From the NCBI GenBank assembly GCA_030424845.1, contig JAUHWC010000002.1:372001-436000 (forward strand): a stretch of 64,000 bases of DNA. Reading direction: 5' to 3'. Both the position numbers and the translations under genes were made by a program. Below the pieces are notes generated by a model. The model saw only the letters and a program-made list of their open reading frames with translations. It was not told where the DNA came from and searched no databases. Below, in pieces: positions 1 to 64,000 of the stretch (the stretch's first letter is position 1; each line of letters starts with the position of its first letter). Source of the stretch: Alphaproteobacteria bacterium (GTDB taxonomy: Bacteria; Pseudomonadota; Alphaproteobacteria; Sphingomonadales; Sphingomonadaceae).

Positions 1-686
1 GCAATCGCCTGCATCCCTTCGCCGAAATTCTCGCGCCGGTGGGTGGTCACGCCGATGATGCGCTTGCCGGCAAAGCGCTTTTCCAGGCCCGCCAACCCTG
101 AGGCAAGCTGCGGCTCCTGCTCGATCCGCGCGGTGACCCATTGCAGCGCATCGATCACCGTATTGCCGGTGACATGCACCGTGCCGGGATCGGTGTTCTC
201 CTTAAGTAGCGCATCGCGCGAGGTCTCGGTCGGCGCGCAATGCAGCGCGGCGATATCGCCGATGATCTTGCGGTTCACCTCTTCGGGCCAGGGGTGGTAG
301 ATATTGCCCGAACGCAGGCCTGCCTCGACATGGCAGACCGGGATCTTGCGATAGTATGCCGCGAGCGCGCCCGCCATGGCGGTGGCGGTATCGCCCTGCA
401 CCACCACCCAATCGGGTTGTTCGGCATCCATCACCCCGCCCAGCCCTGTAAGCAGGCGCGCGGTGAGCGCATCCAGCGTCTGGTCCGGTTGCATCAGGTC
501 GAGATCGTGGTGCGGGCGCACGCCGGAGATTTCCAGCACCTGGTCCAGCATGCCGCGATGCTGGCCTGATACGCAGACGCGCGAATCGAACCGCTCGTCA
601 GCGTCGAGCGCATGGACGAGCGGGAAGAGCTTGATCGCTTCGGGACGCGTGCCGAAGATCGTGAGGATGCGTTTGGAGCCAGCCAT
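1..686 (-). CDS. wecB: UDP-N-acetylglucosamine 2-epimerase (non-hydrolysing), 3' part cut by window edge
   Basis: Interconverts UDP-GlcNAc and UDP-ManNAc in the cytoplasm, supplying ManNAc-type sugars for surface polysaccharide. About 228 N-terminal codons are present; the family is usually near 370-380 residues, so the C-terminal third lies outside the window. The translation begins MAGSKRILTIFGTRPEAIK, the classic N-terminal GTRPEAIK nucleotide-sugar motif. The QGDT, VEAGLRS and HRREN motifs follow in the family order, carrying the expected Asp, Glu and His residues. The start at 686 puts the family motif immediately inside the protein. It is the last gene of a minus-strand run and lies 62 bp after the preceding gene. 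Identification is firm; the biological pathway is inferred. Confidence 0.93.
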   Translation of the reverse strand, partial: MAGSKRILTIFGTRPEAIKLFPLVHALDADERFDSRVCVSGQHRGMLDQVLEISGVRPHHDLDLMQPDQTLDALTARLLTGLGGVMDAEQPDWVVVQGDTATAMAGALAAYYRKIPVCHVEAGLRSGNIYHPWPEEVNRKIIGDIAALHCAPTETSRDALLKENTDPGTVHVTGNTVIDALQWVTARIEQEPQLASGLAGLEKRFAGKRIIGVTTHRRENFGEGMQAI

Positions 687-748
687 GCCGCACCCCATAG
701 CCGATGGATCGTTAACTATGGCCTAGCGCCTGTGCCAGCGGCCTGCCG

Positions 749-1330
749 TCAATCGGCAAGCGTTTCGGGATCGTCCGCTTCGATTTCCGGCAGCGGCTCG
801 TCCTCGCCGGGCAGCGGGGCGTCGCGTTCTGCCTCGAGCCGTTCAAGATAGGCGCGCTCCAGCTCCTCCACGCGGGCCTGCGTTGCGGCGGCCTCACCAT
901 CGATTTCTTCCAGCCTTTCGCGGCGGGCTTCCTCGATCTGCAGGCTGAAGCGGCGTTCGGGGGCGACTTCGCGTTCGGCCACGGCTTCCTCGATCTCCTC
1001 GATCGAACAGCCGAGTTCCGAACCCCCGCCGATATTGGTGCAGGAGCCGGGGCCGAACCTGCCGACTTCGTTGAAATCGCGCGAACGCTCGGTCCAGCTG
1101 TTGTTTTCCGGCGAGCGGCTCTGCCGCAGCTGGCTGGGGATGCGATAGGGATCCTCGATCTCCTCGCACACCACGATGGTATCGCCATCGGGGCTTTCCG
1201 GGCATTCACCGCCTTGCGGGATCTGCACCATCATGACCCGTTCATTCACCTGGACATCCTGCGCGGCGGCGGGAACACCGGCGATGGCGACCAGGCCTGT
1301 GGCAGCGGCGAGCAGAACGGGGGTTTTCAT
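749..1330 (-). CDS. Secreted protein of unknown function, Cys-containing with coiled-coil tail
   Basis: I do not recognise a characterised family. The 193-residue product starts MKTPVLLAAATGLVAIAGVPAAAQ, a typical Sec signal peptide with an Ala-x-Ala cleavage region, so it is probably periplasmic. The mature part has four cysteines (ECPES, VVCEE, GSCTN, LGCSI) that could form two disulfides. The second half is a long Glu/Arg/Ala-rich helix with heptad character, ending in an acidic Pro/Glu tail. The start at 1330 was preferred over an upstream in-frame ATG at 1432 because it places the signal peptide at the N-terminus. It lies about 100 bp downstream of coq7 on the same strand. dsbB sits just upstream in the same run, which would fit a disulfide-bearing substrate, but that is only proximity. 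Confidence 0.7.
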   Translation of the reverse strand: MKTPVLLAAATGLVAIAGVPAAAQDVQVNERVMMVQIPQGGECPESPDGDTIVVCEEIEDPYRIPSQLRQSRSPENNSWTERSRDFNEVGRFGPGSCTNIGGGSELGCSIEEIEEAVAEREVAPERRFSLQIEEARRERLEEIDGEAAATQARVEELERAYLERLEAERDAPLPGEDEPLPEIEADDPETLAD

Positions 1331-1428
1331 CGTTTCAATCCTTGTTGCCCTGTGGCGATTGTGGCTTCGATTAGGCGCCAGCAGGGGTGAACCTTGTCTG
1401 AAGCGCGACGGCTTCGCACTGACCGCGA

Positions 1429-1962
1429 TCAAATCTTCTCCGAGATGCGGATCGCCGCGCGGCAGCCCAGTCGGATGGCGGCTGACAGCAGCGGATAGGC
1501 CGGGGCCTTTTCCGCCCCGGCAGCAAGAGCGGCATCGCGATGTTCGCGCTCGTCATCACGGAAACGGGCGATCATGTCGCTGAGTTCCGGGTCATCGCCC
1601 GATTTTTCGAGCTCCTCCAGCTGGCGCGAATAATGCTCGTCGATCTCGGTTTCGATGGCCGCAGTGCACGCCATCGCCGCTTCCGGGCCGATCAGCGCCG
1701 TACCTGCCCCGAGGGCAAAGCCCGCGACATCCCAGAACGGCTGCAATGCGGTGGGGCGCACGCCCCGCTTTGCCATCAGCGCATCGAATTCCGCCCGGTG
1801 GCCTGCTTCCTGCTCGGCCATCGCCCGGATTTCCGCCGAATGCGGGCCGCGATCGCCCATCACCGCCAGTTGCCCGGCATAGATGCGGGTGGCGCCGAAT
1901 TCGCCCGCCTGGTCCACGCGGATCATTTCCGACCGATCGGGCCTGGTGGATGAAGTGGTCAT
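1429..1962 (-). CDS. coq7: Demethoxyubiquinone hydroxylase (COQ7 family)
   Basis: A membrane-associated di-iron monooxygenase that performs the penultimate hydroxylation of ubiquinone synthesis. The 177-residue protein has the duplicated ferritin-like pattern: Glu in EFGATRIY, an ExxGH-type ligand set in AEQEAGHRAEF, Glu residues in ETEIDEHY, and a C-terminal DDEREH motif. The length matches the short bacterial COQ7 form. The start ATG overlaps the dsbB stop codon (ATGA, 1959-1962), implying translational coupling with dsbB. An upstream in-frame ATG would add 43 residues unlike the family and was not used. Confidence 0.93.
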   Translation of the reverse strand: MTTSSTRPDRSEMIRVDQAGEFGATRIYAGQLAVMGDRGPHSAEIRAMAEQEAGHRAEFDALMAKRGVRPTALQPFWDVAGFALGAGTALIGPEAAMACTAAIETEIDEHYSRQLEELEKSGDDPELSDMIARFRDDEREHRDAALAAGAEKAPAYPLLSAAIRLGCRAAIRISEKI

Positions 1963-2441
1963 GCCGTGCCTTTCCCTGTCTTGTCCTTCCACGCCAGCAA
2001 CACCCATATGGTAACGGCGCTGGCAATGGAAATGATGGCGTTGAACCCGGCAAGGGAAATGCCCATCAGCGTCCACGGTGCCTGGTCGCAACGGATGATC
2101 GGCGCATTGAAGATCGCGTCCATCATGTCACCGTCCCCGGCCGCGGGAAGCGCGCAACCCGTGATGCCATCCCAGAAATCATATTCCACGCCGGCATGGA
2201 AGAAGCCGATCAGGCCGGATGTGAGGATGCCGCCCGCAGCGATCGCCACCCAAAGGCGCCTGGGCGGCGCGACGAGGGAGAGCACCGCCAGCGCCAGCGC
2301 CGCGAAATGCGGCCAGCGCTGCCACCAGCACATCTCGCACGGGTAGAGCCCGAAGACATATTGCGAGACATAGGCCCCGGCCAGCAGCAGGAACGGGACG
2401 ATCAGCGCCAGCCGCTGCGCGAGACGGTCGGATTCATCCAT
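1959..2441 (-). CDS. dsbB: Disulfide bond formation protein B family
   Basis: An inner-membrane quinone reductase that reoxidises DsbA-type periplasmic oxidants. The 160-residue protein shows four hydrophobic segments. The first periplasmic loop carries the CEMC redox pair (Cys35, Cys38), and a second cysteine pair (Cys96, Cys118) sits in the following periplasmic loop, as expected for DsbB. It lies 14 bp after ctpA and overlaps coq7 by 4 bp, so ctpA-dsbB-coq7 is very probably one transcript. Coupling a quinone-dependent oxidase to a ubiquinone biosynthesis gene makes physiological sense, but the link is inference. Confidence 0.9.
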   Translation of the reverse strand: MDESDRLAQRLALIVPFLLLAGAYVSQYVFGLYPCEMCWWQRWPHFAALALAVLSLVAPPRRLWVAIAAGGILTSGLIGFFHAGVEYDFWDGITGCALPAAGDGDMMDAIFNAPIIRCDQAPWTLMGISLAGFNAIISIASAVTIWVLLAWKDKTGKGTA

Positions 2442-2455
2442 CGTGCCAGGCGCCG

Positions 2456-3811
2456 TCAGTTGCGCGAGGGCATGGAGATGCGCGCGGCAATGTTCACGCC
2501 ATTGGTGCGGCGCAAGGCATCAAGGGCATATTGCAGCTGGAAATCATCCACGCCCATCTCTTCCAGCTCCGCCGCTGTCAGGCGGAAGCGCGGATCATCG
2601 ATCTGGTCGCGTTCCAGCGCCTCGTCCTCGTAGGCGATCTCGTTGACCAGGTGGCCGCGCAGGTCGCTCTCGCGCATGGCATAGCGCTGGCGGCGTTCGG
2701 CATCGGGGTCGGACAACTGCGGCACGCGGATATCGGGCTCGATCCCGCCTTCCTGCACGCTGCGGCCGGACGGCGTGTAGTAGCGCGCCGTGGTGAGCTT
2801 CAATGCGGTGTCCCGCGTGAGCGGCAGCAGCGTCTGCACGCTGCCCTTGCCGAAGCTGCGTTCACCCATGATCAGCGCGCGGTTATGGTCCTGCAGCGCA
2901 CCGGCCACGATCTCGCTGGCCGAGGCCGAACCTTCGTCGATCAGCACGATGATCGGCAGGCCATCGGCCACATCCCCGCGATAGACGGTTTCGGCTTCGT
3001 AATAGATGGTATCGCGCCGCGCACGGCCGCGCTGCGAGACGATCTGCCCTTCGCTGAGGAACAGGTCCGACAGGGCCACCGCTTCATCCAGCGACCCGCC
3101 AGGATTGCGGCGCAGGTCGAGCACCAGGCCCTTGAGCCCGCCCTTCGCCTGAAGGCACAGGTCCGCCACGGCATTGTTCACGTCCGAGCCGACATCCCGG
3201 CTGAATTCATTGACGCTGATGTGGCCGATATCGCCCTCCATCAGCTCCCAGGTCACCGGCTCCAGCTCGATCACGCCGCGCGTCACGGTCAGCTCCATCG
3301 GCTCCTCGCGGCCGGCGCGCAGGATGGTGACCTGCACATCGGTGCCGGCCGGGCCGCGCATCTGTTCCACCGCCTCGTTGATTTCGAGGCCGTAGATCAG
3401 CTTGCCGTTGACGTGAGAGATATAGTCCCCGGCCTTGATCCCGGCCTGGTCTGCCGGGCTGCCGCGGAACGGCGAGACGACCTTTACCAGCCCGTCATCC
3501 ATCTGGATGGAAATGCCCAGGCCCTGGTAATTGCCGTCGATCATGGTGGTGAGGCGTTCCATCGCCGCGCCATCGATATAGGAGCTGTGCGGGTCGAGCG
3601 ACGCCAGCATCCCGTCAATCGCGCCGCGGATCAGCTGCTCGTCATCCACCGGTTCGACATAGCTTGCCTTGATCCGCTGGTATGTGGCGAAGAGGCGCGC
3701 AAACTCCGGAGAGGCGCGGCCTTCCACCTGCGCGAACGCGGCCGTGGTGGCCGGCAGCAGGGCAACAGCCGTGCAAAGGGCGGCAGCGCGAATGGCGGGA
3801 GCGAATTTCAT
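2456..3811 (-). CDS. ctpA: S41 family C-terminal processing protease
   Basis: A periplasmic serine protease that trims C-termini of secreted or envelope proteins. From the chosen start the protein has 451 residues: a signal peptide (about 1-27), a PDZ domain around 95-175, and the S41 catalytic core. The GSASASE motif places the nucleophile at Ser297 and GKGSVQ gives Lys322 with Gln326; the 25-residue Ser-Lys spacing equals that of E. coli Prc. ATG 3811 (MKFAPAIRA) is preferred because an AGGA lies 11 nt upstream; ATG 3823 would add four residues and 3871 twenty. It follows envC by about 110 bp, a conserved envC-ctpA neighbourhood in alphaproteobacteria, suggesting a role in peptidoglycan hydrolase control. 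Confidence 0.93.
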   Translation of the reverse strand: MKFAPAIRAAALCTAVALLPATTAAFAQVEGRASPEFARLFATYQRIKASYVEPVDDEQLIRGAIDGMLASLDPHSSYIDGAAMERLTTMIDGNYQGLGISIQMDDGLVKVVSPFRGSPADQAGIKAGDYISHVNGKLIYGLEINEAVEQMRGPAGTDVQVTILRAGREEPMELTVTRGVIELEPVTWELMEGDIGHISVNEFSRDVGSDVNNAVADLCLQAKGGLKGLVLDLRRNPGGSLDEAVALSDLFLSEGQIVSQRGRARRDTIYYEAETVYRGDVADGLPIIVLIDEGSASASEIVAGALQDHNRALIMGERSFGKGSVQTLLPLTRDTALKLTTARYYTPSGRSVQEGGIEPDIRVPQLSDPDAERRQRYAMRESDLRGHLVNEIAYEDEALERDQIDDPRFRLTAAELEEMGVDDFQLQYALDALRRTNGVNIAARISMPSRN

Positions 3812-3923
3812 GGCACAAGTCATCCTGTTGAGTCCCAAGCCGTCAATGTATCGCACGGCGTGGCTGAACACCAGATGAGGATGATTTGCGCCCTGCCAAG
3901 TGCCGAAGCGGGACGGTTGCGAC

Positions 3924-5132
3924 CTATTGCGTGAAGTCGAGCGGGTTCACCGGCGTGCCGAGGCGGCGCAGTTCAAGGCTGATCGTGGGCCTGCCCGGTC
4001 CCGCCACGCCAATCGGCGCCCCGCCAACCAGTTGTTCGCCCACCTCGACATCGCTGCGCGCCAAGCCGGTGACAAGGCTGGTCCACCCGCCTTCGTGCTC
4101 GATGATCACGATCCGGCCATAGCCACGATAGGGCCCGGCAAAGGCAACGCGCCCGTTCGCCGGCGAAACCACCTGCGCATTGGCTCGCGGGGCCAGCGTG
4201 ACCCCCTGGCTCAGGCCGCTTCCCTGCGGCGCCCCGAAACCGGCGATCGTCCGCCCGGTAACCGGCAGGACATAGGGCGATGGCGCGCTGCGCGGTCCGG
4301 TGGCGACGGGGGCAGGCAAGGGTTCGCGCGCACTGGCCACGGCTTGCCCGCTGCCCGGGCGCATCACCGGCCCGGGAAGCGCGGCCAGTTGCCCGCGCAA
4401 GGCAGCGGCGCGGTCAAGCTCGTCCACCAGCGCATCGAGATCACGTGCCTGCTCGCCCAGCGCCAGCGCCCGTTCCGCCTCGCGGCTGGCATCGAGGCCG
4501 GCCTCGCGTGCGGCGAGCCTTTGCCGCGCCTCGATATCGGCAAGCTCGCTGCTGCGTGCAGCGAGTGACTGCTCCTCGCCGCGCAGCACCTGCGCGGCTT
4601 GCTGCGCCTCGGCCTCGAGCCTGCGGGACCGATCGATCCGCGCCCTGAGGCTGGCCGTCCGCTGTTCCACCTGCGGCACGGTATTGGCCATGACTGCGCG
4701 CAGGTAGACAAGGTCCTGCACATCGCCCGGGCGCAGCAGCGAAAGCGCCAGGGGGCGGCGGGAGAATTGCTGCAGGGCTGCCGTGAGGCTGACGATGGGC
4801 TTGCGTTCCTGCCCCAGTTGACGGCTCAGCTTCGCGCGCTCCTCGCCAATCAGGGCGATGCGCGCTTCGGCAGCGGCGATCCCGGCTTCGGCCTGCTGGA
4901 TACGGGCGGCAAGCGCTGCCACCTCGCGCGCGGTGCGCTCGGCCTCGCTCGCGGCTTCTTGCGCCTCGCGTTCCAGGCGCTCGCTGCGTGCTGCGGCCGC
5001 CTCGCTTTCGGCCAGCGCCTGTTCCAGCGCGGCGCGGGTCTCCGCGGAAGTCTCGAACACCGGTGCACGCTGCGCACTCGCGGCATAGCCGAACAGCGCC
5101 GAGGCAAGCACGAGGAGGACAATGCGTGACAT
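3924..5132 (-). CDS. envC: EnvC-like murein hydrolase activator, degenerate LytM domain
   Basis: A periplasmic coiled-coil protein of the EnvC group, which activate amidases that split septal peptidoglycan. A signal peptide (MSRIVLLVLASALFGYAASAQ) is followed by a long Ala/Glu/Arg-rich coiled coil to about residue 245, a linker, and a C-terminal LytM/M23 domain. The zinc ligands are absent: the normal HxGxD site reads GVTLAPRANAQ and the usual HLHFE site reads ISLELRR. This fits a non-enzymatic activator. ATG 5132 is used; a GTG directly before it would add one residue. AGGA lies 9 nt upstream, inside the end of rlmH, so the two genes are tightly linked. Confidence 0.88.
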   Translation of the reverse strand: MSRIVLLVLASALFGYAASAQRAPVFETSAETRAALEQALAESEAAAARSERLEREAQEAASEAERTAREVAALAARIQQAEAGIAAAEARIALIGEERAKLSRQLGQERKPIVSLTAALQQFSRRPLALSLLRPGDVQDLVYLRAVMANTVPQVEQRTASLRARIDRSRRLEAEAQQAAQVLRGEEQSLAARSSELADIEARQRLAAREAGLDASREAERALALGEQARDLDALVDELDRAAALRGQLAALPGPVMRPGSGQAVASAREPLPAPVATGPRSAPSPYVLPVTGRTIAGFGAPQGSGLSQGVTLAPRANAQVVSPANGRVAFAGPYRGYGRIVIIEHEGGWTSLVTGLARSDVEVGEQLVGGAPIGVAGPGRPTISLELRRLGTPVNPLDFTQ

Positions 5133-5138
5133 CACGCG

Positions 5139-5561
5139 CTATCCTGACCGATGATAGGGATGGCCTGCAAGTATCGATGTGGCGCGGAAAAGCTGCTCCA
5201 TCAGCATCGCCCGGGCGAGCAAATGCGGCCAGGTGGCCTTGCCGAACGCCAGCAGCAGGTCCGCTTCGTCCCGCTCTGCCTGCGAATGGCCGTCAGCCGC
5301 ACCCAGCACGAAGCGGCACTCGCGCATCCCGCCATCGCGCCATTTCTCGAGGGTCTTGGCGAGCTTTTCGGAGGACATGTCCTTGCCCTTCTCGTCCAGC
5401 AGCACGGTCCGGAAAGGCGTTTGCGGATCAGGAATGCGGCCGCCGGTTTCGGGCAGTTCGGTGAGTTTGACGGGCCATGTGATGCGCTTCTCGTAACGCG
5501 CGACAAGCTCCGCTTCCGGCGAACGGGCAATCTTTCCGCGTGCGATGATGTGGAGGAGCAT
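5139..5561 (-). CDS. rlmH: 23S rRNA (pseudouridine-1915-N3)-methyltransferase
   Basis: A SPOUT-fold enzyme that methylates pseudouridine 1915 of 23S rRNA in assembled ribosomes. The 140-residue length and the C-terminal HPYHRSG signature fit the family, as does the glycine-rich LGAADGHS cofactor-knot segment. The N-terminus MLLHIIARGKI aligns with usual RlmH starts. Unusually, no Shine-Dalgarno is visible: a perfect 7-bp stem-loop (5563-5580) ends 1 nt before the ATG. It is separated from rsfS, its usual close partner, by a 330-bp gene-free stretch. envC follows within a few bases. Confidence 0.93.
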   Translation of the reverse strand: MLLHIIARGKIARSPEAELVARYEKRITWPVKLTELPETGGRIPDPQTPFRTVLLDEKGKDMSSEKLAKTLEKWRDGGMRECRFVLGAADGHSQAERDEADLLLAFGKATWPHLLARAMLMEQLFRATSILAGHPYHRSG

Positions 5562-5562
5562 T

Positions 5563-5580
5563 GGCGGGTCTTAACCCGCC
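5563..5580 (-). promoter_or_regulatory. Stem-loop abutting the rlmH start codon
   Basis: Read in the mRNA sense (minus strand), GGCGGGT pairs perfectly with ACCCGCC around the loop TAAG, and the helix ends 1 nt before the rlmH ATG. It occupies the place where a Shine-Dalgarno would be expected. It could affect ribosome access or act as part of a repeat; neither is proven. Confidence 0.55.
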
Positions 5581-5846
5581 AAAGGGTTCACGGGAACGGG
5601 TATTTTGTTCCGCCCGCGCATCCGCGCGTGCGTCCTCGGGGCTGATCCCTCCGTTGCGCTTCGCTTCACTGCGGGGCCCCTGCGGGCGGGCGGTCGCCCT
5701 TTGGCGTCGCATTCCGCGCCGCTAATTGTGCCAGTTCTCACAACTCGCGCCTGAAACCTGGCGTTTCCATCGAGGCCTGGAATGATCGCGGTGCCGGAGG
5801 CAACGCCAGCGCATGACCATGCGCCGGCCGGTAGGCCGAAAGCCAA

Positions 5847-5864
5847 GCGGGGCGGATGCCCCGC
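5847..5864. repeat. Perfect 7-bp inverted repeat
   Basis: GCGGGGC and GCCCCGC flank the four-base loop GGAT, within 30 bp of the end of rsfS. There is no T-run on either side, so it is not a typical intrinsic terminator. It may be part of the extragenic element or an mRNA 3' stabiliser. Confidence 0.5.
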
Positions 5865-5891
5865 GCCCGGCGCTTGAGGGCCTAAAACAAA

Positions 5892-6257
5892 CTAATTCTT
5901 TTCTTCCTCGCCGAAGCCCCACATGCGCTCCAGATTGTAGAAGCTGCGGACTTCGGGGCGGAACAGGTGCACCACCACGTCCCCGGCATCGATCAGCACC
6001 CAGTCGGCAGCCGGCAGTCCCTCGATGCGCGCCGGGCCGAAGCCTTCCTGCTTCAGCCTTTCGCCCAGCTTCGTCGCCATGGCGGCGACTTGCCTGGTCG
6101 AGCGGCCGGATGCGACGATCATGTGATCGGCGATCGAGCTTTTGCCTTCGAGCGGGATGGAGATCACGTCCTGCGCCTGGTCGTCATCCAGCTGTTGCAG
6201 GATGAAGGCGTGAAGCGATCCGGGCTTGGCGATTATGGTGTCAGTGTTGGTGGTCAT
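5892..6257 (-). CDS. rsfS: Ribosomal silencing factor RsfS
   Basis: Binds ribosomal protein uL14 and blocks subunit joining during starvation or assembly. The 121-residue protein has the family core: LDDDQAQDVISIPL, SIADHMIVASGRSTRQVAAMA, and the aromatic C-terminal block DVVVHLFRPEVRSFYNLERMW. The start at 6257 (MTTNTDT) was preferred over the in-frame ATG at 6311 because the extra 18 residues look unlike the family. It sits 116 bp downstream of nadD, the usual partner in alphaproteobacteria. Confidence 0.93.
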   Translation of the reverse strand: MTTNTDTIIAKPGSLHAFILQQLDDDQAQDVISIPLEGKSSIADHMIVASGRSTRQVAAMATKLGERLKQEGFGPARIEGLPAADWVLIDAGDVVVHLFRPEVRSFYNLERMWGFGEEEKN

Positions 6258-6373
6258 GGAAATGATTGTTGCGGTGCCCGTTGTAGCCGGGATGGCTTGC
6301 GCCTGTCTCATCGCGACGTGTCATACTCCTGATAAGTGCGAATGGACAAGCAGCAACATGGGGCCGACACGCC

Positions 6374-7033
6374 TCATGCGTGCGTTCCCCTTGCCGTGTC
6401 ATGAATGAGGGAATGCGTCACTTCATCCCTTGGGGCAGGCCCGGCATGCCGGTCTGCCCAGTGCGGGTCCGCCTTTCGGATCGATGTTGCCGAACGCGGA
6501 TCGGGATCGAAACGCAATTCAATCAGCGCAGGTGCGCTCCATTCGCCCCGGTTTCGCAATCCGGCTGCGGACAACCGGTAATTTCGCAGCCAGGCCATCG
6601 CGGGGCTCGCGAGGGCAGCATGATCATAACCGGGCCGCGCAATTACCGCAATCGGCATTTCGCGGGCGATGCCGCGCCAGTCCTTCCAGCGATGGAACTG
6701 GGCTAGGTTGTCGGAACCCATCAGCCAGATGAAACGCCTCTTGGGATAGCGGCGCTTGAGCGACCGCAGTGTGTCCACGGTGAAGCGCGTGCCAAGTTCG
6801 CGCTCGATGGCAGTGGCGCGGATGCGCGATCGGCGGCCTTGCGCCAGGGCCGAACGGTATCGCGCGGCAAGCGGGGCCATGCCCTTGGCCGGCTTCAACG
6901 GATTGCCGGGCGAGACGAGCCACCACAACTCGTCCAGCCCGAGTGCGTCGATGGCGAACAGGGAGATGCGGCGGTGGCCGCCATGCGCCGGGTTGAAGCT
7001 GCCGCCCAGCAAGCCGGTGACGGGGCCTTTCAC
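6374..7033 (-). CDS. nadD: Nicotinate-nucleotide adenylyltransferase
   Basis: Converts nicotinate mononucleotide and ATP to deamido-NAD, the penultimate step of NAD synthesis, in the cytoplasm. The 219-residue protein begins with the nucleotidyltransferase motif GLLGGSFNPAHGGH (residues 7-20), and the SxTxxR-type motif appears as SATSIRK near the C-terminus. FIWLMGSDNL is the typical mid-domain motif. It starts 7 bp after the aldo/keto reductase stop and precedes rsfS, so it is probably co-transcribed with both. Confidence 0.94.
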   Translation of the reverse strand: MKGPVTGLLGGSFNPAHGGHRRISLFAIDALGLDELWWLVSPGNPLKPAKGMAPLAARYRSALAQGRRSRIRATAIERELGTRFTVDTLRSLKRRYPKRRFIWLMGSDNLAQFHRWKDWRGIAREMPIAVIARPGYDHAALASPAMAWLRNYRLSAAGLRNRGEWSAPALIELRFDPDPRSATSIRKADPHWADRHAGPAPRDEVTHSLIHDTARGTHA

Positions 7034-7040
7034 GACCGGC

Positions 7041-8093
7041 TTACTTCGCCGGCCTGCGCGGGCTGACGCGGAAACCGTGCCGCACTTCCTGCGACTTGAG
7101 CGCCCATGCGGGATATTCGTCTTCCAGCCGGCCCACCTCGTCCAGGATGGCCAGTTCCCCGGCCGTCAGTTCGATATCGCTGGCGGCAAGGTTTTCCGCC
7201 AGCTGGTTGGCGCGCTTGGCGCCCACGATCACGCTGGAGACAACCGGCTGGTGCAGCAACCAGGCAAGCGCGATGGCGGCAACCGACACGCCGCGCGCCT
7301 CTGCCATCGGGCGCATGGCGGCAACCGCGGCGGCGGCCATCGGCTTGTCGGCGCGCGGGAAATCCAGCTTGGCGCGGCGGCCATCGCCGGAAACCTCGCC
7401 ATCCTCGCCAAAATCGTACTTGCCCGAGAGCAGCCCGCCGATCAGCGGGCTCCACACCATCAGGCCGAGCCCTTCGGACAGCATCATGGGCACCACCTCG
7501 CGCTCCAGCTCCCGCCCGGAAACGGCATAGAACGCCTGGTTGGAGATGAACTTGTCCCACCCGCGCTTGTCGGCAATGCCCAGCGCCTTGGCGATCTGCC
7601 ATGCCGCCCAGTTGGACACGCCGATGTAGCGCGCGCGGCCGGACCGCACGATGTCCTCCATCGCCCGCAAGCCCTCTTCCATCGGGGCAACCGGGTCCCA
7701 GCCGTGGATCTGGTAGAGATCGACATGGTCGAGGCCGAGGCGATCGAGGCTCGCATCGATCTGGTTGAGCAGGTGATAGCGGCCATAACCCGCATCATTG
7801 GGCCCCTCGCCCATCGGCCCCATGCCCTTGGTGGCGATCACCACCTGGTCGCGCGCCACGCCGATATCCTTCAGCGCCTGGCCGACATACTGCTCGCTTT
7901 GCCCGGCGGAATAGAGGTTGGCGGTGTCGATGAAGTTCACGCCCGCATCCAGCGCCTGTTTCACCAGTGCGGTGGAACCCGCCTGGTCGAGGTCGTGCTG
8001 GAAGAAGGCGCTGGGCGCCGTACCGAAAGTCATCGCGCCGAGGCACAGCTCCGACACGACAAGGCCTGAATTGCCCAAGCGGTTGTAACGCAT
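7041..8093 (-). CDS. Aldo/keto reductase
   Basis: A probable cytoplasmic NADPH-dependent carbonyl reductase; the substrate cannot be read from sequence. The 350-residue TIM-barrel protein has the complete AKR tetrad: Asp56 and Tyr61 (DTANLYSAGQSE), Lys89 (VIATKG) and His130 (DLYQIHGWD). The C-terminal cofactor loop VIVGAKRANQL is present. It sits between proA (24 bp upstream) and nadD (7 bp downstream), two genes that are commonly near neighbours, so it looks like a passenger inserted into a conserved operon. Confidence 0.92.
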   Translation of the reverse strand: MRYNRLGNSGLVVSELCLGAMTFGTAPSAFFQHDLDQAGSTALVKQALDAGVNFIDTANLYSAGQSEQYVGQALKDIGVARDQVVIATKGMGPMGEGPNDAGYGRYHLLNQIDASLDRLGLDHVDLYQIHGWDPVAPMEEGLRAMEDIVRSGRARYIGVSNWAAWQIAKALGIADKRGWDKFISNQAFYAVSGRELEREVVPMMLSEGLGLMVWSPLIGGLLSGKYDFGEDGEVSGDGRRAKLDFPRADKPMAAAAVAAMRPMAEARGVSVAAIALAWLLHQPVVSSVIVGAKRANQLAENLAASDIELTAGELAILDEVGRLEDEYPAWALKSQEVRHGFRVSPRRPAK

Positions 8094-8117
8094 TTCCCTC
8101 TCCCCTGCTGGCGAGGG

Positions 8118-9410
8118 TCAGGGGCGGGCCTGCCCCGTTCCCAGAACCTGCCACTTGTATGTCGTCAGCCCTTCCAGCGCGACCGGCCCGCGAGCATGCA
8201 GGCGGCCCGTGGCAATGCCGATCTCCGCACCAAGGCCGAACTCGCCGCCATCGGCGAACTGGCTGGAAGCATTGTGCATCACGATGGCGCTGTCCACTTC
8301 GGCCAGGAAAATGTCTGCCACTTCCTGGTCAGCGGTGATGATCGCATCGGTATGGCCCGAGGAATGGGCGGCGATGTGATCCATCGCATCGTCGACATCA
8401 TCGACAATCGCGACCGAAGCCACCGCATCGAGGTATTCGGTATCCCAATCCTGCGAGGTGGCCGGCTTGATCCGCGGATCGATCGCTTGCGCGCGCTTGT
8501 CTCCGCGCAGCTCGCAACCGGCATCGATCAAGGCGCCGATGACGCTTTCGGCAGCGGGGAACTTCGCATCGATCAGCAGCGTTTCCAGCGCCCCGCAGAT
8601 GCCGGTGCGGCGCATCTTGGCATTCACCACCACGTCGCGCGCCATCTGCGGGTCGGCGGCAGAATGGATGTAGGTATGGCAAATGCCGTCGAGATGGGCG
8701 AGCACGGGAACGCGGGCATCGTTCTGCACGCGCTCCACCAGGCTCTTGCCGCCGCGCGGCACGATCATGTCGATCAGGCCGGCGGCGCGCAGCATCGCGC
8801 CCACCGCCTCGCGGTCCTGCGTGGGCATCAGCTGGATGGCTTCGGCAGGAACGCCCTTGCTGGCCAGCCCTTCGACCATCGCGGCATGGATCGCCCGGTT
8901 GGAATGCACCGCCTCGCTGCCGCCGCGCAGCAACGCGGCATTGCCTGACCGCAGGCAGAGCGCCGCGGCATCGGCTGTGACGTTGGGGCGGCTTTCGTAG
9001 ATGATGCCGATCAGGCCGATGGGGATGCGGCGGCGCACCAGCTCCATCCCGGCAGGCGCCTTGCTGCGATCGATCACCTGGCCCACCGGATCAGGCAGGC
9101 TTGCCACATTCTCGATCGCGGCGGCGACACCTTCAAGGCGGGCCGCGTCCAGCCGCAGCCTGTCGAGCATCGCGCCCGTCAGGCCGTTGGCCTGGCCGGC
9201 AGCCACGTCTTTCGCGTTTTCCGCCAGTACCTTGGCAGCGTTGGCGCGCAGGCTCGCGGCAGCTGCCACAAGCGCCGCGGCCTTGTCCGCATCGCTCATT
9301 CGCGCCAGCACGCGCTGGGCCTTGCGTCCCGCCCGGGCAAGCGTGTTCACCAGTTCCCCGGCGTCTTCCTGTGTCTGTATTGCATGTGCCATCGGCGGCG
9401 CACCTACCAT
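8118..9410 (-). CDS. proA: Glutamate-5-semialdehyde dehydrogenase (gamma-glutamyl phosphate reductase)
   Basis: Second enzyme of proline biosynthesis; reduces gamma-glutamyl phosphate with NADPH. The 430-residue protein has the catalytic cysteine in RRTGICGALETLL (Cys272) and the family motifs IGIIYESRPNVT and VPRGGKSL. The start at 9410 (MVGAPPMAHA) has a good AGGAA about 4-5 nt upstream; an alternative ATG at 9392 has a weaker site. It begins the minus-strand proA-AKR-nadD-rsfS run and diverges from the M23 peptidase gene across 217 bp that should hold both promoters. No proB is visible in the window. Confidence 0.95.
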   Translation of the reverse strand: MVGAPPMAHAIQTQEDAGELVNTLARAGRKAQRVLARMSDADKAAALVAAAASLRANAAKVLAENAKDVAAGQANGLTGAMLDRLRLDAARLEGVAAAIENVASLPDPVGQVIDRSKAPAGMELVRRRIPIGLIGIIYESRPNVTADAAALCLRSGNAALLRGGSEAVHSNRAIHAAMVEGLASKGVPAEAIQLMPTQDREAVGAMLRAAGLIDMIVPRGGKSLVERVQNDARVPVLAHLDGICHTYIHSAADPQMARDVVVNAKMRRTGICGALETLLIDAKFPAAESVIGALIDAGCELRGDKRAQAIDPRIKPATSQDWDTEYLDAVASVAIVDDVDDAMDHIAAHSSGHTDAIITADQEVADIFLAEVDSAIVMHNASSQFADGGEFGLGAEIGIATGRLHARGPVALEGLTTYKWQVLGTGQARP

Positions 9411-9627
9411 TCGTTTCCTGCCTTGTCAGGGCCTTTGCGTCTCGCGACTCGATTCCCCCAAATTCGATTTTGTTCCCGGAATTTTGTGCGCTGCCGCAGA
9501 TATGGCAACGACTCGTCGCAGCGATGGTTCGACTCGCCCCAAAGGGAGAAGAGTCCGATGGACCTGCCGGGAACGCCCGTTAGGCATCATTGCCGAGTTG
9601 GGATTTATTGAACCGTAAGGGGTCGTT

Positions 9628-10812
9628 TTGGACACGCAAACCGCTGGCGGATTTTGGGACCGCCTGCGGGCCTGGTTCCCGGAGCGTGAGTTCTTCATGC
9701 GCTCCCAGGGGCAGGTTCGCTTCATTACCATTACCAGCAGGATGCAGATGACCGCTGCCGGGCTGGCGCTGTTCGCGCTGCTGGGCTGGGGCGGCTCCAT
9801 GGGCGTGATGGCCGTCAGCCAGTGGCAGGCGAGTTCCGAGCGCGAGCAGTTGCTGGACCGCGAAGCGCAGGTCGCTGATGCCGAGACCCGCCTCAACGCC
9901 TATCGCGATGACCTCGAAGCAACCACGGCAGACCTCGCCAAGCGGCAGGACTTCCTGGATGGCATCCTGTCCGCCCTGCCCGAGGACCTTCTGGCCGAGG
10001 GCGAGGAAGAGACGGATACGGTCAGCGATTCCGCTGCCGAATCCGAAGAACTGATCGGCCTCATCGAGAATGCGATTCCCGAAGCGCTGGGCCTTGCCCA
10101 GCTCGAAGCGCGCCAGCTGGCCTTCGTCGAACGGCTGACCCGCTATGCCGATCGCCGTGCCCAGCGCACCGAGGAGGCGATCCGCTCTCTCGGCCTCGAT
10201 CCGCGCATGGTCATGGTGGCTGACGAGAACGCATTGGGTGGTCCGCTGGAGATGCTCTCCTCGGATGCCGACGGTTCGCTTGATCCGCGCTTCGAGCGGA
10301 TGGCGCTGAGCCTTTCGCGCATGAGTGCGCTGGAACGCGGCCTGAGCGAGATCCCGCAGGTGATGCCCGCCGATATCCGTCACATCTCCTCCGGCTTCGG
10401 GTATCGCCGCGATCCCTTTACCGGCCGTGCGGCGATGCATCGCGGGCTGGATTTCCGCGGCCCGCGCGGCGCGCCGATCCTGGCGGCGGCAGATGGCCGC
10501 GTCAGCTTCGTGGGCACCAAGGCCGGCTATGGCCGGGTGGTGGAAATCACCCACGGCAACGGCATGATGACCCGCTATGCCCACATGTCGCGCTGGGATG
10601 CCAAGGTCGGCCAGCAGGTGGCCGCCGGCGACCAGATCGGCCGCATCGGCAGCACCGGCCGATCCACCGGCCCGCATCTTCACTTCGAAGTCCATATCAA
10701 CGGGACCGCGGTCAATCCGCGACCCTTCCTGGAGACTGCGCCCCATGTTCTCGAAGAAGCCCGGGCGGAGTTCACCGCGTCCGATAGCGAAGCCCACGAT
10801 CATGGCGAATAA
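9628..10812 (+). CDS. Membrane-anchored M23 family metallopeptidase
   Basis: A predicted peptidoglycan endopeptidase facing the periplasm. The 394-residue protein has a cytoplasmic N-terminus, one membrane segment (about 43-66), a coiled-coil region (about 70-190) and a C-terminal LytM domain. All zinc and catalytic residues are visible: His271 and Asp275 in HRGLD, His319 in RYAHM, and His350/His352 in GPHLHFE. It starts with TTG preceded by AAGGGG. Its last 68 bp overlap the bactofilin gene, matching the recurrent M23-bactofilin pairing in which the cytoskeletal protein localises the hydrolase. The substrate bond is not known. Confidence 0.92.
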   Translation: MDTQTAGGFWDRLRAWFPEREFFMRSQGQVRFITITSRMQMTAAGLALFALLGWGGSMGVMAVSQWQASSEREQLLDREAQVADAETRLNAYRDDLEATTADLAKRQDFLDGILSALPEDLLAEGEEETDTVSDSAAESEELIGLIENAIPEALGLAQLEARQLAFVERLTRYADRRAQRTEEAIRSLGLDPRMVMVADENALGGPLEMLSSDADGSLDPRFERMALSLSRMSALERGLSEIPQVMPADIRHISSGFGYRRDPFTGRAAMHRGLDFRGPRGAPILAAADGRVSFVGTKAGYGRVVEITHGNGMMTRYAHMSRWDAKVGQQVAAGDQIGRIGSTGRSTGPHLHFEVHINGTAVNPRPFLETAPHVLEEARAEFTASDSEAHDHGE

Positions 10813-11215
10813 CAACGCCACCTTCTCGGTCCTGGGATCCGACGTCACCATCCGCGGCGATGTCGAGGCATCGGCTGACCTGCATGTGGACGGCACGGTG
10901 ATCGGCGATCTCAGCTGCACCTCGCTGGTGCAGGGAGAGGCCAGCCATATCGAAGGCAATATCAAGGCCGAGAGCGCGCGCCTGTCCGGCAAGATCAAGG
11001 GCACCATCGCCGCACGCGAGCTGGTGATCCTCAAGAGCGCCAAGATCGAAGGCGATGTTTCCTACGAAACGCTGACGATCGAACAGGGTGCGGCTGTCGA
11101 TGGCCGTTTCTCGCCCAATGGCCTTTCCGGCGAATCGCGCGGTGCGCCCGCTGCGAGAGTGCAGGCCAAGGAAGACGATGGCAGCGAACCGAAGCTGTCG
11201 CTGGCATCGAACTAG
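10745..11215 (+). CDS. bacA: Bactofilin
   Basis: A polymer-forming cytoskeletal beta-helix protein, usually membrane-bound and guiding local cell-wall synthesis. The 156-residue product has the central bactofilin domain (TFSVLGSDVTIRGDVEAS through VDGRFSP) and a short charged C-terminal tail. ATG 10745 gives an N-terminus MFSKKPGRS; this MFSK-type leader is the known membrane-targeting peptide of bactofilins. ATG 10802 would remove it. A GGAG lies 10 nt before 10745. The gene therefore starts 68 bp inside the peptidase gene in another frame, indicating coupled expression. Confidence 0.9.
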   Translation: MFSKKPGRSSPRPIAKPTIMANNNATFSVLGSDVTIRGDVEASADLHVDGTVIGDLSCTSLVQGEASHIEGNIKAESARLSGKIKGTIAARELVILKSAKIEGDVSYETLTIEQGAAVDGRFSPNGLSGESRGAPAARVQAKEDDGSEPKLSLASN

Positions 11216-11244
11216 TCCGCAAGGACCCCACTAGCTCCAAAAGA

Positions 11245-11272
11245 AAAGGGCGGCCTCGCAAGGCCGCCCTTT
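11245..11272. terminator. Intrinsic terminator between bacA and trcR, probably bidirectional
   Basis: AAAGGGCGGCCT pairs with AGGCCGCCCTTT around a CGCA loop, a perfect 12-bp stem including the A/T ends. TTTCT follows on the plus strand and AAAAG precedes it, giving U-rich tails in both directions. It separates two convergent genes. Confidence 0.88.
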
Positions 11273-11299
11273 CTGCTTGTGGCGATGATGGGGGGGCAA

Positions 11300-12034
11300 T
11301 CAGCCCTGGCTGTCTTCGCCCTCACCGGCTTCGGCGGCACGCTTGGCTTCGAGCCATGCTTCGGCTTCGGCTTCCTGCGCGGCCTGTGCGGCAGCCTTGG
11401 CGGCGGCTTCACGCTCCGCCTTCAGCTCCTCGATCAGGGCGGCGCGGTCATCCTTCTTCTCGACTGCCGGCGCTGCTGCTTCTTCGCCTTCGTCAGCAGG
11501 CGCCATGGCGGCGGCCTTCTTGGCGGCCTTGGCAACCGCCGCGTCCAGCTCGCGCTGCGAACACAGGCCCAGCGTCACCGGGTCCTTGGGCTGGATGTTG
11601 GAGATGTTCCAGTGCGAACGGTCGCGGATGGCGTTGATCGTGTTGCGCGTGGTGCCGATCAGCTTGCCGATCTGCGCATCGGAGATTTCCGGGTGGCTGC
11701 GCAGGATCCAGGCGATGCCGTCGGGCTTGTCCTGGCGCTTGGAGACCGGCGTGTAGCGCGGGCCCTTGGTGCGGCTGACATCGACCGGGGCCTTCTGCAT
11801 CTGCAGGCGGTACTCGGGATCGGCCTGGCCCTTCTCGATCTCCTCATGCGTCAACTCGCCCGAATGGACCGGATCGCGGCCAGTGTACTTCGAGCCGGCA
11901 AGGTCATCCGCCATTGCCTGGACTTCGAGGATGTGCAGGCCGCAGAATTCGGCAATCTGTTCAAAGCTGAGACCGGTGTTGTCGATCAGCCAGGAAGCCG
12001 TTGCATGCGGCATGAGGGGAGTGGGCTGGGCCAC
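11300..12034 (-). CDS. trcR: Cell cycle transcriptional regulator TrcR (DUF1013 family)
   Basis: A predicted DNA-binding regulator of the alphaproteobacterial TrcR family. The 244-residue protein opens with the characteristic PLMPHATASWLIDNTGLSFEQIAEFCGLH block, continues with RTKGPRYTPVSKRQDKPDGIAWIL, and has a helix-turn-helix in ISDAQIGKLIGTTRNTINAIR followed by HWN. The last 80 residues are low-complexity Ala/Glu/Lys helix, not part of the conserved core. The GTG at 12034 has GGAG 8 nt upstream and gives the family N-terminus; the frame is open far upstream but that part is a shadow of the glycosyltransferase. Targets are not known from this sequence. Confidence 0.9.
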   Translation of the reverse strand: MAQPTPLMPHATASWLIDNTGLSFEQIAEFCGLHILEVQAMADDLAGSKYTGRDPVHSGELTHEEIEKGQADPEYRLQMQKAPVDVSRTKGPRYTPVSKRQDKPDGIAWILRSHPEISDAQIGKLIGTTRNTINAIRDRSHWNISNIQPKDPVTLGLCSQRELDAAVAKAAKKAAAMAPADEGEEAAAPAVEKKDDRAALIEELKAEREAAAKAAAQAAQEAEAEAWLEAKRAAEAGEGEDSQG

Positions 12035-12047
12035 GGTACTTCTCCGT

Positions 12048-12081
12048 TCAAAATAAACAGGCCGCCCCTCGCGGGACGGCC
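12048..12081 (-). terminator. Intrinsic terminator after the glycosyltransferase gene
   Basis: Read on the minus strand, GGCCGTCCC pairs with GGGGCGGCC around GCGA with one mismatch, and is followed by the T-rich run TGTTTATTTT. It lies 80-115 bp beyond the end of the glycosyltransferase and just ahead of trcR, so trcR should have its own promoter. Confidence 0.75.
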
Positions 12082-12162
12082 ATTGCACCTCGTGATCTAG
12101 TCGCTCCGTGGACAAACGGCAAGCATTTGAGTCGCCAGCGCCTGCGCAAGGCGCCCCGGCGA

Positions 12163-13206
12163 TCAGGCGATGGAAGGCGAAAGCCCGGTAATCTGTGCCC
12201 CGCACTCCACCGGATGAAGGGCTGACAGGAACTGCTCGGTGCTTGCCGCCCAGCTGTAGGAACGACCGTGCCGGCGGCAGTCCGCACGGTCCAGGACCAA
12301 CGCGGCAGCAATGGCATCCTCGATTCTCCCGGCCATTGCGCCGGCCTTGTCGGACAGGACATCCAGCGGCCCCGGCACGGGATAGGCGGCCACGGGCGTG
12401 CCGCAGGCCAGCGCCTCGATCATCACCAGGCCGAACGTGTCGGTTCTGCTGGGAAAGACGAACACATCCGCCCCGGCATAGCAGGAGGCAAGCGCATTGC
12501 CCGTCATCCTGCCGAGGAAGTGGGCTGAGGGATATTTCGCCCTCAGGCCATCGAGCGCCGGGCCATCGCCCACCACCACCTTCGATCCCGGATGGCTGTT
12601 CGCCAGGAAGGCCTCGATATTCTTCTCCACCGCCACGCGCCCGACATAGAGCTGGATCGGGCGCGGCAGGGAAAGGAACAGGTCCGGCGGGGCATGGTCG
12701 GGATGGAAGGTGGCGATATCGACCCCGCGCGACCAATGGCTGAACCGGGTCAGCCCTTGCGCGGCCAGTTGTGCGCGGATCGTCTCTGTTGCCACCATGA
12801 TCGTTGCGGCAGGGCGATGGAAATGGCGGATCACCGGCCAGATGTGGCGTGCAGCGATGCCGCTGCGCCGCTCGACATAATCGGGAAACTGCGTGTGATA
12901 GGCGGTGGTGAAGGCCCGGCCGTGGCGCAGGCACCAGCGCCGCGCCGCCCAGCCCAGCGGGCCTTCGGTGGCGATGTGGATGGCATCGGGCGAAAAGCGC
13001 TCGATCCGCTGGCCCACTGCACGCGGGCCGGCCAGCGCCAGGCGGATTTCCGGATAGGTCGGACAGGGGATCGAGCGATACTGGTCCGGTGCGATGATTT
13101 CCACCGCATGGCCGGCAGCGCGCAGCCTGTCGGTCACGCTGGCCAGCGTGCGCACCACGCCGTTGACCTGCGGCACCCATGCATCGGTGACGAGGGCGAT
13201 GCGCAT
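12163..13206 (-). CDS. GT4-type glycosyltransferase
   Basis: A predicted cytoplasmic or membrane-peripheral retaining glycosyltransferase acting on a lipid or surface glycan; acceptor unknown. The 347-residue GT-B protein begins MRIALVTDAWVPQVNGVVRTL and has the donor-site pattern VGDGPALDGL and the EX7E-type region FGLVMIEALACGTPVAAYPV. This resembles the family that adds mannose or glucuronate to diacylglycerol. The start at 13206 follows the phosphoesterase stop by 1 bp, so the two are translated together. No signal peptide or clear membrane segment is seen. Confidence 0.88.
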   Translation of the reverse strand: MRIALVTDAWVPQVNGVVRTLASVTDRLRAAGHAVEIIAPDQYRSIPCPTYPEIRLALAGPRAVGQRIERFSPDAIHIATEGPLGWAARRWCLRHGRAFTTAYHTQFPDYVERRSGIAARHIWPVIRHFHRPAATIMVATETIRAQLAAQGLTRFSHWSRGVDIATFHPDHAPPDLFLSLPRPIQLYVGRVAVEKNIEAFLANSHPGSKVVVGDGPALDGLRAKYPSAHFLGRMTGNALASCYAGADVFVFPSRTDTFGLVMIEALACGTPVAAYPVPGPLDVLSDKAGAMAGRIEDAIAAALVLDRADCRRHGRSYSWAASTEQFLSALHPVECGAQITGLSPSIA

Positions 13207-13207
13207 G

Positions 13208-14134
13208 TCAGGCCGCCTCGGGAACGCGGGCTGCGTCCTCGAATGTCGCATCGGCGGCGGCATCCTGTTCGCGGCGCGCGATTTCCTCGGGCCAGTGGAG
13301 GATTTCCATGCGCCCGTCCTCATGTTCGACCAGGGCGTTGCAGCCTTCCACCCAATCGCCATCGTTCCAGTATTCGATGTCCTTTCCCTGATGCGGGAAC
13401 AGCCGGTGTTCGGCCGTGTGGATGTGGCCGCAGACCACGCCATCGACCCCGCGCTGGGCAGCGGCGCGCGCCACCACTTCCTCGTAGCGGGAGATGAACT
13501 CGACCGCGTTCTTTACCTTGTGCTTGGCCATCTTCGACAGGGACCAGTAGGGCAGGCCCAGCTTCTGGCGGAAGGCGTTGACCCACTGGTTCAGCGCCAT
13601 CATCGCGTGGTAGGCGGCATCGCCGACGAAGGCGAGCCAGCGGTGGGCGAGCATGATCGTGTCGAATTCGTCGCCATGCAGCACCATCAGCCTGCGGCCG
13701 TCCGCCGTTTCGTGAACGGCCGCGCGCCTGATTTCCACCCCGCCGAAATGGAGCCCGCTGAACTGGCGGAACATCTCGTCATGGTTTCCGGGAATATAGA
13801 CGATGCGGGTGCCGCGCTTGGCGCGCTTCAGTATGCGCCAGACGATATCGTTGTGCGTGGCCGGCCAGTAGAGCTTCTTCTTCAGCCGCCAGCCGTCGAT
13901 GATGTCCCCCACCAGGTACATCGTCTCGCTGTCGACATTGTCGAGGAAGTCGATCAGCAGCTCGGCATTGCAGCCCTTGGTGCCCAGGTGGACATCGCTG
14001 ATCCAGATCGTGCGGAACTTGCGCCGCTCGCCGCGCACCCGTTCAGGAACGGAAGGTTCGTGCGGTTCCGCAAAGGGCAAGCGGGGCGCGGGAATGGAAT
14101 TACCGAAATTGCCTTCGATATATTCGCCGAACAT
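13208..14134 (-). CDS. UDP-2,3-diacylglucosamine diphosphatase-like metallophosphoesterase
   Basis: A calcineurin-like phosphoesterase of the LpxH group. Metal-binding motifs are all visible in order: SDVHLG, GDIIDGW, GNHDE, HGDEFD and GHIHTAEH. The 308-residue protein is longer than classical LpxH (about 240), with N- and C-terminal extensions. Many alphaproteobacteria use LpxI for this lipid A step, so this protein may serve another phospholipid or glycolipid. Its 1-bp linkage to a GT4 glycosyltransferase suggests the pair makes one glycolipid. The exact substrate is undetermined. Confidence 0.85.
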   Translation of the reverse strand: MFGEYIEGNFGNSIPAPRLPFAEPHEPSVPERVRGERRKFRTIWISDVHLGTKGCNAELLIDFLDNVDSETMYLVGDIIDGWRLKKKLYWPATHNDIVWRILKRAKRGTRIVYIPGNHDEMFRQFSGLHFGGVEIRRAAVHETADGRRLMVLHGDEFDTIMLAHRWLAFVGDAAYHAMMALNQWVNAFRQKLGLPYWSLSKMAKHKVKNAVEFISRYEEVVARAAAQRGVDGVVCGHIHTAEHRLFPHQGKDIEYWNDGDWVEGCNALVEHEDGRMEILHWPEEIARREQDAAADATFEDAARVPEAA

Positions 14135-14273
14135 GGGCCAATCGTCCCCAAAGCTGCTTCTCTGGCTCCGGGGCTATGGCGGATGAATGTGACAGGCGAA
14201 TCACGGTTCGGAGGCAGAACCGCGACATTGTGACTGTTTGGTGGCGGGCACAGGCAGGTCTGGCGAAGGCCTC

Positions 14274-15164
14274 TCAGCCGTCGATCACATAGGGCTGCGC
14301 ACCGAGCCAGGGCGATACCATGTTGTAGGGCACGGTGACGAAAACCGCCTCCACCCCGGCGATCTTGCCGCCCACGATCTTGAACAGTTCGAGCAACACG
14401 AAGCTGTGCGGGAAGTGGAAGATGGACTTGTGCTTGCTGCCATCGGTCCAGGTCACGTCCATCACCTTGCCGGCATGGTCGATGAAGCCGGCTGCGCAGA
14501 CGATGCCCTTCTCCTCGTCCACCAGCGGATAGCGGCGGTCTCGCAGGCGGTCGTCGTAGATATACTGGCCAAGGCGGAACTGGTCCGCCGTGCCCATGGC
14601 GGCGATGGGATAGCCTTCGATATGGGTGTTGGTGGTCTGCAGGCCGTTTTCGATCCGGTCGCAATCATCGGTGAAATCGGCATGCAGCGTGCCGTCATTC
14701 AGTTCCAGCGTTTCGAAATAGCCGTTGGCGATGGCGATCATCTCCTCGCGCGAGGAGCGTTCGCCTTCCGGCACATCCGCCAGCATCAACGCACGCGGCG
14801 CGGTGTAGCCTTCGATGCTTGGAAAGGGGCCGAATTCCATCTCGCGGCAGATGATCGTTTCGACTTCGGTGATGGCATCGCCGCTGCAGGCCATGCGCAT
14901 GCCCATTATCGCGGGATGGCCGTATTCCTCGATCACGCCGAACCAGCTGACCTGCCCGGTGGAGACATCGGCGCATTTGAGGTCATAGTTCGCGCGGCGC
15001 GCGGAAATGGTGTTCCATACACCGTCGCCCACCTTCAGCTGGACATTGTTTTCCGTGAAGATCGCATCCGGCGCGAAAGCAAGGCGCGAAGGATCTTTCG
15101 CCACCAGCGCATCGAGATAGGCATCGGCGCGAGCATAAAGCGCCTCGCGGGTCCAAACGGTCAT
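14274..15164 (-). CDS. SnoaL/NTF2-like (DUF8021-type) protein of unknown function
   Basis: The 296-residue protein looks like two tandem NTF2/SnoaL-type alpha+beta barrels: one from TREALYARADAYLDALVAKDPSRL to about 130, the second from SREEMIAIANGYFETLELNDGTL to the end. Conserved features include FTENNVQLKVGDGVW and DDCDRIENGLQTTN. Related proteins are found near dehydrogenases acting on aromatic or steroid-like substrates, but no reaction can be assigned. It starts 3 bp after the quinone oxidoreductase stop codon, so the two form an operon. No signal peptide. Confidence 0.75.
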   Translation of the reverse strand: MTVWTREALYARADAYLDALVAKDPSRLAFAPDAIFTENNVQLKVGDGVWNTISARRANYDLKCADVSTGQVSWFGVIEEYGHPAIMGMRMACSGDAITEVETIICREMEFGPFPSIEGYTAPRALMLADVPEGERSSREEMIAIANGYFETLELNDGTLHADFTDDCDRIENGLQTTNTHIEGYPIAAMGTADQFRLGQYIYDDRLRDRRYPLVDEEKGIVCAAGFIDHAGKVMDVTWTDGSKHKSIFHFPHSFVLLELFKIVGGKIAGVEAVFVTVPYNMVSPWLGAQPYVIDG

Positions 15165-15167
15165 GTC

Positions 15168-16154
15168 CTATTCCTCTCCGACAGCAAGCACGATCTTCCC
15201 GAAGTGCTCGCCGGATTCCATGTGTTCATGCGCCCTTGCCGCCTGTTCCAGCGGATATGTGCTGTCCATCTGCGGGCGCAGCCTGCCTTCGCTGACGAAG
15301 GGCCAGGCATTGGCGGCAATCTCGCCTGCCAGCAGCGCCTTGAAGGCATCCGAGCGCGGGCGCAGGGTCGATCCGGTCAGCGTCTGGCGTTTCACCATCA
15401 GCTTGACCACGCTGATTTCCGCGGTGACCCCGCCCAGCGTGGCGATGGTGACCAGCCGGCCGTCCACCGCAAGGCAATCGAGATTGCGCTGGGTATAGCT
15501 GCCCGCCACCATGTCGAGCACCACGTCGGCGCCCTTACCGCCGGTGAAATCCTTCACGGCCTCGACGAAATCGGCCTCGCGGTAATTGATCGCCAGCTGC
15601 GCGCCGATGCTGCGCGCCTGCTCGCACTTGGCATCGCTGCCGCAGGTGGTGATCACGGTGATGTCGAACAGCCCGGCCAGCTTGATCGCCATCGAGCCGA
15701 TGCCGCTGGTGCCGCCGTGCACCAGCAGCACCTCGCCATCGCGGATACAGCCGCGCTGGAAGACATTGTGCCACACGGTGAACAGCGTTTCGGGCATGGC
15801 CGCGGCCTCTGCCATCGACAGACCTGCGGGCACGGGCAGGCATTGGCCGGCAGGCACGGCGCAATATTCGGCATAGCCGCCGCCATTGGCGAGGGCGCAG
15901 ACCTCCTGGCCCAGCAGTTCCGGCTCGACACCATCGCCAAGGGCAACAATTGTTCCCGAAACTTCCAGCCCGGGCAGGTCGCTGGCGCCGGGCGGCGGGG
16001 GATAAAGCCCGGCCCGCTGCAGGCAATCCGGCCGGTTCACGCCGGCGTGGCTGACCCTCACCAATACCTCGCCCGCAGCCGGAACAGGCACATCGCGCTG
16101 CTCCACTTGCAGCACTTCCGGCCCCCCTGCGCGCGAAATCGCCACGGCCTTCAT
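15168..16154 (-). CDS. NAD(P)H quinone oxidoreductase (PIG3-type zinc-free MDR)
   Basis: A medium-chain dehydrogenase/reductase that reduces quinones or activated alkenes with NADPH. The 328-residue protein starts MKAVAISRAGGPEVLQ and contains HAGVNRPDCLQRAGLYPPPPG, a hallmark of PIG3-type quinone reductases, plus the Rossmann motif VHGGTSGIGSMAIKLA. Zinc ligands of alcohol dehydrogenases are absent. ATG 16154 was chosen on homology; the frame extends upstream without family similarity. It is followed within 3 bp by the SnoaL-like gene and diverges from the DUF1192 gene. Confidence 0.9.
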   Translation of the reverse strand: MKAVAISRAGGPEVLQVEQRDVPVPAAGEVLVRVSHAGVNRPDCLQRAGLYPPPPGASDLPGLEVSGTIVALGDGVEPELLGQEVCALANGGGYAEYCAVPAGQCLPVPAGLSMAEAAAMPETLFTVWHNVFQRGCIRDGEVLLVHGGTSGIGSMAIKLAGLFDITVITTCGSDAKCEQARSIGAQLAINYREADFVEAVKDFTGGKGADVVLDMVAGSYTQRNLDCLAVDGRLVTIATLGGVTAEISVVKLMVKRQTLTGSTLRPRSDAFKALLAGEIAANAWPFVSEGRLRPQMDSTYPLEQAARAHEHMESGEHFGKIVLAVGEE

Positions 16155-16268
16155 CCTATCGGGAATGTCGCGTCCCACCACTTGCCCCCGCAAATGACCC
16201 CAAGTTCCACTGCTCATAGGAGGGCGACCCATTGACAGCAAGCACGCTGCTGGCAATGTTGCGATGCA

Positions 16269-16475
16269 ATGGAAGACGATGACCTTCCCCGCAGGCGCGG
16301 CGACGCCGCAGACCAACTGGCTGGCGAATTGCTGGACAGCTATTCGCAGGACGAGCTGTTGGCGCGCATCCAGTTGCTGGAAGCGGAAATCGTCCGGGTG
16401 AAGGCACAGCACGCCAAGGCGGCAGACCACCGCAAGCTGGCGGATGCCTTCTTCAAGCCGAGAGATGACGGGTGA
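16269..16475 (+). CDS. DUF1192 family small protein
   Basis: A 68-residue acidic protein (MEDDDLPRRRGDAADQLAGELLDSYSQDELLARIQLLEAEIVRVK split over its length). The DELLARIQLLEAEIxR segment is a short coiled coil typical of DUF1192, a small alphaproteobacterial family of unknown role. It stands alone between a divergent oxidoreductase gene and clpA, 190 bp upstream of the latter. It is not ClpS. Confidence 0.8.
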   Translation: MEDDDLPRRRGDAADQLAGELLDSYSQDELLARIQLLEAEIVRVKAQHAKAADHRKLADAFFKPRDDG

Positions 16476-16664
16476 TGGGGCCCGCAAGGATCCCGACAGA
16501 CCTCGCAATCGCGCTTTGGCGCACCATATATGACATGTCAGCCACCGAACCGGGGCCAACCCGGTCGCCATCCATCAACAGTGCAGTGCCGCGCAGGGTG
16601 AGAGCGGCGTTCGTACATTCGCAACATTTCAGAACGTAAGCTCCCCCCTAACGGATAGGACCCC

Positions 16665-19025
<2,361 letters not shown>

Positions 19026-19053
19026 TCCCTTCTTCCTGCGAGGACCATTCGCG

Positions 19054-19087
19054 AAAGGGCGGTGCCGGCAAATCGGTGCCGCCCTTT
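19054..19087 (+). terminator. Intrinsic terminator after clpA
   Basis: AAAGGGCGG (19054-19062) pairs with CCGCCCTTT (19079-19087), with an inner partial GCCG/CGGT stem, ending in a short T-run. It lies 28 bp after the clpA stop and before the haemoglobin gene. Confidence 0.85.
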
Positions 19088-19172
19088 CCATTTGCGCGAC
19101 ATCAAGGTGCCTGGCCTCAGGACCGCTAGGACCCGGGATGGAATAATCCTTGCCGCGAAGGATCGAGTAGAC

Positions 19173-19577
19173 GTGACCGAAGCCGCCGCCGCTGCGCAGA
19201 CACCCTATGACTTGCTGGGAGGCCGCGAGGCCATCACCCGCATTGTCGAGCGCTTCTATGACCTGATGGCCAGCGAGGCCGAATTTGCCGAATTGCGCGC
19301 CATGCACGCCGACGACCTCGGGCCGATGCGCCACTCACTCGCCGGCTTCCTCACCGGATGGGCTGGCGGACCGCGGGACTGGTTTGCGGAAAACCCTGAC
19401 AAATGCATGATGAGCGCGCATCGCGGCCTTGGCATCACGCCTGAAACCGCCCGCCAATGGGTCGATTGCATGACCCGCGCCGTGGACGATTGCGGCATGG
19501 CCGATCACGACGTGGCCAGGCTGATGCTGGAACGCTTCGACATGATGGCAAGGGGCATGGCCGGAATGCCTGGCTGA
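19173..19577 (+). CDS. Group II truncated haemoglobin
   Basis: A 134-residue 2-on-2 globin that binds haem and O2 or NO; cytoplasmic. The predicted proximal histidine is His83 in MSAHRGLGIT, and Trp96 occupies the G8 position conserved in groups II and III. The segment DLGPMRHSLAGFLTGWAGGPRDW is typical of group II. The GTG at 19173 has AAGGA upstream and lies beyond the clpA terminator; an earlier in-frame ATG at 19062 falls inside that terminator and is rejected. It converges with the DUF167 gene. Role (NO detoxification or O2 handling) is inferred from family. Confidence 0.85.
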   Translation: MTEAAAAAQTPYDLLGGREAITRIVERFYDLMASEAEFAELRAMHADDLGPMRHSLAGFLTGWAGGPRDWFAENPDKCMMSAHRGLGITPETARQWVDCMTRAVDDCGMADHDVARLMLERFDMMARGMAGMPG

Positions 19578-19586
19578 TGCCTTCGC

Positions 19587-19865
19587 TCAATCCAGCTGAA
19601 CCAGTTTTTCGCGAGAAGTTGCGCCGCGCAACAAGATGAGGCGCGATGGCGCTGTGCCGAGCGCCTTCGCCAGCAAGGCGACCACGGCATCGTTGGCCTG
19701 CCCGTCCTGCGGCTTGGCGCGGGTCTTCACGGTAAGCTTGCCGCTGGCGATCTCCATGCCCTCGACCTTGGCGCCGGGCGTGACGCGCACGGCCAGCCGC
19801 CCTTCACGATCCGCAAGCGCGCGGATCGCCTCGGCAGTCGGAAATTCTGCCTTTGGCCGGGCCAT
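19587..19865 (-). CDS. DUF167 (YggU-like) family protein
   Basis: A 92-residue protein of the small DUF167/YggU family with unknown biochemical function. The conserved pattern RLAVRVTPGAKVEGM...LTVKTRAKPQDGQANDAVVALLAKALG...LLRGATSREKLV is complete. ATG 19865 is 2 bp after the gamma-carbonic anhydrase stop, so it is translated as part of that minus-strand group. The frame extends upstream into the neighbouring gene but without family similarity. Confidence 0.88.
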   Translation of the reverse strand: MARPKAEFPTAEAIRALADREGRLAVRVTPGAKVEGMEIASGKLTVKTRAKPQDGQANDAVVALLAKALGTAPSRLILLRGATSREKLVQLD

Positions 19866-19867
19866 GG

Positions 19868-20434
19868 TCAGAGCCCGCGAATTTGCGCCAGATGCTTTTG
19901 CGCCAATGCGCAATAACGCTCGGTCTGGAAGCGCACCTTCTCGATCTGCGCGGGGTCCTGCTTGCGCAGGAACTTCGCCGGGCGGCCAACCCAGATTTCG
20001 CCAGCCGGAATACTTTTGCCCGGACTGAGCAAGGCACCTGCTGCCAGCATCGCTCCTTCGCCGATGCGGCAATCATCCATCGCAATTGCACCCATGCCCA
20101 CGAAGCCGCGATCTTCCACTGTCGCGCCATGGACAAGGGCCATGTGACCGATCACGCAATCCTCGCCGATGATCGTGGGGCAACCGTGTGTATCGGGCCG
20201 CGGGCCTTCGACGTGGAAAACGCTGCCGTCCTGCACATTGCTGCGCGCGCCCACCTCTATCCGGTGGATGTCGCCGCGCAGCACGCAATTGTACCAGACG
20301 CTCGCCTCGGCATGAATCGTGACATCGCCGATGATGCAGGCGCCCGGCGCGACAAAGGCGCTTTCGTGGATCTGCGGCTCCTTGCCATCGAACGGCAGAA
20401 TGGTTGCCCCCGGATAGCGATCACGCATCAGCAT
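19868..20434 (-). CDS. Gamma-carbonic anhydrase family protein
   Basis: A left-handed beta-helix (hexapeptide repeat) protein of the gamma-carbonic anhydrase/YrdA group. The 188-residue chain has the repeat core from HESAFVAPGACIIGDVTIH to about 145, then a C-terminal helix. Candidate metal ligands are His74 (SVFHVEG), His97 (VIGHMAL) and His102 (LVHGATV), with the correct 5-residue spacing of the last two. Many YrdA-type members lack measurable carbonic anhydrase activity, so the activity is uncertain. It overlaps the GNAT gene by 14 bp and abuts DUF167. Confidence 0.9.
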   Translation of the reverse strand: MLMRDRYPGATILPFDGKEPQIHESAFVAPGACIIGDVTIHAEASVWYNCVLRGDIHRIEVGARSNVQDGSVFHVEGPRPDTHGCPTIIGEDCVIGHMALVHGATVEDRGFVGMGAIAMDDCRIGEGAMLAAGALLSPGKSIPAGEIWVGRPAKFLRKQDPAQIEKVRFQTERYCALAQKHLAQIRGL

Positions 20435-20996
20435 GGCAGTCCTCCCAATCCTCGCGTGTCATCGAATAGGCAATGATGGTGTCCGAACCGAACTCGGCAC
20501 TGCTGAAGTCGAGCGCTTCATCGCGCTTCATGCCGATGCGCAAGGCAAGGCCCCAGCTCGCCGTATTCTCCGTCACGGTAAGCGCGATGACATGCGGTGC
20601 GCCCAGCGCGCGGAAAGCGTGGTCGCGGGCGGCAAGGGCTGCCTCCTTCGCATAGCCATGCCCCCAGCTGTCCTCGCGAAAGCGCCAGCCGATCTCGAAT
20701 TCACCTTGCGGGCCGCCCGGCTGGTTGCTGCGCTTCAGCCCGCAGAAACCGAGCACCTCGCCTGCCAGGTGGCCACCATCGGGCTTGCGCTCCGCCAGCC
20801 AGAAGCAGAAGCCGTTGCCTGCGGCACATTTTTCCACCCGCTCGCGCTGCTTTTCCATCAGCGCAGCATCGAACGTGCCGCCAAGCCAGCGCATGACGCC
20901 GGGCGTGTTGGTGTGCCTGAAGAAAGCGTCCCAATCCGCGTCCCCGCGCCAATCGCGCAGCACGAGCCGATCGGTTTCGAGGCGGAATTCAGCCAT
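20421..20996 (-). CDS. GNAT family N-acetyltransferase (RimJ/RimL-like)
   Basis: A 191-residue acetyl-CoA dependent acetyltransferase. The pattern LETDRLVLRDWR at the N-terminus, EIGWRFREDSWGHGYAKEA (the acetyl-CoA pyrophosphate loop) and ALTVTENTASWGLALRIGM are typical of the RimJ-like group that acetylates ribosomal proteins or small amines. The substrate cannot be read. ATG 20996 (MAEFRLET) is preferred over an in-frame ATG at 21023. It overlaps hemB by 8 bp and the gamma-carbonic anhydrase by 14 bp. Confidence 0.88.
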   Translation of the reverse strand: MAEFRLETDRLVLRDWRGDADWDAFFRHTNTPGVMRWLGGTFDAALMEKQRERVEKCAAGNGFCFWLAERKPDGGHLAGEVLGFCGLKRSNQPGGPQGEFEIGWRFREDSWGHGYAKEAALAARDHAFRALGAPHVIALTVTENTASWGLALRIGMKRDEALDFSSAEFGSDTIIAYSMTREDWEDCHADA

Positions 20997-21984
20997 TGAG
21001 CAGGCGTGCGGCAAGCGGCGCATGATAGGTCAGCACGCCCGCTGCGCCCGCGCGCCTGAAGCCCAGCAGCGTTTCCATCACCAGCGCCTCGCGGTCCCCC
21101 GCGCCAGCCGCGGCGGCGGCCTCGATCATCGCGTATTCGCCGCTTACCTGGTAGGCGAAGACGGGAACGGCGAAGGCTTCGTGCACGCGGCGCACGATAT
21201 CGAGATAAGGCAGGCCCGGCTTCACCATCACGCTGTCCGCGCCTTCGGCAATGTCGAGTTCCACTTCGCGCAGCGCCTCGTCGCCATTGGCCGGATCCAT
21301 CTGGTAGGTCTTCTTGTCGCCCTTCAGCAATCCGCCCGAACCCACCGCATCGCGGAACGGGCCGTAGAAGGCCGAGGCGTATTTCGCGGCATAGGACATG
21401 ATCTGCACATTGTGGTGCCCGCCCATTTCCAGCGCCATGCGGATCGCCTTGATGCGGCCATCCATCATGTCCGACGGGGCAATGATATCGGCGCCTGCCT
21501 GCGCCTGGTTGATCGCCTGGTCCACCAGCACGGCAACGGTATCGTCATTCACGACATAGCCGGCATCATCGATCAGCCCGTCCTGCCCGTGGCTGGTATA
21601 GGGATCGAGCGCCACATCCGTCAGCACGCCGATGTCGTTGCCACAAGCATCCTTGATCGCCTTGATAGCCCGGCACATCAGGTTGTCGGGGTTGAGCGCT
21701 TCTGCACCGTCATCCGATCTCTTGTCCGCCGGCGTGTTGGGAAACAGCGCAATGCAGGGAATGCCGAGGCCCACCGCCTCTTTCGCCCGCGCGGCAATGC
21801 CGTCCACCGACCAGCGCGACACGCCGGGCAGCGAGCCGACCGGATCTTCCACGCCCTGCCCTTCGGTCACGAACAGCGGCCAGATCAGGTCTGCCGGCGT
21901 CAGCACGGTTTCGCGGTGCATTGCGCGGCTCCACGCGGTGGCGCGGCTTCGGCGAAGGCGGGTGGCGGGATAGGTTCCGGTCAT
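20989..21984 (-). CDS. hemB: Delta-aminolevulinic acid dehydratase (porphobilinogen synthase)
   Basis: Condenses two 5-aminolevulinates to porphobilinogen in tetrapyrrole synthesis. The 331-residue protein has the Schiff-base lysines Lys201 (YAAKYASAFYG) and Lys255 (VMVKPGLPYLD). The usual zinc cysteine site is replaced by DVALDPYTSHGQDG, the magnesium-type variant known in alphaproteobacteria and Pseudomonas. ATG 21984 has a strong AGGAGG 8 nt upstream. It heads the hemB-GNAT-gammaCA-DUF167 run; hemJ and hemE lie 20 kb away next to the origin. Confidence 0.96.
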   Translation of the reverse strand: MTGTYPATRLRRSRATAWSRAMHRETVLTPADLIWPLFVTEGQGVEDPVGSLPGVSRWSVDGIAARAKEAVGLGIPCIALFPNTPADKRSDDGAEALNPDNLMCRAIKAIKDACGNDIGVLTDVALDPYTSHGQDGLIDDAGYVVNDDTVAVLVDQAINQAQAGADIIAPSDMMDGRIKAIRMALEMGGHHNVQIMSYAAKYASAFYGPFRDAVGSGGLLKGDKKTYQMDPANGDEALREVELDIAEGADSVMVKPGLPYLDIVRRVHEAFAVPVFAYQVSGEYAMIEAAAAAGAGDREALVMETLLGFRRAGAAGVLTYHAPLAARLLNG

Positions 21985-22050
21985 GATGAAGGCCTCCTGC
22001 CGCAAAAGCGGGCCAAGGGCAATCGAGCGCTGGCGATCGCTGCTCTGCGC

Positions 22051-23670
22051 TCAGCCCACCTTCTGGCGGTTCTCGAGCCGGTCGATCTCGCGCACGGGCT
22101 CTTCCACGGCATCGGGGTCGGGGCCCAGCGTGGCGAGTGCCGCGCCCGGCTCGACCCGTTGCAGCACGCCCAGTTGCGCGCGGAATTCTTCCAGCTCGCG
22201 CCCTTCCAGCTGGGCCCGGGTAACGAAGCGCACGCTCGACGGATCGATCTTCTGCCCGCCACGATACATCTCGTAATGCAGGTGCGGTCCGGTGGAGAGG
22301 CCGGTCGAGCCGACATAGCCGATCACCTGCCCGCGGCTGACCTGCTGGCCGTTGCGCACGGCAATGCGGCTCATATGGGCATAGCCGGTGGCAAGATTCC
22401 CGCCATGCTGCAACTTCACGTAATTGCCGTAGGCGCCGTTGCGGCCCGCCATCGTTACCCGGCCATCGCTGGCAGCATAGATGGGGGTGCCATGCGCGGC
22501 ACGGAAATCGAGCCCGGAATGCATCCGGCGATAGCCAAGGATCGGGTGGCGGCGCATGCCGTAGCGCGAAGTGATGGCGCCCGGAACGGGACGCATCAGC
22601 CCTTCGCGCTGCTCGCCCACGCCCGATGCCTCGTAATAGCGGCCATCGGTTCCCCAGCGCATCATCCGGCGGCGCGGTTCGCCATCGCGATAGATCGCGG
22701 CATAGAGCAATTCACCCGCCTCGATCTCGCCCGTCGCGGCGCGCTTGTAATCCACGATCAGGTCAAACTCGTCAGTCGCGGCGATTTCGCTGTCGAGGCT
22801 CATCTCGTTGCCGATGACGCGCAGGAACTGCTGTACCGAGCGCGCCGGAGCACCGGCCGCACGCGCCGAGCGGTAGAGGCTGTCCCCCACCGTGCCGCGA
22901 ATGCGCAGCGGAGTGGCATCGACCATGATCGGACGCGGATCGAGATAGAGCTTGCCGTCACGCCGTTCGACCGCAAGCTGCAGGTCGAAACGGGCCCGGA
23001 AGCTCATGGCATCGACCGGCCGCGGCTCGCCCGCGGCTAGGCGGCGGCCGAGCGTGATGTCCACCTGCGTGCCGGGCTTGATATCCTCCAGCGGGATGGC
23101 GAGGCCGACCATGCCGGCAATCTCGCGCGCTTCGGCATCGCTCACGCCCGCGCGGCGCAGCATGCGATCGAAGCTGTCGCCCTGGGTCAGCGTTGCCACC
23201 ATGTCGAGGCGGGGCCGCTCGGGTGCATTGGCCAAGGGGATCACGGCAGCGGTAGCGCCCATGCGGCGGCCGCTGTCAGCGCCCAGCGCCAGCGGCATGA
23301 TCATCTGGCTGCGGAATTCGTCGCGCACACCCTCGTCAATCGCCATTGCCGGCGCGGCCTCGACAGAGGAGAAGCCAGGCCATGCCGCAACCGATATGGC
23401 GGTGAGGCCGACCAGCGTCAGCGCCCCGCGGAACCAGCGGCGCGAGCCGATATCGATGGCAAGGTCAGGCGCGAGGTCCAGCTCGGATAGCCTGATCGAG
23501 GCCCTTTCGCGCCATTCGTGGTAGCGATCGGAAAAACCGGCAAAGCGCGGCTGGCGATGCTTCTGCACCGCTTGCGTGTCCGCAATCACCTGATTCAGCG
23601 ACAATTCCGCCGGGGGAAAGTCCCCTTCCGGCGGATTGGGCTGGTCGTGGTTTTCACGGTCCTTGAACAA
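22051..23670 (-). CDS. M23 family metallopeptidase with LysM-like region
   Basis: A 539-residue predicted peptidoglycan endopeptidase. A basic cytoplasmic N-terminus, one membrane segment (about 80-97) and an OapA/LysM-like module (DMVATLTQGDSFDRMLRRAGVS) precede a second folded region and the C-terminal M23 domain. The zinc site is intact: MHSGLDFRAAHGTP, TGYAHMSRIA and GPHLHYEMYRGGQ. This is the MepM/YebA-type architecture, used for cross-link cleavage during cell elongation. It is monocistronic, 66 bp upstream of hemB, and diverges from the helicase gene. Confidence 0.92.
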   Translation of the reverse strand: MFKDRENHDQPNPPEGDFPPAELSLNQVIADTQAVQKHRQPRFAGFSDRYHEWRERASIRLSELDLAPDLAIDIGSRRWFRGALTLVGLTAISVAAWPGFSSVEAAPAMAIDEGVRDEFRSQMIMPLALGADSGRRMGATAAVIPLANAPERPRLDMVATLTQGDSFDRMLRRAGVSDAEAREIAGMVGLAIPLEDIKPGTQVDITLGRRLAAGEPRPVDAMSFRARFDLQLAVERRDGKLYLDPRPIMVDATPLRIRGTVGDSLYRSARAAGAPARSVQQFLRVIGNEMSLDSEIAATDEFDLIVDYKRAATGEIEAGELLYAAIYRDGEPRRRMMRWGTDGRYYEASGVGEQREGLMRPVPGAITSRYGMRRHPILGYRRMHSGLDFRAAHGTPIYAASDGRVTMAGRNGAYGNYVKLQHGGNLATGYAHMSRIAVRNGQQVSRGQVIGYVGSTGLSTGPHLHYEMYRGGQKIDPSSVRFVTRAQLEGRELEEFRAQLGVLQRVEPGAALATLGPDPDAVEEPVREIDRLENRQKVG

Positions 23671-23921
23671 GCGCGGCCTCCTTGGTGCCGCCGGTTAATT
23701 CCCGCTTTCAAGGCGGTGCGGGATGGCGGCCCGGTTCGGGGTCGATTTCTTGCCTGTTGCTCTGCGCGCATAAAGTAAATTCCGCCTTCACAGCGACGGG
23801 TCGAGTCCTAGGAGCGCCGAACCGAGTCCGCACTTATCCACAGGCGGAGAATCGAGCGGCGGCATTTGCCCGAAGGGCGTGGTTGCGCCGGGGCTGCGCG
23901 ATCTCCAGATTGTCAGGTATT

Positions 23922-26504
23922 GTGAGCTCCCGCGCATCAGACAGTCGGATCCGTGCCATCCTGGGTCCGACAAACACCGGCAAGACGCATCTCGCCATCG
24001 AGCGGATGTGCGCCCATTCCAGCGGCGCGATCGGCTTCCCGCTGCGGCTGCTGGCGCGCGAGGTCTATGACAAGGTCTGCGCCATCAAGGGTGAAGCGCA
24101 GGTCGCCCTGATCACGGGAGAGGAGCGGATCGAACCGCCCACCGCGCGATACCTGCTGTGCACGGCCGAAGCCATGCCCAGGGATGGCGGAAACCGGGCG
24201 TTCGTCGCGCTCGATGAGGCGCAGATTTCCGCTGATCGGGAACGCGGGCACATATTTACCGACAGGCTGCTCAATGCGCGCGGCCGGGAAGAGACCATGC
24301 TGCTGGGTTCCGCCACGCTGGAGCCGATGGTGCGATCGCTGTTGCCCGGGGCTCAGATCGAGGACCGGCCGCGCTTTTCCACGCTCAGCCATGCCGGATC
24401 GGCCAAGCTATCCCGCTTGCCTCCGCGCAGCGCCATCGTCGCCTTCAGCGTGGAGGAGGTCTATCGCGTGGCCGAATTGCTGCGGCGGTTCCGCGGCGGT
24501 GCCGCGGTGGTGATGGGCGCCTTGAGCCCGGAAACGCGCAACCGGCAGGTGGAACTCTTCCAGTGCGGCGAGGTCGACTACATCGTCGCCACCGATGCCA
24601 TCGGCATGGGGCTGAACCTCGACGTGCGGCACGTCGCCTTCGCCTCGCTGTCGAAGTTCGACGGGATCCGCCAGCGGCGGCTGGCCCCTTCCGAAATGGC
24701 GCAGATCGCCGGGCGTGCCGGGCGCCACCAGCAGGATGGCACCTTCGGCACGCTGTCCGGCGGACGCAGTGACCAGCTCGAATTTACCGAGGAAGAGGTC
24801 TACGCCATAGAGGAGCACCGCTTTGCGCCGCTGACCCGGCTGTTCTGGCGTGAGCCCTCGCCCCGCTTCTCCTCCATCGACGTGCTGCTGGCAGACCTGG
24901 AGCGCAAGCCGGACTTGCCCCAGCTTGCCGCAGCGCCCGAAGCGATCGACTTGGCAGTGCTCAGGCGCCTGGCAGAAGATGAGGCCATCCGGCGGGAAGC
25001 AGGCAATGCCGGGAAAGTGCGCCGCTTGTGGGAAGCGTGCCAATTGCCCGATTTCCGCCAGCAGGGGCCCGACATGCACGCCCGCTTCGTGCGGCGCCTG
25101 TGGCAGGACCTGAAGGGCGGCCACCTGGGTGCCGACTATGTCGCCGCCCGGATTGCCGAACTGGGCGAGGTGCGCGGCGATATCGATATCCTGCAGGGCC
25201 GCCTCGCCGCGATCCGCAGCTGGGCCTATATCTGCCAGCGGCCGGACTGGGTGCTGGCGCGCGATGAAATGGCCGCAAGGGCCCGGTCCATCGAAGCGCG
25301 CCTTTCCGATGCCCTGCACCAGCGGCTGACAGAACGTTTTGTAAATCGGCGCACTGCTGTACTGATGAAAAGCATGGGAAAGGATGCCGCATTGTTGCGT
25401 GTCGCACTGGGTGAGGATGGCAAGGTCATGGTCGAGGACCATGTGATCGGCCATCTCGAGGGATTCCGTTTCGTCGTCGATGCCGAGGCGGACAGCGAGG
25501 AGCGCAAGATGCTGCTCGCCGCTGCGGAAAAGCACATGCCGCAGCTGCTGGCGCAGAAGGCGAAGGCGCTGGTGGAACAGGAACTGGGCGAATTGCGCAT
25601 TGCCGGCGGGCGGATCATGAACGGCGAAAGGCCGGTGGCCACGCTGGAACGCACCAGCCATTCGCCCACCCGTTTCCGCATCGTGCTGGAAAAGGAGCTG
25701 GGCGCGCTTGATCCGGCCCATCGCGGCAAGCTGCAGGAGGCGCTGGAACACTGGCTGGAAGGCCAGCTCGCCCCGCTCGAGGTGCTGCGCCAGCTGGAAG
25801 AGGCCGCGCAGGACCCGGAAGCGGGCAGCGAAGTGCGCGCCCTGCTGCTGACGCTGGTGGATCGCGGCGGCACGGTGCAGCGCGAATCCGCCGGCCTTGC
25901 CCATATCCCGAAGGAAAAGCGCCCCTTCCTGCGCAAGCTCGGCGTCACCATCGGCTCGCTCGATGTCTATGTGCCGGCGCTGCTCAAGCCCGCACCGCGC
26001 ATGTTGCTGCGCGAATTGGGCGTGGACCGCCGCGATGTGAACGAGAAGATGGAGGCGGTGATCGAAGGGACCAGGCACCTGCCCGCAGGCTATCGCCGCG
26101 CAGGCAAGCAGGCGGTGCGCATCGACTTGGCCGAAAAGCTGTTCCGCGCCGCGCACGAACGGCGGGCACGCACCAATGGCCGCAATTTCCCGGTCGATAC
26201 CTCGCTCGCCACCTCGATGGGGCTGGAGATGGAGAACTTCCAGCGGCTGATGCGCGATGCCGGCTTCCGCAGCCATGAGGAAGTGGCGCTGGCCGAAGGC
26301 GTGTTCGGCCCGCCCCCGCCGCGCCTGTGGAGTTGGCGCCCGCCGCGCAAGGACCAGGGGCCGCGGCAAGGCGCACCGACAAATCGCGGGCAAATGCCGC
26401 GCGGGAAGCCGGGCAAGCCAGGGGACAGGCGCAAGCCCGAACACCGGCCCGCAACCAGCAACGCCGCCTTCGCCGGCCTGGCGGACCTTCTGGGCAACAA
26501 CTGA
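23922..26504 (+). CDS. Suv3-like / MgpS-type ATP-dependent RNA helicase
   Basis: A superfamily 2 helicase resembling mitochondrial Suv3 and alphaproteobacterial MgpS. From the GTG at 23922 it has 860 residues. Motif I is GPTNTGKT (15-22); motif II reads LDEAQ; motif VI is QIAGRAGRH. The long C-terminal half is alpha-helical, ending in a basic, low-complexity tail (GPRQGAPTNRGQMPRGKPGKPGDRRKPEHR in part) that could bind RNA. AGG lies 4 nt before the GTG. The frame is open further upstream to 23682, but that part resembles nothing. It is followed 9 bp later by an S4-domain RNA-binding gene, a consistent RNA-metabolism pairing. Confidence 0.9.
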   Translation: MSSRASDSRIRAILGPTNTGKTHLAIERMCAHSSGAIGFPLRLLAREVYDKVCAIKGEAQVALITGEERIEPPTARYLLCTAEAMPRDGGNRAFVALDEAQISADRERGHIFTDRLLNARGREETMLLGSATLEPMVRSLLPGAQIEDRPRFSTLSHAGSAKLSRLPPRSAIVAFSVEEVYRVAELLRRFRGGAAVVMGALSPETRNRQVELFQCGEVDYIVATDAIGMGLNLDVRHVAFASLSKFDGIRQRRLAPSEMAQIAGRAGRHQQDGTFGTLSGGRSDQLEFTEEEVYAIEEHRFAPLTRLFWREPSPRFSSIDVLLADLERKPDLPQLAAAPEAIDLAVLRRLAEDEAIRREAGNAGKVRRLWEACQLPDFRQQGPDMHARFVRRLWQDLKGGHLGADYVAARIAELGEVRGDIDILQGRLAAIRSWAYICQRPDWVLARDEMAARARSIEARLSDALHQRLTERFVNRRTAVLMKSMGKDAALLRVALGEDGKVMVEDHVIGHLEGFRFVVDAEADSEERKMLLAAAEKHMPQLLAQKAKALVEQELGELRIAGGRIMNGERPVATLERTSHSPTRFRIVLEKELGALDPAHRGKLQEALEHWLEGQLAPLEVLRQLEEAAQDPEAGSEVRALLLTLVDRGGTVQRESAGLAHIPKEKRPFLRKLGVTIGSLDVYVPALLKPAPRMLLRELGVDRRDVNEKMEAVIEGTRHLPAGYRRAGKQAVRIDLAEKLFRAAHERRARTNGRNFPVDTSLATSMGLEMENFQRLMRDAGFRSHEEVALAEGVFGPPPPRLWSWRPPRKDQGPRQGAPTNRGQMPRGKPGKPGDRRKPEHRPATSNAAFAGLADLLGNN

Positions 26505-26513
26505 CGCAGCCGC

Positions 26514-26837
26514 ATGCGGATCGATCGCCTTCTCTGGTCCCTCCGCCTCGCCACCAGCCGCAGTTTCGCCCAGCAATGGGCGCGGGCCGGCCACATCCGC
26601 CTCAACGGCCGGCGCGTGACCAAGCCGAGCGTGGCCATTGCCGAGGGCGATGTGCTGACCCTGCCGATGCGGACCCATGTGCGGGTGATAGAAATCCTTG
26701 CTTTACCCGAGCGGCGCGGTCCGGCAGCGGAAGCGCAAGCCTGTTACCGCGTGCTTGACGCTGGCGCAGCAATCGCCATAGCAGGACAAACAACCGCGAA
26801 AACGCGGCCTGGATCTGAAGGAAGACAGCTCACATGA
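26514..26837 (+). CDS. S4 domain RNA-binding protein (HslR-like)
   Basis: A 107-residue protein with an N-terminal S4 fold: [39 protein letters not shown], then the [13 protein letters not shown] strand. Related Hsp15/HslR proteins bind stalled 50S subunits carrying nascent chains. It follows the helicase by 9 bp, and its stop overlaps the fdxA start (ATGA at 26834), so helicase-S4-fdxA are likely co-transcribed. The C-terminal extension is shorter than in E. coli Hsp15. Confidence 0.9.
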
Positions 26838-27172
26838 CCTATGTCGTCACCGACGCCTGCATCAAGTGCAAGTACACCGACTGTGTAGAGGTGTGCCCGG
26901 TGGATTGCTTCTATGAGGGCGAGAACATGCTCGTCATCAATCCCAGCGAATGCATCGATTGCGGCGTGTGCGAGCCCGAATGCCCGGCCGAAGCCATCCT
27001 GCCCGATACCGAAAGCGGCACGGAAAAGTGGCTCGAGCTGAACACCAAGTACTCCGCCGAATGGCCCAACATCACCGAAGCCAAGGAACCGCCCGCCGAT
27101 GCGGACGATTTCAAGGGCCAGGAAGGCAAGTTCGAGAAGTACTTCTCGCCGGAGCCCGGCGAAGGCGACTAA
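26834..27172 (+). CDS. fdxA: Ferredoxin FdxA, 7Fe type
   Basis: A small cytoplasmic electron carrier. The 112-residue protein has the 3Fe-4S/4Fe-4S cysteine array in the first 50 residues: Cys9, 12, 17, 21 and 25, then Cys40, 43, 46 and 50 ([13 protein letters not shown]), followed by the typical acidic C-terminal extension. It overlaps the S4 gene by 4 bp. fdxA immediately upstream of carD is a recurring order in this group. Confidence 0.94.
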
Positions 27173-27451
27173 GCCTTTGATTCGGCAGCATTGTCGAACC
27201 TGGAAAGATGCCAGACCGCGCCTTATGCGCCGGCAATGCCGCGCATTTGGGCAGGTCTGGTAATTTTGTTACGAATCTGTTATATAATCCGCCAACTTCC
27301 CGGCGTGCAGACGCGGGCCGGGTGGACAGGAAGGCAGGTTTCCCCTCTCAGCGACGACAATTTGAAAGGTCTCTGGCCGCCGATGGGTCGTGCGGTCCGA
27401 AGGTCCCCTGTCGCTGCGGAAGGCACCTGGCCGACAAGGAAAGGATAATAC
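27173..27451 (+). promoter_or_regulatory. carD leader and probable promoter region
   Basis: A 279-bp gene-free stretch between fdxA and carD. It contains a perfect TATAAT at 27283-27288 inside the most AT-rich part of the gap (27261-27288); no good -35 hexamer sits at 17 bp, the nearest candidate being TGGTAA with a 19-bp spacer. If this is the promoter, the carD transcript would have an untranslated leader of about 155 nt. The carD ribosome site is AGGA 6 nt before the ATG. No terminator is seen after fdxA. Confidence 0.4.
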
Positions 27452-27985
27452 ATGGCAGCCAATGCCCCCGCCTTCGAAGTAGGCGATTACGTTGTTTACC
27501 CCAAGCACGGTGTCGGCCGTGTGATGGAACTGCAGAACGAAGAGATCGCCGGCATGCAGCTGGAACTCTATGTCCTGCGTTTCGAGAAGGAACGGATGAC
27601 TCTCCGCGTTCCTGTCAACAAGGTTGAATCCATCGGCATGCGCAAGCTTTCCAGCGACAAGACGCTGAAGGAAGCGATGGAAACGCTCAAGGGCAAGCCC
27701 AAGGTGAAGCGCACCATGTGGAGCCGCCGCGCGCAGGAATATGAAGCAAAGATCAATTCGGGCGACCTGGTGTCGATTGCCGAAGTGACGCGCGACCTGT
27801 TCCGCCCGGAAGACCAGCCCGAACAGTCCTATTCCGAACGCCAGATCTTCGAGGCGGCATCGAGCCGCCTGGCCCGCGAGCTGGCAGCAATGGAAAAGAC
27901 TGACGAGCCGACGGCGCTGACCAAGATTCTTGATGTGCTGAAGGAGCATGCTCCCCAGTATTACGAGAACACCGAAGACGCCTGA
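27452..27985 (+). CDS. carD: CarD family transcriptional regulator
   Basis: A global RNA polymerase-binding protein that stabilises open complexes, especially at ribosomal and stringent-controlled promoters. The 177-residue protein starts with the Tudor-like RNAP-interaction domain (FEVGDYVVYPKHGVGRVMEL, residues 8-27 onward), then the helical DNA-binding domain with the RTMWSRRAQEYEAKINSGDL motif containing the conserved Trp. It is monocistronic and ends in a strong intrinsic terminator. Identification is firm. Confidence 0.95.
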   Translation: MAANAPAFEVGDYVVYPKHGVGRVMELQNEEIAGMQLELYVLRFEKERMTLRVPVNKVESIGMRKLSSDKTLKEAMETLKGKPKVKRTMWSRRAQEYEAKINSGDLVSIAEVTRDLFRPEDQPEQSYSERQIFEAASSRLARELAAMEKTDEPTALTKILDVLKEHAPQYYENTEDA

Positions 27986-28015
27986 CGGGCACCGAAAGGC
28001 ACCTCGACGGACCAC

Positions 28016-28051
28016 AAAAGGGCCGCTCCGCATGCCGGGGCGGCCCTTTTT
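28016..28051 (+). terminator. Intrinsic terminator after carD
   Basis: AAAAGGGCCGC (28016-28026) pairs with GCGGCCCTTTT (28040-28050), with additional pairing inside, and ends in TTTTT. It lies 30 bp after the carD stop, so the DUF2807 genes need their own promoter. Confidence 0.92.
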
Positions 28052-28102
28052 GCTTTGACCATCACGCTTCGGTGAAAGCACCAGCGCCATCGACCGGCGT
28101 AT

Positions 28103-28131
28103 TTGTCGGCCATGCCCTTTTCCTGTATTAG
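28103..28131 (+). promoter_or_regulatory. Putative sigma-70-type promoter of the DUF2807 genes
   Basis: TTGTCG (28103-28108) and TATTAG (28126-28131) are separated by 17 bp. Each matches the consensus at 4 of 6 positions. The -10 lies inside the left half of the palindrome at 28122-28153, which would place the start of transcription near its centre. Confidence 0.45.
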
Positions 28132-28153
28132 TATGTTAACACACAGATACAGG
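28122..28153. promoter_or_regulatory. 32-bp interrupted palindrome, probable operator
   Basis: CCTGTAT (28122-28128) and ATACAGG (28147-28153) are perfect inverted repeats. They share their centre exactly (between 28137 and 28138) with an inner perfect palindrome TGTTAACA (28134-28141). In all 26 of 32 positions are symmetric. It overlaps the candidate -10 and reaches the AGGAG ribosome site of the following gene. The nested symmetry is typical of a dimeric repressor site; no dedicated regulator gene is adjacent. Confidence 0.65.
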
Positions 28154-28161
28154 AGTCGGTG

Positions 28162-28968
28162 ATGCGACAGACAAGGCGCGGCATGCGCTTCGACAAGATG
28201 TTCAAGGCCGTTGGCCCTTTCGTCATGGCCGCTGCCATCGGCGGCGCGATGGCCGGACGCCGCAACGGCAAGTTCAAATTCAACTGCGACAGCGACAACT
28301 TCCCCTTCAACGGCAAGACAGGGGTGAAGCTGGATGCGCTCGACATGGGCGACGAAGCTCCCGGCGAGGTGGTGCTGGTCGGCCCCGATCACGTGGTGAT
28401 TGCAGAGGGTGACGATTTCGCCATCTCGCTGCAGGGCAGTGACGAGGCGAAGGATGGCGCGCGCTTCCTGGTGGAAGATGGCACGCTGTATATCCTGCGT
28501 GACGACCTGTGTGACGGCGAGGGCGAGGCCGCCACGATCACCGTGACCATGCCCGCCCCGGCCAGGATCACCATCACCGGGTCAGGCGAACTCGCCACCT
28601 CCACCCTTGCGGATGAAGCCGAGGTGCTGATCGCGGGATCCGGAGACCTGTCCGTGCTCGACATCGATATCGCGACGCTTGACGTGACAATTGCCGGCAG
28701 TGGCCATTTTTCGGCTGGCGGCAAGGTGGGCGAACTGGAGCTTTCCGTTGCCGGCAGCGGCAGCGCCGACATGGGCGGGCTGCTGGTCGAACAGGCAAGT
28801 ATCGACATCGCCGGTTCGGGAAATTCGGTGCTGGCCTGCGATGGCGAAGTGGACGCGAAGATCCTGGGTTCCGGCAATGTCACGGTGCGCGGTTCGGCGC
28901 GCTGCCGCGTCCATTCGATGGGATCGGGCTGCCTGGTGTGCGAGCCGCGCGAAGACAAGGTTGCGTGA
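28162..28968 (+). CDS. DUF2807 (GIN domain) protein, first copy
   Basis: A 268-residue protein with an N-terminal basic and hydrophobic segment (about 14-32) that may serve as signal peptide or anchor, and a C-terminal right-handed beta-helix-like domain. Its repeats TITGSGEL, LIAGSGDL, TIAGSGHF, SVAGSGSA, DIAGSGNS and KILGSGNV occur about every 20 residues, the hallmark of the DUF2807/GIN fold. The function of the family is unknown; members are exported adhesin-like or envelope proteins. ATG 28162 has AGGAG 6 nt upstream; the preceding GTG would add one residue. A paralogue follows 64 bp downstream. Confidence 0.85.
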   Translation: MRQTRRGMRFDKMFKAVGPFVMAAAIGGAMAGRRNGKFKFNCDSDNFPFNGKTGVKLDALDMGDEAPGEVVLVGPDHVVIAEGDDFAISLQGSDEAKDGARFLVEDGTLYILRDDLCDGEGEAATITVTMPAPARITITGSGELATSTLADEAEVLIAGSGDLSVLDIDIATLDVTIAGSGHFSAGGKVGELELSVAGSGSADMGGLLVEQASIDIAGSGNSVLACDGEVDAKILGSGNVTVRGSARCRVHSMGSGCLVCEPREDKVA

Positions 28969-29001
28969 CGATGGGGCAGCATGACATCAGGGCAGGCTGA
29001 C

Positions 29002-29029
29002 GACAGGGGACAGGGGACAGGGGACAGGG
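29002..29029 (+). repeat. Four tandem GACAGGG heptamers
   Basis: GACAGGG is repeated four times without interruption from 29002 to 29029, ending 3 bp before the TTG start of the second DUF2807 gene. The repeat is purine-rich and supplies several Shine-Dalgarno-like AGGGG cores. Seven is not a multiple of three, so copy-number change would shift any frame read through it. Confidence 0.9.
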
Positions 29030-29032
29030 ACT

Positions 29033-29899
29033 TTGGCTGGAGAAACTCCGAAACTTCGCAAGCGGGAAATCTTCTTTGCCCTTGCCATGGGCGGGATGGC
29101 AGCCGGTGGCATCGCCATCGCGCTGGACGACGAGGGCGAGGACCGCCGCCATGAAGCCAGCATCGAACATGCCGACAACATGGATGAGGTGATCGAGGTT
29201 TCCTACGGCGTCTCCAACTTCGACCAGGTCTCTGCATCGGGCCCGTTCGACCTGGTGATCACGCAGGGCGAGGAATTTGCCGTTCGCGGTGAAGGGCCGC
29301 GCTGGGTGCTGGACCAGATGGAAGCCAGCGTTTCGCACAACCGCCTGATCATCGAGCGGATTTCCAACGACTTCCGCGGTGCGTGGGACAATTCCGGCAA
29401 TGTCACCTTCCACATCACCATGCCTGCCTTGTCCTGGCTTTCGGTCAGCGGCGCAGGCGATGTCGCCATCGATCGCATCAGTGGCGAGAGTTTCGAGAGC
29501 GAAATCAGCGGCGCGGGCGAATTGAGCATCGGATCGATCGAGGTGGAGGACGCGACCTTCGGCATCTCCGGTGCAGGCAGCGTGGAAGCGGCCGGCACGG
29601 CAACCAACACGCGCATCGCCATCACCAGCGCAGGCGGTGTCGATGCCGAGGAACTGCGCAGCCGCACAGCCGCCATCAGCATAACCGGAGCGGGCGGCGT
29701 GAACCTGACAGTCGATGACAAGGCGGATATCAACGTCACCGGCGGCGCGGAGGTGAATGTCTACGGCTCTGCCAGCTGCACCATCAACCAGACCGGCTTC
29801 GTGGACGTGAACTGCGAGGGGGCGGAACCCGGGGTTCGCGATGGCGAACGCGATGAAGAAAGCCTGGCGGAAACGGACGAGGCCCTTGTCGAAAGCTGA
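29033..29899 (+). CDS. DUF2807 (GIN domain) protein, second copy
   Basis: A 288-residue paralogue of the preceding gene. The N-terminus (REIFFALAMGGMAAGGIAIAL) is a membrane segment or uncleaved signal. The beta-helix repeats read SVSGAGDV, EISGAGEL, GISGAGSV, ITSAGGV, SITGAGGV and NVTGGAEV; here GAG replaces the GSG of the first copy. It ends with an acidic tail. The start is uncertain: TTG at 29033 directly follows the GACAGGG repeats, and an ATG at 28981 is currently one frame off. Function unknown; probably exported. Confidence 0.8.
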   Translation: MAGETPKLRKREIFFALAMGGMAAGGIAIALDDEGEDRRHEASIEHADNMDEVIEVSYGVSNFDQVSASGPFDLVITQGEEFAVRGEGPRWVLDQMEASVSHNRLIIERISNDFRGAWDNSGNVTFHITMPALSWLSVSGAGDVAIDRISGESFESEISGAGELSIGSIEVEDATFGISGAGSVEAAGTATNTRIAITSAGGVDAEELRSRTAAISITGAGGVNLTVDDKADINVTGGAEVNVYGSASCTINQTGFVDVNCEGAEPGVRDGERDEESLAETDEALVES

Positions 29900-29913
29900 G
29901 GCGCGACAGGCGC

Positions 29914-30855
29914 TCAGGCAGCGGCGCGTTTCAACCTGTCATTGATCGCCGCGCCGATGCCCTTGCGCGGAACGGGTGCCACGGCGATCCGACCCTTTGG
30001 TGATGCCGCCCCCTCGTGCAGGCAGGCATAGAGCCGCGCCGCAGCCTCTGCCATGTCGCCAGAAGGCGAAAGGCTGCAATCGCCGGCGATGTCGCCAAAG
30101 CCGATCAGGAATTCATCCCCTGCCGCCGCTCTCGCGTCCAGCCGCACCGGCTTTCCCGGGGAATAGTGGCGCACCATCTGTCCGGGTGCCTCGATCCCCT
30201 TCTCCGCATCGACCGGCTCGCTGCCGATCACGCTGGACAATTCCTCGCGCGTTAGCGGGCCCTCGCGCAGCAGGCTCCAGCCGCCGCCCTCGCGCAAGGC
30301 GATTATGGTCGATTCCAGGCCGCACTCGCAGGCGCCGCCATCGAGGATCGCAGCCACCCCGTCGCCCATTGACTGCGCGACATGATCCGGCGCTGTCGGG
30401 CTTACTTCCATGCTGCGATTGGCAGAGGGTGCGGCCAGCGGACCATCCAGTTGCGAAAGGACGGCCCGTGCCAGCGGGTGGGCAGGCATGCGCAAGGCGA
30501 TGGTGGGCAAGCCCGCGGTTACCGCAGGGACAATCCCCGCATCGGGCCGCAAGGGCAGCACCAGCGTGAGCGGACCCGGCCAGAAGCGCGCCATCAGATG
30601 TTCCGCCCGCTCGTCCACCAGTGCCAGGCGCCGTGCCATGTCCACGCCCGAGACATGCACGATCAGCGGGTTGAAGCTGGGCCGCCCCTTGGCGCGATAG
30701 ATATCCGCCACCGCCTGTTCGCTGTCCGCACGGGCGGCAAGGCCGTAAACCGTCTCGGTCGGCAAGGCGACCAGCCTCCCTTCCCGCAGCAGCGCCACGG
30801 CGCAGGCAATGCCACCCTTGTTGCCGGGCAGGATCGGGGGTGAGGAGCTGGTCAT
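29914..30855 (-). CDS. tsaC: L-threonylcarbamoyladenylate synthase (Sua5 type)
   Basis: Makes threonylcarbamoyl-AMP from threonine, bicarbonate and ATP for the t6A37 modification of tRNAs that read ANN codons. The 313-residue protein has the YrdC core (LPTETVYGLAARADS, RAKGRPSFNPLIVHV, FWPGPLTLVLP, AAPSANRSMEVSPT) plus the C-terminal Sua5 domain preceded by MVRHYSPGKP. The length fits the two-domain Sua5 form rather than short TsaC. It converges with the DUF2807 pair and diverges from the DUF815 gene. Confidence 0.94.
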   Translation of the reverse strand: MTSSSPPILPGNKGGIACAVALLREGRLVALPTETVYGLAARADSEQAVADIYRAKGRPSFNPLIVHVSGVDMARRLALVDERAEHLMARFWPGPLTLVLPLRPDAGIVPAVTAGLPTIALRMPAHPLARAVLSQLDGPLAAPSANRSMEVSPTAPDHVAQSMGDGVAAILDGGACECGLESTIIALREGGGWSLLREGPLTREELSSVIGSEPVDAEKGIEAPGQMVRHYSPGKPVRLDARAAAGDEFLIGFGDIAGDCSLSPSGDMAEAAARLYACLHEGAASPKGRIAVAPVPRKGIGAAINDRLKRAAA

Positions 30856-30951
30856 TGCGTCCAGCTAGAGCGGGCGGGCGCTGCTGCCAAGCCTGTTGGC
30901 ATGATCCGCACCACCTTGACGCAAGGCCTGCAATCTGGCGAGGCTCGCGCC

Positions 30952-31779
30952 GTGAGCAAGACGAACGACCTTTTGCGCCGCATTGCCGACGCGCTGGAAA
31001 GCCTCGCCCCGGCTGGTGCGGGTGACAAGGCAGACTGGCTTGGCGCCCCCGCCTATGTCTGGGACAGCACGGCCCGCCAAGTGGCAGCGATCGAAGCGCC
31101 CGGGATCGACCTGTTGCGCGGGATCGACAAGCAGAAGGCGAGCGTTATGGCCAATATCGGGCGGCTGGCGGCCGGGCTTCCCGCGCATGACATGCTGCTG
31201 TGGGGTTCGCGCGGCATGGGCAAGTCTGCCGTGGTTCGTTCTGCCGTGCGCCACGCACAGGACCTGGGCGGCAATATCGCGCTGGTACAGGTGGCCACCG
31301 ATGCCCTGCCCACCCTTTCCCGCCTGTTCGGCGGACTCGGCGACATCGAGCGCAATTTCTGCGTCTTCATCGATGACCTGGGCTTTGCCGATGGGGACAG
31401 CGTGGGCCCGCGCCACCTGCGCAGCTGGCTCGATGGCGGGGTCGAAGCGCGCCCCGCGAATGTGCGGCTGGCCGTCACCTCCAACCGCCGCGCGATCATT
31501 GCCCGCCACAGCGCGGAGCAGGACGATCCGATCAACCCGCGCGATGCGGTGGATGACAACCTTGCCCTGGCGGACCGTTTCGGCCTGTCGCTCGGTTTCC
31601 ATGCCTGCACGCAGGACGATTACCTGGCCATACTGCGCGGTTATGCAGAGGAATACGGCCTCGATCTGGACGAGCACGAAGCGCTGGAATGGTCCAAGCG
31701 CCGGGGTGCGCGATCAGGCCGCACCGCGTGGCACTTCATTACCGAACTGGCGGGCCGGGCCGGCAAGCCGCTCGGCTGA
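30952..31779 (+). CDS. DUF815 family AAA ATPase
   Basis: A 275-residue P-loop ATPase of unknown role. The Walker A motif is LLWGSRGMGKSAVVRS and the probable Walker B is FCVFIDDLGF; RLAVTSNRR is the sensor region. These match DUF815, a DnaA/DnaC-like AAA family. The GTG at 30952 (VSKTNDLLRRIADAL) has GAGG 8 nt upstream, whereas the ATG at 30901 has no ribosome site. It converges closely (6 bp) with the sugar dehydrogenase gene. Confidence 0.85.
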   Translation: MSKTNDLLRRIADALESLAPAGAGDKADWLGAPAYVWDSTARQVAAIEAPGIDLLRGIDKQKASVMANIGRLAAGLPAHDMLLWGSRGMGKSAVVRSAVRHAQDLGGNIALVQVATDALPTLSRLFGGLGDIERNFCVFIDDLGFADGDSVGPRHLRSWLDGGVEARPANVRLAVTSNRRAIIARHSAEQDDPINPRDAVDDNLALADRFGLSLGFHACTQDDYLAILRGYAEEYGLDLDEHEALEWSKRRGARSGRTAWHFITELAGRAGKPLG

Positions 31780-31785
31780 GTCCGG

Positions 31786-33252
31786 TCAGAAGCTGCCGGG
31801 AACCATCAGGTCTTCCGGCGGCTCCTCGAAGGCGCGCGCCGGATCGCCGATCAGTTCGCGGCGCGGCGGCAGGCGGGCACCGGTGTTGCGCACGGGCGCG
31901 GCAATCGGTGTGGCGGCGGGATTGACCACGCGCCAGATCCGGTTGCCGGTATCGTCGCTCACCAGCAGCGCACCGGTGGCATCCCAGGCCACCCAGGTCG
32001 GGCGGCCATGGGTCTTGCCATCCTGTGTCAGGAAGCTCTGCAACACGGGAACAGGCTTGCCGTGGGGATTGCCGCGTTCATCGAAGGCGACAAAGACCAC
32101 GTCATAGCCGGCAGGCGGGTAGCGGTTCCACGAACCGTGCCGGGCGATAAAGGCACCTTGCGCGAATTTGTCACCCATGCGCGTCCCTTCTTGCGAGAAG
32201 ACCACGCCGAGGGCCGCAGAATGCGCGCCCATCGCGTATTCGGGCATGCGGGTATATTCGGTCAGGAACTGTTCCATCGGGTGTTCCACCCGGTCATCGA
32301 ACACGTCCTTGTAGTAAACCCAGGGCCAGCCGTAGTGCACGCCCAGCGGCACGTTGGTGAAGTAATCGGGAACCAGGTCGCTGCCCAGCATGTCGCGCTC
32401 GTTCACCGTGGTCCACAGCTCGCCGCTCCACGGGTTCCAGGCAAGACCGTTCGGATTGCGCAGGCCGGCGCCCCAGATGCGCGATACGCCGCTGTCGAGG
32501 TTGAGCTCGTGGATCGCGGCGCGGCCGATCTCGATCTCCATGCCCGCTTCACCGATGTTCGATGCCGAACCCACGGCGACATAGAGCTTCTCGCCATCCG
32601 GGCTGAGCGCGATATTGCGCATCCAGTGGTTGCCGGCCGGCGGCAGGTCCATCAGCTTTTCGCCTTCGCCCGCAACGCTGGTGGCACCTTCCGCATAATC
32701 GAAGCGCAGCACCTCGTCATGGTTGGCGATGTAGAGGTTGCCATCACGCCAGGCGATGCCGGAAGGCGAATCCAGCCCGTCGAGCAGCGTGTGGCGCTCC
32801 TCTGCCACGCCATCGCCATCGGCATCGCGCAGCAGCACGAGCTGGTTGGGCGATTCCATGCCCGCACCGGCCGAGCTGAACAGCCAATCCGCCACGAGGT
32901 TGGTCAGCCAGCCACCGGCAACGGGGCGGTCGGGGGCATTGGTCAGCGTCACCAGCACATCGCCGCCCGGCATGGTGTAGATCACGCGGGGATGATCGAG
33001 ATCGGTGGCAAAGGCATTCACCTCCAGCCCTTCGGCAGCCACGGGCAACTGGCCCTCTTCCCAGCCGATGGGTTCGGCGATGCCGACGGTGGGAATGAGT
33101 TGCGGATCAGGTTCCGCCAGCACGGGATCGGTCCCGGAAGTCTCGTCAAGGCTGTACTGCGCCTCTTGCGGGCGGGTGAGCCACCACAGGGCGATGCCGG
33201 CAACCACCAGGACAACCAGCAGGGCGATCAGGATCTTCTTCAGAATACGCAT
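31786..33252 (-). CDS. PQQ-dependent sugar (sorbosone-type) dehydrogenase
   Basis: A 488-residue, probably periplasmic, six-bladed beta-propeller of the soluble glucose/sorbosone dehydrogenase family. An N-terminal uncleaved anchor (ILIALLVVLVVAGIALWWL) is followed by propeller motifs such as DLDHPRVIYTMPGGDVLVT, LDSPSGIAWRDGNLYIAN, AGLRNPNGLAWNPWSGELWTTVNERD and GAHSAALGVVFSQ. Several members lack proven sugar oxidation, so substrate and PQQ use are inferred. ATG 33252 gives the anchored N-terminus; the longer open frame upstream is a shadow of the neighbouring gene. Confidence 0.85.
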   Translation of the reverse strand: MRILKKILIALLVVLVVAGIALWWLTRPQEAQYSLDETSGTDPVLAEPDPQLIPTVGIAEPIGWEEGQLPVAAEGLEVNAFATDLDHPRVIYTMPGGDVLVTLTNAPDRPVAGGWLTNLVADWLFSSAGAGMESPNQLVLLRDADGDGVAEERHTLLDGLDSPSGIAWRDGNLYIANHDEVLRFDYAEGATSVAGEGEKLMDLPPAGNHWMRNIALSPDGEKLYVAVGSASNIGEAGMEIEIGRAAIHELNLDSGVSRIWGAGLRNPNGLAWNPWSGELWTTVNERDMLGSDLVPDYFTNVPLGVHYGWPWVYYKDVFDDRVEHPMEQFLTEYTRMPEYAMGAHSAALGVVFSQEGTRMGDKFAQGAFIARHGSWNRYPPAGYDVVFVAFDERGNPHGKPVPVLQSFLTQDGKTHGRPTWVAWDATGALLVSDDTGNRIWRVVNPAATPIAAPVRNTGARLPPRRELIGDPARAFEEPPEDLMVPGSF

Positions 33253-33315
33253 GGGGAGTCGAGATAGGCGCTGGCGCTGCTTGCGGCAATCGCTTTGCAC
33301 ACTAGATGAGGCGGT

Positions 33316-33798
33316 ATGTTCGACTTTGCCGCCACCGCAGGCTTGCCCAAGCCGGAGCTCTATCGCGAGTTGCTCGCCGCTGCCGATGCGCTGACGGCAG
33401 GCGAGGAGGATGGCGTGGCCAACATGGCCAATGTCGCCGCACTGCTGTGGGATTTCCTGCCCGATGTGAACTGGACGGGTTTCTACCGCGTGGTGGACGG
33501 CGAACTGGTGCTTGGCCCCTTTGCCGGGCGCCCCGCCTGCATCCGTATCGCCATGGGCAAGGGTGTGTGCGGAACTGCTGCGCAGGAGGCGGCGACCCAG
33601 CTGGTGCCCGATGTCCATGCCTTTCCCGGCCATATCGCCTGCGACGGGGCAACGCTGTCCGAACTCGTTGTGCCCGTGATCCGCGAAGGCGCGGTTATTG
33701 CCGTGGTCGACCTCGACAGCCCCCTGCCCGCCCGTTTCGATGCCGCAGATGCCGCCGGGATCGAGGCACTCGCCTCCATGCTGTCTTCCCGCATCTGA
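33316..33798 (+). CDS. msrC: Free methionine-(R)-sulfoxide reductase (GAF domain)
   Basis: Reduces free methionine-R-sulfoxide in the cytoplasm, protecting against oxidants. The 160-residue single GAF domain has the motifs NWTGFYRV, LGPFAGRPACIRI, GKGVCGTAA and DVHAFPGHIACDG. The three cysteines Cys75, Cys85 and Cys109 have exactly the 10 and 24 residue spacing of the catalytic and resolving cysteines of E. coli MsrC. It diverges from the sugar dehydrogenase gene across 63 bp. Confidence 0.93.
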   Translation: MFDFAATAGLPKPELYRELLAAADALTAGEEDGVANMANVAALLWDFLPDVNWTGFYRVVDGELVLGPFAGRPACIRIAMGKGVCGTAAQEAATQLVPDVHAFPGHIACDGATLSELVVPVIREGAVIAVVDLDSPLPARFDAADAAGIEALASMLSSRI

Positions 33799-33948
33799 GC
33801 GCATTTCCCGCACCCATAAAGCGCCCCACATCGCCCCGTTTCGGGACAGCGATGGCGGCAGGCTTGGGAATCGCCGGGCAAACTATAGTAAAGGCAGGGT
33901 AAATCCGGGTGCCTTGCGCGCCCGAATCACGGATGAGGGGCACCTTTC

Positions 33949-34848
33949 ATGTCGAAGCATTTCGCAATTCTCACCGCCACTTCGGCACTGGCGCTGATCG
34001 CCACGCCGGCGCTGGCGCAGCAGCTCCCGGTCGATGATCGCTATGCCGGTGTCGGCGATGTGGTGGATGTCGCGACGGGTTGGGAAGGCGAGGCACAGGC
34101 CGGCGCCAGCTATACCGATGCCGGAAGCGCCGTGGTGCAGGAGTATTATTCGGACCCGGTGATCGCCGATATCGAGGCTTACGAGCCGGACTATGACTAC
34201 GACTACGAATACGTCGAGGATGCGGATTACGCGGGTGAATATCCTGTCCGCACCCATCGTGCGCATCGCTCGATCCGTCCGCACCACCAACAGGCGGCAG
34301 CGCCGCGCTTTGCCTACACTGCCGCCCAGCGCGAGGAATGGCTGGCGCAGTGCCGCGCGCTGCACCGCCAGGACAACCTTGTCTATTACGAGGAAGACGA
34401 AGGTGCTGATGGTGGCCTGATCGGCAGCCTGCTGGGTGCCGTGGCCGGCGGCGTGATCGGCAACCGCGTGGCCGATGGCGAACGCCTTGCCGGAACGCTG
34501 ATCGGCGCAGGTCTTGGCGGCCTCGCCGGCCTGGTGATCGGCACTGCGCTTGATGGTGACGACGACGAGGGACGCTATGTCGAGCAGGATTACGGCTTTG
34601 ACTATTGCGAAGCCTACCTGCTGAATTACGAGCGTGGCTATGGCACGCCGGGACAGGTGACATATGCACCCGTGGCGATGGTACCGGTGGCGCAGCCTCA
34701 GGTGGCACACCAGCCGCACCGCCGGATGATCTCCCGCGTGATCGAACACGATGTGGTGGTGGAGGAAGTGCACGAACCCACACCGCGCCGGGTTATCCGC
34801 CGCGCTGCCCCCGCTCGCCAGCCGGGCAAGGTGCAACCCCTGCGTTAA
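33949..34848 (+). CDS. Glycine-zipper 2TM domain protein, exported
   Basis: A 299-residue envelope protein. The signal peptide MSKHFAILTATSALALIATPALAQ is clear. The mature part has a Tyr/Asp/Glu-rich region (about 60-100), then a glycine zipper hairpin GGLIGSLLGAVAGGVIGNRV...GTLIGAGLGGLAGLVIGTAL (about 155-205), typical of Rick_17kDa/2TM outer membrane-associated proteins, and a Pro/His/Arg-rich tail. Role is unknown; such proteins often influence outer membrane integrity. A TATAGT lies 60 bp upstream without a good -35. It converges with parB. Confidence 0.85.
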   Translation: MSKHFAILTATSALALIATPALAQQLPVDDRYAGVGDVVDVATGWEGEAQAGASYTDAGSAVVQEYYSDPVIADIEAYEPDYDYDYEYVEDADYAGEYPVRTHRAHRSIRPHHQQAAAPRFAYTAAQREEWLAQCRALHRQDNLVYYEEDEGADGGLIGSLLGAVAGGVIGNRVADGERLAGTLIGAGLGGLAGLVIGTALDGDDDEGRYVEQDYGFDYCEAYLLNYERGYGTPGQVTYAPVAMVPVAQPQVAHQPHRRMISRVIEHDVVVEEVHEPTPRRVIRRAAPARQPGKVQPLR

Positions 34849-34943
34849 CCGCTTGACTTGATTGGGGAAAGGCCTCGCCGAAAGTTGCGCCGCGCAATCC
34901 GGGCCGGGGCCTTCTGCATTGCAGGCAAGGCGTCGCTGGCGTG

Positions 34944-35909
34944 TCAGATACCGCCGCCGGTAAGACGCGAACAGATCAGGTCGAGCTGGTCCAGCGTGCG
35001 GTACCTTATCGTGACGGAGCCCGAACGCGGATCTGCATCGGTGGTGATCTTCACCGGCAGGCCGAGGAATTCCTCCAGGTGGTTCTGGACCGCCTCGATA
35101 TCGGCATCCTGTGCCGGATCGCGCGGTTCGCGCGCCGTGCGACGGCGGCCACCACCCTCTGCGGCACGCACGAGCTTTTCCACCTCGCGCACCGAGAGGT
35201 TCCTGGCAATCGCCTGCCGCGCCAGTTCGGCGGCATTGTCCCTGCCGACCAGGGCGCGGGCATGGCCCATGTCCAGCGCGCCGCTTTCCAGATGACCGAG
35301 CACCTCTTCCGGCAAGCTGAGCAGGCGCAAAAGGTTGGCCACATGGCTGCGCGACTTCTCGACCACGCGGGCAATCTCGGCCTGCGTCATGTCCTCCAGT
35401 TCGGACAACCGCTGGTAGGCACGGGCCTCTTCCACCGGGCTCAGGTCTTCGCGCTGGATATTCTCGATCAGCGCAAGCGCCATCACGTCGCGCTCGCCCA
35501 GGTCGCGAATTAATGCAGGGATTTCATGAAGTTGTGCTTTCTGGGCAGCCCTCCATCGACGCTCGCCCGCTACCAGCCGATACTTGCCACCACCCAGGGG
35601 GGTGACGATGACCGGCTGGATAACACCGCGTGCGGCGATCGATGCGGCAAGCTCTTCCAGCGCCGCCTCGTCGAAATGACGGCGCGGCTGTCCGGGATGT
35701 GGCTGGATTGCTGCAACCGGGAGGTTGGCAAGTCCGTCACCCGTCCTGCCGAGACCGGCAGGCGCGGATGCGGAACCCGCTTCGCCTGGCGCAGAGGTTG
35801 CCAGGGGCTCTTCCCGGCGGCTTTCACCCAACAGGGCACCAAGGCCCTTCCCCAGCTTGCGGCGCGGCGCGACGGGCTTTGCTGCGGCTTGCTTGTCCTG
35901 CGTGCTCAT
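34944..35909 (-). CDS. parB: Chromosome partitioning protein ParB
   Basis: The CTP-dependent DNA clamp that loads at parS and spreads to form the segregation complex. The 321-residue protein has a basic N-terminal ParA-interacting peptide (RRKLGKGLGALLGE), the CTP-binding motif GERRWR (115-120), the ENIQREDLSPVEEARAY motif and a helix-turn-helix at about 175-197 (TQAEIARVVEKSRSHVANLL), with a C-terminal dimer domain. Its start overlaps the parA stop by 4 bp. Four parS sites lie 0.8-3.4 kb upstream, inside the same operon. Confidence 0.96.
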   Translation of the reverse strand: MSTQDKQAAAKPVAPRRKLGKGLGALLGESRREEPLATSAPGEAGSASAPAGLGRTGDGLANLPVAAIQPHPGQPRRHFDEAALEELAASIAARGVIQPVIVTPLGGGKYRLVAGERRWRAAQKAQLHEIPALIRDLGERDVMALALIENIQREDLSPVEEARAYQRLSELEDMTQAEIARVVEKSRSHVANLLRLLSLPEEVLGHLESGALDMGHARALVGRDNAAELARQAIARNLSVREVEKLVRAAEGGGRRRTAREPRDPAQDADIEAVQNHLEEFLGLPVKITTDADPRSGSVTIRYRTLDQLDLICSRLTGGGI

Positions 35910-36682
35910 GCGGCAACCCTTTCTTGCGGCAAGCGTCCGATCAATTCGCGGGCCAGCGCCATATAGGCACGGCTGCCCGGGCAGGCATGGTCATAGACCA
36001 GCGCCGGCAGGCCATGGCTCGGCGCTTCGGACAAGCGGACATTGCGCGGGATGACCGCCTCGAAAACAAGATCTCCCAGGCATTCACGCACGTCATCCGC
36101 CACCTGGTCGGTAAGGCGGTTGCGGCGATCGAACATGGTCAGCGCAACACCGACGATGCCAAGGTCGGGATTGAAGCGCTGTTGCACCTGCTCCACGGTC
36201 TGCAGCAGCTGGCTGAGGCCTTCCAGCGCGAAGAATTCGCACTGCAGCGGCACCAGCAGCGTATCGGCCGCGCACAGCGCATTGAGCGTCAACAGCCCGA
36301 GCGATGGCGGGCAATCGATAAAGCAGATGTCATGATCCCGGTGGCGGGCCAGGGCATCACGCAGGCGATTGCTGCGATTGTCGACGCCCACCAGCTCCAC
36401 TTCGGCACCGCTCAGGTCCACCGTGGCAGGAATGATGTCGAGGCCGGGGATCTTGGTTCGGACGATGCAATCCTCAAGCGGCGCTTCATCTACCAGAACG
36501 TCATAGCTCGACATGTCGCGATGGGCAGCGTCCACGCCGATTCCGGTCGAGGCATTGCCCTGCGGATCAAGGTCGATCAGCAGGGTCTTCCATCCGGTTG
36601 CTGCCATTGCCGTTGCGATATTGATGGCGGTGGTGGTCTTGCCCACCCCGCCCTTCTGGTTGGCTATGGCGATACAGATCAT
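35906..36682 (-). CDS. parA: Chromosome partitioning ATPase ParA
   Basis: A deviant Walker ATPase that drives movement of ParB-parS complexes. The 258-residue protein begins [23 protein letters not shown], with the deviant Walker A at 10-17 including the signature lysine, and has IDLDPQGNASTG and FIDCPPSLGLLTLNAL. No N-terminal DNA-binding domain is present, which is the small chromosomal ParA form. It overlaps rsmG and parB by 4 bp on each side, so the three are translationally coupled. Confidence 0.97.
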   Translation of the reverse strand: MICIAIANQKGGVGKTTTAINIATAMAATGWKTLLIDLDPQGNASTGIGVDAAHRDMSSYDVLVDEAPLEDCIVRTKIPGLDIIPATVDLSGAEVELVGVDNRSNRLRDALARHRDHDICFIDCPPSLGLLTLNALCAADTLLVPLQCEFFALEGLSQLLQTVEQVQQRFNPDLGIVGVALTMFDRRNRLTDQVADDVRECLGDLVFEAVIPRNVRLSEAPSHGLPALVYDHACPGSRAYMALARELIGRLPQERVAA

Positions 36683-37305
36683 TGGATTGGCGGCCTCCCG
36701 TGCCCGATCATGATTCCCGCCTGCGGATCGGTGGCGGATTGTTCCACGTGGAACATCTGGCGCACCGATTCGGGCTGCTCAGCCAATTCTTGACCTGCCG
36801 AGCGCCCCTTGGGCAACAACCAAACGGTCTCCTGTGTGGAAAAACGGGCGGATAAGCTGAGGAGTTTTCCAAGCGGAGCAAAGGCGCGCGCGCAAATGAC
36901 CCGCATTGGTGCGCTCTCGACATTCTCGAGACGGGCACCGTGCACGCGGCATTTCCGGAGTCCGAAATGGCTGGCTACCGCTTCGAGCCAGACGACGCGT
37001 TTCTTCCGCGATTCAACAAGATGGATCTCAAGGTCAGGCCTCGCAATGGCGATGACCAAGCCGGGCATCCCGGCTCCGCTCCCCAGGTCCATCCAGGGCG
37101 ATGTTTCACGTGGAACATGCTGCAACAGCTGGACGCTGTCAGCGATATGGCGCTGCCAGACAGAATTGAGACTGTTTGCAGAAATGAGGTTCTGCTTCTC
37201 GTTCTCTGCAGCAAGGAGGGCGATGAACGCCTCGAAGCGAGCGACTGCCTGTTCATCGCACAGTCCGGCAACAAAGCTGCGGGCCTGTTCTTCATTCTCG
37301 ATCAT
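36679..37305 (-). CDS. rsmG: 16S rRNA (guanine-527-N7)-methyltransferase
   Basis: Methylates G527 of 16S rRNA. The 208-residue protein has the SAM-binding motif [16 protein letters not shown], the [15 protein letters not shown] motif and [13 protein letters not shown], all typical of RsmG/GidB. It overlaps mnmG upstream and parA downstream by 4 bp each. Two parS palindromes lie within its coding sequence (36740-36755 and 37102-37117), encoding FHVE and VPRET in different frames. Confidence 0.95.
36740..36755. other. parS centromere site 1 (inside rsmG)
   Basis: TGTTCCACGTGGAACA is a perfect 16-bp palindrome matching the bacterial parS consensus (TGTTTCACGTGAAACA) at 14 of 16 positions. It lies in the 3' end of rsmG, about 830 bp upstream of the parB start. 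Confidence 0.93.
37102..37117. other. parS centromere site 2 (inside rsmG)
   Basis: TGTTTCACGTGGAACA differs from the parS consensus at one position. It lies in the middle of rsmG, 362 bp from site 1. Confidence 0.93.
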
Positions 37306-39164
37306 GCGGCCTGCTCCGATGCTGTGCGACGGCGCGCGTGAACCAGCACGGCGGCAAGCGCCGCCGGGGTAATGCCGCGCACCCTGCCGGCAGCCGCCAG
37401 GGTGGCCGGCTCGGCGTGGCTGAGGCGCTCCACCATCTCGTTCGACAGGCCCGGGACATCGCCATAGGGAAAGCCGGGGCCAAGGATCACATTCTCGCTG
37501 GCGCGCAAATCCCGCAGTTCGGCATCCTGCCGTTCGAGATAGGGCGCATAGGCAGCATCTTCGGCCAGTTCTGCTGCGAGGGCTGATCGCGGGTCACATT
37601 CGCGCGGGAGGAAGTCTGCCAGCTGCTCGATCGCAATGTCCGAGAAACGCAGCCATTCACGCAAGGTCAGGCGACCGGCATCGCTTTTCGCGGAAATCCC
37701 CGCAGACATCAGTTCTCCCGCACTGACCTTGCGATCAAGCGCGGTGTTCCACGTGGAACATCCGGCTTTGCGGCGCTCGAACCATTCATTGCGCTCCTTA
37801 CCGAGACATCCTGCCTCGACAGCAAGCGATGTGAGCCGGGTGGCGGCATTGTTGGCCCGCAGGCGCAAGCGGTACTCCGCCCGCGCGGTCAACATGCGGT
37901 AAGGCTCGCTCACGCCGTGCAGCGTCAGGTCATCAACCATCACGGCCATGTAGCTGTTGGCACGGTCAAGCCGCACCGGCGGCTTGCCCAGGAGCGCGCT
38001 GGCAGCCTGCATTCCTGCAATCAGCCCCTGAGCGGCAGCTTCCTCATAACCCGTGGTTCCGTTGATCTGGCCTGCGCAATAAAGGCCCGGCATCGCCTTC
38101 AACTGCAGATCCTGTCCCAGCGCGCGCGGATCGATATGGTCATACTCGACAGCATAGCCAGGCACTTCCATCTCTACATGCTCGAGCCCCTCCATCGTGC
38201 GCAGCATGGCAAGCTGTACGTCGGCAGGCAAGGAGGTGCTTATGCCGTTGGGATAGACAAGGTGCGTGTCCAGCCCTTCAGGTTCGAGGAAAACCTGGTG
38301 GCCATCCCTGTCGGCAAAGCGATGGATCTTGTCCTCGATCGAGGGGCAATAGCGTGGTCCGGCAGCGCCGATGGCACCGGTAAAAAGGGGCGAACGGTGA
38401 AGATTGTCGGCAATGACCTGGTGGCTGGCCGGATTGGTGCGGGTGATCGCGCAGAAGACCTGCGGGTTCACCCGGCCCGGCGAGAGCGGAGACATGGTCC
38501 ACGGATCATCGTCGGAAGGCTGTTCCTGCAGCCTCGCCCAATCGATCGTGCGGCCATCAAGGCGCGGAGGCGTCCCGGTCTTCAGGCGAGCCATGGGAAG
38601 CTGCGCCTCGCGCATTTGCTGCGCCAGCACCTGCGCGGAGGATTCGCCGATGCGCCCGCCGGTCATCCGCTCCTCGCCGCGGAACAACGTGCCGCCGAGG
38701 AAGGTCCCCGTGCACAGGATGACCGCCCGCGCCTGCAACCGCGTGCCATCGCCCATGGCGATTCCAGTCACGCGGTCTCCGGAAAACAGCAGGCTCGCGG
38801 CCTCCCCCTCAAAGACCTCCAGATTGTCCTGGGCGGCGATCATCTGCTGGATCGCGGCGCGGAACAGCTTGCGGTCCGCCTGCACGCGCGGCCCCTGCAC
38901 GGCACTGCCCTTGGATCGGTTGAGCATGCGGTAATGGATTGCGGCTGCATCGGCTGCGCGGCCGATCAACCCGTCAAAGGCATCCACTTCACGGACAAGA
39001 TGTCCCTTGCCGAGGCCGCCAATGGCGGGATTGCAGCTCATCGCCCCAATCGCGGCCTTGTCGAAGCTTATCAGGCCGGTGCGCACACCCATGCGCGCGG
39101 CAACAGCGGCTGCTTCGCAACCGGCGTGGCCACCGCCGACAACAAGGATATCAAACGCGCTCAT
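37302..39164 (-). CDS. mnmG: tRNA uridine-5-carboxymethylaminomethyl modification enzyme MnmG
   Basis: With MnmE it installs the cmnm5 group on wobble uridine 34 of several tRNAs. The 620-residue FAD enzyme starts with the dinucleotide motif [14 protein letters not shown] and has the MnmG signatures [15 protein letters not shown] and [16 protein letters not shown]. Its stop overlaps rsmG by 4 bp. A parS palindrome lies in frame within it (37745-37760, encoding CSTWN). The order mnmE-mnmG-rsmG-parA-parB is a conserved origin-proximal cluster. Confidence 0.97.
37745..37760. other. parS centromere site 3 (inside mnmG)
   Basis: A second copy of the perfect palindrome TGTTCCACGTGGAACA, here within the mnmG coding region and read in the third possible frame relative to sites 1 and 2. 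Confidence 0.93.
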
Positions 39165-39243
39165 GGAGGGGGCCGATATAAACCTTGCGCAGCCAGATCA
39201 AAGCTCTGATTTCGGCAAGGCGCCTGCAGCCACTGGCGGGCAA

Positions 39244-39259
39244 TGTTTCACGTGGAACA
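39244..39259. other. parS centromere site 4 (mnmE-mnmG gap)
   Basis: TGTTTCACGTGGAACA, identical to site 2, ends 1 bp before the mnmE stop codon in the 96-bp gap between mnmE and mnmG. It is the site nearest the presumed origin, about 5.1 kb away. Confidence 0.93.
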
Positions 39260-39260
39260 C

Positions 39261-40535
39261 CTACTTGCCGATGCAGAAGCGCCCGAAGAGGGCATCGAGC
39301 ACGTCCTCGGTCGAGGTACGACCCAGCAAGGCATCGAAGGACAAGCGCGCCTGCCGCAGGTGTTCGGCCAGGATCAGGGGGTCTGCCACAGCTTCCGCAC
39401 CGCCGAGAGCAACGCAAGCCGCAGCGACAAGATCCCGCTGCCGCCGGTTGAGCGCAAGGTCACCTGGCCGGGGCATCTTGCCCGAAGCATGCTTCACCAA
39501 TGACCGCTTCAGATCGTCCATGCCCTCACCAGTCACGGCAGAAATGCGGAAATCGGGATCGGCCTTGGCTGCATGCCCTGCACGATCACACTGGGCCTCG
39601 ATCTCCCATGCGCCTGCCGGGCCTTCACCCTCTGTCCCGAGCCACAGCACCAGGTCTGCCCGGTCGATCTCGCCACGCGCACGATCGATGCCGACCGTCT
39701 CGATTGCATCGCTGCCCTGCTCGCGCAGGCCTGCCATGTCGACCAGCGAGAACGGCACACCGCCAATCGCGACAGGCCGCACCAGCACATCACGCGTGGT
39801 GCCGGCGATTTCCGCGGTGATCGCCGCCTCTTTCTCCAGCAAAGCATTGAAAAGTGTTGATTTACCTGCGTTTGGCGGACCCGCGAGTGCAACGCGGAAG
39901 CCCTCCCGCAAGGGTTCGGCACTTGGTGCATCAAGCGCGATGCGCAACTGCTGCGCAAGCGCGTCCAGCGATCGGTGGAAGTCAGCCGGAAGGTCAGCCA
40001 CGTCATCCTCGTCCTCGAAATCGAGAACGGCTTCGAGACCGGCGGAAAGACGCAGCAACTCCTCCCGCCAGGCCTCGACCCTGCGCGACAAGGCCCCACC
40101 GGCGTTGGCGATGGCAGCCCGGCGCTGGATTTCGGTCTCGGCGGAGAGCAGGTCTGCCAGGCCCTCTGCCTCGGCCAGGTCGATCCGGCCATTGGCAAAG
40201 GCGCGGCGGGTGAACTCCCCCGCCTGCGCCTTGCGCAATCCCGCCAGCTTTCCCAGCGCCTGCTCGACGGCAGCGATCACCGCCCGCCCCCCATGCAGGT
40301 GGAACTCCGCCAGGTCCTCGCCCGTCACCGATCCCGGCGCCGGAAACCACAGCACCAGGCCGTCATCAAGGTGATTGCCGCCTGCATCCTTCAACCATGC
40401 CCGCGTGGCCCGCCGCGGCGCAGGAAGCGATCCGGCAAGAGCTTCCAGGGCAGCGCCGGCCTGCGGCCCGGTGACGCGGATCACCGCGATACCGGCAGGC
40501 GGTGCTCCGCTGGAGAGCGCGAAAATCGTATCCAT
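39261..40535 (-). CDS. mnmE: tRNA modification GTPase MnmE
   Basis: The GTPase partner of MnmG in wobble uridine modification. The 424-residue protein has the N-terminal formyl-THF domain (MDTIFALSSGAPPAGIAVIRVTGP), the helical domain, the G domain with G1 GPPNAGKS (219-226), AGTTRD switch I and DMAGLR, and the obligatory C-terminal CIGK. ATG 40535 gives the standard N-terminus; the longer open frame is spurious. DUF6489 lies 16 bp upstream, mnmG 96 bp downstream. Confidence 0.97.
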   Translation of the reverse strand: MDTIFALSSGAPPAGIAVIRVTGPQAGAALEALAGSLPAPRRATRAWLKDAGGNHLDDGLVLWFPAPGSVTGEDLAEFHLHGGRAVIAAVEQALGKLAGLRKAQAGEFTRRAFANGRIDLAEAEGLADLLSAETEIQRRAAIANAGGALSRRVEAWREELLRLSAGLEAVLDFEDEDDVADLPADFHRSLDALAQQLRIALDAPSAEPLREGFRVALAGPPNAGKSTLFNALLEKEAAITAEIAGTTRDVLVRPVAIGGVPFSLVDMAGLREQGSDAIETVGIDRARGEIDRADLVLWLGTEGEGPAGAWEIEAQCDRAGHAAKADPDFRISAVTGEGMDDLKRSLVKHASGKMPRPGDLALNRRQRDLVAAACVALGGAEAVADPLILAEHLRQARLSFDALLGRTSTEDVLDALFGRFCIGK

Positions 40536-40551
40536 TGCGCGAAAAAGGGGT

Positions 40552-40845
40552 TCAGTCGTCCTTCTTTCGGCTGCGACCGGAAGACGAGGACGAGGATGAC
40601 GAGGACGAGCTGCTGCCTGCCTGGCGGGACGCGCCTTCGACAAAGGACTGGAAGATCTTGAGCCCCATCTGGCCCATCGGCGCCAGTTGCTGGGCATATT
40701 CCTGCAGCTGGTCGGTGCTCTGGACGCCCTTCATCGCATTGGCGATGGCATCGACATAGACGCTGTTGGCCTTCTCGACATCAGGCAAGCCCATGAAGCG
40801 GCGCGCCTCCTCGGGCGAACATTCGATCTCGATATTCACTTTCAT
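40552..40845 (-). CDS. DUF6489 family small protein with poly-serine tail
   Basis: A 97-residue protein beginning MKVNIEIECSPEEARRFMGLPDVE, a pattern of the DUF6489 family found in sphingomonads and relatives; its function is unknown. The C-terminus has twelve consecutive serines followed by GRSRKKDD. The serine run uses mixed codons (AGC, TCG, TCC, TCA, TCT), so it is not a simple slipped repeat. It sits 16 bp upstream of mnmE and is probably co-transcribed with it. Confidence 0.78.
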   Translation of the reverse strand: MKVNIEIECSPEEARRFMGLPDVEKANSVYVDAIANAMKGVQSTDQLQEYAQQLAPMGQMGLKIFQSFVEGASRQAGSSSSSSSSSSSSGRSRKKDD

Positions 40846-40958
40846 GGCTCATGCCTTTCACTTGCGCTCGCGAGCCGCTTTGACGACATCGCGCGCATCC
40901 CAGTGTCATATATGAGCAAGACGGTGGCAATTTCCAGTGGAGAGCCAAAAATGCCTGG

Positions 40959-41408
40959 TCAGGACCCTTCCTCGACAAGGAAGAACTCGGCTCTTCCTCG
41001 CGGGTCGACCGGAATTCCGAGCGGTTGGAGCAATATCATCCCGAGGGACAAGAGCGGGTGGAAGCCTGCGATAAATGCAGGAACAGCAAGGAAGAAATGT
41101 GCGCCCATAACCGCCAGCCAGAAGCGCAGGACAGCCAACTTCCCACCCTCGTAGGCAACATCATGCTCCGGCATTCCCGCTTCACGCAGCGCGAGGCTCG
41201 CCTCGGCCAAATGCCAGTAAGGAACGAAAAGCCGATATCCGCCGAGCGCCACCGAGATCGGTTCAGCCGCCGTGTGATACTCGCCGCTGATATGGACTAT
41301 GACCCCGGCGTTCTCGAGAACGGAACGGGCGACCATCGCATCCACCCGCGATACCATGTTGGCGACAACCACCATGGCATCGGCTGCAGGTTCGGACACG
41401 ATGGCCAC
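40959..41408 (-). CDS. DUF2007-like protein with C-terminal membrane hairpin
   Basis: A 149-residue protein of unknown function. The N-terminal half (VVVANMVSRVDAMVARSVLENAGVIVHISG...GYRLFVPYWHLAEASLAL) resembles the DUF2007 signal-transducing-like fold seen in small cytoplasmic proteins. The C-terminal half has two hydrophobic segments (about 92-110 and 117-133). It follows rho by 10 bp and is probably in the same transcript. The exact start is uncertain; ATG 41408 is used, and an internal ATG 11 codons later is possible. Confidence 0.65.
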   Translation of the reverse strand: MAIVSEPAADAMVVVANMVSRVDAMVARSVLENAGVIVHISGEYHTAAEPISVALGGYRLFVPYWHLAEASLALREAGMPEHDVAYEGGKLAVLRFWLAVMGAHFFLAVPAFIAGFHPLLSLGMILLQPLGIPVDPRGRAEFFLVEEGS

Positions 41409-41418
41409 ATGAACCCTT

Positions 41419-42675
41419 TTACTGGTTCATCGTCGCGAAGAAGTCCTCGTTGGTCTTGGAATCCTTCATCTTGTCGAGGAGGAATTCCATCGAATCCACC
41501 GTACCCATCTGCATCAGGATCCGGCGCAGCACCCACATCTTGGAAAGCTGTTCCTTGTCCACCAGCAGTTCTTCCTTGCGGGTGCCGGACTTGCCGACAT
41601 CCAGCGCCGGGAAGATGCGCTTGTCGGCAACCTTGCGGTCAAGGACGATTTCGCTGTTACCGGTGCCCTTGAACTCTTCGAAGATCACCTCGTCCATGCG
41701 GCTGCCGGTGTCGATCAGCGCCGTGGCGATGATGGAGAGCGAACCGCCCTCCTCGATATTGCGTGCCGCACCGAAGAAGCGCTTGGGGCGTTGCAGCGCG
41801 TTGGCATCGACACCGCCCGTCAGCACCTTGCCGGAACTCGGCACCACGGTGTTGTAGGCGCGGCCAAGGCGGGTGATCGAGTCCAGCAGGATGACAACAT
41901 CATGCTTGTGCTCAACCAGGCGCTTGGCCTTTTCGATCACCATTTCGGCAACCTGGACGTGGCGCTGCGCAGGTTCATCGAAGGTGGAGGAAATCACCTC
42001 GCCCTTCACGCTGCGCTGCATGTCGGTCACTTCTTCCGGGCGCTCGTCAACCAGCAGAACCAGCAGGAATACTTCCGGATGGTTGTCCGTGATCGCCTTG
42101 GCGATGTTCTGCAGCAGCACCGTCTTGCCGGTACGCGGCGGGGCGACGATCAGCGAACGCTGGCCCTTGCCCTGCGGACTGATCAGGTCGATCACGCGGG
42201 CCGACTTGTCCTTGACCGTGGGATCCTTGGTGTCGAGGTTCAGGCGCTCGTCCGGGTAAAGCGGGGTGAGGTTGTCGAAATTGGTGCGGTGGCGCACGGC
42301 ATCGGGATCATCGAAGTTCACCTTCAGCAGCTTGGTCAGCGCGAAATAGCGTTCACCATCCTTGGGCGCGCGGATTTCGCCTTCCACCGTATCTCCGGTG
42401 CGCAGGCCCCATTTGCGGACCTGGTTGGGCGACACATAGATGTCATCAGGCCCGGCAAGATAGTTCGCTTCGGGGGAACGCAGGAAGCCGAAGCCGTCGG
42501 ACAGCACCTCGATCGTGCCGATCCCGAGGATCTCCTCGCCATCTTCGGCCACTTCCTTGAGGATGGCGAACATGAGGTCCTGCCGGCGCATCGTGGACGC
42601 ACCTTCGATCTCGTATTCTTCCGCCATGGCAACGAGTTCTGCCGGCGTCCTCTGTTTCAGTTCTTTCAAATGCAT
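41419..42675 (-). CDS. rho: Transcription termination factor Rho
   Basis: The hexameric RNA helicase for factor-dependent termination. From ATG 42675 the protein has 418 residues: N-terminal helical Rho domain ([20 protein letters not shown]), cold-shock-like RNA-binding domain ([23 protein letters not shown]), Walker A APPRTGKT (178-185), and the Q- and R-loop region ([16 protein letters not shown]). A 170-bp leader separates it from hemJ. hemE-hemJ-rho on the left side of oriC is a conserved alphaproteobacterial arrangement. Confidence 0.97.
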
Positions 42676-42845
42676 GGGTTTGTTCCATTCGTGGAATTGG
42701 GGAAGCCGGCGGGCCAATATGGGCTTGGAGAAAGCAGACCCGGTCGCCCTGTTTGGCGACCAACAGCCGGGACGGGATGCAGATATGCCTTTCGCCGGAA
42801 AGCGTCAATTCGCTTTCGACGAAACGAGTGTTGCCTTGCGACCGG

Positions 42846-43289
42846 TCAGAACGGGCGGACGATCACCAGGATCACGATCAGCGCGGCGGCGATGCCCGGC
42901 ACTTCGTTGAACAGCCGCAGCTGCTTGCCCGAAAGGCGGCGTTCCCCGCGTGCCAGCTTCTTGTGATAGGCTGCGAGATAGCCATGATAGCCGCTGAGCA
43001 GCAGCACCAGCGTCATCTTCGCGTGGAACCAGCCGGCGGTCCACAGGCCCAGCGTATGGGCCAGCGCCAGCCCCAGAACCCAGACAACGATGATCGAGGG
43101 CAGCAGGATGATCTTGAGCAGCTTGCGCTCGCGATCGAGCCACACGGCCTCCTCCGCCGATCCTTCGGGTGCTTCCTGGTGATAGACGAAATAGCGCGGC
43201 AGCATGAACAGCCCCGCCATCCAGAAGATCACGAAAATGATATGGCCGGCCTTGAGCCAGAGATAGGTCATGGAAAGCACGTCCTGCAT
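42846..43289 (-). CDS. hemJ: Protoporphyrinogen IX oxidase HemJ
   Basis: The membrane enzyme that converts protoporphyrinogen IX to protoporphyrin IX in most alphaproteobacteria. The 147-residue protein has four hydrophobic helices. The conserved WLKAGHIIFVIFWMAGLFMLPR block contains the N-terminal histidine (His16), and WFHAKMTLVLLLSGYHGY carries the conserved His and Lys residues important for haem binding. It follows hemE by 39 bp, consistent with consecutive haem pathway steps in one operon. Confidence 0.93.
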   Translation of the reverse strand: MQDVLSMTYLWLKAGHIIFVIFWMAGLFMLPRYFVYHQEAPEGSAEEAVWLDRERKLLKIILLPSIIVVWVLGLALAHTLGLWTAGWFHAKMTLVLLLSGYHGYLAAYHKKLARGERRLSGKQLRLFNEVPGIAAALIVILVIVRPF

Positions 43290-43328
43290 GCAAGAGATGT
43301 AGGAACTGCCGCGCGCAGAGTCACCCCA

Positions 43329-44345
43329 TTAACCGCGGACAATTTCCAGCAGGCGTTCAACATGCGCGATTGGCGTCGTCTTATCGATCCCGTGGCCCAG
43401 GTTGAAGACATGCGGACGCCCCTCGAATGCTGCCAGCACATCGCGTGCCGCCTCTTCCAGCTCGTTGCCGCCGGAAATCAGCAGCAGCGGATCAAGGTTG
43501 CCCTGCACCGGCAGACCGTCAGGCAGCTCGCGGTGGACCCAGCGCGGATCCTGCGTCTCGTCAACGCCCACGGCATCGACACCCGTTTCGCGGGCATAGG
43601 CAGGCAGCTTGGCCCCCGCACCCTTGGGAAAGCCGATGATCGGCGTATCGGGGTGCTTTGCCCGCACCGCATCAACGATCCGCACCGTGGGCGCCACCAC
43701 CCAGCGTTCAAACTGGCGCGGTGAAAGGCTGCCCGACCAGCTGTCGAACAGTTGCACGGCTTCGGCACCCGCTTCGATCTGCCTGCACAGATATTCGATG
43801 GTGGACTCGACGATGGCATCGATGATCGCACCGAAGGCTTGCGGATCGCGATAGGCCATGGCGCGGGTTACGTGGTGGTCCTTGCTGCCCTGCCCCGCCA
43901 CCATATAGGTCGCCACCGTCCAGGGAGAGCCGGCAAAGCCCAGCATCGTCACCCCTTCGGGCAATTGCGCACGGCACAGGCGCACGGTCTCGTAGATCGG
44001 ATCGAAATGATGCGGCGCAGGTGTCAGCGCATCGAGTGCGGTATCCACCATCTTCGGCGACAGATGCGGGCCTTCGCCGGCAAGGAACTGCAAATCCTGC
44101 CCCAGCGCATGCGGCACGATCAGGATGTCGGAAAACAGGATCGCCCCGTCGAAGCCGAAACGGCGGATCGGCTGTAGCGTGATCTCGGCCGCGGCTTCGC
44201 TGTCATAGACCAGCTCGAGGAAGCCGCCCTTCTCCGCCCGCAAGGCGCGATATTCAGGCAGGTAGCGCCCTGCCTGGCGCATGAGCCAGACCGGCCGCCT
44301 GTCAGCTATTTTTCCGTTCAGGGTATCGAGAAGAAGTCCGGGCAT
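43329..44345 (-). CDS. hemE: Uroporphyrinogen decarboxylase
   Basis: Decarboxylates uroporphyrinogen III to coproporphyrinogen III. The 338-residue protein contains the signature RRPVWLMRQAGRYLPEYR near the N-terminus and GFAGSPWTVATYMV, both diagnostic. ATG 44345 is used; a TTG four codons upstream is a possible alternative. Its 5' end borders the AT-rich presumed replication origin, as hemE does in Caulobacter and Rickettsia. Confidence 0.97.
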   Translation of the reverse strand: MPGLLLDTLNGKIADRRPVWLMRQAGRYLPEYRALRAEKGGFLELVYDSEAAAEITLQPIRRFGFDGAILFSDILIVPHALGQDLQFLAGEGPHLSPKMVDTALDALTPAPHHFDPIYETVRLCRAQLPEGVTMLGFAGSPWTVATYMVAGQGSKDHHVTRAMAYRDPQAFGAIIDAIVESTIEYLCRQIEAGAEAVQLFDSWSGSLSPRQFERWVVAPTVRIVDAVRAKHPDTPIIGFPKGAGAKLPAYARETGVDAVGVDETQDPRWVHRELPDGLPVQGNLDPLLLISGGNELEEAARDVLAAFEGRPHVFNLGHGIDKTTPIAHVERLLEIVRG

Positions 44346-44647
44346 CGAGGGGTCCAAACAATATAATATATATATTTATAAGGGTTGTAGGACTCTGTTG
44401 GTCCTGTGGATTTCGGGGATAGCGCGCCCTTGCCCGATTTCTCCCGCCGTGAACAGGGCAAAGCTGCACCGGCGACTCTGCAGCAAAGCGCGGTCAAACG
44501 GAATCTGTCCCCATAATCCCCAGCCGGTGGATAGCGCTGCCGGCCTGTCCAGAACCCTGCCGCGGAATCGGCCGGTAGCGGGGGTGCAAATGCATCCCGT
44601 GCTTGTCCGCAGCGCCGTCCCGTGGTTTATGGACCAACTTTTCCACA
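44346..44647. other. oriC: Probable chromosomal replication origin (oriC)
   Basis: A 301-bp gap between the divergent hemE and PDRP genes, the same gene pair that flanks the Caulobacter and Rickettsia origins. Positions 44360-44381 are 22 consecutive A/T bases, a likely unwinding element, in an otherwise GC-rich genome. DnaA-box-like 9-mers are TTTTCCACA (44639-44647, 8/9 to TTATCCACA), TGTGGATTT (44405-44413) and GGTGGATAG (44526-44534), the last two 7/9 on the reverse strand. Four GANTC sites (44391, 44474, 44501, 44565) fit CcrM-type methylation control. parS sites lie 5-8 kb to the left. Confidence 0.75.
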
Positions 44648-45492
44648 TGGCCCTTCTGCACCTTCATCTGCTTTCGGACTCGACCGGCGAAACGCTCGAG
44701 ATGATCGCCAAGGCTGCGCTGGCGCAGTTCGACGATCCCGACGTCACGCGCCATTTCTGGCCGATGGTGCGCTCGAAACAGCATCTCGACAGGATCATGC
44801 AGGAATTCAAGGCCAACCCCGGCCTTGTGCTCTATACGCTCGCCAACCCCGAAACACGTGCAAGGCTGGAAGAACGCTGCCGTACGCTGGGCCTGCCGCA
44901 TGTCGCGGCGCTGGACGGGGTGATGCATGCGCTGGAAGAACGGTTGGGTCAGGAAGCCCATTCGCGCCCCGGTGCCCGGCACGTGATGGACGAGGCCTAT
45001 TTCGACCGTGTCGATGCCATCCAGTTCACCATCGCCCATGATGACGGGATCGGCTGGGAAGCCTGGGAAGAGGCGGATATCGTTCTGGCCGGGGTCAGCC
45101 GCACCTCGAAGACGCCGACCAGCATCTATCTCGCCAATCGCGGCTACAAGGTCGCCAATATCCCGCTGGTGGTGGAAAGCCCGCCGCCGCCATCGTTGTT
45201 CCAGCTGCGCCACCCGATGGTTGTGGGCCTGACAACCGCGCCCAAGCGCCTGATCCAGATCCGCCGCAACCGCCTGCTCTCGCTCAACGAGAAGGCCGAG
45301 ACATCCTATGTCGACGAAGAGCGGGTGGAAAAGGAAGTGGCCTTCGCGCGCCGCATGTTTGCCGACAATGGCTGGCCGGTGATCGACGTAACCCGCCGCT
45401 CGATCGAGGAAACGGCCGCGGCCGTCATCAAGCTCTACCAGGAACGCGCTGCCCGCGACCGCCCGCCGCGCGTCGGCCCCAAGCCGATCTGA
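44647..45492 (+). CDS. ppsR: Pyruvate, phosphate dikinase / PEP synthase regulatory protein (DUF299)
   Basis: A bifunctional ADP-dependent kinase and phosphorylase that switches PPDK or PEP synthase off and on. From ATG 44647 the protein has 281 residues, the family size, starting LHLHLLSDSTGETLEMIAKAAL, with the P-loop-like GVSRTSKT (149-156) and NIPLVVESPPPPSLF. It is the homologue of Rickettsia RP001, the gene that marks the right side of oriC. An ATG at 44629 is a possible alternative; neither has a strong Shine-Dalgarno. A DnaA-box-like 9-mer overlaps the start codon. Confidence 0.92.
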   Translation: MALLHLHLLSDSTGETLEMIAKAALAQFDDPDVTRHFWPMVRSKQHLDRIMQEFKANPGLVLYTLANPETRARLEERCRTLGLPHVAALDGVMHALEERLGQEAHSRPGARHVMDEAYFDRVDAIQFTIAHDDGIGWEAWEEADIVLAGVSRTSKTPTSIYLANRGYKVANIPLVVESPPPPSLFQLRHPMVVGLTTAPKRLIQIRRNRLLSLNEKAETSYVDEERVEKEVAFARRMFADNGWPVIDVTRRSIEETAAAVIKLYQERAARDRPPRVGPKPI

Positions 45493-45504
45493 GGGGGTGC
45501 GCCG

Positions 45505-46083
45505 ATGATCGTGCTTGCCTCCAAATCCGCCTCGCGCAAGGCCATGCTCACCGATGCGGGCGTGGCCTTCGAAGCTGTCAGCGCCGACGTGGACGAGCGC
45601 GCCATCGAACAGGCGCTGGGCGATGCCCCGCCCGCGACCGTGGCGCTGGAGCTTGCCAGGGCCAAGGCGCTTGCCGTCGATGGCGGGGGCAGGCTGGTGC
45701 TCGGCAGCGATTCGCTTGTCGTCGTCGATGGCCGGCGCTTCGACAAGCCCCGCGACAAGGCCAATGCGGCAGAGCACCTGCGGTTCTTTTCCGGCAAGGT
45801 GATGCACCTGCATTCCGCTGCTGCCCTTGCCCGCAACGGCAAGGTGGTGTGGAGCCATGCCGCCGAGGCACGCCTGACCGTGCGCGATCTTTCCGAGGAA
45901 TTCATCGCCGCCTATCTCGATGAAGAATGGCCCGAAGTCGGCTATTGCGTGGGTGTGTTCAGGATCGAGGCGCTGGGCGTGCAATTGTTCGCCAACATCG
46001 AGGGCAATCATTTCACCGTGCTGGGCATGCCGTTGCTCGCGGTGCTGGGCGCACTGCGCGAACAGGGGGAGCTCTTGTCGTGA
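45505..46083 (+). CDS. maf: Maf family nucleoside triphosphate pyrophosphatase
   Basis: Hydrolyses non-canonical or modified NTPs (dTTP/UTP or m7GTP type) as house-cleaning. The 192-residue protein has the N-terminal [12 protein letters not shown] motif, the SADVDE acidic site and [12 protein letters not shown]. It is 12 bp after the PDRP gene, and its stop overlaps the aroE GTG start (GTGA). The PDRP-maf-aroE-coaE-dnaQ order equals the first genes to the right of Caulobacter oriC. Confidence 0.93.
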
Positions 46084-46937
46084 CCGCCTATGCCGAAGTG
46101 ATCGGCGATCCCATCGCGCAATCGAAGTCGCCCGCGATCCACGGATACTGGATCCGCCAGCTCGGCCTCGAAGCCGAATATCGTGCCTGCCATGTCACCG
46201 CTGATGGCCTGGCAGACTATATTGCCGAACGACGCAAGGATGCCGACTGGCGCGGCTGCAACGTCACCATGCCGCACAAGCAGGCGGTGATGCCCTTGCT
46301 CGACAGGCTCGATCCGCTGGCCGAACGGATCGGCGCGGTAAACACCATCGTGCGCGGGCCTGACGGAACGCTCACCGGGTACAACACCGATGCCGACGGT
46401 TTCCTTGAACCGCTGCGCGATGAACTGGCGAAGCAGCACTATTTCCGCATGGCGCGCATCCTCGGCACCGGTGGCGCGGCGCGGGCGATCATCGTTGCGC
46501 TGGCCGGCCAGGGCCTCACCCTGGTGCTTGCCGGACGCAACCCGGACAAGGCGCGTGCGCTTCTCGACGAGCTGGACCCTGGAGGCGAGCATCACGCTGT
46601 CGACATCGCCCATTTCGCTGACGAAACCGACTTTGCCTTCGATGATCGCGAGGGCTGTTTCGACCTCGTGGTCAATGCCAGCCCGCTGGGCATGGCGGGC
46701 CAGCCTCCCCTCGCCTTCGATTTCAGCCACGTGCCGCCGGGCAGCGTGATCTACGACATCGTCACCCACCCGCTCGACACGCCCTTCCTTGCGCAAGCGC
46801 GGGCCCGGGGTTTCGAGGCGGTGGATGGCCTCAACATGCTGATCGGCCAGGCTGCCATTGCTTTCGGGAAGTTCTTCGGCACCGCCCCGCCCCGCGTGGA
46901 TGGCGATGCCGGCTTGCGAAAGATCCTCTCCCGATGA
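46080..46937 (+). CDS. aroE: Shikimate dehydrogenase (NADP+)
   Basis: Reduces 3-dehydroshikimate in aromatic amino acid synthesis. From the GTG at 46080 the protein has 285 residues: [20 protein letters not shown], the catalytic Lys67 in [16 protein letters not shown] and the NADP loop GTGGAARAI. The GTG start overlaps the maf stop codon and its own stop overlaps coaE by 4 bp, showing translational coupling through the operon. Confidence 0.95.
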
Positions 46938-47536
46938 GCGAGGGGTCGCTCATCCTCGGGCTCACCGGATCCATCGGCATGGGCAAGAGCACCGTGGCAG
47001 CGATGTTCGCCGATTGCGGCGTGCCGGTGTTCGATGCCGATGCCGAAGTGCGCTGGATGCAGGGGCCGGATGGCCTGCTTCTTCCGGCGATCGAGCAGGC
47101 CTTCCCGGGATCGACCGGTCCCGAAGGGGTGAAACGCGCCGCACTTGGCACCATCGTCTTTGCCGATGCCGATGCGCTGGCCCGGCTGGAAGCCATCGTG
47201 CACCCGGCCGTGCAAGCCGTCCGCGAGCGTTTCCTTGCCGACAACGCCGCCACTCCCATCGTGCTGTTCGATATCCCGCTGCTGTTTGAAAAGGGTCTCG
47301 ACGCGGGCGTGGACAAGGTGGTGGTCGTTTCCGCTCCGGCTGATGTCCAGCGCCTGCGCGTTCTTGCCCGGCCTGACATGACGGAGGAGAAATTCGCCGA
47401 CATCCTCGCCTTGCAGGTGCCCGATGCCGAAAAGCGGCGGCGCGCCGATTTCGTGATCGATACCGGCGTGCCGCTCGATGAGACGCGCAAGGCTGTGCAA
47501 GAGCTGGTGGACAAGCTGACCGCCCGGTTGCGCTAG
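46934..47536 (+). CDS. coaE: Dephospho-CoA kinase
   Basis: Final step of coenzyme A synthesis. The 200-residue protein has Walker A GLTGSIGMGKST (9-20), DADAEVRW and the lid region DIPLLFEKGLD. It overlaps aroE by 4 bp and is followed by dnaQ after 29 bp. Confidence 0.95.
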   Translation: MSEGSLILGLTGSIGMGKSTVAAMFADCGVPVFDADAEVRWMQGPDGLLLPAIEQAFPGSTGPEGVKRAALGTIVFADADALARLEAIVHPAVQAVRERFLADNAATPIVLFDIPLLFEKGLDAGVDKVVVVSAPADVQRLRVLARPDMTEEKFADILALQVPDAEKRRRADFVIDTGVPLDETRKAVQELVDKLTARLR

Positions 47537-47565
47537 GGGCGGCTCGGGCTGATACTCGCCGCACC

Positions 47566-48249
47566 ATGAGAGAGATTGTCTTCGATACCGAAACCACGGG
47601 GCTCGATCCCCATTCGGGTGACCGGCTGGTAGAAATGGGTTGTATCGAGATGGTCAACCGCGTCGCGACCGGGCGCAGCTACCATGCCTATTACAACCCT
47701 GAGCGGGACATGCCGATGGAAGCCGAGCAGGTGCATGGCCTGTCCGCCGCTTTCCTGTCCGACAAGCCATTGTTCCGCGACACCGTGGGCGAATTGCTCG
47801 AATTCATCGGTGATTCCCCGCTGGTGGCGCATAACGCGCAATTCGATTTCGGCTTCCTGAACTGGGAACTGAAAGCTTGCGGCCATGCTGAAATCGGCAT
47901 GGACCGGATGGTGGATACGCTTGCCATCGCTCGCCGCCGCCATCCCGGCGCAAAACATTCGCTTGATGCCCTGTGCACCCGCTACGGAATTGATCGCAGC
48001 CACCGCGTGAAGCACGGCGCGCTGCTCGATGCGGAACTGCTGGCCCAGGTCTACGTCGAACTGACCGGCGGGCGCCAGATCGGTCTCGAACTGGCAGCCG
48101 AGTCGGAGCAGGATGTTGCCGAAATCCGCAGCTTCGTGCCGCGCCAGGGGGCCTATCGTGAACCGCGTCCCCATGCCGCCTCGGCGCAAGAGCTTGAGAG
48201 GCACAAAAATTTCCTGGAATCGATGGAAACGCCGCTCTGGCATACCTAA
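47566..48249 (+). CDS. dnaQ: DNA polymerase III epsilon subunit
   Basis: The 3'-5' proofreading exonuclease of the replicative polymerase. The 227-residue protein has the three exonuclease motifs: Exo I FDTETTGLD, Exo II HNAQFDFGFLN and Exo III HGALLDAELLAQVY. The C-terminal segment should contact the alpha subunit. It lies 3.2 kb right of the presumed origin. Confidence 0.95.
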   Translation: MREIVFDTETTGLDPHSGDRLVEMGCIEMVNRVATGRSYHAYYNPERDMPMEAEQVHGLSAAFLSDKPLFRDTVGELLEFIGDSPLVAHNAQFDFGFLNWELKACGHAEIGMDRMVDTLAIARRRHPGAKHSLDALCTRYGIDRSHRVKHGALLDAELLAQVYVELTGGRQIGLELAAESEQDVAEIRSFVPRQGAYREPRPHAASAQELERHKNFLESMETPLWHT

Positions 48250-48303
48250 ATTACAAAAAGAGCCTATATTGGGTTCGAAGATTACAGGAAAGGAACCCCC
48301 CAC

Positions 48304-48870
48304 ATGGATATTCGCGTTTCCGGCCATCAGGTGGACACCGGCGCTGCTCTGCAGGAGCATGCCTCGGATCGTCTCGGCTCGATCGTGGACAAGTATTTCA
48401 GCCGGGCACTTTCCTCGACCGTAACCTTCGGCAAGGCGCCGACGCAGGCCTTTGCCTGTGACATCGTGCTGCATGTCAATCACGGGCTGATCCTGAAGAG
48501 CCATGGCCAGGCCCATGATGCGCACCAAGCGCTGGACCAGGCAGCCGACAAGATCGAGAAGCAGCTTCGCCGCTACAAGCGCCGGCTCAAGGACCGCCAT
48601 GAACAGTCCGCCCATGCCCTGGCGCAGGAAGAGGCTGCCTACACCATCTTCGCGACCGAAGAGCCGGAAGTGGAAGAGCTGCCGGAAGAGGCGCCCCCCG
48701 TCATTGCCGAAACGCGGATCGACGTCCCGGAAGTCAGCGTTTCCGATGCCGTGATGCTGCTCGACCTGCGACACACCAATGCACTGTTCTTCAAAAATGC
48801 TGGAACTGGGCGACATAATATGGTCTATCGCCGCGACGATGGCTCGATCGGCTGGGTCGAACCGTCCTGA
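48304..48870 (+). CDS. hpf: Ribosome hibernation promoting factor, long form
   Basis: Dimerises 70S ribosomes in stationary phase. The 188-residue protein has the N-terminal Hpf/YfiA domain (MDIRVSGHQVDTGAALQEHASDRL through RRYKRRLKDR), an acidic linker, and the C-terminal ribosome-binding domain with SDAVMLLDLRHTNALFFKNAGTGRHNMVYRRDDGSIGWVEP. AAGGAA precedes the start. It is followed by ptsN, the common hpf-ptsN order that usually lies downstream of rpoN; no rpoN is present here. Confidence 0.94.
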   Translation: MDIRVSGHQVDTGAALQEHASDRLGSIVDKYFSRALSSTVTFGKAPTQAFACDIVLHVNHGLILKSHGQAHDAHQALDQAADKIEKQLRRYKRRLKDRHEQSAHALAQEEAAYTIFATEEPEVEELPEEAPPVIAETRIDVPEVSVSDAVMLLDLRHTNALFFKNAGTGRHNMVYRRDDGSIGWVEPS

Positions 48871-48995
48871 CGCCACTGCCCAGAGGGCCTACCTGCTGCC
48901 GTCTCCGCGTAAAATGCACTGCGGAATTGTTGTAGATTTCAATGTGTTGCCGCGAGGCGGCGCAGTGACGCGAGTAACGTTAGAGCCGCCATCAG

Positions 48996-49457
48996 ATGGA
49001 ATCCCTGTACGTCATTCAGCCCGATTCGGTTGCAATCGTCGATGCCGCTGACAAGCGCGCCATCCTCGAGCACCTCAGCTCGATCTTCGCGCATGCGTGG
49101 GATCTCGATGCCGGCACCGTTCTCGAATATCTGGAAGAGCGCGAGAACCTCGGAAGCACCGGCTTCGGCCGCGGGGTTGCCATCCCGCATGCGCGTATTC
49201 CCGATCTCCAGCGCCCGGTCGCGGCTTTGATGAAATTGCGCCATCCGGCCAATTTCGATGCGGCGGACGGGCTTCCTGTCGATCTGGTCTTCGGTTTGCT
49301 CTCTCCGGAAAACAGCGGGGCGGCCCATCTTCACGCGCTGGCCGCCATTTCGCGCCTGGTGCGGGACGAATCGATGCGCGATGCGCTTGCCGATGCACCC
49401 GATGAAGAGGCCATCTACGGCCTCCTGACGAATGTCTCGGACCGCAACGTCGCCTGA
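48996..49457 (+). CDS. ptsN: Nitrogen PTS EIIA component
   Basis: A phosphoryl acceptor of the regulatory PTS-Ntr, linking nitrogen and carbon status to transport and stress responses. The 153-residue protein has the phosphorylated His65 in GRGVAIPHARIP, preceded by REN in EERENLGSTGFG, and the later LLSPEN. It is 125 bp after hpf. Its 3' end overlaps the thioesterase gene by 26 bp. Confidence 0.93.
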   Translation: MESLYVIQPDSVAIVDAADKRAILEHLSSIFAHAWDLDAGTVLEYLEERENLGSTGFGRGVAIPHARIPDLQRPVAALMKLRHPANFDAADGLPVDLVFGLLSPENSGAAHLHALAAISRLVRDESMRDALADAPDEEAIYGLLTNVSDRNVA

Positions 49458-49914
49458 TTCCGGCACCAGCGGGGCGCAGGCGCATTTCCGTGCGCTGGAA
49501 TCGCTCTATGCCTCGGCCCCGATCAATGCCCTGTTCCGTTCCCGCCTCGAAATAGTGGCCGAGGGCCGCTCTGCCATTCGTTTCGAGGTGGATGAAAGCC
49601 TGCATCACGCCGCCGGCGCTGCGCACGGCACGGTCTATTTCAAGATGCTGGACGATGCCGCCTTCTATGCGGCCAATTCCCTGGTGAGCGACCGCTTCCT
49701 GCTGACGACCGGGTTCAACCTGCATTTCACCGCACCCATTCGCAGCGGATCGGTTGTCGCGCACGGTCGCTGGGTAAGCGGCAAGCGCCGTGTGTTCGTG
49801 GCCGAAGCCAGCCTCTTGGACGAGCATGGCGAGGAAATCGGCCGCGGAACAGGCACGTTCATGCGCTCGCACATCGCGCTGTCGGGCCTGCCGGGATATG
49901 TCGTTGAAGGCTGA
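49432..49914 (+). CDS. PaaI-type hotdog-fold thioesterase
   Basis: A 160-residue predicted acyl-CoA thioesterase. The hotdog motif AAGAAHGTVYFKMLDDAAFYAANSL and the strand FLLTTGFNLHFTAPIRSGSVVAHGRWV are typical of the PaaI/YigI group. The physiological thioester is unknown. The ATG at 49432 lies 26 bp inside ptsN; a later start is possible but would trim the N-terminal helix. Confidence 0.85.
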   Translation: MSRTATSPDSGTSGAQAHFRALESLYASAPINALFRSRLEIVAEGRSAIRFEVDESLHHAAGAAHGTVYFKMLDDAAFYAANSLVSDRFLLTTGFNLHFTAPIRSGSVVAHGRWVSGKRRVFVAEASLLDEHGEEIGRGTGTFMRSHIALSGLPGYVVEG

Positions 49915-49919
49915 ATCCC

Positions 49920-50261
49920 ATGGATGACAGGCTTCCCGCACATCTTGAAGTTGGCGGCCTGATCCGCGCGGTGGATGTCGCAGGCGGCTTTGCGACGGTT
50001 ATTTCAAAGGGTGAACGCGATGCCGGGACAATCCTGGTAATATGTTGCGAAAACGGCACAAACGCGCGTCTCTACGAGCGGATGCCGCAGCTTGACGGCA
50101 CCAGGAAATGGACTCTCACTAAGTCCCAAGATGCTGAAAACCGACACGAATTTGCCGAATATTGCGATAGGCGCAAGCGGCAGGACAGCGATGTCTGGAT
50201 CGTCGAGCTGGATATCGCTGATGGTGAACGTTTCATCGGAATTGAGCGCCCTGTTGGTTGA
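49920..50261 (+). CDS. DUF1491 family protein
   Basis: A 113-residue protein of an alphaproteobacterial family with no known function. The typical features are the N-terminal LPAHLEVGGLIRAVDVAGGFATVISKGERDAGTILVICC and the C-terminal RRKRQDSDVWIVELDIADGERFI. It starts 6 bp after the thioesterase and is probably in the same operon. Confidence 0.85.
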   Translation: MDDRLPAHLEVGGLIRAVDVAGGFATVISKGERDAGTILVICCENGTNARLYERMPQLDGTRKWTLTKSQDAENRHEFAEYCDRRKRQDSDVWIVELDIADGERFIGIERPVG

Positions 50262-50468
50262 CAGTTAACCCGTCGTCGCTATCTGACGCGCGACTTCAAA
50301 CAGCGTAGGCCATTCGCGCTGCGGTAATCACGCCGCACCGGATCGCGCGCAGACGGGGAGAAAACGGCAGGTACGTTTGAACGGATCGCGAATAATCCGG
50401 GTTGCATGAAGGCAGCCTGCGACCGGCGACCTGCGCCAGCTTTCTCACCGCCCTGAGTTACAGGATAC

Positions 50469-51137
50469 ATGAACCGCAAGTTCCACCGTGCCGGGGCATT
50501 CGCCTCGGTCGCCCTGATGTTTGGAATGCTTCTCGGCACCGCCATGACCGGTGCTGTCGCCCAGGACCAGGCGGAGCCGGAAGGGCTCGAAACGGTCGAA
50601 ACAGTTTTGCCGACGGTCGAAGAAGCCGCCCTGGAGCCGGTGCGCTTCGTGGCATCTCCCGTCGTCCAGGAAATTCCCGCAGCCAACGAAGAGCTCGATC
50701 TTCCCGCTGCTTCCGATGCCGCCTCGCTGCGTGAACTGGTTTCCTCCATGCCCTTCGGCAATGAGCTTTCCGGCGAAATGCGCTGCCTGGCACAGGCCGT
50801 CTATTTCGAATCCCGCGGCGAACCGCTGACCGGCCAGCTGGCCGTGGCCCGCGTGGTCATCAACCGCGCTGAATCCTCGCTCTTCCCGGATGATTACTGC
50901 TCGGTCGTCACGCAGCGCGCGCAGTTCTCCTTCGTGCGCGGAGGCCGCATTCCGCAGCCCAACACATCGTCAGCCGCCTGGGCGCGCGCCCGTGCGATCG
51001 CGCGCATCGCCCACCAGGAACTGTGGGACAGCGAAGCCGGCGAAGCGCTTTATTTCCACGCCACCCACGTGCGCCCGCGCTGGGCCGGCCGGATGGCCAC
51101 TGTCGCGCAGATCGACAGCCACATCTTCTACAAGTGA
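50469..51137 (+). CDS. SleB-type cell wall hydrolase, exported
   Basis: A 222-residue predicted peptidoglycan hydrolase. The N-terminal membrane/signal segment (residues 8-32) is followed by a low-complexity acidic linker, and the hydrolase_2 (SleB) domain starts near RCLAQAVYFESRGEPLTGQLAVARVVINR, where Glu114 is the probable catalytic acid. It continues with ALYFHATHVRPRW. The role in a non-spore former is probably wall remodelling. A 207-bp gap upstream should hold its promoter; I see no clear hexamers. AGGA precedes the start. Confidence 0.9.
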   Translation: MNRKFHRAGAFASVALMFGMLLGTAMTGAVAQDQAEPEGLETVETVLPTVEEAALEPVRFVASPVVQEIPAANEELDLPAASDAASLRELVSSMPFGNELSGEMRCLAQAVYFESRGEPLTGQLAVARVVINRAESSLFPDDYCSVVTQRAQFSFVRGGRIPQPNTSSAAWARARAIARIAHQELWDSEAGEALYFHATHVRPRWAGRMATVAQIDSHIFYK

Positions 51138-51147
51138 GTGATCGCGC

Positions 51148-51173
51148 GGCGGGCCTGCACTGGCAGGTCCGCC
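51148..51173. terminator. Stem-loop between convergent sleB-like and xthA genes
   Basis: GGCGGGCCTGC pairs with GCAGGTCCGCC around ACTG, an 11-bp stem with one G-T pair. It lies in the 43-bp gap between two convergent genes. No T-run follows on either strand, so it may be a weak or Rho-assisted terminator. Confidence 0.45.
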
Positions 51174-51180
51174 CCCGGTC

Positions 51181-51966
51181 CTAATCGCGCAGTTCCACCC
51201 AGACCGGCGCATGGTCGCTAGCCTTTTCGCGACCGCGATGATCCTTGTCGACGCCAGCCGCCACCAGCCTGTCCGCACAATCGGGTGACAGCAGCATGTG
51301 ATCGATGCGGAAGCCGTGATCGCGCTGCCATGCGCCAGCCTGGTAATCCCAATAGGTCCACACCCCGCCGCGCGGGTTGAGCGTGCGCAGCGCGTCGGTC
51401 CATCCGTCTGCCAGCATGCGCGCATAGGCATCGCGGGATTCCGGCTGCATCAGCGCATCGTCCTGCATGGCCTTCACGGCCCACACGTCATTGTCTTCCG
51501 GAATGACGTTGAAATCGCCCAGCACCACGCTCGGTATCTCTGCTGCCAGATGCTCCCGGCAGCGCGCCTGCAACCGCTTCATCCACGCCAGCTTGTAATC
51601 GAACTTGGGCCCGGGATGGGGATTGCCGTTGGGCAGGTAGAGGTTGCAGATTCGCACGCCCTTCACCTCGGCTTCGAGGTAGCGGGCCTGCTCGCCCTCA
51701 CCATCGTTCGGACCATCTATGCCGAGACCGCGATGCATTTCCCTCGGCTCCATGCCGTCAGCAAGGATGGCCACGCCGTTGAAGCTCTTCTGCCCGTGCC
51801 AGATGGCGTGATAGCCGATCTTCTCGAACTCCTCGGCCGGGAAACCATCGTCCATCGTCTTGATTTCCTGCAGGCAGGCGACGGTGGGCCGGGTTTCCTC
51901 CAGCCATTCGAGCAGGCGCGGCAGGCGCGCCTTGATGCCGTTGATGTTGAATGAAGCTATGCGCAC
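51181..51966 (-). CDS. xthA: Exodeoxyribonuclease III
   Basis: An AP endonuclease and 3' repair exonuclease. The 261-residue protein has the EEP-fold motifs: NINGIKARLPRLLEWL, CLQEIKT with the metal-binding Glu, NLYLPNGNP, VLGDFNVIPE and the C-terminal SDHAPVWVEL. It is monocistronic or shares a promoter with erpA 27 bp upstream. Confidence 0.95.
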   Translation of the reverse strand: MRIASFNINGIKARLPRLLEWLEETRPTVACLQEIKTMDDGFPAEEFEKIGYHAIWHGQKSFNGVAILADGMEPREMHRGLGIDGPNDGEGEQARYLEAEVKGVRICNLYLPNGNPHPGPKFDYKLAWMKRLQARCREHLAAEIPSVVLGDFNVIPEDNDVWAVKAMQDDALMQPESRDAYARMLADGWTDALRTLNPRGGVWTYWDYQAGAWQRDHGFRIDHMLLSPDCADRLVAAGVDKDHRGREKASDHAPVWVELRD

Positions 51967-51993
51967 GATCGATCCACCTTCCGGTGGATGACC

Positions 51994-52323
51994 TTAGATG
52001 CCGAAACTGGAACCGCAACCGCAACCGGCGGCTGCCTGCGGGTTCTCCACGCGGAAAGCGGCCCCGCCCAGCGATTCCACGAAATCCACCGTGCTTCCCG
52101 CCACCAGGTCCAGGCTGACGGGATCGACCACCAGCTTGACGCCGTCTGTCTCGCTCACCATGTCGTCCGCCTCGGGAGCATCATCGAGGTCGAACTTGTA
52201 CTGGAAGCCCGAACAGCCTCCGCCTTCCACGGACAGGCGCAGGATTGCAGGCTTGCCCTGCTTGCTGGCGATCAGGCCCACCCTTGCGGCGGCGGCCGGC
52301 GACAATGTCAGTTCCTTCGACAT
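51994..52323 (-). CDS. erpA: Iron-sulfur cluster insertion protein, A-type
   Basis: An A-type carrier that delivers Fe-S clusters to apo-proteins. The 109-residue protein has the three conserved cysteines Cys37 (GGCSGF), Cys101 and Cys103 (CGCGSSF). It lies between the CBS-domain gene and xthA on the same strand, with 27-31 bp gaps. ErpA versus IscA cannot be separated with certainty. Confidence 0.93.
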   Translation of the reverse strand: MSKELTLSPAAAARVGLIASKQGKPAILRLSVEGGGCSGFQYKFDLDDAPEADDMVSETDGVKLVVDPVSLDLVAGSTVDFVESLGGAAFRVENPQAAAGCGCGSSFGI

Positions 52324-52354
52324 GGCGCCAATTTAGTGACGGATAGCGTCCGGC

Positions 52355-52783
52355 TCAAGACATGGTGATATATTCGCGAAGATGCTCTGCCTCTTCCTCG
52401 ATCTGGTCGATGCGGAACTTCACGATATCGCCGATCGAGACAAAGCCCAGCAACCTGCCATCCTGCACAACCGGCAAGTGACGGATGCGCCGACGCGTCA
52501 TCAGGGCGAGGGCTTTCAATGCATCCCGCCCCGGATCGATGGTGATCGCCGGCGCGGTCATCACATCGCCCACTGCACGGTGCAGCGCGGTCTCTCCCTC
52601 GCGCGCGACGCAATAGAGCAGGTCCCTTTCCGAAAAGATCCCCACCACGCTGTCACCATCCATCACCGGCAAGGCGCCGATGCGCTTTTCGGCCAGCTTG
52701 GCCGCCACGTCGCGAACGCTTTCCGTGCGCGAGCATGTGATGATGTCCTGGTTGCGCCCCTCGATTATGCGAGCAATCGACAT
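52355..52783 (-). CDS. CBS domain-pair protein
   Basis: A 142-residue protein made of two CBS motifs (about 10-65 and 75-130), which bind adenine nucleotides and act as energy sensors. Typical elements are VRDVAAKLAEKRIGALPVMDGDSVVGIFSERDLL and ALKALALMTRRRIRHLPVVQDGRLLGFVSIGDIV. ATG 52783 has AGGAG 7 nt upstream; the longer upstream frame is not family-like. No fused effector domain is present, so the partner is unknown. Confidence 0.92.
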   Translation of the reverse strand: MSIARIIEGRNQDIITCSRTESVRDVAAKLAEKRIGALPVMDGDSVVGIFSERDLLYCVAREGETALHRAVGDVMTAPAITIDPGRDALKALALMTRRRIRHLPVVQDGRLLGFVSIGDIVKFRIDQIEEEAEHLREYITMS

Positions 52784-52895
52784 TGCCGTTCTCCTCTTCC
52801 CGCAGCCGGTTATGCCACGAGCGGACGAGTCTGGGCAAATCCCCCCGACTTTGATCCCCATTGCGTCATCCTGACCGGACGGGCATGAGGCGCGC

Positions 52896-53186
52896 ATGGC
52901 CTACAAGTCCCCGCTCGACGATCCGCGCAACGCTGCCTTCGCATGGGCGCGATACAAGCGGCTGATGCGCTTCATGTTCGGCGCGACCGTGGCTGTGGTG
53001 GCGATCGCGATGGCACTGCTCTACAAGCAGGTCGGCCTTGTCTCGGTGCATTTCTTCATCGCAACCGGCCTTGGCATCGGCTTTTCCATGTTGCTGATGA
53101 GCGCGCTGATGGGACTGGTGTTCCTGTCCAGCGGCACGGGACATGACGAATCGGTCGAGAATTCGCTCGACGAGCTGGACCCCTAG
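52896..53186 (+). CDS. Small membrane protein of unknown function
   Basis: A 96-residue protein with two hydrophobic segments (about 24-44 and 51-76), a basic N-terminus and an acidic C-terminal tail ([15 protein letters not shown]). I do not recognise the family with certainty. It diverges from the CBS gene and converges with the ferredoxin-like gene, sharing a CTAG in which both stop codons lie. Confidence 0.75.
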
Positions 53187-53545
53187 TCCTCTTCGCCAAC
53201 CCCGCGCAGGAGGAACTCCTCCACCGGCTTGCCGCCGATCAGGTGTTGCTGGATGATCAGTTCCAGCACCTCCGGCGTGCAGGAATGGTACCAGACCTGG
53301 TCCGGCCAGACCACGGCGATGGGCCCTGCCGCACAGACCTGGAGGCAATCAGCCTTGGTCCGCTGGACCTTGCCCGGCCCGACAAGGTCGAGCTCCTTCA
53401 GACGCGTCTTGAGATAATCCCACGCCGGGCCGCCAACCTTGGGATGGCAGCACTTCGCCTTGGTCGGCAGGGCGCAAAGGAAAATGTGGCGCTCGACCGA
53501 TTCGCCACCGCTTTCGGCGAGCTTGGTGCCGGCCTTGGCCAGCAT
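53183..53545 (-). CDS. Thioredoxin-like [2Fe-2S] ferredoxin domain protein
   Basis: A 120-residue protein with the 2Fe-2S thioredoxin-fold pattern: Cys24 (IFLCALP), Cys32 or Cys33 (KAKCCHP), then Cys67 and Cys71 ([18 protein letters not shown]). This resembles the (2Fe-2S) ferredoxin domain proteins related to NuoE. The electron partner is unknown. ATG 53545 is chosen; further upstream the frame overlaps popZ without family similarity. Its stop shares CTAG with the convergent gene. Confidence 0.87.
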
Positions 53546-53565
53546 GCGGGGAGAAGGTGGCCTGC

Positions 53566-54009
53566 TCAGCGCTTCTTGCCGGCGATGCGAGCGATCTCCG
53601 CCTTCACCATGCGCTCGACGATTTCGGGCAGGTGCGCGTCGAGCCATTGGGCCATCATCGGACGGAGCATCTCGCGTACCAGCCCTTCCAGCGAAGTTTC
53701 CCCCGAGCGAACGATCTGCGGCGGGGCGGAAGGTTCCGCCAGCATGGCCAGCGCGGCAAGCGACTGGCGCATGGCATCGGCAGCCTGCGCGTTGGTCAGT
53801 GCCTCGCCCTCGTCCCCATCACCAATCTCGGAAGCAATGGCACCAAGGTCGAGCACGTCATCATCGTCATGGGCGGCGGGCTGGGCAATCAGGCCTTCGG
53901 TTTCCCGACGGCGCTGTTCGTTGCGTGCGGCCTCGCGGTTATCGCGCGCGATAACCTTCTTCACCGATTCGAGGATTTCCTCAACCGAGGGTTCGCCGTC
54001 CCTGCGCAT
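53566..54009 (-). CDS. popZ: PopZ-like polar organizing protein (DUF2497), short form
   Basis: In Caulobacter, PopZ forms a polar network that tethers ParB-parS. The 147-residue product has the N-terminal interaction helix ([19 protein letters not shown]), a short acidic middle, and the C-terminal oligomerisation helices [38 protein letters not shown], all diagnostic of DUF2497. The linker is short compared with Caulobacter PopZ (177 residues). The pcm-tolC-popZ order is conserved in alphaproteobacteria. It lies about 14-17 kb from the parS cluster. Confidence 0.9.
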
Positions 54010-54029
54010 GATTCCTTGAAGCCCCTGCC

Positions 54030-55481
54030 TTACTGATCGCCATGAACCTCGCCATCCTGCGCCGGGATGTCAACGGTCCTGGTGGAGGAGGCGACGGGAT
54101 CGGGATCGCTCTGCCAATCGAGCAGGATGGAGCGCGCGCGGTCATAATTGACCACCGGATCATACAGCACGCCCTCATCATCCAGCCCCAGGTCGCGGGC
54201 CTCGGCACGGCCCATGGCGGCCAGCAGGCTGAAACCGGCGACATATTCGTTGCGGCGTGCGGTGACGAGCTGCACGCGCGCGGCCAGCAGCTCCTGCTCG
54301 GCATTCAGCACGTCGAGGATCTGGCGGTTGCCGATGGAGTTTTCCGCCCGCACGCCCTCAAGGCTCAGCTCCGCCGCGTCCACGGCGGCCTGGGTGGAGG
54401 CAATGATGGCGTTGGCGGCACGCCAGCTGGAATAGGCGGCGCGAACCTGGGCAATCACGCTGCGCTCGGTGGCGATGGCCTGTTCCAGCGCGGCAGAGGA
54501 ATTGGCCTGCGCCTGGCGCCGTTGCGCGGAAACGCGTCCGCCCTGGAAGATCGGCAAGGTCAGGCGCAGCCCGGCCTGTGCGCTGGTATTGACCTGGCTG
54601 GCCGCTCCGGTTCCCGGGATCGCACCCAGCGTGCCGAGGAAATTCTGGTAGCCGCCGCTGGCAAAGGCTTCGAGGCGCGGCAAGCGGCCTGCTCCGGCCA
54701 CCTCGATGTCGAACCCTGCCGCCACGGCGCGTTCGCGTGCGGCGATCAGATCCGGATTGTGTTCCAGCGCGATGTCGACGGCCTCGTCCGGGCTGGCGGG
54801 CAGCCCGGGCAGGGGCGGGGGAGCCTCAAGGTCGGTGGGTGCGGAGCCGACAAGCGCAATGTAGTTTTCGCGCGCGGCGGTGAGGTTGGCCTGCGCCGTG
54901 CGCAGGTCGCCGCGTGCCAAGGCCAGACGGCTGGCCGATTGTGCCACGTCGGTGCGGGTGAGCTCGCCGATCTCGAACCGGTCGCTGGTCGCCTCGAGAT
55001 TGACCGCGAGCACATCGACATTGTTGCCCGAAAGGCCGACGATCGCCTCGTTCCGGATAACGTCCATGTAGGCGGCGACCACTTGCGAGAACAGCGCGCT
55101 TTCGCTGCCACGCAGGTCTGCCCGGCCGGCTTCGACCCGCGTTTCGGCGGCGCGGATGCCGTTGCGCACGCTGCCGCCGGAATAGATCGGCACGCCAAGG
55201 TCGAGATTGGCCGAGAGCGAGCGCTGCGGCGCGATGAAGCTGGCCGAACTCTGCTTGAGGAATTCGGTGAGGTTGGCCGAGCTGCTGAGCGAGGGCAGGC
55301 CGCTCGAACGCTGGATCGGAACACTCTCGTCCGTTGCGCGCAGCTGGGCGCGCGCAGCCTCCAGTTGCGGATTGGTCTGGTAGGCTTGCAGCAACGCTTC
55401 CTTCAGCGTGTCCGCCTGGGCCGGGCTGGCCAGCAGGCACGCGCTGACAAGCAGCGCCGCTTTCAGGCCGGGCAGGCGCAT
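54030..55481 (-). CDS. tolC: TolC family outer membrane channel protein
   Basis: The outer membrane duct for efflux pumps and type I secretion. The 483-residue protein has a signal peptide (MRLPGLKAALLVSACLLASPAQA) and two internally homologous coiled-coil/beta-barrel repeats: about 25-230 (TLKEALLQAYQTNPQLEAARAQLRA) and 240-440 (DEAVDIALEHNPDLIAARERAVAA). SVRNGIRAAETRVEAG and NRQILDVLNAEQELLAARVQLVTARR are family signatures. It starts 2 bp after pcm and precedes popZ by 20 bp. No partner pump genes are adjacent. Confidence 0.93.
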   Translation of the reverse strand: MRLPGLKAALLVSACLLASPAQADTLKEALLQAYQTNPQLEAARAQLRATDESVPIQRSSGLPSLSSSANLTEFLKQSSASFIAPQRSLSANLDLGVPIYSGGSVRNGIRAAETRVEAGRADLRGSESALFSQVVAAYMDVIRNEAIVGLSGNNVDVLAVNLEATSDRFEIGELTRTDVAQSASRLALARGDLRTAQANLTAARENYIALVGSAPTDLEAPPPLPGLPASPDEAVDIALEHNPDLIAARERAVAAGFDIEVAGAGRLPRLEAFASGGYQNFLGTLGAIPGTGAASQVNTSAQAGLRLTLPIFQGGRVSAQRRQAQANSSAALEQAIATERSVIAQVRAAYSSWRAANAIIASTQAAVDAAELSLEGVRAENSIGNRQILDVLNAEQELLAARVQLVTARRNEYVAGFSLLAAMGRAEARDLGLDDEGVLYDPVVNYDRARSILLDWQSDPDPVASSTRTVDIPAQDGEVHGDQ

Positions 55482-55483
55482 GG

Positions 55484-56089
55484 TCAGAAGCTCCAGCCCT
55501 TCGGCTTGTCGAAAGCGGAGAGGCGCGGGATGCCGATTTCGGCGAGCGGCAGGAAGGCCACGCCCTTGCCGACCTTGCGACCGGTGGCAATGCTGGTGAT
55601 ACCGTCATGGACAAGACCGGTCACGATGCGTCCGTCATCGGCCAGCCGCTTGGCAAGCGAATCGGGCATTTGCTCGATCGCGCCGTCTATCATGATCAGG
55701 TCTGCCTTCCTGCCGCCACGCGATGCTGCCAGCGCTTCCTCGGGCGAAAGGACTTTCAGCGATCCGGCCAGCGGGCGCACGAGTTCCGCCAGGTAGCCGC
55801 TGCCACCATCGACCACGATCACGTGGTCATCGGCAGAAGGCCTCGCTTCCTGCAGCAGCTTGCCATGGACCAGCGGCGCAGCCAGGGCCTTGCCATTGCC
55901 CAGGGGAATCGCGCGATCCATGTAGGCAACGCCCCTGGCGCTTTCCGGAACGAAGTCCTCCCGCGCCACTTCGCCCATGCGCTTGACCACGAATGGCGCG
56001 GTCACGCCGCTGGTGCGCAGCTGGCTGTCGATCATCGCCTTGCGGGCGGTGGCGGTGCTGTCCATGCCGGGGGTATCGATAAGGGTCAC
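55484..56089 (-). CDS. pcm: Protein-L-isoaspartate O-methyltransferase family, divergent
   Basis: A 201-residue protein of the PCMT group, which methylates isoaspartate in aged proteins. The N-terminal helices (ARKAMIDSQLRTSGVTAPFVVKRMGEVAREDFVPE) match well. The SAM-binding motif I, normally GTGSGY, reads VDGGSGYLAEL, and the usual post-motif region is short. The alphaproteobacterial pcm upstream of tolC is often of this divergent type, so activity is uncertain. An internal start at MDSTATARK, eight codons later, is possible. It diverges from the fumarase gene. Confidence 0.82.
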   Translation of the reverse strand: MTLIDTPGMDSTATARKAMIDSQLRTSGVTAPFVVKRMGEVAREDFVPESARGVAYMDRAIPLGNGKALAAPLVHGKLLQEARPSADDHVIVVDGGSGYLAELVRPLAGSLKVLSPEEALAASRGGRKADLIMIDGAIEQMPDSLAKRLADDGRIVTGLVHDGITSIATGRKVGKGVAFLPLAEIGIPRLSAFDKPKGWSF

Positions 56090-56235
56090 AACAACTATAC
56101 TCTCGTCACTCTTGTCGCAGCGTGCCTTAGGCGTATGAGGGCATCACGCCAAGGGGTTTGCGCCATGCATCGCGTTCCTAACATTGCCGATGCACCCGGC
56201 GTGTCAAAAATTGTATCAGCAGGAGAGCTTCTTCG

Positions 56236-57759
56236 ATGAACGACATGACCATCATTCGCGAGGATGACCTGATCGAAAGCGTGGCCGATGCGCTGCAGTA
56301 CATCTCCTATTACCACCCGATGGATTACATCAAGGCGCTGGGCGAGGCGTATGAGGCGGAGCAGGGTGCCGCGGCCAAGGATGCCATCGCGCAGATCCTG
56401 ACCAACAGCCGCATGTGCGCCGAAGGCCACCGGCCGATCTGCCAGGACACCGGCATCGTCAATGTCTTCGTCAAGTGGGGTCAGGATTGCCGCCTCGATT
56501 CGAAGAGCAGCCTGCAGGAGGTCGTCGATGAGGGCGTGCGCCGCGCCTACAACCACCCGGACAACAAGCTGCGCGCCTCGATCCTGGCTGATCCGGCCTT
56601 CACCCGCCGCAACACGCGCGACAATACTCCCTGCGTTCTGAGCGTGGAGATGGTGCCGGGCAACACCGTATCCATCGATGTCGCGGCCAAGGGCGGCGGC
56701 AGCGAGAACAAGTCGAAGTTCAAGATGATGAACCCGTCCGACAATATCGTGGACTGGGTATTGGAACAGATCCCCTCGATGGGCGCGGGCTGGTGCCCGC
56801 CGGGCATGCTGGGCATCGGCATCGGCGGCACGGCGGAACATTGCATGAAGCTCGCCAAGCAGAGCCTGATGGACCCGATCGACATGGGCCAGCTGAAGGC
56901 GCGCGGGGCGCAGAGCGACCTCGAACAGCTGCGGATCGATATCTATGACGCGGTCAACGCACAGGGCGTGGGCGCCCAGGGGCTGGGCGGCCTGTCCACC
57001 GTGCTCGACGTGAAGATCCTCGATGCACCGTGCCACGCCGCGGGCAAGCCGGTGGCGATGATTCCCAACTGCGCCGCCACGCGCCATGCGCATTTCACGC
57101 TCGACGGTTCCGGCCCCAGCTACATCCCGGCACCCGACCTGGACGAGTGGCCGGACGTGAACTGGACACCCGATGCCGAGGCAAAGAAGGTCGATCTGGA
57201 CAATCTCACGGCAGAGGAAGTCGCCAGCTGGAAGCACGGGGACCGGCTGCTGCTCAACGGCAGGATGCTGACCGGGCGCGATGCCGCGCACAAGCGCATC
57301 CAGGACATGCTGGCCAGGGGCGAGGAACTGCCGGTCAGCTTCAAGGGCCGCGCGATCTATTACGTCGGGCCGGTCGATCCGGTGATGGGGGAGGTGGTCG
57401 GCCCGGCTGGCCCGACAACGGCCACCCGCATGGACAAGTTCACCGAGATGATGCTCGACCAGGGCCTGCTCGCCATGATCGGCAAGGCCGAACGCGGGGC
57501 GGATGCGGTGGAGGTGATCAGCCGCTTCAAGGTGGCTTACCTGATGGCCACCGGCGGCGCGGCCTACCTCGTCGCGCGGGCGATCAAGGAATCGAAGGTC
57601 GTCGCCTTCGAGGACCTGGGCATGGAGGCGATCTACGAATTCACGGTGAAGGACATGCCTGTCACCGTGGCAGTGGATGCCGAGGGCAACAACGTCCACA
57701 CCCTCGCCCCGCTGCACTGGCGCGAGAAGATCCGCAGGGAAGGGCTGCTGGACGCATGA
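56236..57759 (+). CDS. fumA: Class I fumarate hydratase (iron-sulfur)
   Basis: Hydrates fumarate to malate in the TCA cycle using an oxygen-sensitive 4Fe-4S cluster. The 507-residue protein is collinear with E. coli FumA/FumB. Candidate cluster cysteines are in RPICQDTGIV, GWCPPGMLGIGIGG and IPNCAATRHAHF. The C-terminal beta domain includes VGPAGPTTATRMDKF. AGGAGA precedes the ATG. Its stop overlaps the start of the next gene (ATGA). Confidence 0.95.
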   Translation: MNDMTIIREDDLIESVADALQYISYYHPMDYIKALGEAYEAEQGAAAKDAIAQILTNSRMCAEGHRPICQDTGIVNVFVKWGQDCRLDSKSSLQEVVDEGVRRAYNHPDNKLRASILADPAFTRRNTRDNTPCVLSVEMVPGNTVSIDVAAKGGGSENKSKFKMMNPSDNIVDWVLEQIPSMGAGWCPPGMLGIGIGGTAEHCMKLAKQSLMDPIDMGQLKARGAQSDLEQLRIDIYDAVNAQGVGAQGLGGLSTVLDVKILDAPCHAAGKPVAMIPNCAATRHAHFTLDGSGPSYIPAPDLDEWPDVNWTPDAEAKKVDLDNLTAEEVASWKHGDRLLLNGRMLTGRDAAHKRIQDMLARGEELPVSFKGRAIYYVGPVDPVMGEVVGPAGPTTATRMDKFTEMMLDQGLLAMIGKAERGADAVEVISRFKVAYLMATGGAAYLVARAIKESKVVAFEDLGMEAIYEFTVKDMPVTVAVDAEGNNVHTLAPLHWREKIRREGLLDA

Positions 57760-58430
57760 TCGCCTGGCTCCGCCGCCCGGCGGGACGCTGGGCCTTCCGC
57801 CTGCTAGCGCTCGCCATCAGCTTTGTGGTGGTGACGCGCGGGCTGGGCATGGCCTTGGATGGCGACGGGCATGCCTTTCTCGTGGCGATGTTTCTGATCG
57901 CATGGCTCGGCTTTGCCTATGTTGCCGACGCCTTTCTGGCGGTCGCGCTGAGTTTCGGCCCTGTCCCGGCCCCCGCCCGGGCTCATTATCGGGGCGAAAT
58001 CCCGCCGCTCTCGCAGGCCAGACAGGCGCAGGTACGCAAACTGCACAAGGCGATGGCGGAGGCGGGCGTGTTTGCGCCCGAAGTGCCCGCTGCCGAACTC
58101 GCCTTTGCCTCGCTCGCCGCAAACAAGCAGCGGGTTGACTGGGTCAGCGTGATCGGAGCACTCGGAGAGGCCGACTACTATCACCCCGAATGCGATCCCG
58201 CGCGCTGGAGCGCAAATATGGTCTGGGACCATATCCCGGCCGGGTGGGAAAACCCGCCGGAGGGCAAGCTGCTGGCGTATTTGTGGGAAGACGAGGAAAT
58301 CATTTTTTCGTGGATCGCCGTCAGCAGCCTCGAGGAGCTGGGCAAGGCCGGGGCGAAAGCAACGCCCTGGTACGCCATCGATAAGGATATGCTGCCGATC
58401 TTTGCCGAGGCCGGCATTTTTCCGCGATAG
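57756..58430 (+). CDS. Membrane-anchored protein of unknown function
   Basis: A 224-residue protein I do not recognise. Two hydrophobic segments (about 13-30 and 40-65) precede a soluble C-terminal domain containing LRKLHKAM-type helices, EADYYHPECDPARWSANMVWDHIPAGWENPPEGKLL and a terminal AIDKDMLPIFAEAGIFPR. The start overlaps the fumarase stop by 4 bp, so it is translationally coupled to fumA. A role connected to fumarase is possible but unsupported. Confidence 0.75.
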   Translation: MIAWLRRPAGRWAFRLLALAISFVVVTRGLGMALDGDGHAFLVAMFLIAWLGFAYVADAFLAVALSFGPVPAPARAHYRGEIPPLSQARQAQVRKLHKAMAEAGVFAPEVPAAELAFASLAANKQRVDWVSVIGALGEADYYHPECDPARWSANMVWDHIPAGWENPPEGKLLAYLWEDEEIIFSWIAVSSLEELGKAGAKATPWYAIDKDMLPIFAEAGIFPR

Positions 58431-58533
58431 GCCTCGTCAAACCTGGCGAATCATCGACCAGCGACCTTGCCGTATCGACGGAAGCTGCCCTTTGGGCTGG
58501 CGATTGGTGACGATTCGGCGTTAAACCCGCCTG

Positions 58534-59793
58534 ATGACATCTCAGGACAAGCCTGAAAGCAACGCTCCCGGCAAGGAACGCCCCGCACGCGTGCCGTTCA
58601 GCACGGTGCTGGCATCCATTGTCGGCCTGTGGCTGTGCTATTTCCTGCTCACCACCTTGCGGGGCGAGCTGGTGGACCTCGGCTTTGCGCAGGAGGCCTT
58701 CTGGCGCCGGGCGCTGGCTTCGGCCGTCGGCATTGTCATCACCATAGGTTTCTGGTGCGTGCTGCGCCTTTTCGATGCCCGCGCCCTGTGGGTGAAGATC
58801 GGCGCTGCGCTGCTGCTGTCGCTGCCCGTCGCCGTACTGATCGCGCAAAGCAACCAGATGGTCTTCGCCTCGATGGAGGAACGCGTCTTCACCCGCACGG
58901 TTGAACAGCGCGGTTTCCAGGTCCGCCGCAGCGAAAGCGGCGACTTGCTGGTGGATATTCCGGTCAAGAACATCCCCGAGATTACCGGTGTCGAAGGCGA
59001 AGGGGGTTTTGCCACGGTGCCGGCCGAGCGCCTGCAAGGCTCGTCCTGGCAGCAGCTTACGGAAGTGGCCTATGGCCGCTACTTCATGCTGCTGGCCTGG
59101 TGTGCACTCTACCTCGCATTGCTGACCGGGGAGAAGGCCCGGGCCGCAGAACGCCGCGAACAGCAATTCCGCAGCGCGGCCAAGGCCGCCGAATTGCGCA
59201 GCCTGCGCTACCAGGTGAACCCGCACTTCCTGTTCAACACGCTCAATTCGCTCTCCGCGCTCGTGCTGACGGGCAAGACCGAGGCGGCCGAGCGGATGAT
59301 CCAGACGATCAGCACCTTCTACCGCCGGAGCCTGGCCGACGATCCCACGTCGGACGTGCCGCTGGCAGAGGAAATCCAGCTGCAGAAGCTCTATCTCGAT
59401 ATCGAGGCGGTACGCTTCCCGATGCGGCTGAAGACCGAGTACAGGATTCCGCCCGAGCTTGAGAATTGCCTTGTCCCGGGCATGATCCTGCAGCCGCTGG
59501 TGGAGAATTCCGTCAAGCACGCCATCGCCCCCTCGGCGGCACCGGTGACCATCACCTTGTCCGCGCGCGAGGAATACGGGCGGCTGGTGGTGACCGTTTC
59601 CGACAACGGCCAGGCGGACAGCGACGAGACGCGCCCGGGATATGGCATCGGCCTTGCCAATGTGCGCGAGCGGCTCGAAGCGCGCTTTGGAGACGAGGCG
59701 TCGCTTGTCTCCGGCCCGGTGCCTGGCGGCTATGCCTCGCACCTGCGCTTGCCGATCAGCCGAGGCGAACGCCGCCGGGAGGCCGCCGAATGA
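58534..59793 (+). CDS. LytS/AlgZ-type sensor histidine kinase
   Basis: A 419-residue integral membrane kinase. Four hydrophobic segments (about 23-42, 58-79, 88-106 and 181-199) enclose a roughly 70-residue extracytoplasmic domain (108-180). The His_kinase domain has the phosphorylated His231 in YQVNPHFLFNTLNSL, and the HATPase_c domain has LVENSVKHAIAP (N box) and DNGQADSDETRPGYGIGLANVRERL. Its stop overlaps the LytTR regulator start (ATGA). The stimulus is unknown. Confidence 0.93.
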   Translation: MTSQDKPESNAPGKERPARVPFSTVLASIVGLWLCYFLLTTLRGELVDLGFAQEAFWRRALASAVGIVITIGFWCVLRLFDARALWVKIGAALLLSLPVAVLIAQSNQMVFASMEERVFTRTVEQRGFQVRRSESGDLLVDIPVKNIPEITGVEGEGGFATVPAERLQGSSWQQLTEVAYGRYFMLLAWCALYLALLTGEKARAAERREQQFRSAAKAAELRSLRYQVNPHFLFNTLNSLSALVLTGKTEAAERMIQTISTFYRRSLADDPTSDVPLAEEIQLQKLYLDIEAVRFPMRLKTEYRIPPELENCLVPGMILQPLVENSVKHAIAPSAAPVTITLSAREEYGRLVVTVSDNGQADSDETRPGYGIGLANVRERLEARFGDEASLVSGPVPGGYASHLRLPISRGERRREAAE

Positions 59794-60530
59794 GCGGAGG
59801 CGCAAGCGAGGAGGTGCTGCGGACGCTGATCGTCGATGACGAGCCGCTGGCGATCGAGCGGATGCAGGTGCTGTGCGCGGAGCTGGACCGGCTTTCCATC
59901 GCCGGCACCGCCAATGACGGCAAGTCGGCGCTGCGCCTTGCGGAGAAGCTGAAGCCCGACCTTGTCCTGCTGGACATGACCATGCCGGGCATGGATGGGC
60001 TTGCCGTGGCCCGTGAACTGGGCGGGCTGGACAACCCACCTGTCGTGATCTTCGTCACCGCGCACGAGAATTTCGCGGTCGAGGCGTTCGACATCGATGC
60101 CGTGGACTATGTGCTGAAGCCGGTGGCCACCGAAAGGCTGGAACGGGCCATCGCCCGCGCGCTTTCCCGCCGCGAAACGGCCGCATCCTCAAGCGATAGC
60201 TGGCTCAGCGAATTCTGGGTGCCGCACCGTTCCGAACTGCTGCGGATCGAGGCATCCGAGGTCAGCCGGATCGATGCCGAGCGCGATTACGTGCGCCTGC
60301 ATGTTGGAGGAACAAGCTACCTCCTGCTGCAGACCATCGCCGGGCTGGAAGCCAAGCTTGACCCGGATACCTTCATCCGCATCCACCGTTCCACCATCCT
60401 GCGCAAGGACGTGATCCGCGGCCTGCGCCACGAAGGCCTGGGCGTGTGGTGCGTGGAGCTGGACAATGGCGAGGACCTGCGCATCGGCCGCACGTACCTG
60501 CGCAAGGTGAAGGCGATGGCCGGGCGGTGA
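59790..60530 (+). CDS. LytTR family response regulator
   Basis: A 246-residue transcription factor. The receiver domain (9-125) has the acidic pair Asp16/Asp17, the phosphorylated Asp62 (LLDMTMPGMDG) and the YVLKPV lysine. The C-terminal LytTR DNA-binding domain follows (about 145-246; LRIEASEVSRIDAERDYVRLHVGGTSYLL). It overlaps the kinase upstream by 4 bp and the next small gene downstream by GTGA, so all three are co-translated. Its target promoters are not visible. Confidence 0.93.
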   Translation: MSGGASEEVLRTLIVDDEPLAIERMQVLCAELDRLSIAGTANDGKSALRLAEKLKPDLVLLDMTMPGMDGLAVARELGGLDNPPVVIFVTAHENFAVEAFDIDAVDYVLKPVATERLERAIARALSRRETAASSSDSWLSEFWVPHRSELLRIEASEVSRIDAERDYVRLHVGGTSYLLLQTIAGLEAKLDPDTFIRIHRSTILRKDVIRGLRHEGLGVWCVELDNGEDLRIGRTYLRKVKAMAGR

Positions 60531-60874
60531 GCTGGTTCGAAGCCAACAAGGTCTACATGATGCAGTATTCAGGGCTCAGCCGTGACGCCCTGCATATCCA
60601 TATAGGCATCGCGCTGTACTTCCTGCTTGCCTTCCTGCTGCGCAAGAAGCCAGGAAGCTGGATTCCGGCGCTGGTGGTGCTGGCCTTGTGCCTGCTGGGC
60701 GAGGTGTTCGACATCCTGCATGTGTTCCGGCTGGGCCAGCACCAGAAGCCGTTCGAAAACCTGCATGACGTGGCCAACACCATGGCCTGGCCGGTGATCT
60801 TCACCCTCTTCGCACGGTGGCGCAATCGCGCCGTTGAAACGGGTGCGGCCGAAACCCGCGATCCCGAAAGCTGA
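60527..60874 (+). CDS. Small membrane protein coupled to the LytS/LytTR system
   Basis: A 115-residue protein starting at a GTG that overlaps the regulator stop (GTGA at 60527). It begins VSWFEANKVYMMQYSGLSRDALHIHIGIALYFLLAFLL and has about three hydrophobic segments with conserved His/Asp residues (ALHIHIG, GEVFDILHV, LHDVANTMAWPVIF). It resembles small VanZ-like or DUF-type membrane proteins, but I cannot name the family. Tight coupling suggests an accessory or effector of the two-component system. Confidence 0.7.
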   Translation: MSWFEANKVYMMQYSGLSRDALHIHIGIALYFLLAFLLRKKPGSWIPALVVLALCLLGEVFDILHVFRLGQHQKPFENLHDVANTMAWPVIFTLFARWRNRAVETGAAETRDPES

Positions 60875-60880
60875 ACCAAG

Positions 60881-60909
60881 AAAAAGGGCGCCCGGTCATG
60901 GGCGCCCTT
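60881..60909 (-). terminator. Intrinsic terminator for urcA, probably bidirectional
   Basis: AAGGGCGCCC (60884-60893) pairs perfectly with GGGCGCCCTT (60900-60909) around a 6-nt loop. Read on the minus strand it is followed by TTTTT, giving a classical terminator for the gene ending at 60934. The plus-strand tail is poor, but the stem may also stop the LytTR operon. Confidence 0.8.
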
Positions 60910-60933
60910 CAGAGAGGACCGGCCGTGGCGGTG

Positions 60934-61242
60934 TCAGCCACCGCGACGCAAATCCTCGATCACATCGGCAAAGTGCTCTTCGAGCTGGCGCTTCGCATCG
61001 CGATAGCACTTGCGCGATTCGCGGCTTGCCATGTTGGAACCGGTGCTGCGTTCACCCATGCCGCACACTTCCTTGGCGGCACCTTCGATCCGGCTGTCCA
61101 GTTCCTTGCGACCGTCTTCGCTGGTCAGGTCAAGGTCCTGGTAGCTCACGCCGGTGGTGCGCTGTTCGCGTTCCTGCGCGGCGAGCGCGGGAGTTGCCAG
61201 CAAGGCCGCACCGGCCAGTGTCATCGAAATCGTCTTCAACAT
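60934..61242 (-). CDS. urcA: UrcA family protein, exported
   Basis: A 102-residue secreted protein. The signal peptide MLKTISMTLAGAALLATPALAA is clear. The mature domain has the UrcA pattern VSYQDLDLTSEDGRKELDSRIEGAAKEVCG...SRKCYRDA, with two cysteines likely forming a disulfide. The function of UrcA proteins is unknown. ATG 61242 gives the signal peptide at the N-terminus; the longer frame upstream is not supported. Confidence 0.88.
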   Translation of the reverse strand: MLKTISMTLAGAALLATPALAAQEREQRTTGVSYQDLDLTSEDGRKELDSRIEGAAKEVCGMGERSTGSNMASRESRKCYRDAKRQLEEHFADVIEDLRRGG

Positions 61243-61478
61243 TGCCCTTCTCCTTCCTCCAATTGCTCCCATCCGGGAGGGGGGTCGCGCCGCAGCCGGT
61301 GGGACTGAAAACGACCGCGGCGCAGGACAAGAGATAGGCGGGCAGACCGGGATTCGCGTGCTGACTTCGATTTGCAGCCTCCACGCTTCGACCGGGGATT
61401 CCCGGCGCCGATGAAGCGCCAAGCTGGCTCCACGAACTGCATTTGCGCCGGCAGATGACACGCGGCAAAAGGCAAACA

Positions 61479-61745
61479 ATGGGAATCGCGCTGATCTTCA
61501 TCCTGGGAATCGCCAATTTCGCCTTGCATCGCGCAGTGCTGGACAGCGGCCATGCAATGGTGCGCACCATGCGCGCGAGCAGCAGGCTGTTCGAACCAAG
61601 GTTCACGCTGGCGGTCGAATTCGGCGTGTTGCTTCTGGCCATGCTGCTGGTGGCCAATGGGGTGGAGGGTTTCGGCTGGGCCTATGCCGTGTATACCGCG
61701 CTCAATGCGCTGACTGCCTGGCTGATCCTGACGCGGCGCATCTGA
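61479..61745 (+). CDS. Small inner-membrane protein of unknown function
   Basis: An 88-residue protein with about three hydrophobic segments (MGIALIFILGIANFAL, LAVEFGVLLLAMLLVANG, YAVYTALNALTAWLIL). ATG 61479 has AAGG 6 nt upstream; in-frame ATG 61455 and TTG 61443 would add basic residues. No family recognised. It precedes the phosphoesterase gene by 20 bp and may be co-transcribed. Confidence 0.65.
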   Translation: MGIALIFILGIANFALHRAVLDSGHAMVRTMRASSRLFEPRFTLAVEFGVLLLAMLLVANGVEGFGWAYAVYTALNALTAWLILTRRI

Positions 61746-61765
61746 TCTGCTAGCTGACAGGGCGC

Positions 61766-62626
61766 ATGGCCAACCAGACCACAACACTCTTCCACCTCAG
61801 CGACATCCACTTCGGGATAGAGGACAATCGCGCGCTCGACTGGGTGCGTGACGAGGTGTTGCGGGTAAGGCCCGATGCCGTGGCGATCACGGGTGACCTC
61901 ACCATGCGCGCACGCCGCCATGAATTCGCGGCGGCAGAGCGGTGGATCCGCTCGCTTCCCGTTCCCGTCACGATCGAACCCGGCAATCATGACCTGCCCG
62001 GCTATCACCTGCCCGTGCGTTACCTGAATCCGCTGGCCCGGTTCGAAGCGTTTCGCGAACTGGTGGAACAACGGCTGGAAGTGGACGGGCTGGCGCTGGT
62101 GCCGCTCAACACCAATGTTCCTGCCCAGCCGCGGCTCAACTGGTCGAAGGGTTGGGTGTCGAGGGCGGCGCTGGAGGATTGCCTGGCCCAGATCGATGCC
62201 TTGCCTGCCGGCACGAAAGTGCTGGTCACTGCGCACCACCCGCTGCGCGAGGCCGGGACCCATGGCACCGCGCTGACCCGCGGCGGTGGCAATGCGCTGG
62301 AGGAACTGGCGAAGCGCAATGTGCTCGCCGTGCTCTCCGGCCATGTCCACGATGCCTTCGATATCATGGAGGATACGCCTGCAGGCCCGGTGCGCATGAT
62401 CGGCGCGGGCACGCTGTCCCACAGGATCCGTTCCACCCCGCCCGGCTTCAACCAGCTCACCTGGGATGGAGAGACCCTGCGCGTGCAGGTGCGCAACCTG
62501 GAAGGCGTGGCGAGCGATGACATGATGATCGATGCCGTGCCCGAAGATGCCAGCCCCCCGCGCGAGGAAGGCGAACCTGTCGCACCTGTCGGCCATGTGC
62601 CGCGCACCGATCCGCCGGTGGACTAG
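61766..62626 (+). CDS. Calcineurin-like metallophosphoesterase
   Basis: A 286-residue predicted cytoplasmic phosphoesterase. The metal motifs are complete: LSDIHFG, ITGDLTMRARRHEF, PGNHDLPGY, TAHHPLRE and LSGHVHDAFD. The pattern is closest to the Icc/CpdA group acting on cyclic nucleotides or phosphodiesters, but the substrate is not certain. The C-terminal tail is acidic and Pro-rich. Confidence 0.88.
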   Translation: MANQTTTLFHLSDIHFGIEDNRALDWVRDEVLRVRPDAVAITGDLTMRARRHEFAAAERWIRSLPVPVTIEPGNHDLPGYHLPVRYLNPLARFEAFRELVEQRLEVDGLALVPLNTNVPAQPRLNWSKGWVSRAALEDCLAQIDALPAGTKVLVTAHHPLREAGTHGTALTRGGGNALEELAKRNVLAVLSGHVHDAFDIMEDTPAGPVRMIGAGTLSHRIRSTPPGFNQLTWDGETLRVQVRNLEGVASDDMMIDAVPEDASPPREEGEPVAPVGHVPRTDPPVD

Positions 62627-62723
62627 CCAGCATCCGGTTTTCTCGGCGATTTGATCGAAATCATCGAGGCGCGCCCTGCGCGCGCGCAAGGCAACGGACA
62701 TTGTCCAAGATGGAGACCGTCCG

Positions 62724-62924
62724 ATGTCCCGGCTTGCCCTTGCTCTCTACTTCCCGATCGCGACCACCCTGATGGGTGCCGGCATTGCCGCCGTGCTTTC
62801 GCTCGACATGGTCGCGCCCTTGCCGATCCTGGCGGCTGTCGGTGCCGGCCTGCTGCTCGGCGTTCCGGCGTCATGGCTGGTGGCCAGGCAGATCCTTCCC
62901 AAGGCAGGCGACGCGCAGGAATAG
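62724..62924 (+). CDS. Small two-helix membrane protein
   Basis: A 66-residue hydrophobic protein with two membrane helices (about 3-25 and 33-54) and a short charged tail (RQILPKAGDAQE). No family or function can be assigned. The hydrophobic pattern and clear start suggest a real gene. Confidence 0.6.
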   Translation: MSRLALALYFPIATTLMGAGIAAVLSLDMVAPLPILAAVGAGLLLGVPASWLVARQILPKAGDAQE

Positions 62925-63020
62925 CCCTCCTGCCGCCCTGATCGGGGCCGGGGCGTTCGATATTTGCGCCCAACCGCAAGATCTTGCGGCACCAAATGGC
63001 CGTTTGTCCGTTCTGCCGGA

Positions 63021-63389
63021 ATGTCGGCGCGCATCCTTGTTGTCGAAGACGACCTGCTCAACCGCATGTTCTATCATGAGGTACTGGAATCGCGCGGGTA
63101 CGAGGTGCGCCTGGTAGCCGATGGCGCGCTGGTGCTGGACGAGGTTGCGCGCTTCCGGCCCGACCTGATCACGATGGACATCCAGCTGCCGAATATTTCC
63201 GGCCTGCGCCTGATCCGCAAATTGCAGGGCGAGGAGGCTACGCGCGCGATCCCGATCATTGCCATCACCGCCTTTGCGGGCAGGGGCGAGGAGGAAAAGG
63301 CGCTTCAGGCAGGCGCGCGCGGCTACCTCGCCAAGCCCGTGACGGTCGGCAGGCTCCTGGGGGCCATGGAAGGGCTGCTCGCAAGCTGA
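63021..63389 (+). CDS. DivK-like single-domain response regulator
   Basis: A 122-residue receiver domain without an output domain. It has ILVVEDDLLNRMFYHEVLESRGYEV, the phosphorylated Asp53 (LITMDIQLPNISGL), Thr83 (IIAITAFAGRGEEEKA) and Lys105 (YLAKPV). The VEDxxLN start and MDIQLPxxSGL are characteristic of Caulobacter DivK, which controls polarity and CtrA. pleD, its usual downstream partner, is absent here, so orthology is not certain. It is monocistronic and converges with the next gene. Confidence 0.85.
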   Translation: MSARILVVEDDLLNRMFYHEVLESRGYEVRLVADGALVLDEVARFRPDLITMDIQLPNISGLRLIRKLQGEEATRAIPIIAITAFAGRGEEEKALQAGARGYLAKPVTVGRLLGAMEGLLAS

Positions 63390-63396
63390 AGGCTGG

Positions 63397-64000
63397 CTAT
63401 TGCACCAGGGCCTGGTCGATGAACTGCAGCACTTCGCTGCCTGCTCCGCCCGGCTCCACGAACAGGAATGTCTCCAGGGCGCCTTCGCGCGAATCCGTGA
63501 ACGTGGCGAGGCTTGCCGGGATGCCGGCACCCACCAGTTGCCGCATGAAGTCTTGTGAAGAGGCAACGGCCTCTTCGTTGTCTTCAAGCGCATAGAGGAA
63601 GAACCGCGCGGCATTCGGCGCCGCAAGGTGCCGGACCGGCGAGAAGGGCCGGTATTCCTCCGGTTCGCGCCCATAGGCGCGCCGCAACTGGCCGCGCACG
63701 TAATCGCTTCTGGCCATCTCGCGGTCTATGTCGAGCACGGTGCAGTTCACGCAAACCACGCCCCTGATGGCTTCGATCGGAACGTCGCTTGCTGCGAGGA
63801 AGGCCTCGTTGGTTCCCAGCAGGGCAGCGTCGTGGCCGCCTGCCAGCACGATCCTGCCCGGGTTTATGCCGAGCTCGGCGCCACGGTCGCGCAGGTATGC
63901 GATTGCCCGGGCCTTGTTCTCCATTTCGAACCCGGGCCGCGGCCTGCCGGAATGATAGGATACAATGGCAAGAGAGATGCCGTTCTGGTTGAGGCGGTAG
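63397..64000 (-). CDS. Alpha/beta-hydrolase fold protein, degenerate catalytic site, 5' part outside window
   Basis: The coding frame continues past the right edge, so the N-terminus is missing. The visible 200 residues read YRLNQNGISLAIVSYHSG, then RAIAYLRDRGAELGINPGRIVLAGG, typical of BD-FAE/esterase-lipase hydrolases. At the nucleophile elbow, where GHSAGA is expected, the sequence is LAGGHDAALLGTNEAF; the serine is absent. The region near the usual catalytic histidine reads TFTDSREGALETF, also without histidine. It therefore looks catalytically inactive by the normal mechanism, though the frame is intact and it may be a pseudoenzyme. Confidence 0.75.
   Translation of the reverse strand, partial: YRLNQNGISLAIVSYHSGRPRPGFEMENKARAIAYLRDRGAELGINPGRIVLAGGHDAALLGTNEAFLAASDVPIEAIRGVVCVNCTVLDIDREMARSDYVRGQLRRAYGREPEEYRPFSPVRHLAAPNAARFFLYALEDNEEAVASSQDFMRQLVGAGIPASLATFTDSREGALETFLFVEPGGAGSEVLQFIDQALVQ

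Follow-up and report, generated by a model that had tools for sequence, protein, structure and literature searches.

The genes hemE, coding for uroporphyrinogen decarboxylase, and PDRP, the RP001 homologue, are separated by a gap of 301 bp in the 64,000-nucleotide stretch of sphingomonad DNA examined here (the window). The source assembly amounts to 2.83 Mb in 9 contigs. The start codon of hemE lies on the minus strand at 44345-44343 and PDRP initiates with ATG at 44647, in divergent orientation. Pfam assignments and coordinates agree with the divergent flanks given in a preliminary description of this DNA, which proposed an origin of replication of the hemE/RP001 type; its remark that genes point away from the gap holds for these two flanking genes. 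The genes it named to the right, maf, aroE, coaE and dnaQ, were recovered by Pfam, the last as a dnaQ-like exonuclease. The genes to the left are those for a UPF0093 protein, rho, mnmE, gidA, gidB and a ParA-type ATPase. Genes and sequence elements are listed in Table 1.

Table 1. Genes and sequence elements at the hemE-PDRP locus, in window numbering
Feature	Position	Strand	Remarks
Putative oriC, entire hemE-PDRP intergenic gap	44346..44646		301 bp
hemE, uroporphyrinogen decarboxylase	43329..44345	-	PF01208
PDRP / COG1806 / RP001 homologue, Kinase-PPPase	44647..45492	+	PF03618
ParA-type ATPase gene	35906..36682	-	PF13614
ORF with ParB-like sequence	34944..35909	-	Judged by eye
A/T-only tract, likely DNA unwinding element	44360..44381		22 bp
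DnaA-box-like R1	44405..44413	-	AAATCCACA on minus strand
DnaA-box-like R2	44514..44522	+	TAATCCCCA; several relatives have TTATCCCCA
DnaA-box-like R3	44526..44534	-	CTATCCACC; several relatives have TTTTCGACA
DnaA-box-like TTGTCCGCA	44603..44611	+	
DnaA-box-like R4	44639..44647	+	TTTTCCACA; shares A of PDRP start codon
GANTC (CcrM-type) site	44391..44395		
GANTC site	44474..44478		
GANTC site	44501..44505		
GANTC site	44565..44569		
Conserved element TCCCGTGGTTTATG	44618..44631	+	
parS	36740..36755		C9:408740
parS	37102..37117		C9:409102
parS	37745..37760		C9:409745
parS	39244..39259		C9:411244

By PDRP, the nearest species-named relative among the matches listed is Alteraurantiacibacter aquimixticola (91%), with two metagenome-assembled genomes ranking above it (94% and 92%); this ranking covers the best 80 of 564 candidate loci, for which names only were taken, and may omit the window's own record.

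Sequence elements in the gap

The gap contains a run of 22 consecutive A/T bases, at exactly the position first reported. No other A/T run in the window reaches 12 bases, and in the 427,483 bases examined from this genome no other reaches 15. The least stable 41-bp duplex of the window begins at 44356; nearest-neighbour values give it -42.2 kcal/mol, where the mean is -63.9 (sd 3.6). Five 9-mers in the gap resemble DnaA boxes, with at most two mismatches to TTATCCACA. The preliminary description was right in reporting such boxes, but its count of three was too low. Only R4 is within one mismatch of TTATCCACA; the other boxes of this gap are weaker. The four GANTC sites were also found as described.

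In 3000 dinucleotide shuffles of this 302-base region, neither five boxes (mean 0.63) nor a 22-base A/T run (mean 7.8) was ever reached, and four GANTC sites occurred with P = 0.004 (mean 0.75). Because the region had been picked beforehand, these values are descriptive, and it is fairer to state that no other 302 bases hold as dense a cluster of boxes, either in the window or across the 427 kb examined from this genome. The next-best clusters, of four boxes each, occur once in L066 and, as an overlapping pair, beside dnaA in L001. Further DnaA-box matches are found inside open frames at window positions 23834 (an exact TTATCCACA) and 36835 (TTTTCCACA). Together with the box at 44639 these make up three of the 16 TTWTCCACA sites of the genome, within 21 kb.

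Conservation in relatives

PDRP was matched in all 40 genus genomes and in 141 of the 149 family genomes, which together make 178 of 186 distinct genomes. The gap was compared in 117 genomes, consisting of the 57 best-matching loci (near loci, this genome included) and 60 picked from the remainder (more distant loci). The divergent hemE-PDRP pair is found in 116 of the 117, with a gap of 286-493 bp. It occurs in all 57 near loci (gap 291-368 bp) and in 59 of the 60 more distant ones (286-493 bp); in L233 hemE was not found within 800 bp of PDRP. The open frame of PDRP extends into the gap (44281-45492), and a longer protein starting there was considered. It was rejected because gap length varies in relatives and the open frame is only 281-285 amino acids in some of them.

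The 116 gaps hold 249 boxes that match TTWTCCACA with at most one mismatch, 42 of them exact, as compared to two, none exact, for the reversed motif. Every gap has at least one such near-consensus box and 89 have at least two. For 12 of the 57 near gaps, among them the present one, a box of this kind appears only when the sequence is extended to include the A of the PDRP ATG. GANTC occurs 523 times, where composition predicts 142. Boxes within one mismatch in the near loci lie at approximate distances from hemE of 54-64 (minus strand), 158-171 (plus, with one at 186), 176-183 (minus) and 288-319 (plus), and their spacing drifts in the more distant loci. The longest A/T run is far shorter in some relatives (5-8 bases).

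When the gaps of 30 genus members were aligned to the window, 85 of the 301 columns were at least 95% identical. Among the 57 aligned gaps four stretches are invariant: CCTGTG at R1 (44403-44408), the four specified bases of the GANTC site at 44474, CTTGT (44602-44606) and TGGTTTAT at 44623-44630. The last of these lies within the element TCCCGTGGTTTATG. The form GTGGTTTAT of this element is carried by 56 of the 57 near gaps and by 27 of the 59 more distant ones (83 of 116 overall), and it usually stands about 17 bases ahead of the R4 position. Comparison of the TCCCGTGGTTTATG element with the DnaA, CtrA and IHF consensus sequences gave no match to any of them.

Position on the chromosome

Four palindromic parS sites were found genome-wide, all of them 5-8 kb to the left of the gap. 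The consensus used was TGTTYCACGTGRAACA, and its reversed form gave no match in 30 genomes. Of the 70 parS sites detected across 29 single-contig relatives, 62 are within 20 kb of PDRP, and the eight exceptions all belong to G076 and G177.

All 30 genomes searched for the dif consensus, with at most three mismatches allowed, contain a dif-like site; there were 37 matches versus three for the reversed pattern. In G091, G109, G133, G164 and G179 two matches represent one place read on both strands, and in G132 and G144 a second, dissimilar match was set aside. The arc from gap to dif spans 0.406-0.497 of the circle in the single-contig relatives, with a mean of 0.470; it is at least 0.40 in 29 of 29 and at least 0.45 in 23 (genome lengths of G004 and G021 were rounded to 0.1 Mb). 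This position opposite the terminus was measured in relatives alone, the dif-like site of the present genome being on another contig, at C7:89039, than the gap, which is on C9. Since the relatives are not independent draws, weight is placed on the pattern rather than on nominal P values.

Origins located at dnaA are common in other bacteria, and a location there was considered for this organism as well. The dnaA gene of this genome is on a different contig (C3:104 kb), and at and after its 3' end there are overlapping clusters of four boxes when two mismatches are allowed (L001:2420-2900). In one of the 29 single-contig relatives, G071, it is dnaA that lies at the greater distance from dif. 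This is the sole exception, the gap being the more distant of the two in the other 28. The best dnaA match has a mean arc to dif of 0.308 and reaches at least 0.40 in just seven of 29, and it lies 198-1996 kb from the gap. Moreover, a search for an A/T run of at least 15 bases in the 3.5 kb around dnaA found none. Taken together, we give an origin at dnaA next to no credence. Seven of the 29 single-contig records (G085, G071, G130, G148, G129, G109 and G165) start within 1.5 kb of dnaA; in six of these, with G071 as the exception, dnaA lies closer to dif than the hemE gap does.

The skew minimum that the preliminary description proposed as a check is not decisive, skew being weak or ambiguous in the stretches sampled. 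The cumulative GC skew of the window has its minimum at 53-54 kb, the skew of the contig is weak with no clean switch at the gap, and the contig stretches to the right of the gap are mixed in sign. In the single-contig genome G017, sampled at 40 places, an equal-arm fit placed the GC optimum at 1.36 Mb, with the gap at 1.3065 Mb (permutation P 0.0014, with neighbours treated as independent). With both ends free the optimum shifts to 0.84-0.88 Mb (0.326 vs 0.303 for the gap). TA skew gave P 0.089 and hexamer bias places the axis 27 of 81. GC skew was likewise insufficient in several Alphaproteobacteria treated in PMC1914354.

Loci without PDRP and the promoter alternative

A PDRP match is absent in eight of the 149 family genomes, of which five have a hemE match and three have none. 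When 600 bp upstream of each of these five hemE genes were scanned, four loci had retained DnaA boxes; there the boxes stay with hemE even without PDRP. L117 has an A/T run of 11 bases and two near-consensus boxes in this region, and L118 an A/T run of 14 bases and one such box. L119 and L120, from one genus, have 11 and 12 near-consensus boxes no more than 360 bp ahead of hemE, compared to a median of two in the 59 more distant gaps, and a GC content of 0.38 and 0.37 over the 600 bp. No box within one mismatch was found over the same length at the fifth hemE locus, L121, which belongs to G046, a genome with 7% contamination whose hemE match is split into two pieces.

These loci bear on the question whether the gap could be merely a promoter region shared by hemE and PDRP. 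In that case its conserved sites would serve transcription, DnaA would be a regulator, and replication would start elsewhere nearby. Divergent genes require promoters in or near the gap, the Caulobacter origin likewise contains hemE promoters, and the overlap of R4 with the PDRP start codon would fit a regulatory role. Promoters and an origin may, however, coexist in one gap. Regulation of transcription alone would leave unexplained the A/T tract, the position opposite dif, the clustering of parS and the 11-12 boxes upstream of hemE in two genomes where the search gave no PDRP. We therefore regard a gap with promoter function only as very improbable. On this sequence evidence, chromosome replication in this sphingomonad very probably starts at the hemE-PDRP gap, which would be its oriC. 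The hemE-type origin first proposed for this position is supported by the boxes and A/T tract of relatives, parS and the opposition to dif, and further by the distance of dnaA and by the boxes found beside hemE where PDRP is missing (four of five loci).

Comparison with known hemE-type origins

According to PMC4741004, which cites Brassinga 2001, the origins of Sphingopyxis granuli TFA and of most Sphingomonadaceae in DoriC are predicted near hemE, with intergenic putative DnaA boxes, a putative DUE and a gene organization conserved in Sphingomonadaceae. The hemE location is thus already published for sphingomonads, and the present locus is a further example of a known origin type. The S. granuli oriC is likewise adjacent to hemE with conserved putative DnaA boxes and DUE, but it belongs to a different genus and its origin call is also a prediction, made by Ori-Finder and comparison (PMC4741004). 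The parS and dif evidence comes from the present analysis and has no mention in the relevant text of PMC4741004. Among the literature matches listed, for which the genus names were not queried, no title dealt with an Alteraurantiacibacter or Aurantiacibacter origin.

The Caulobacter crescentus origin Cori, as described in PMC1914354, shares the hemE and COG1806 flanks, an AT-rich stretch and DnaA boxes. It differs by its five CtrA sites and its IHF site, neither kind of which was matched here. The gap contains no CtrA site (TTAA-N7-TTAA) within two mismatches and no IHF site (WATCAANNNNTTR, a loose consensus) within one. Exact CtrA sites occur in none of the 116 gaps and sites within one mismatch in 14; the IHF consensus is found within one mismatch in 25 of the 57 near gaps, with no exact match. 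The Rickettsia prowazekii origin is flanked by hemE and COG1806 as here, whereas that of Wolbachia has hemE on one side but COG1253 on the other; CtrA and IHF sites are reported for such origins in varying number, with CtrA sites absent in a few (PMC1914354). By its flanks, DnaA-box cluster, AT-rich stretch and nearby parA and parS, and by its position opposite the terminus in relatives, the gap is of the hemE type. It is not classed as Cori in the strict CtrA-gated sense.

Sphingomonadales retain the CckA-ChpT-CtrA relay (PMC2877005), and ctrA is reported to be dispensable in Sphingomonas melonis (PMC8116508), with which the lack of CtrA sites agrees. The genome encodes DnaA with N-terminal, ATPase and helix-turn-helix domains. 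It also encodes a CcrM-like methylase with a RAMA domain (C7:518.9 kb) that scores 617 bits, under the NCBI cut-off of 830 for the Caulobacter equivalog.

Proposed initiation mechanism and implications

From these features we infer a route of DnaA binding, melting, initiation and segregation, and a role for methylation. ATP-bound DnaA, encoded elsewhere in the genome, would bind the boxes over 44405-44647 (R1-, R2+, R3-, TTGTCCGCA and R4+) and oligomerize toward the A/T tract at 44360-44381, which would melt. Helicase loading would follow, after which two forks would depart, one passing through hemE, rho, gidA and parA and the other through PDRP, maf, aroE and coaE. ParB, bound to all four parS sites at 5-8 kb left of the gap, would then segregate the new origins. 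Methylation of the four GANTC sites by CcrM could signal whether the origin has just been copied.

The present assignment locates the origin in a draft genome where GC skew cannot do so, and dif position, parS and footprinting are in accord throughout the family. Closed records cut at dnaA probably do not begin at the origin. The absence of CtrA sites raises the question of what gates initiation in sphingomonads. One speculative answer, which we consider rather doubtful at present, is that their origins are a CtrA-free version of the hemE type in which control has shifted to dense GANTC marks and to the TCCCGTGGTTTATG element. This element, nearly fixed in the lineage of the window and placed beside the outermost DnaA box, might then be bound by an as yet undescribed regulator of initiation.
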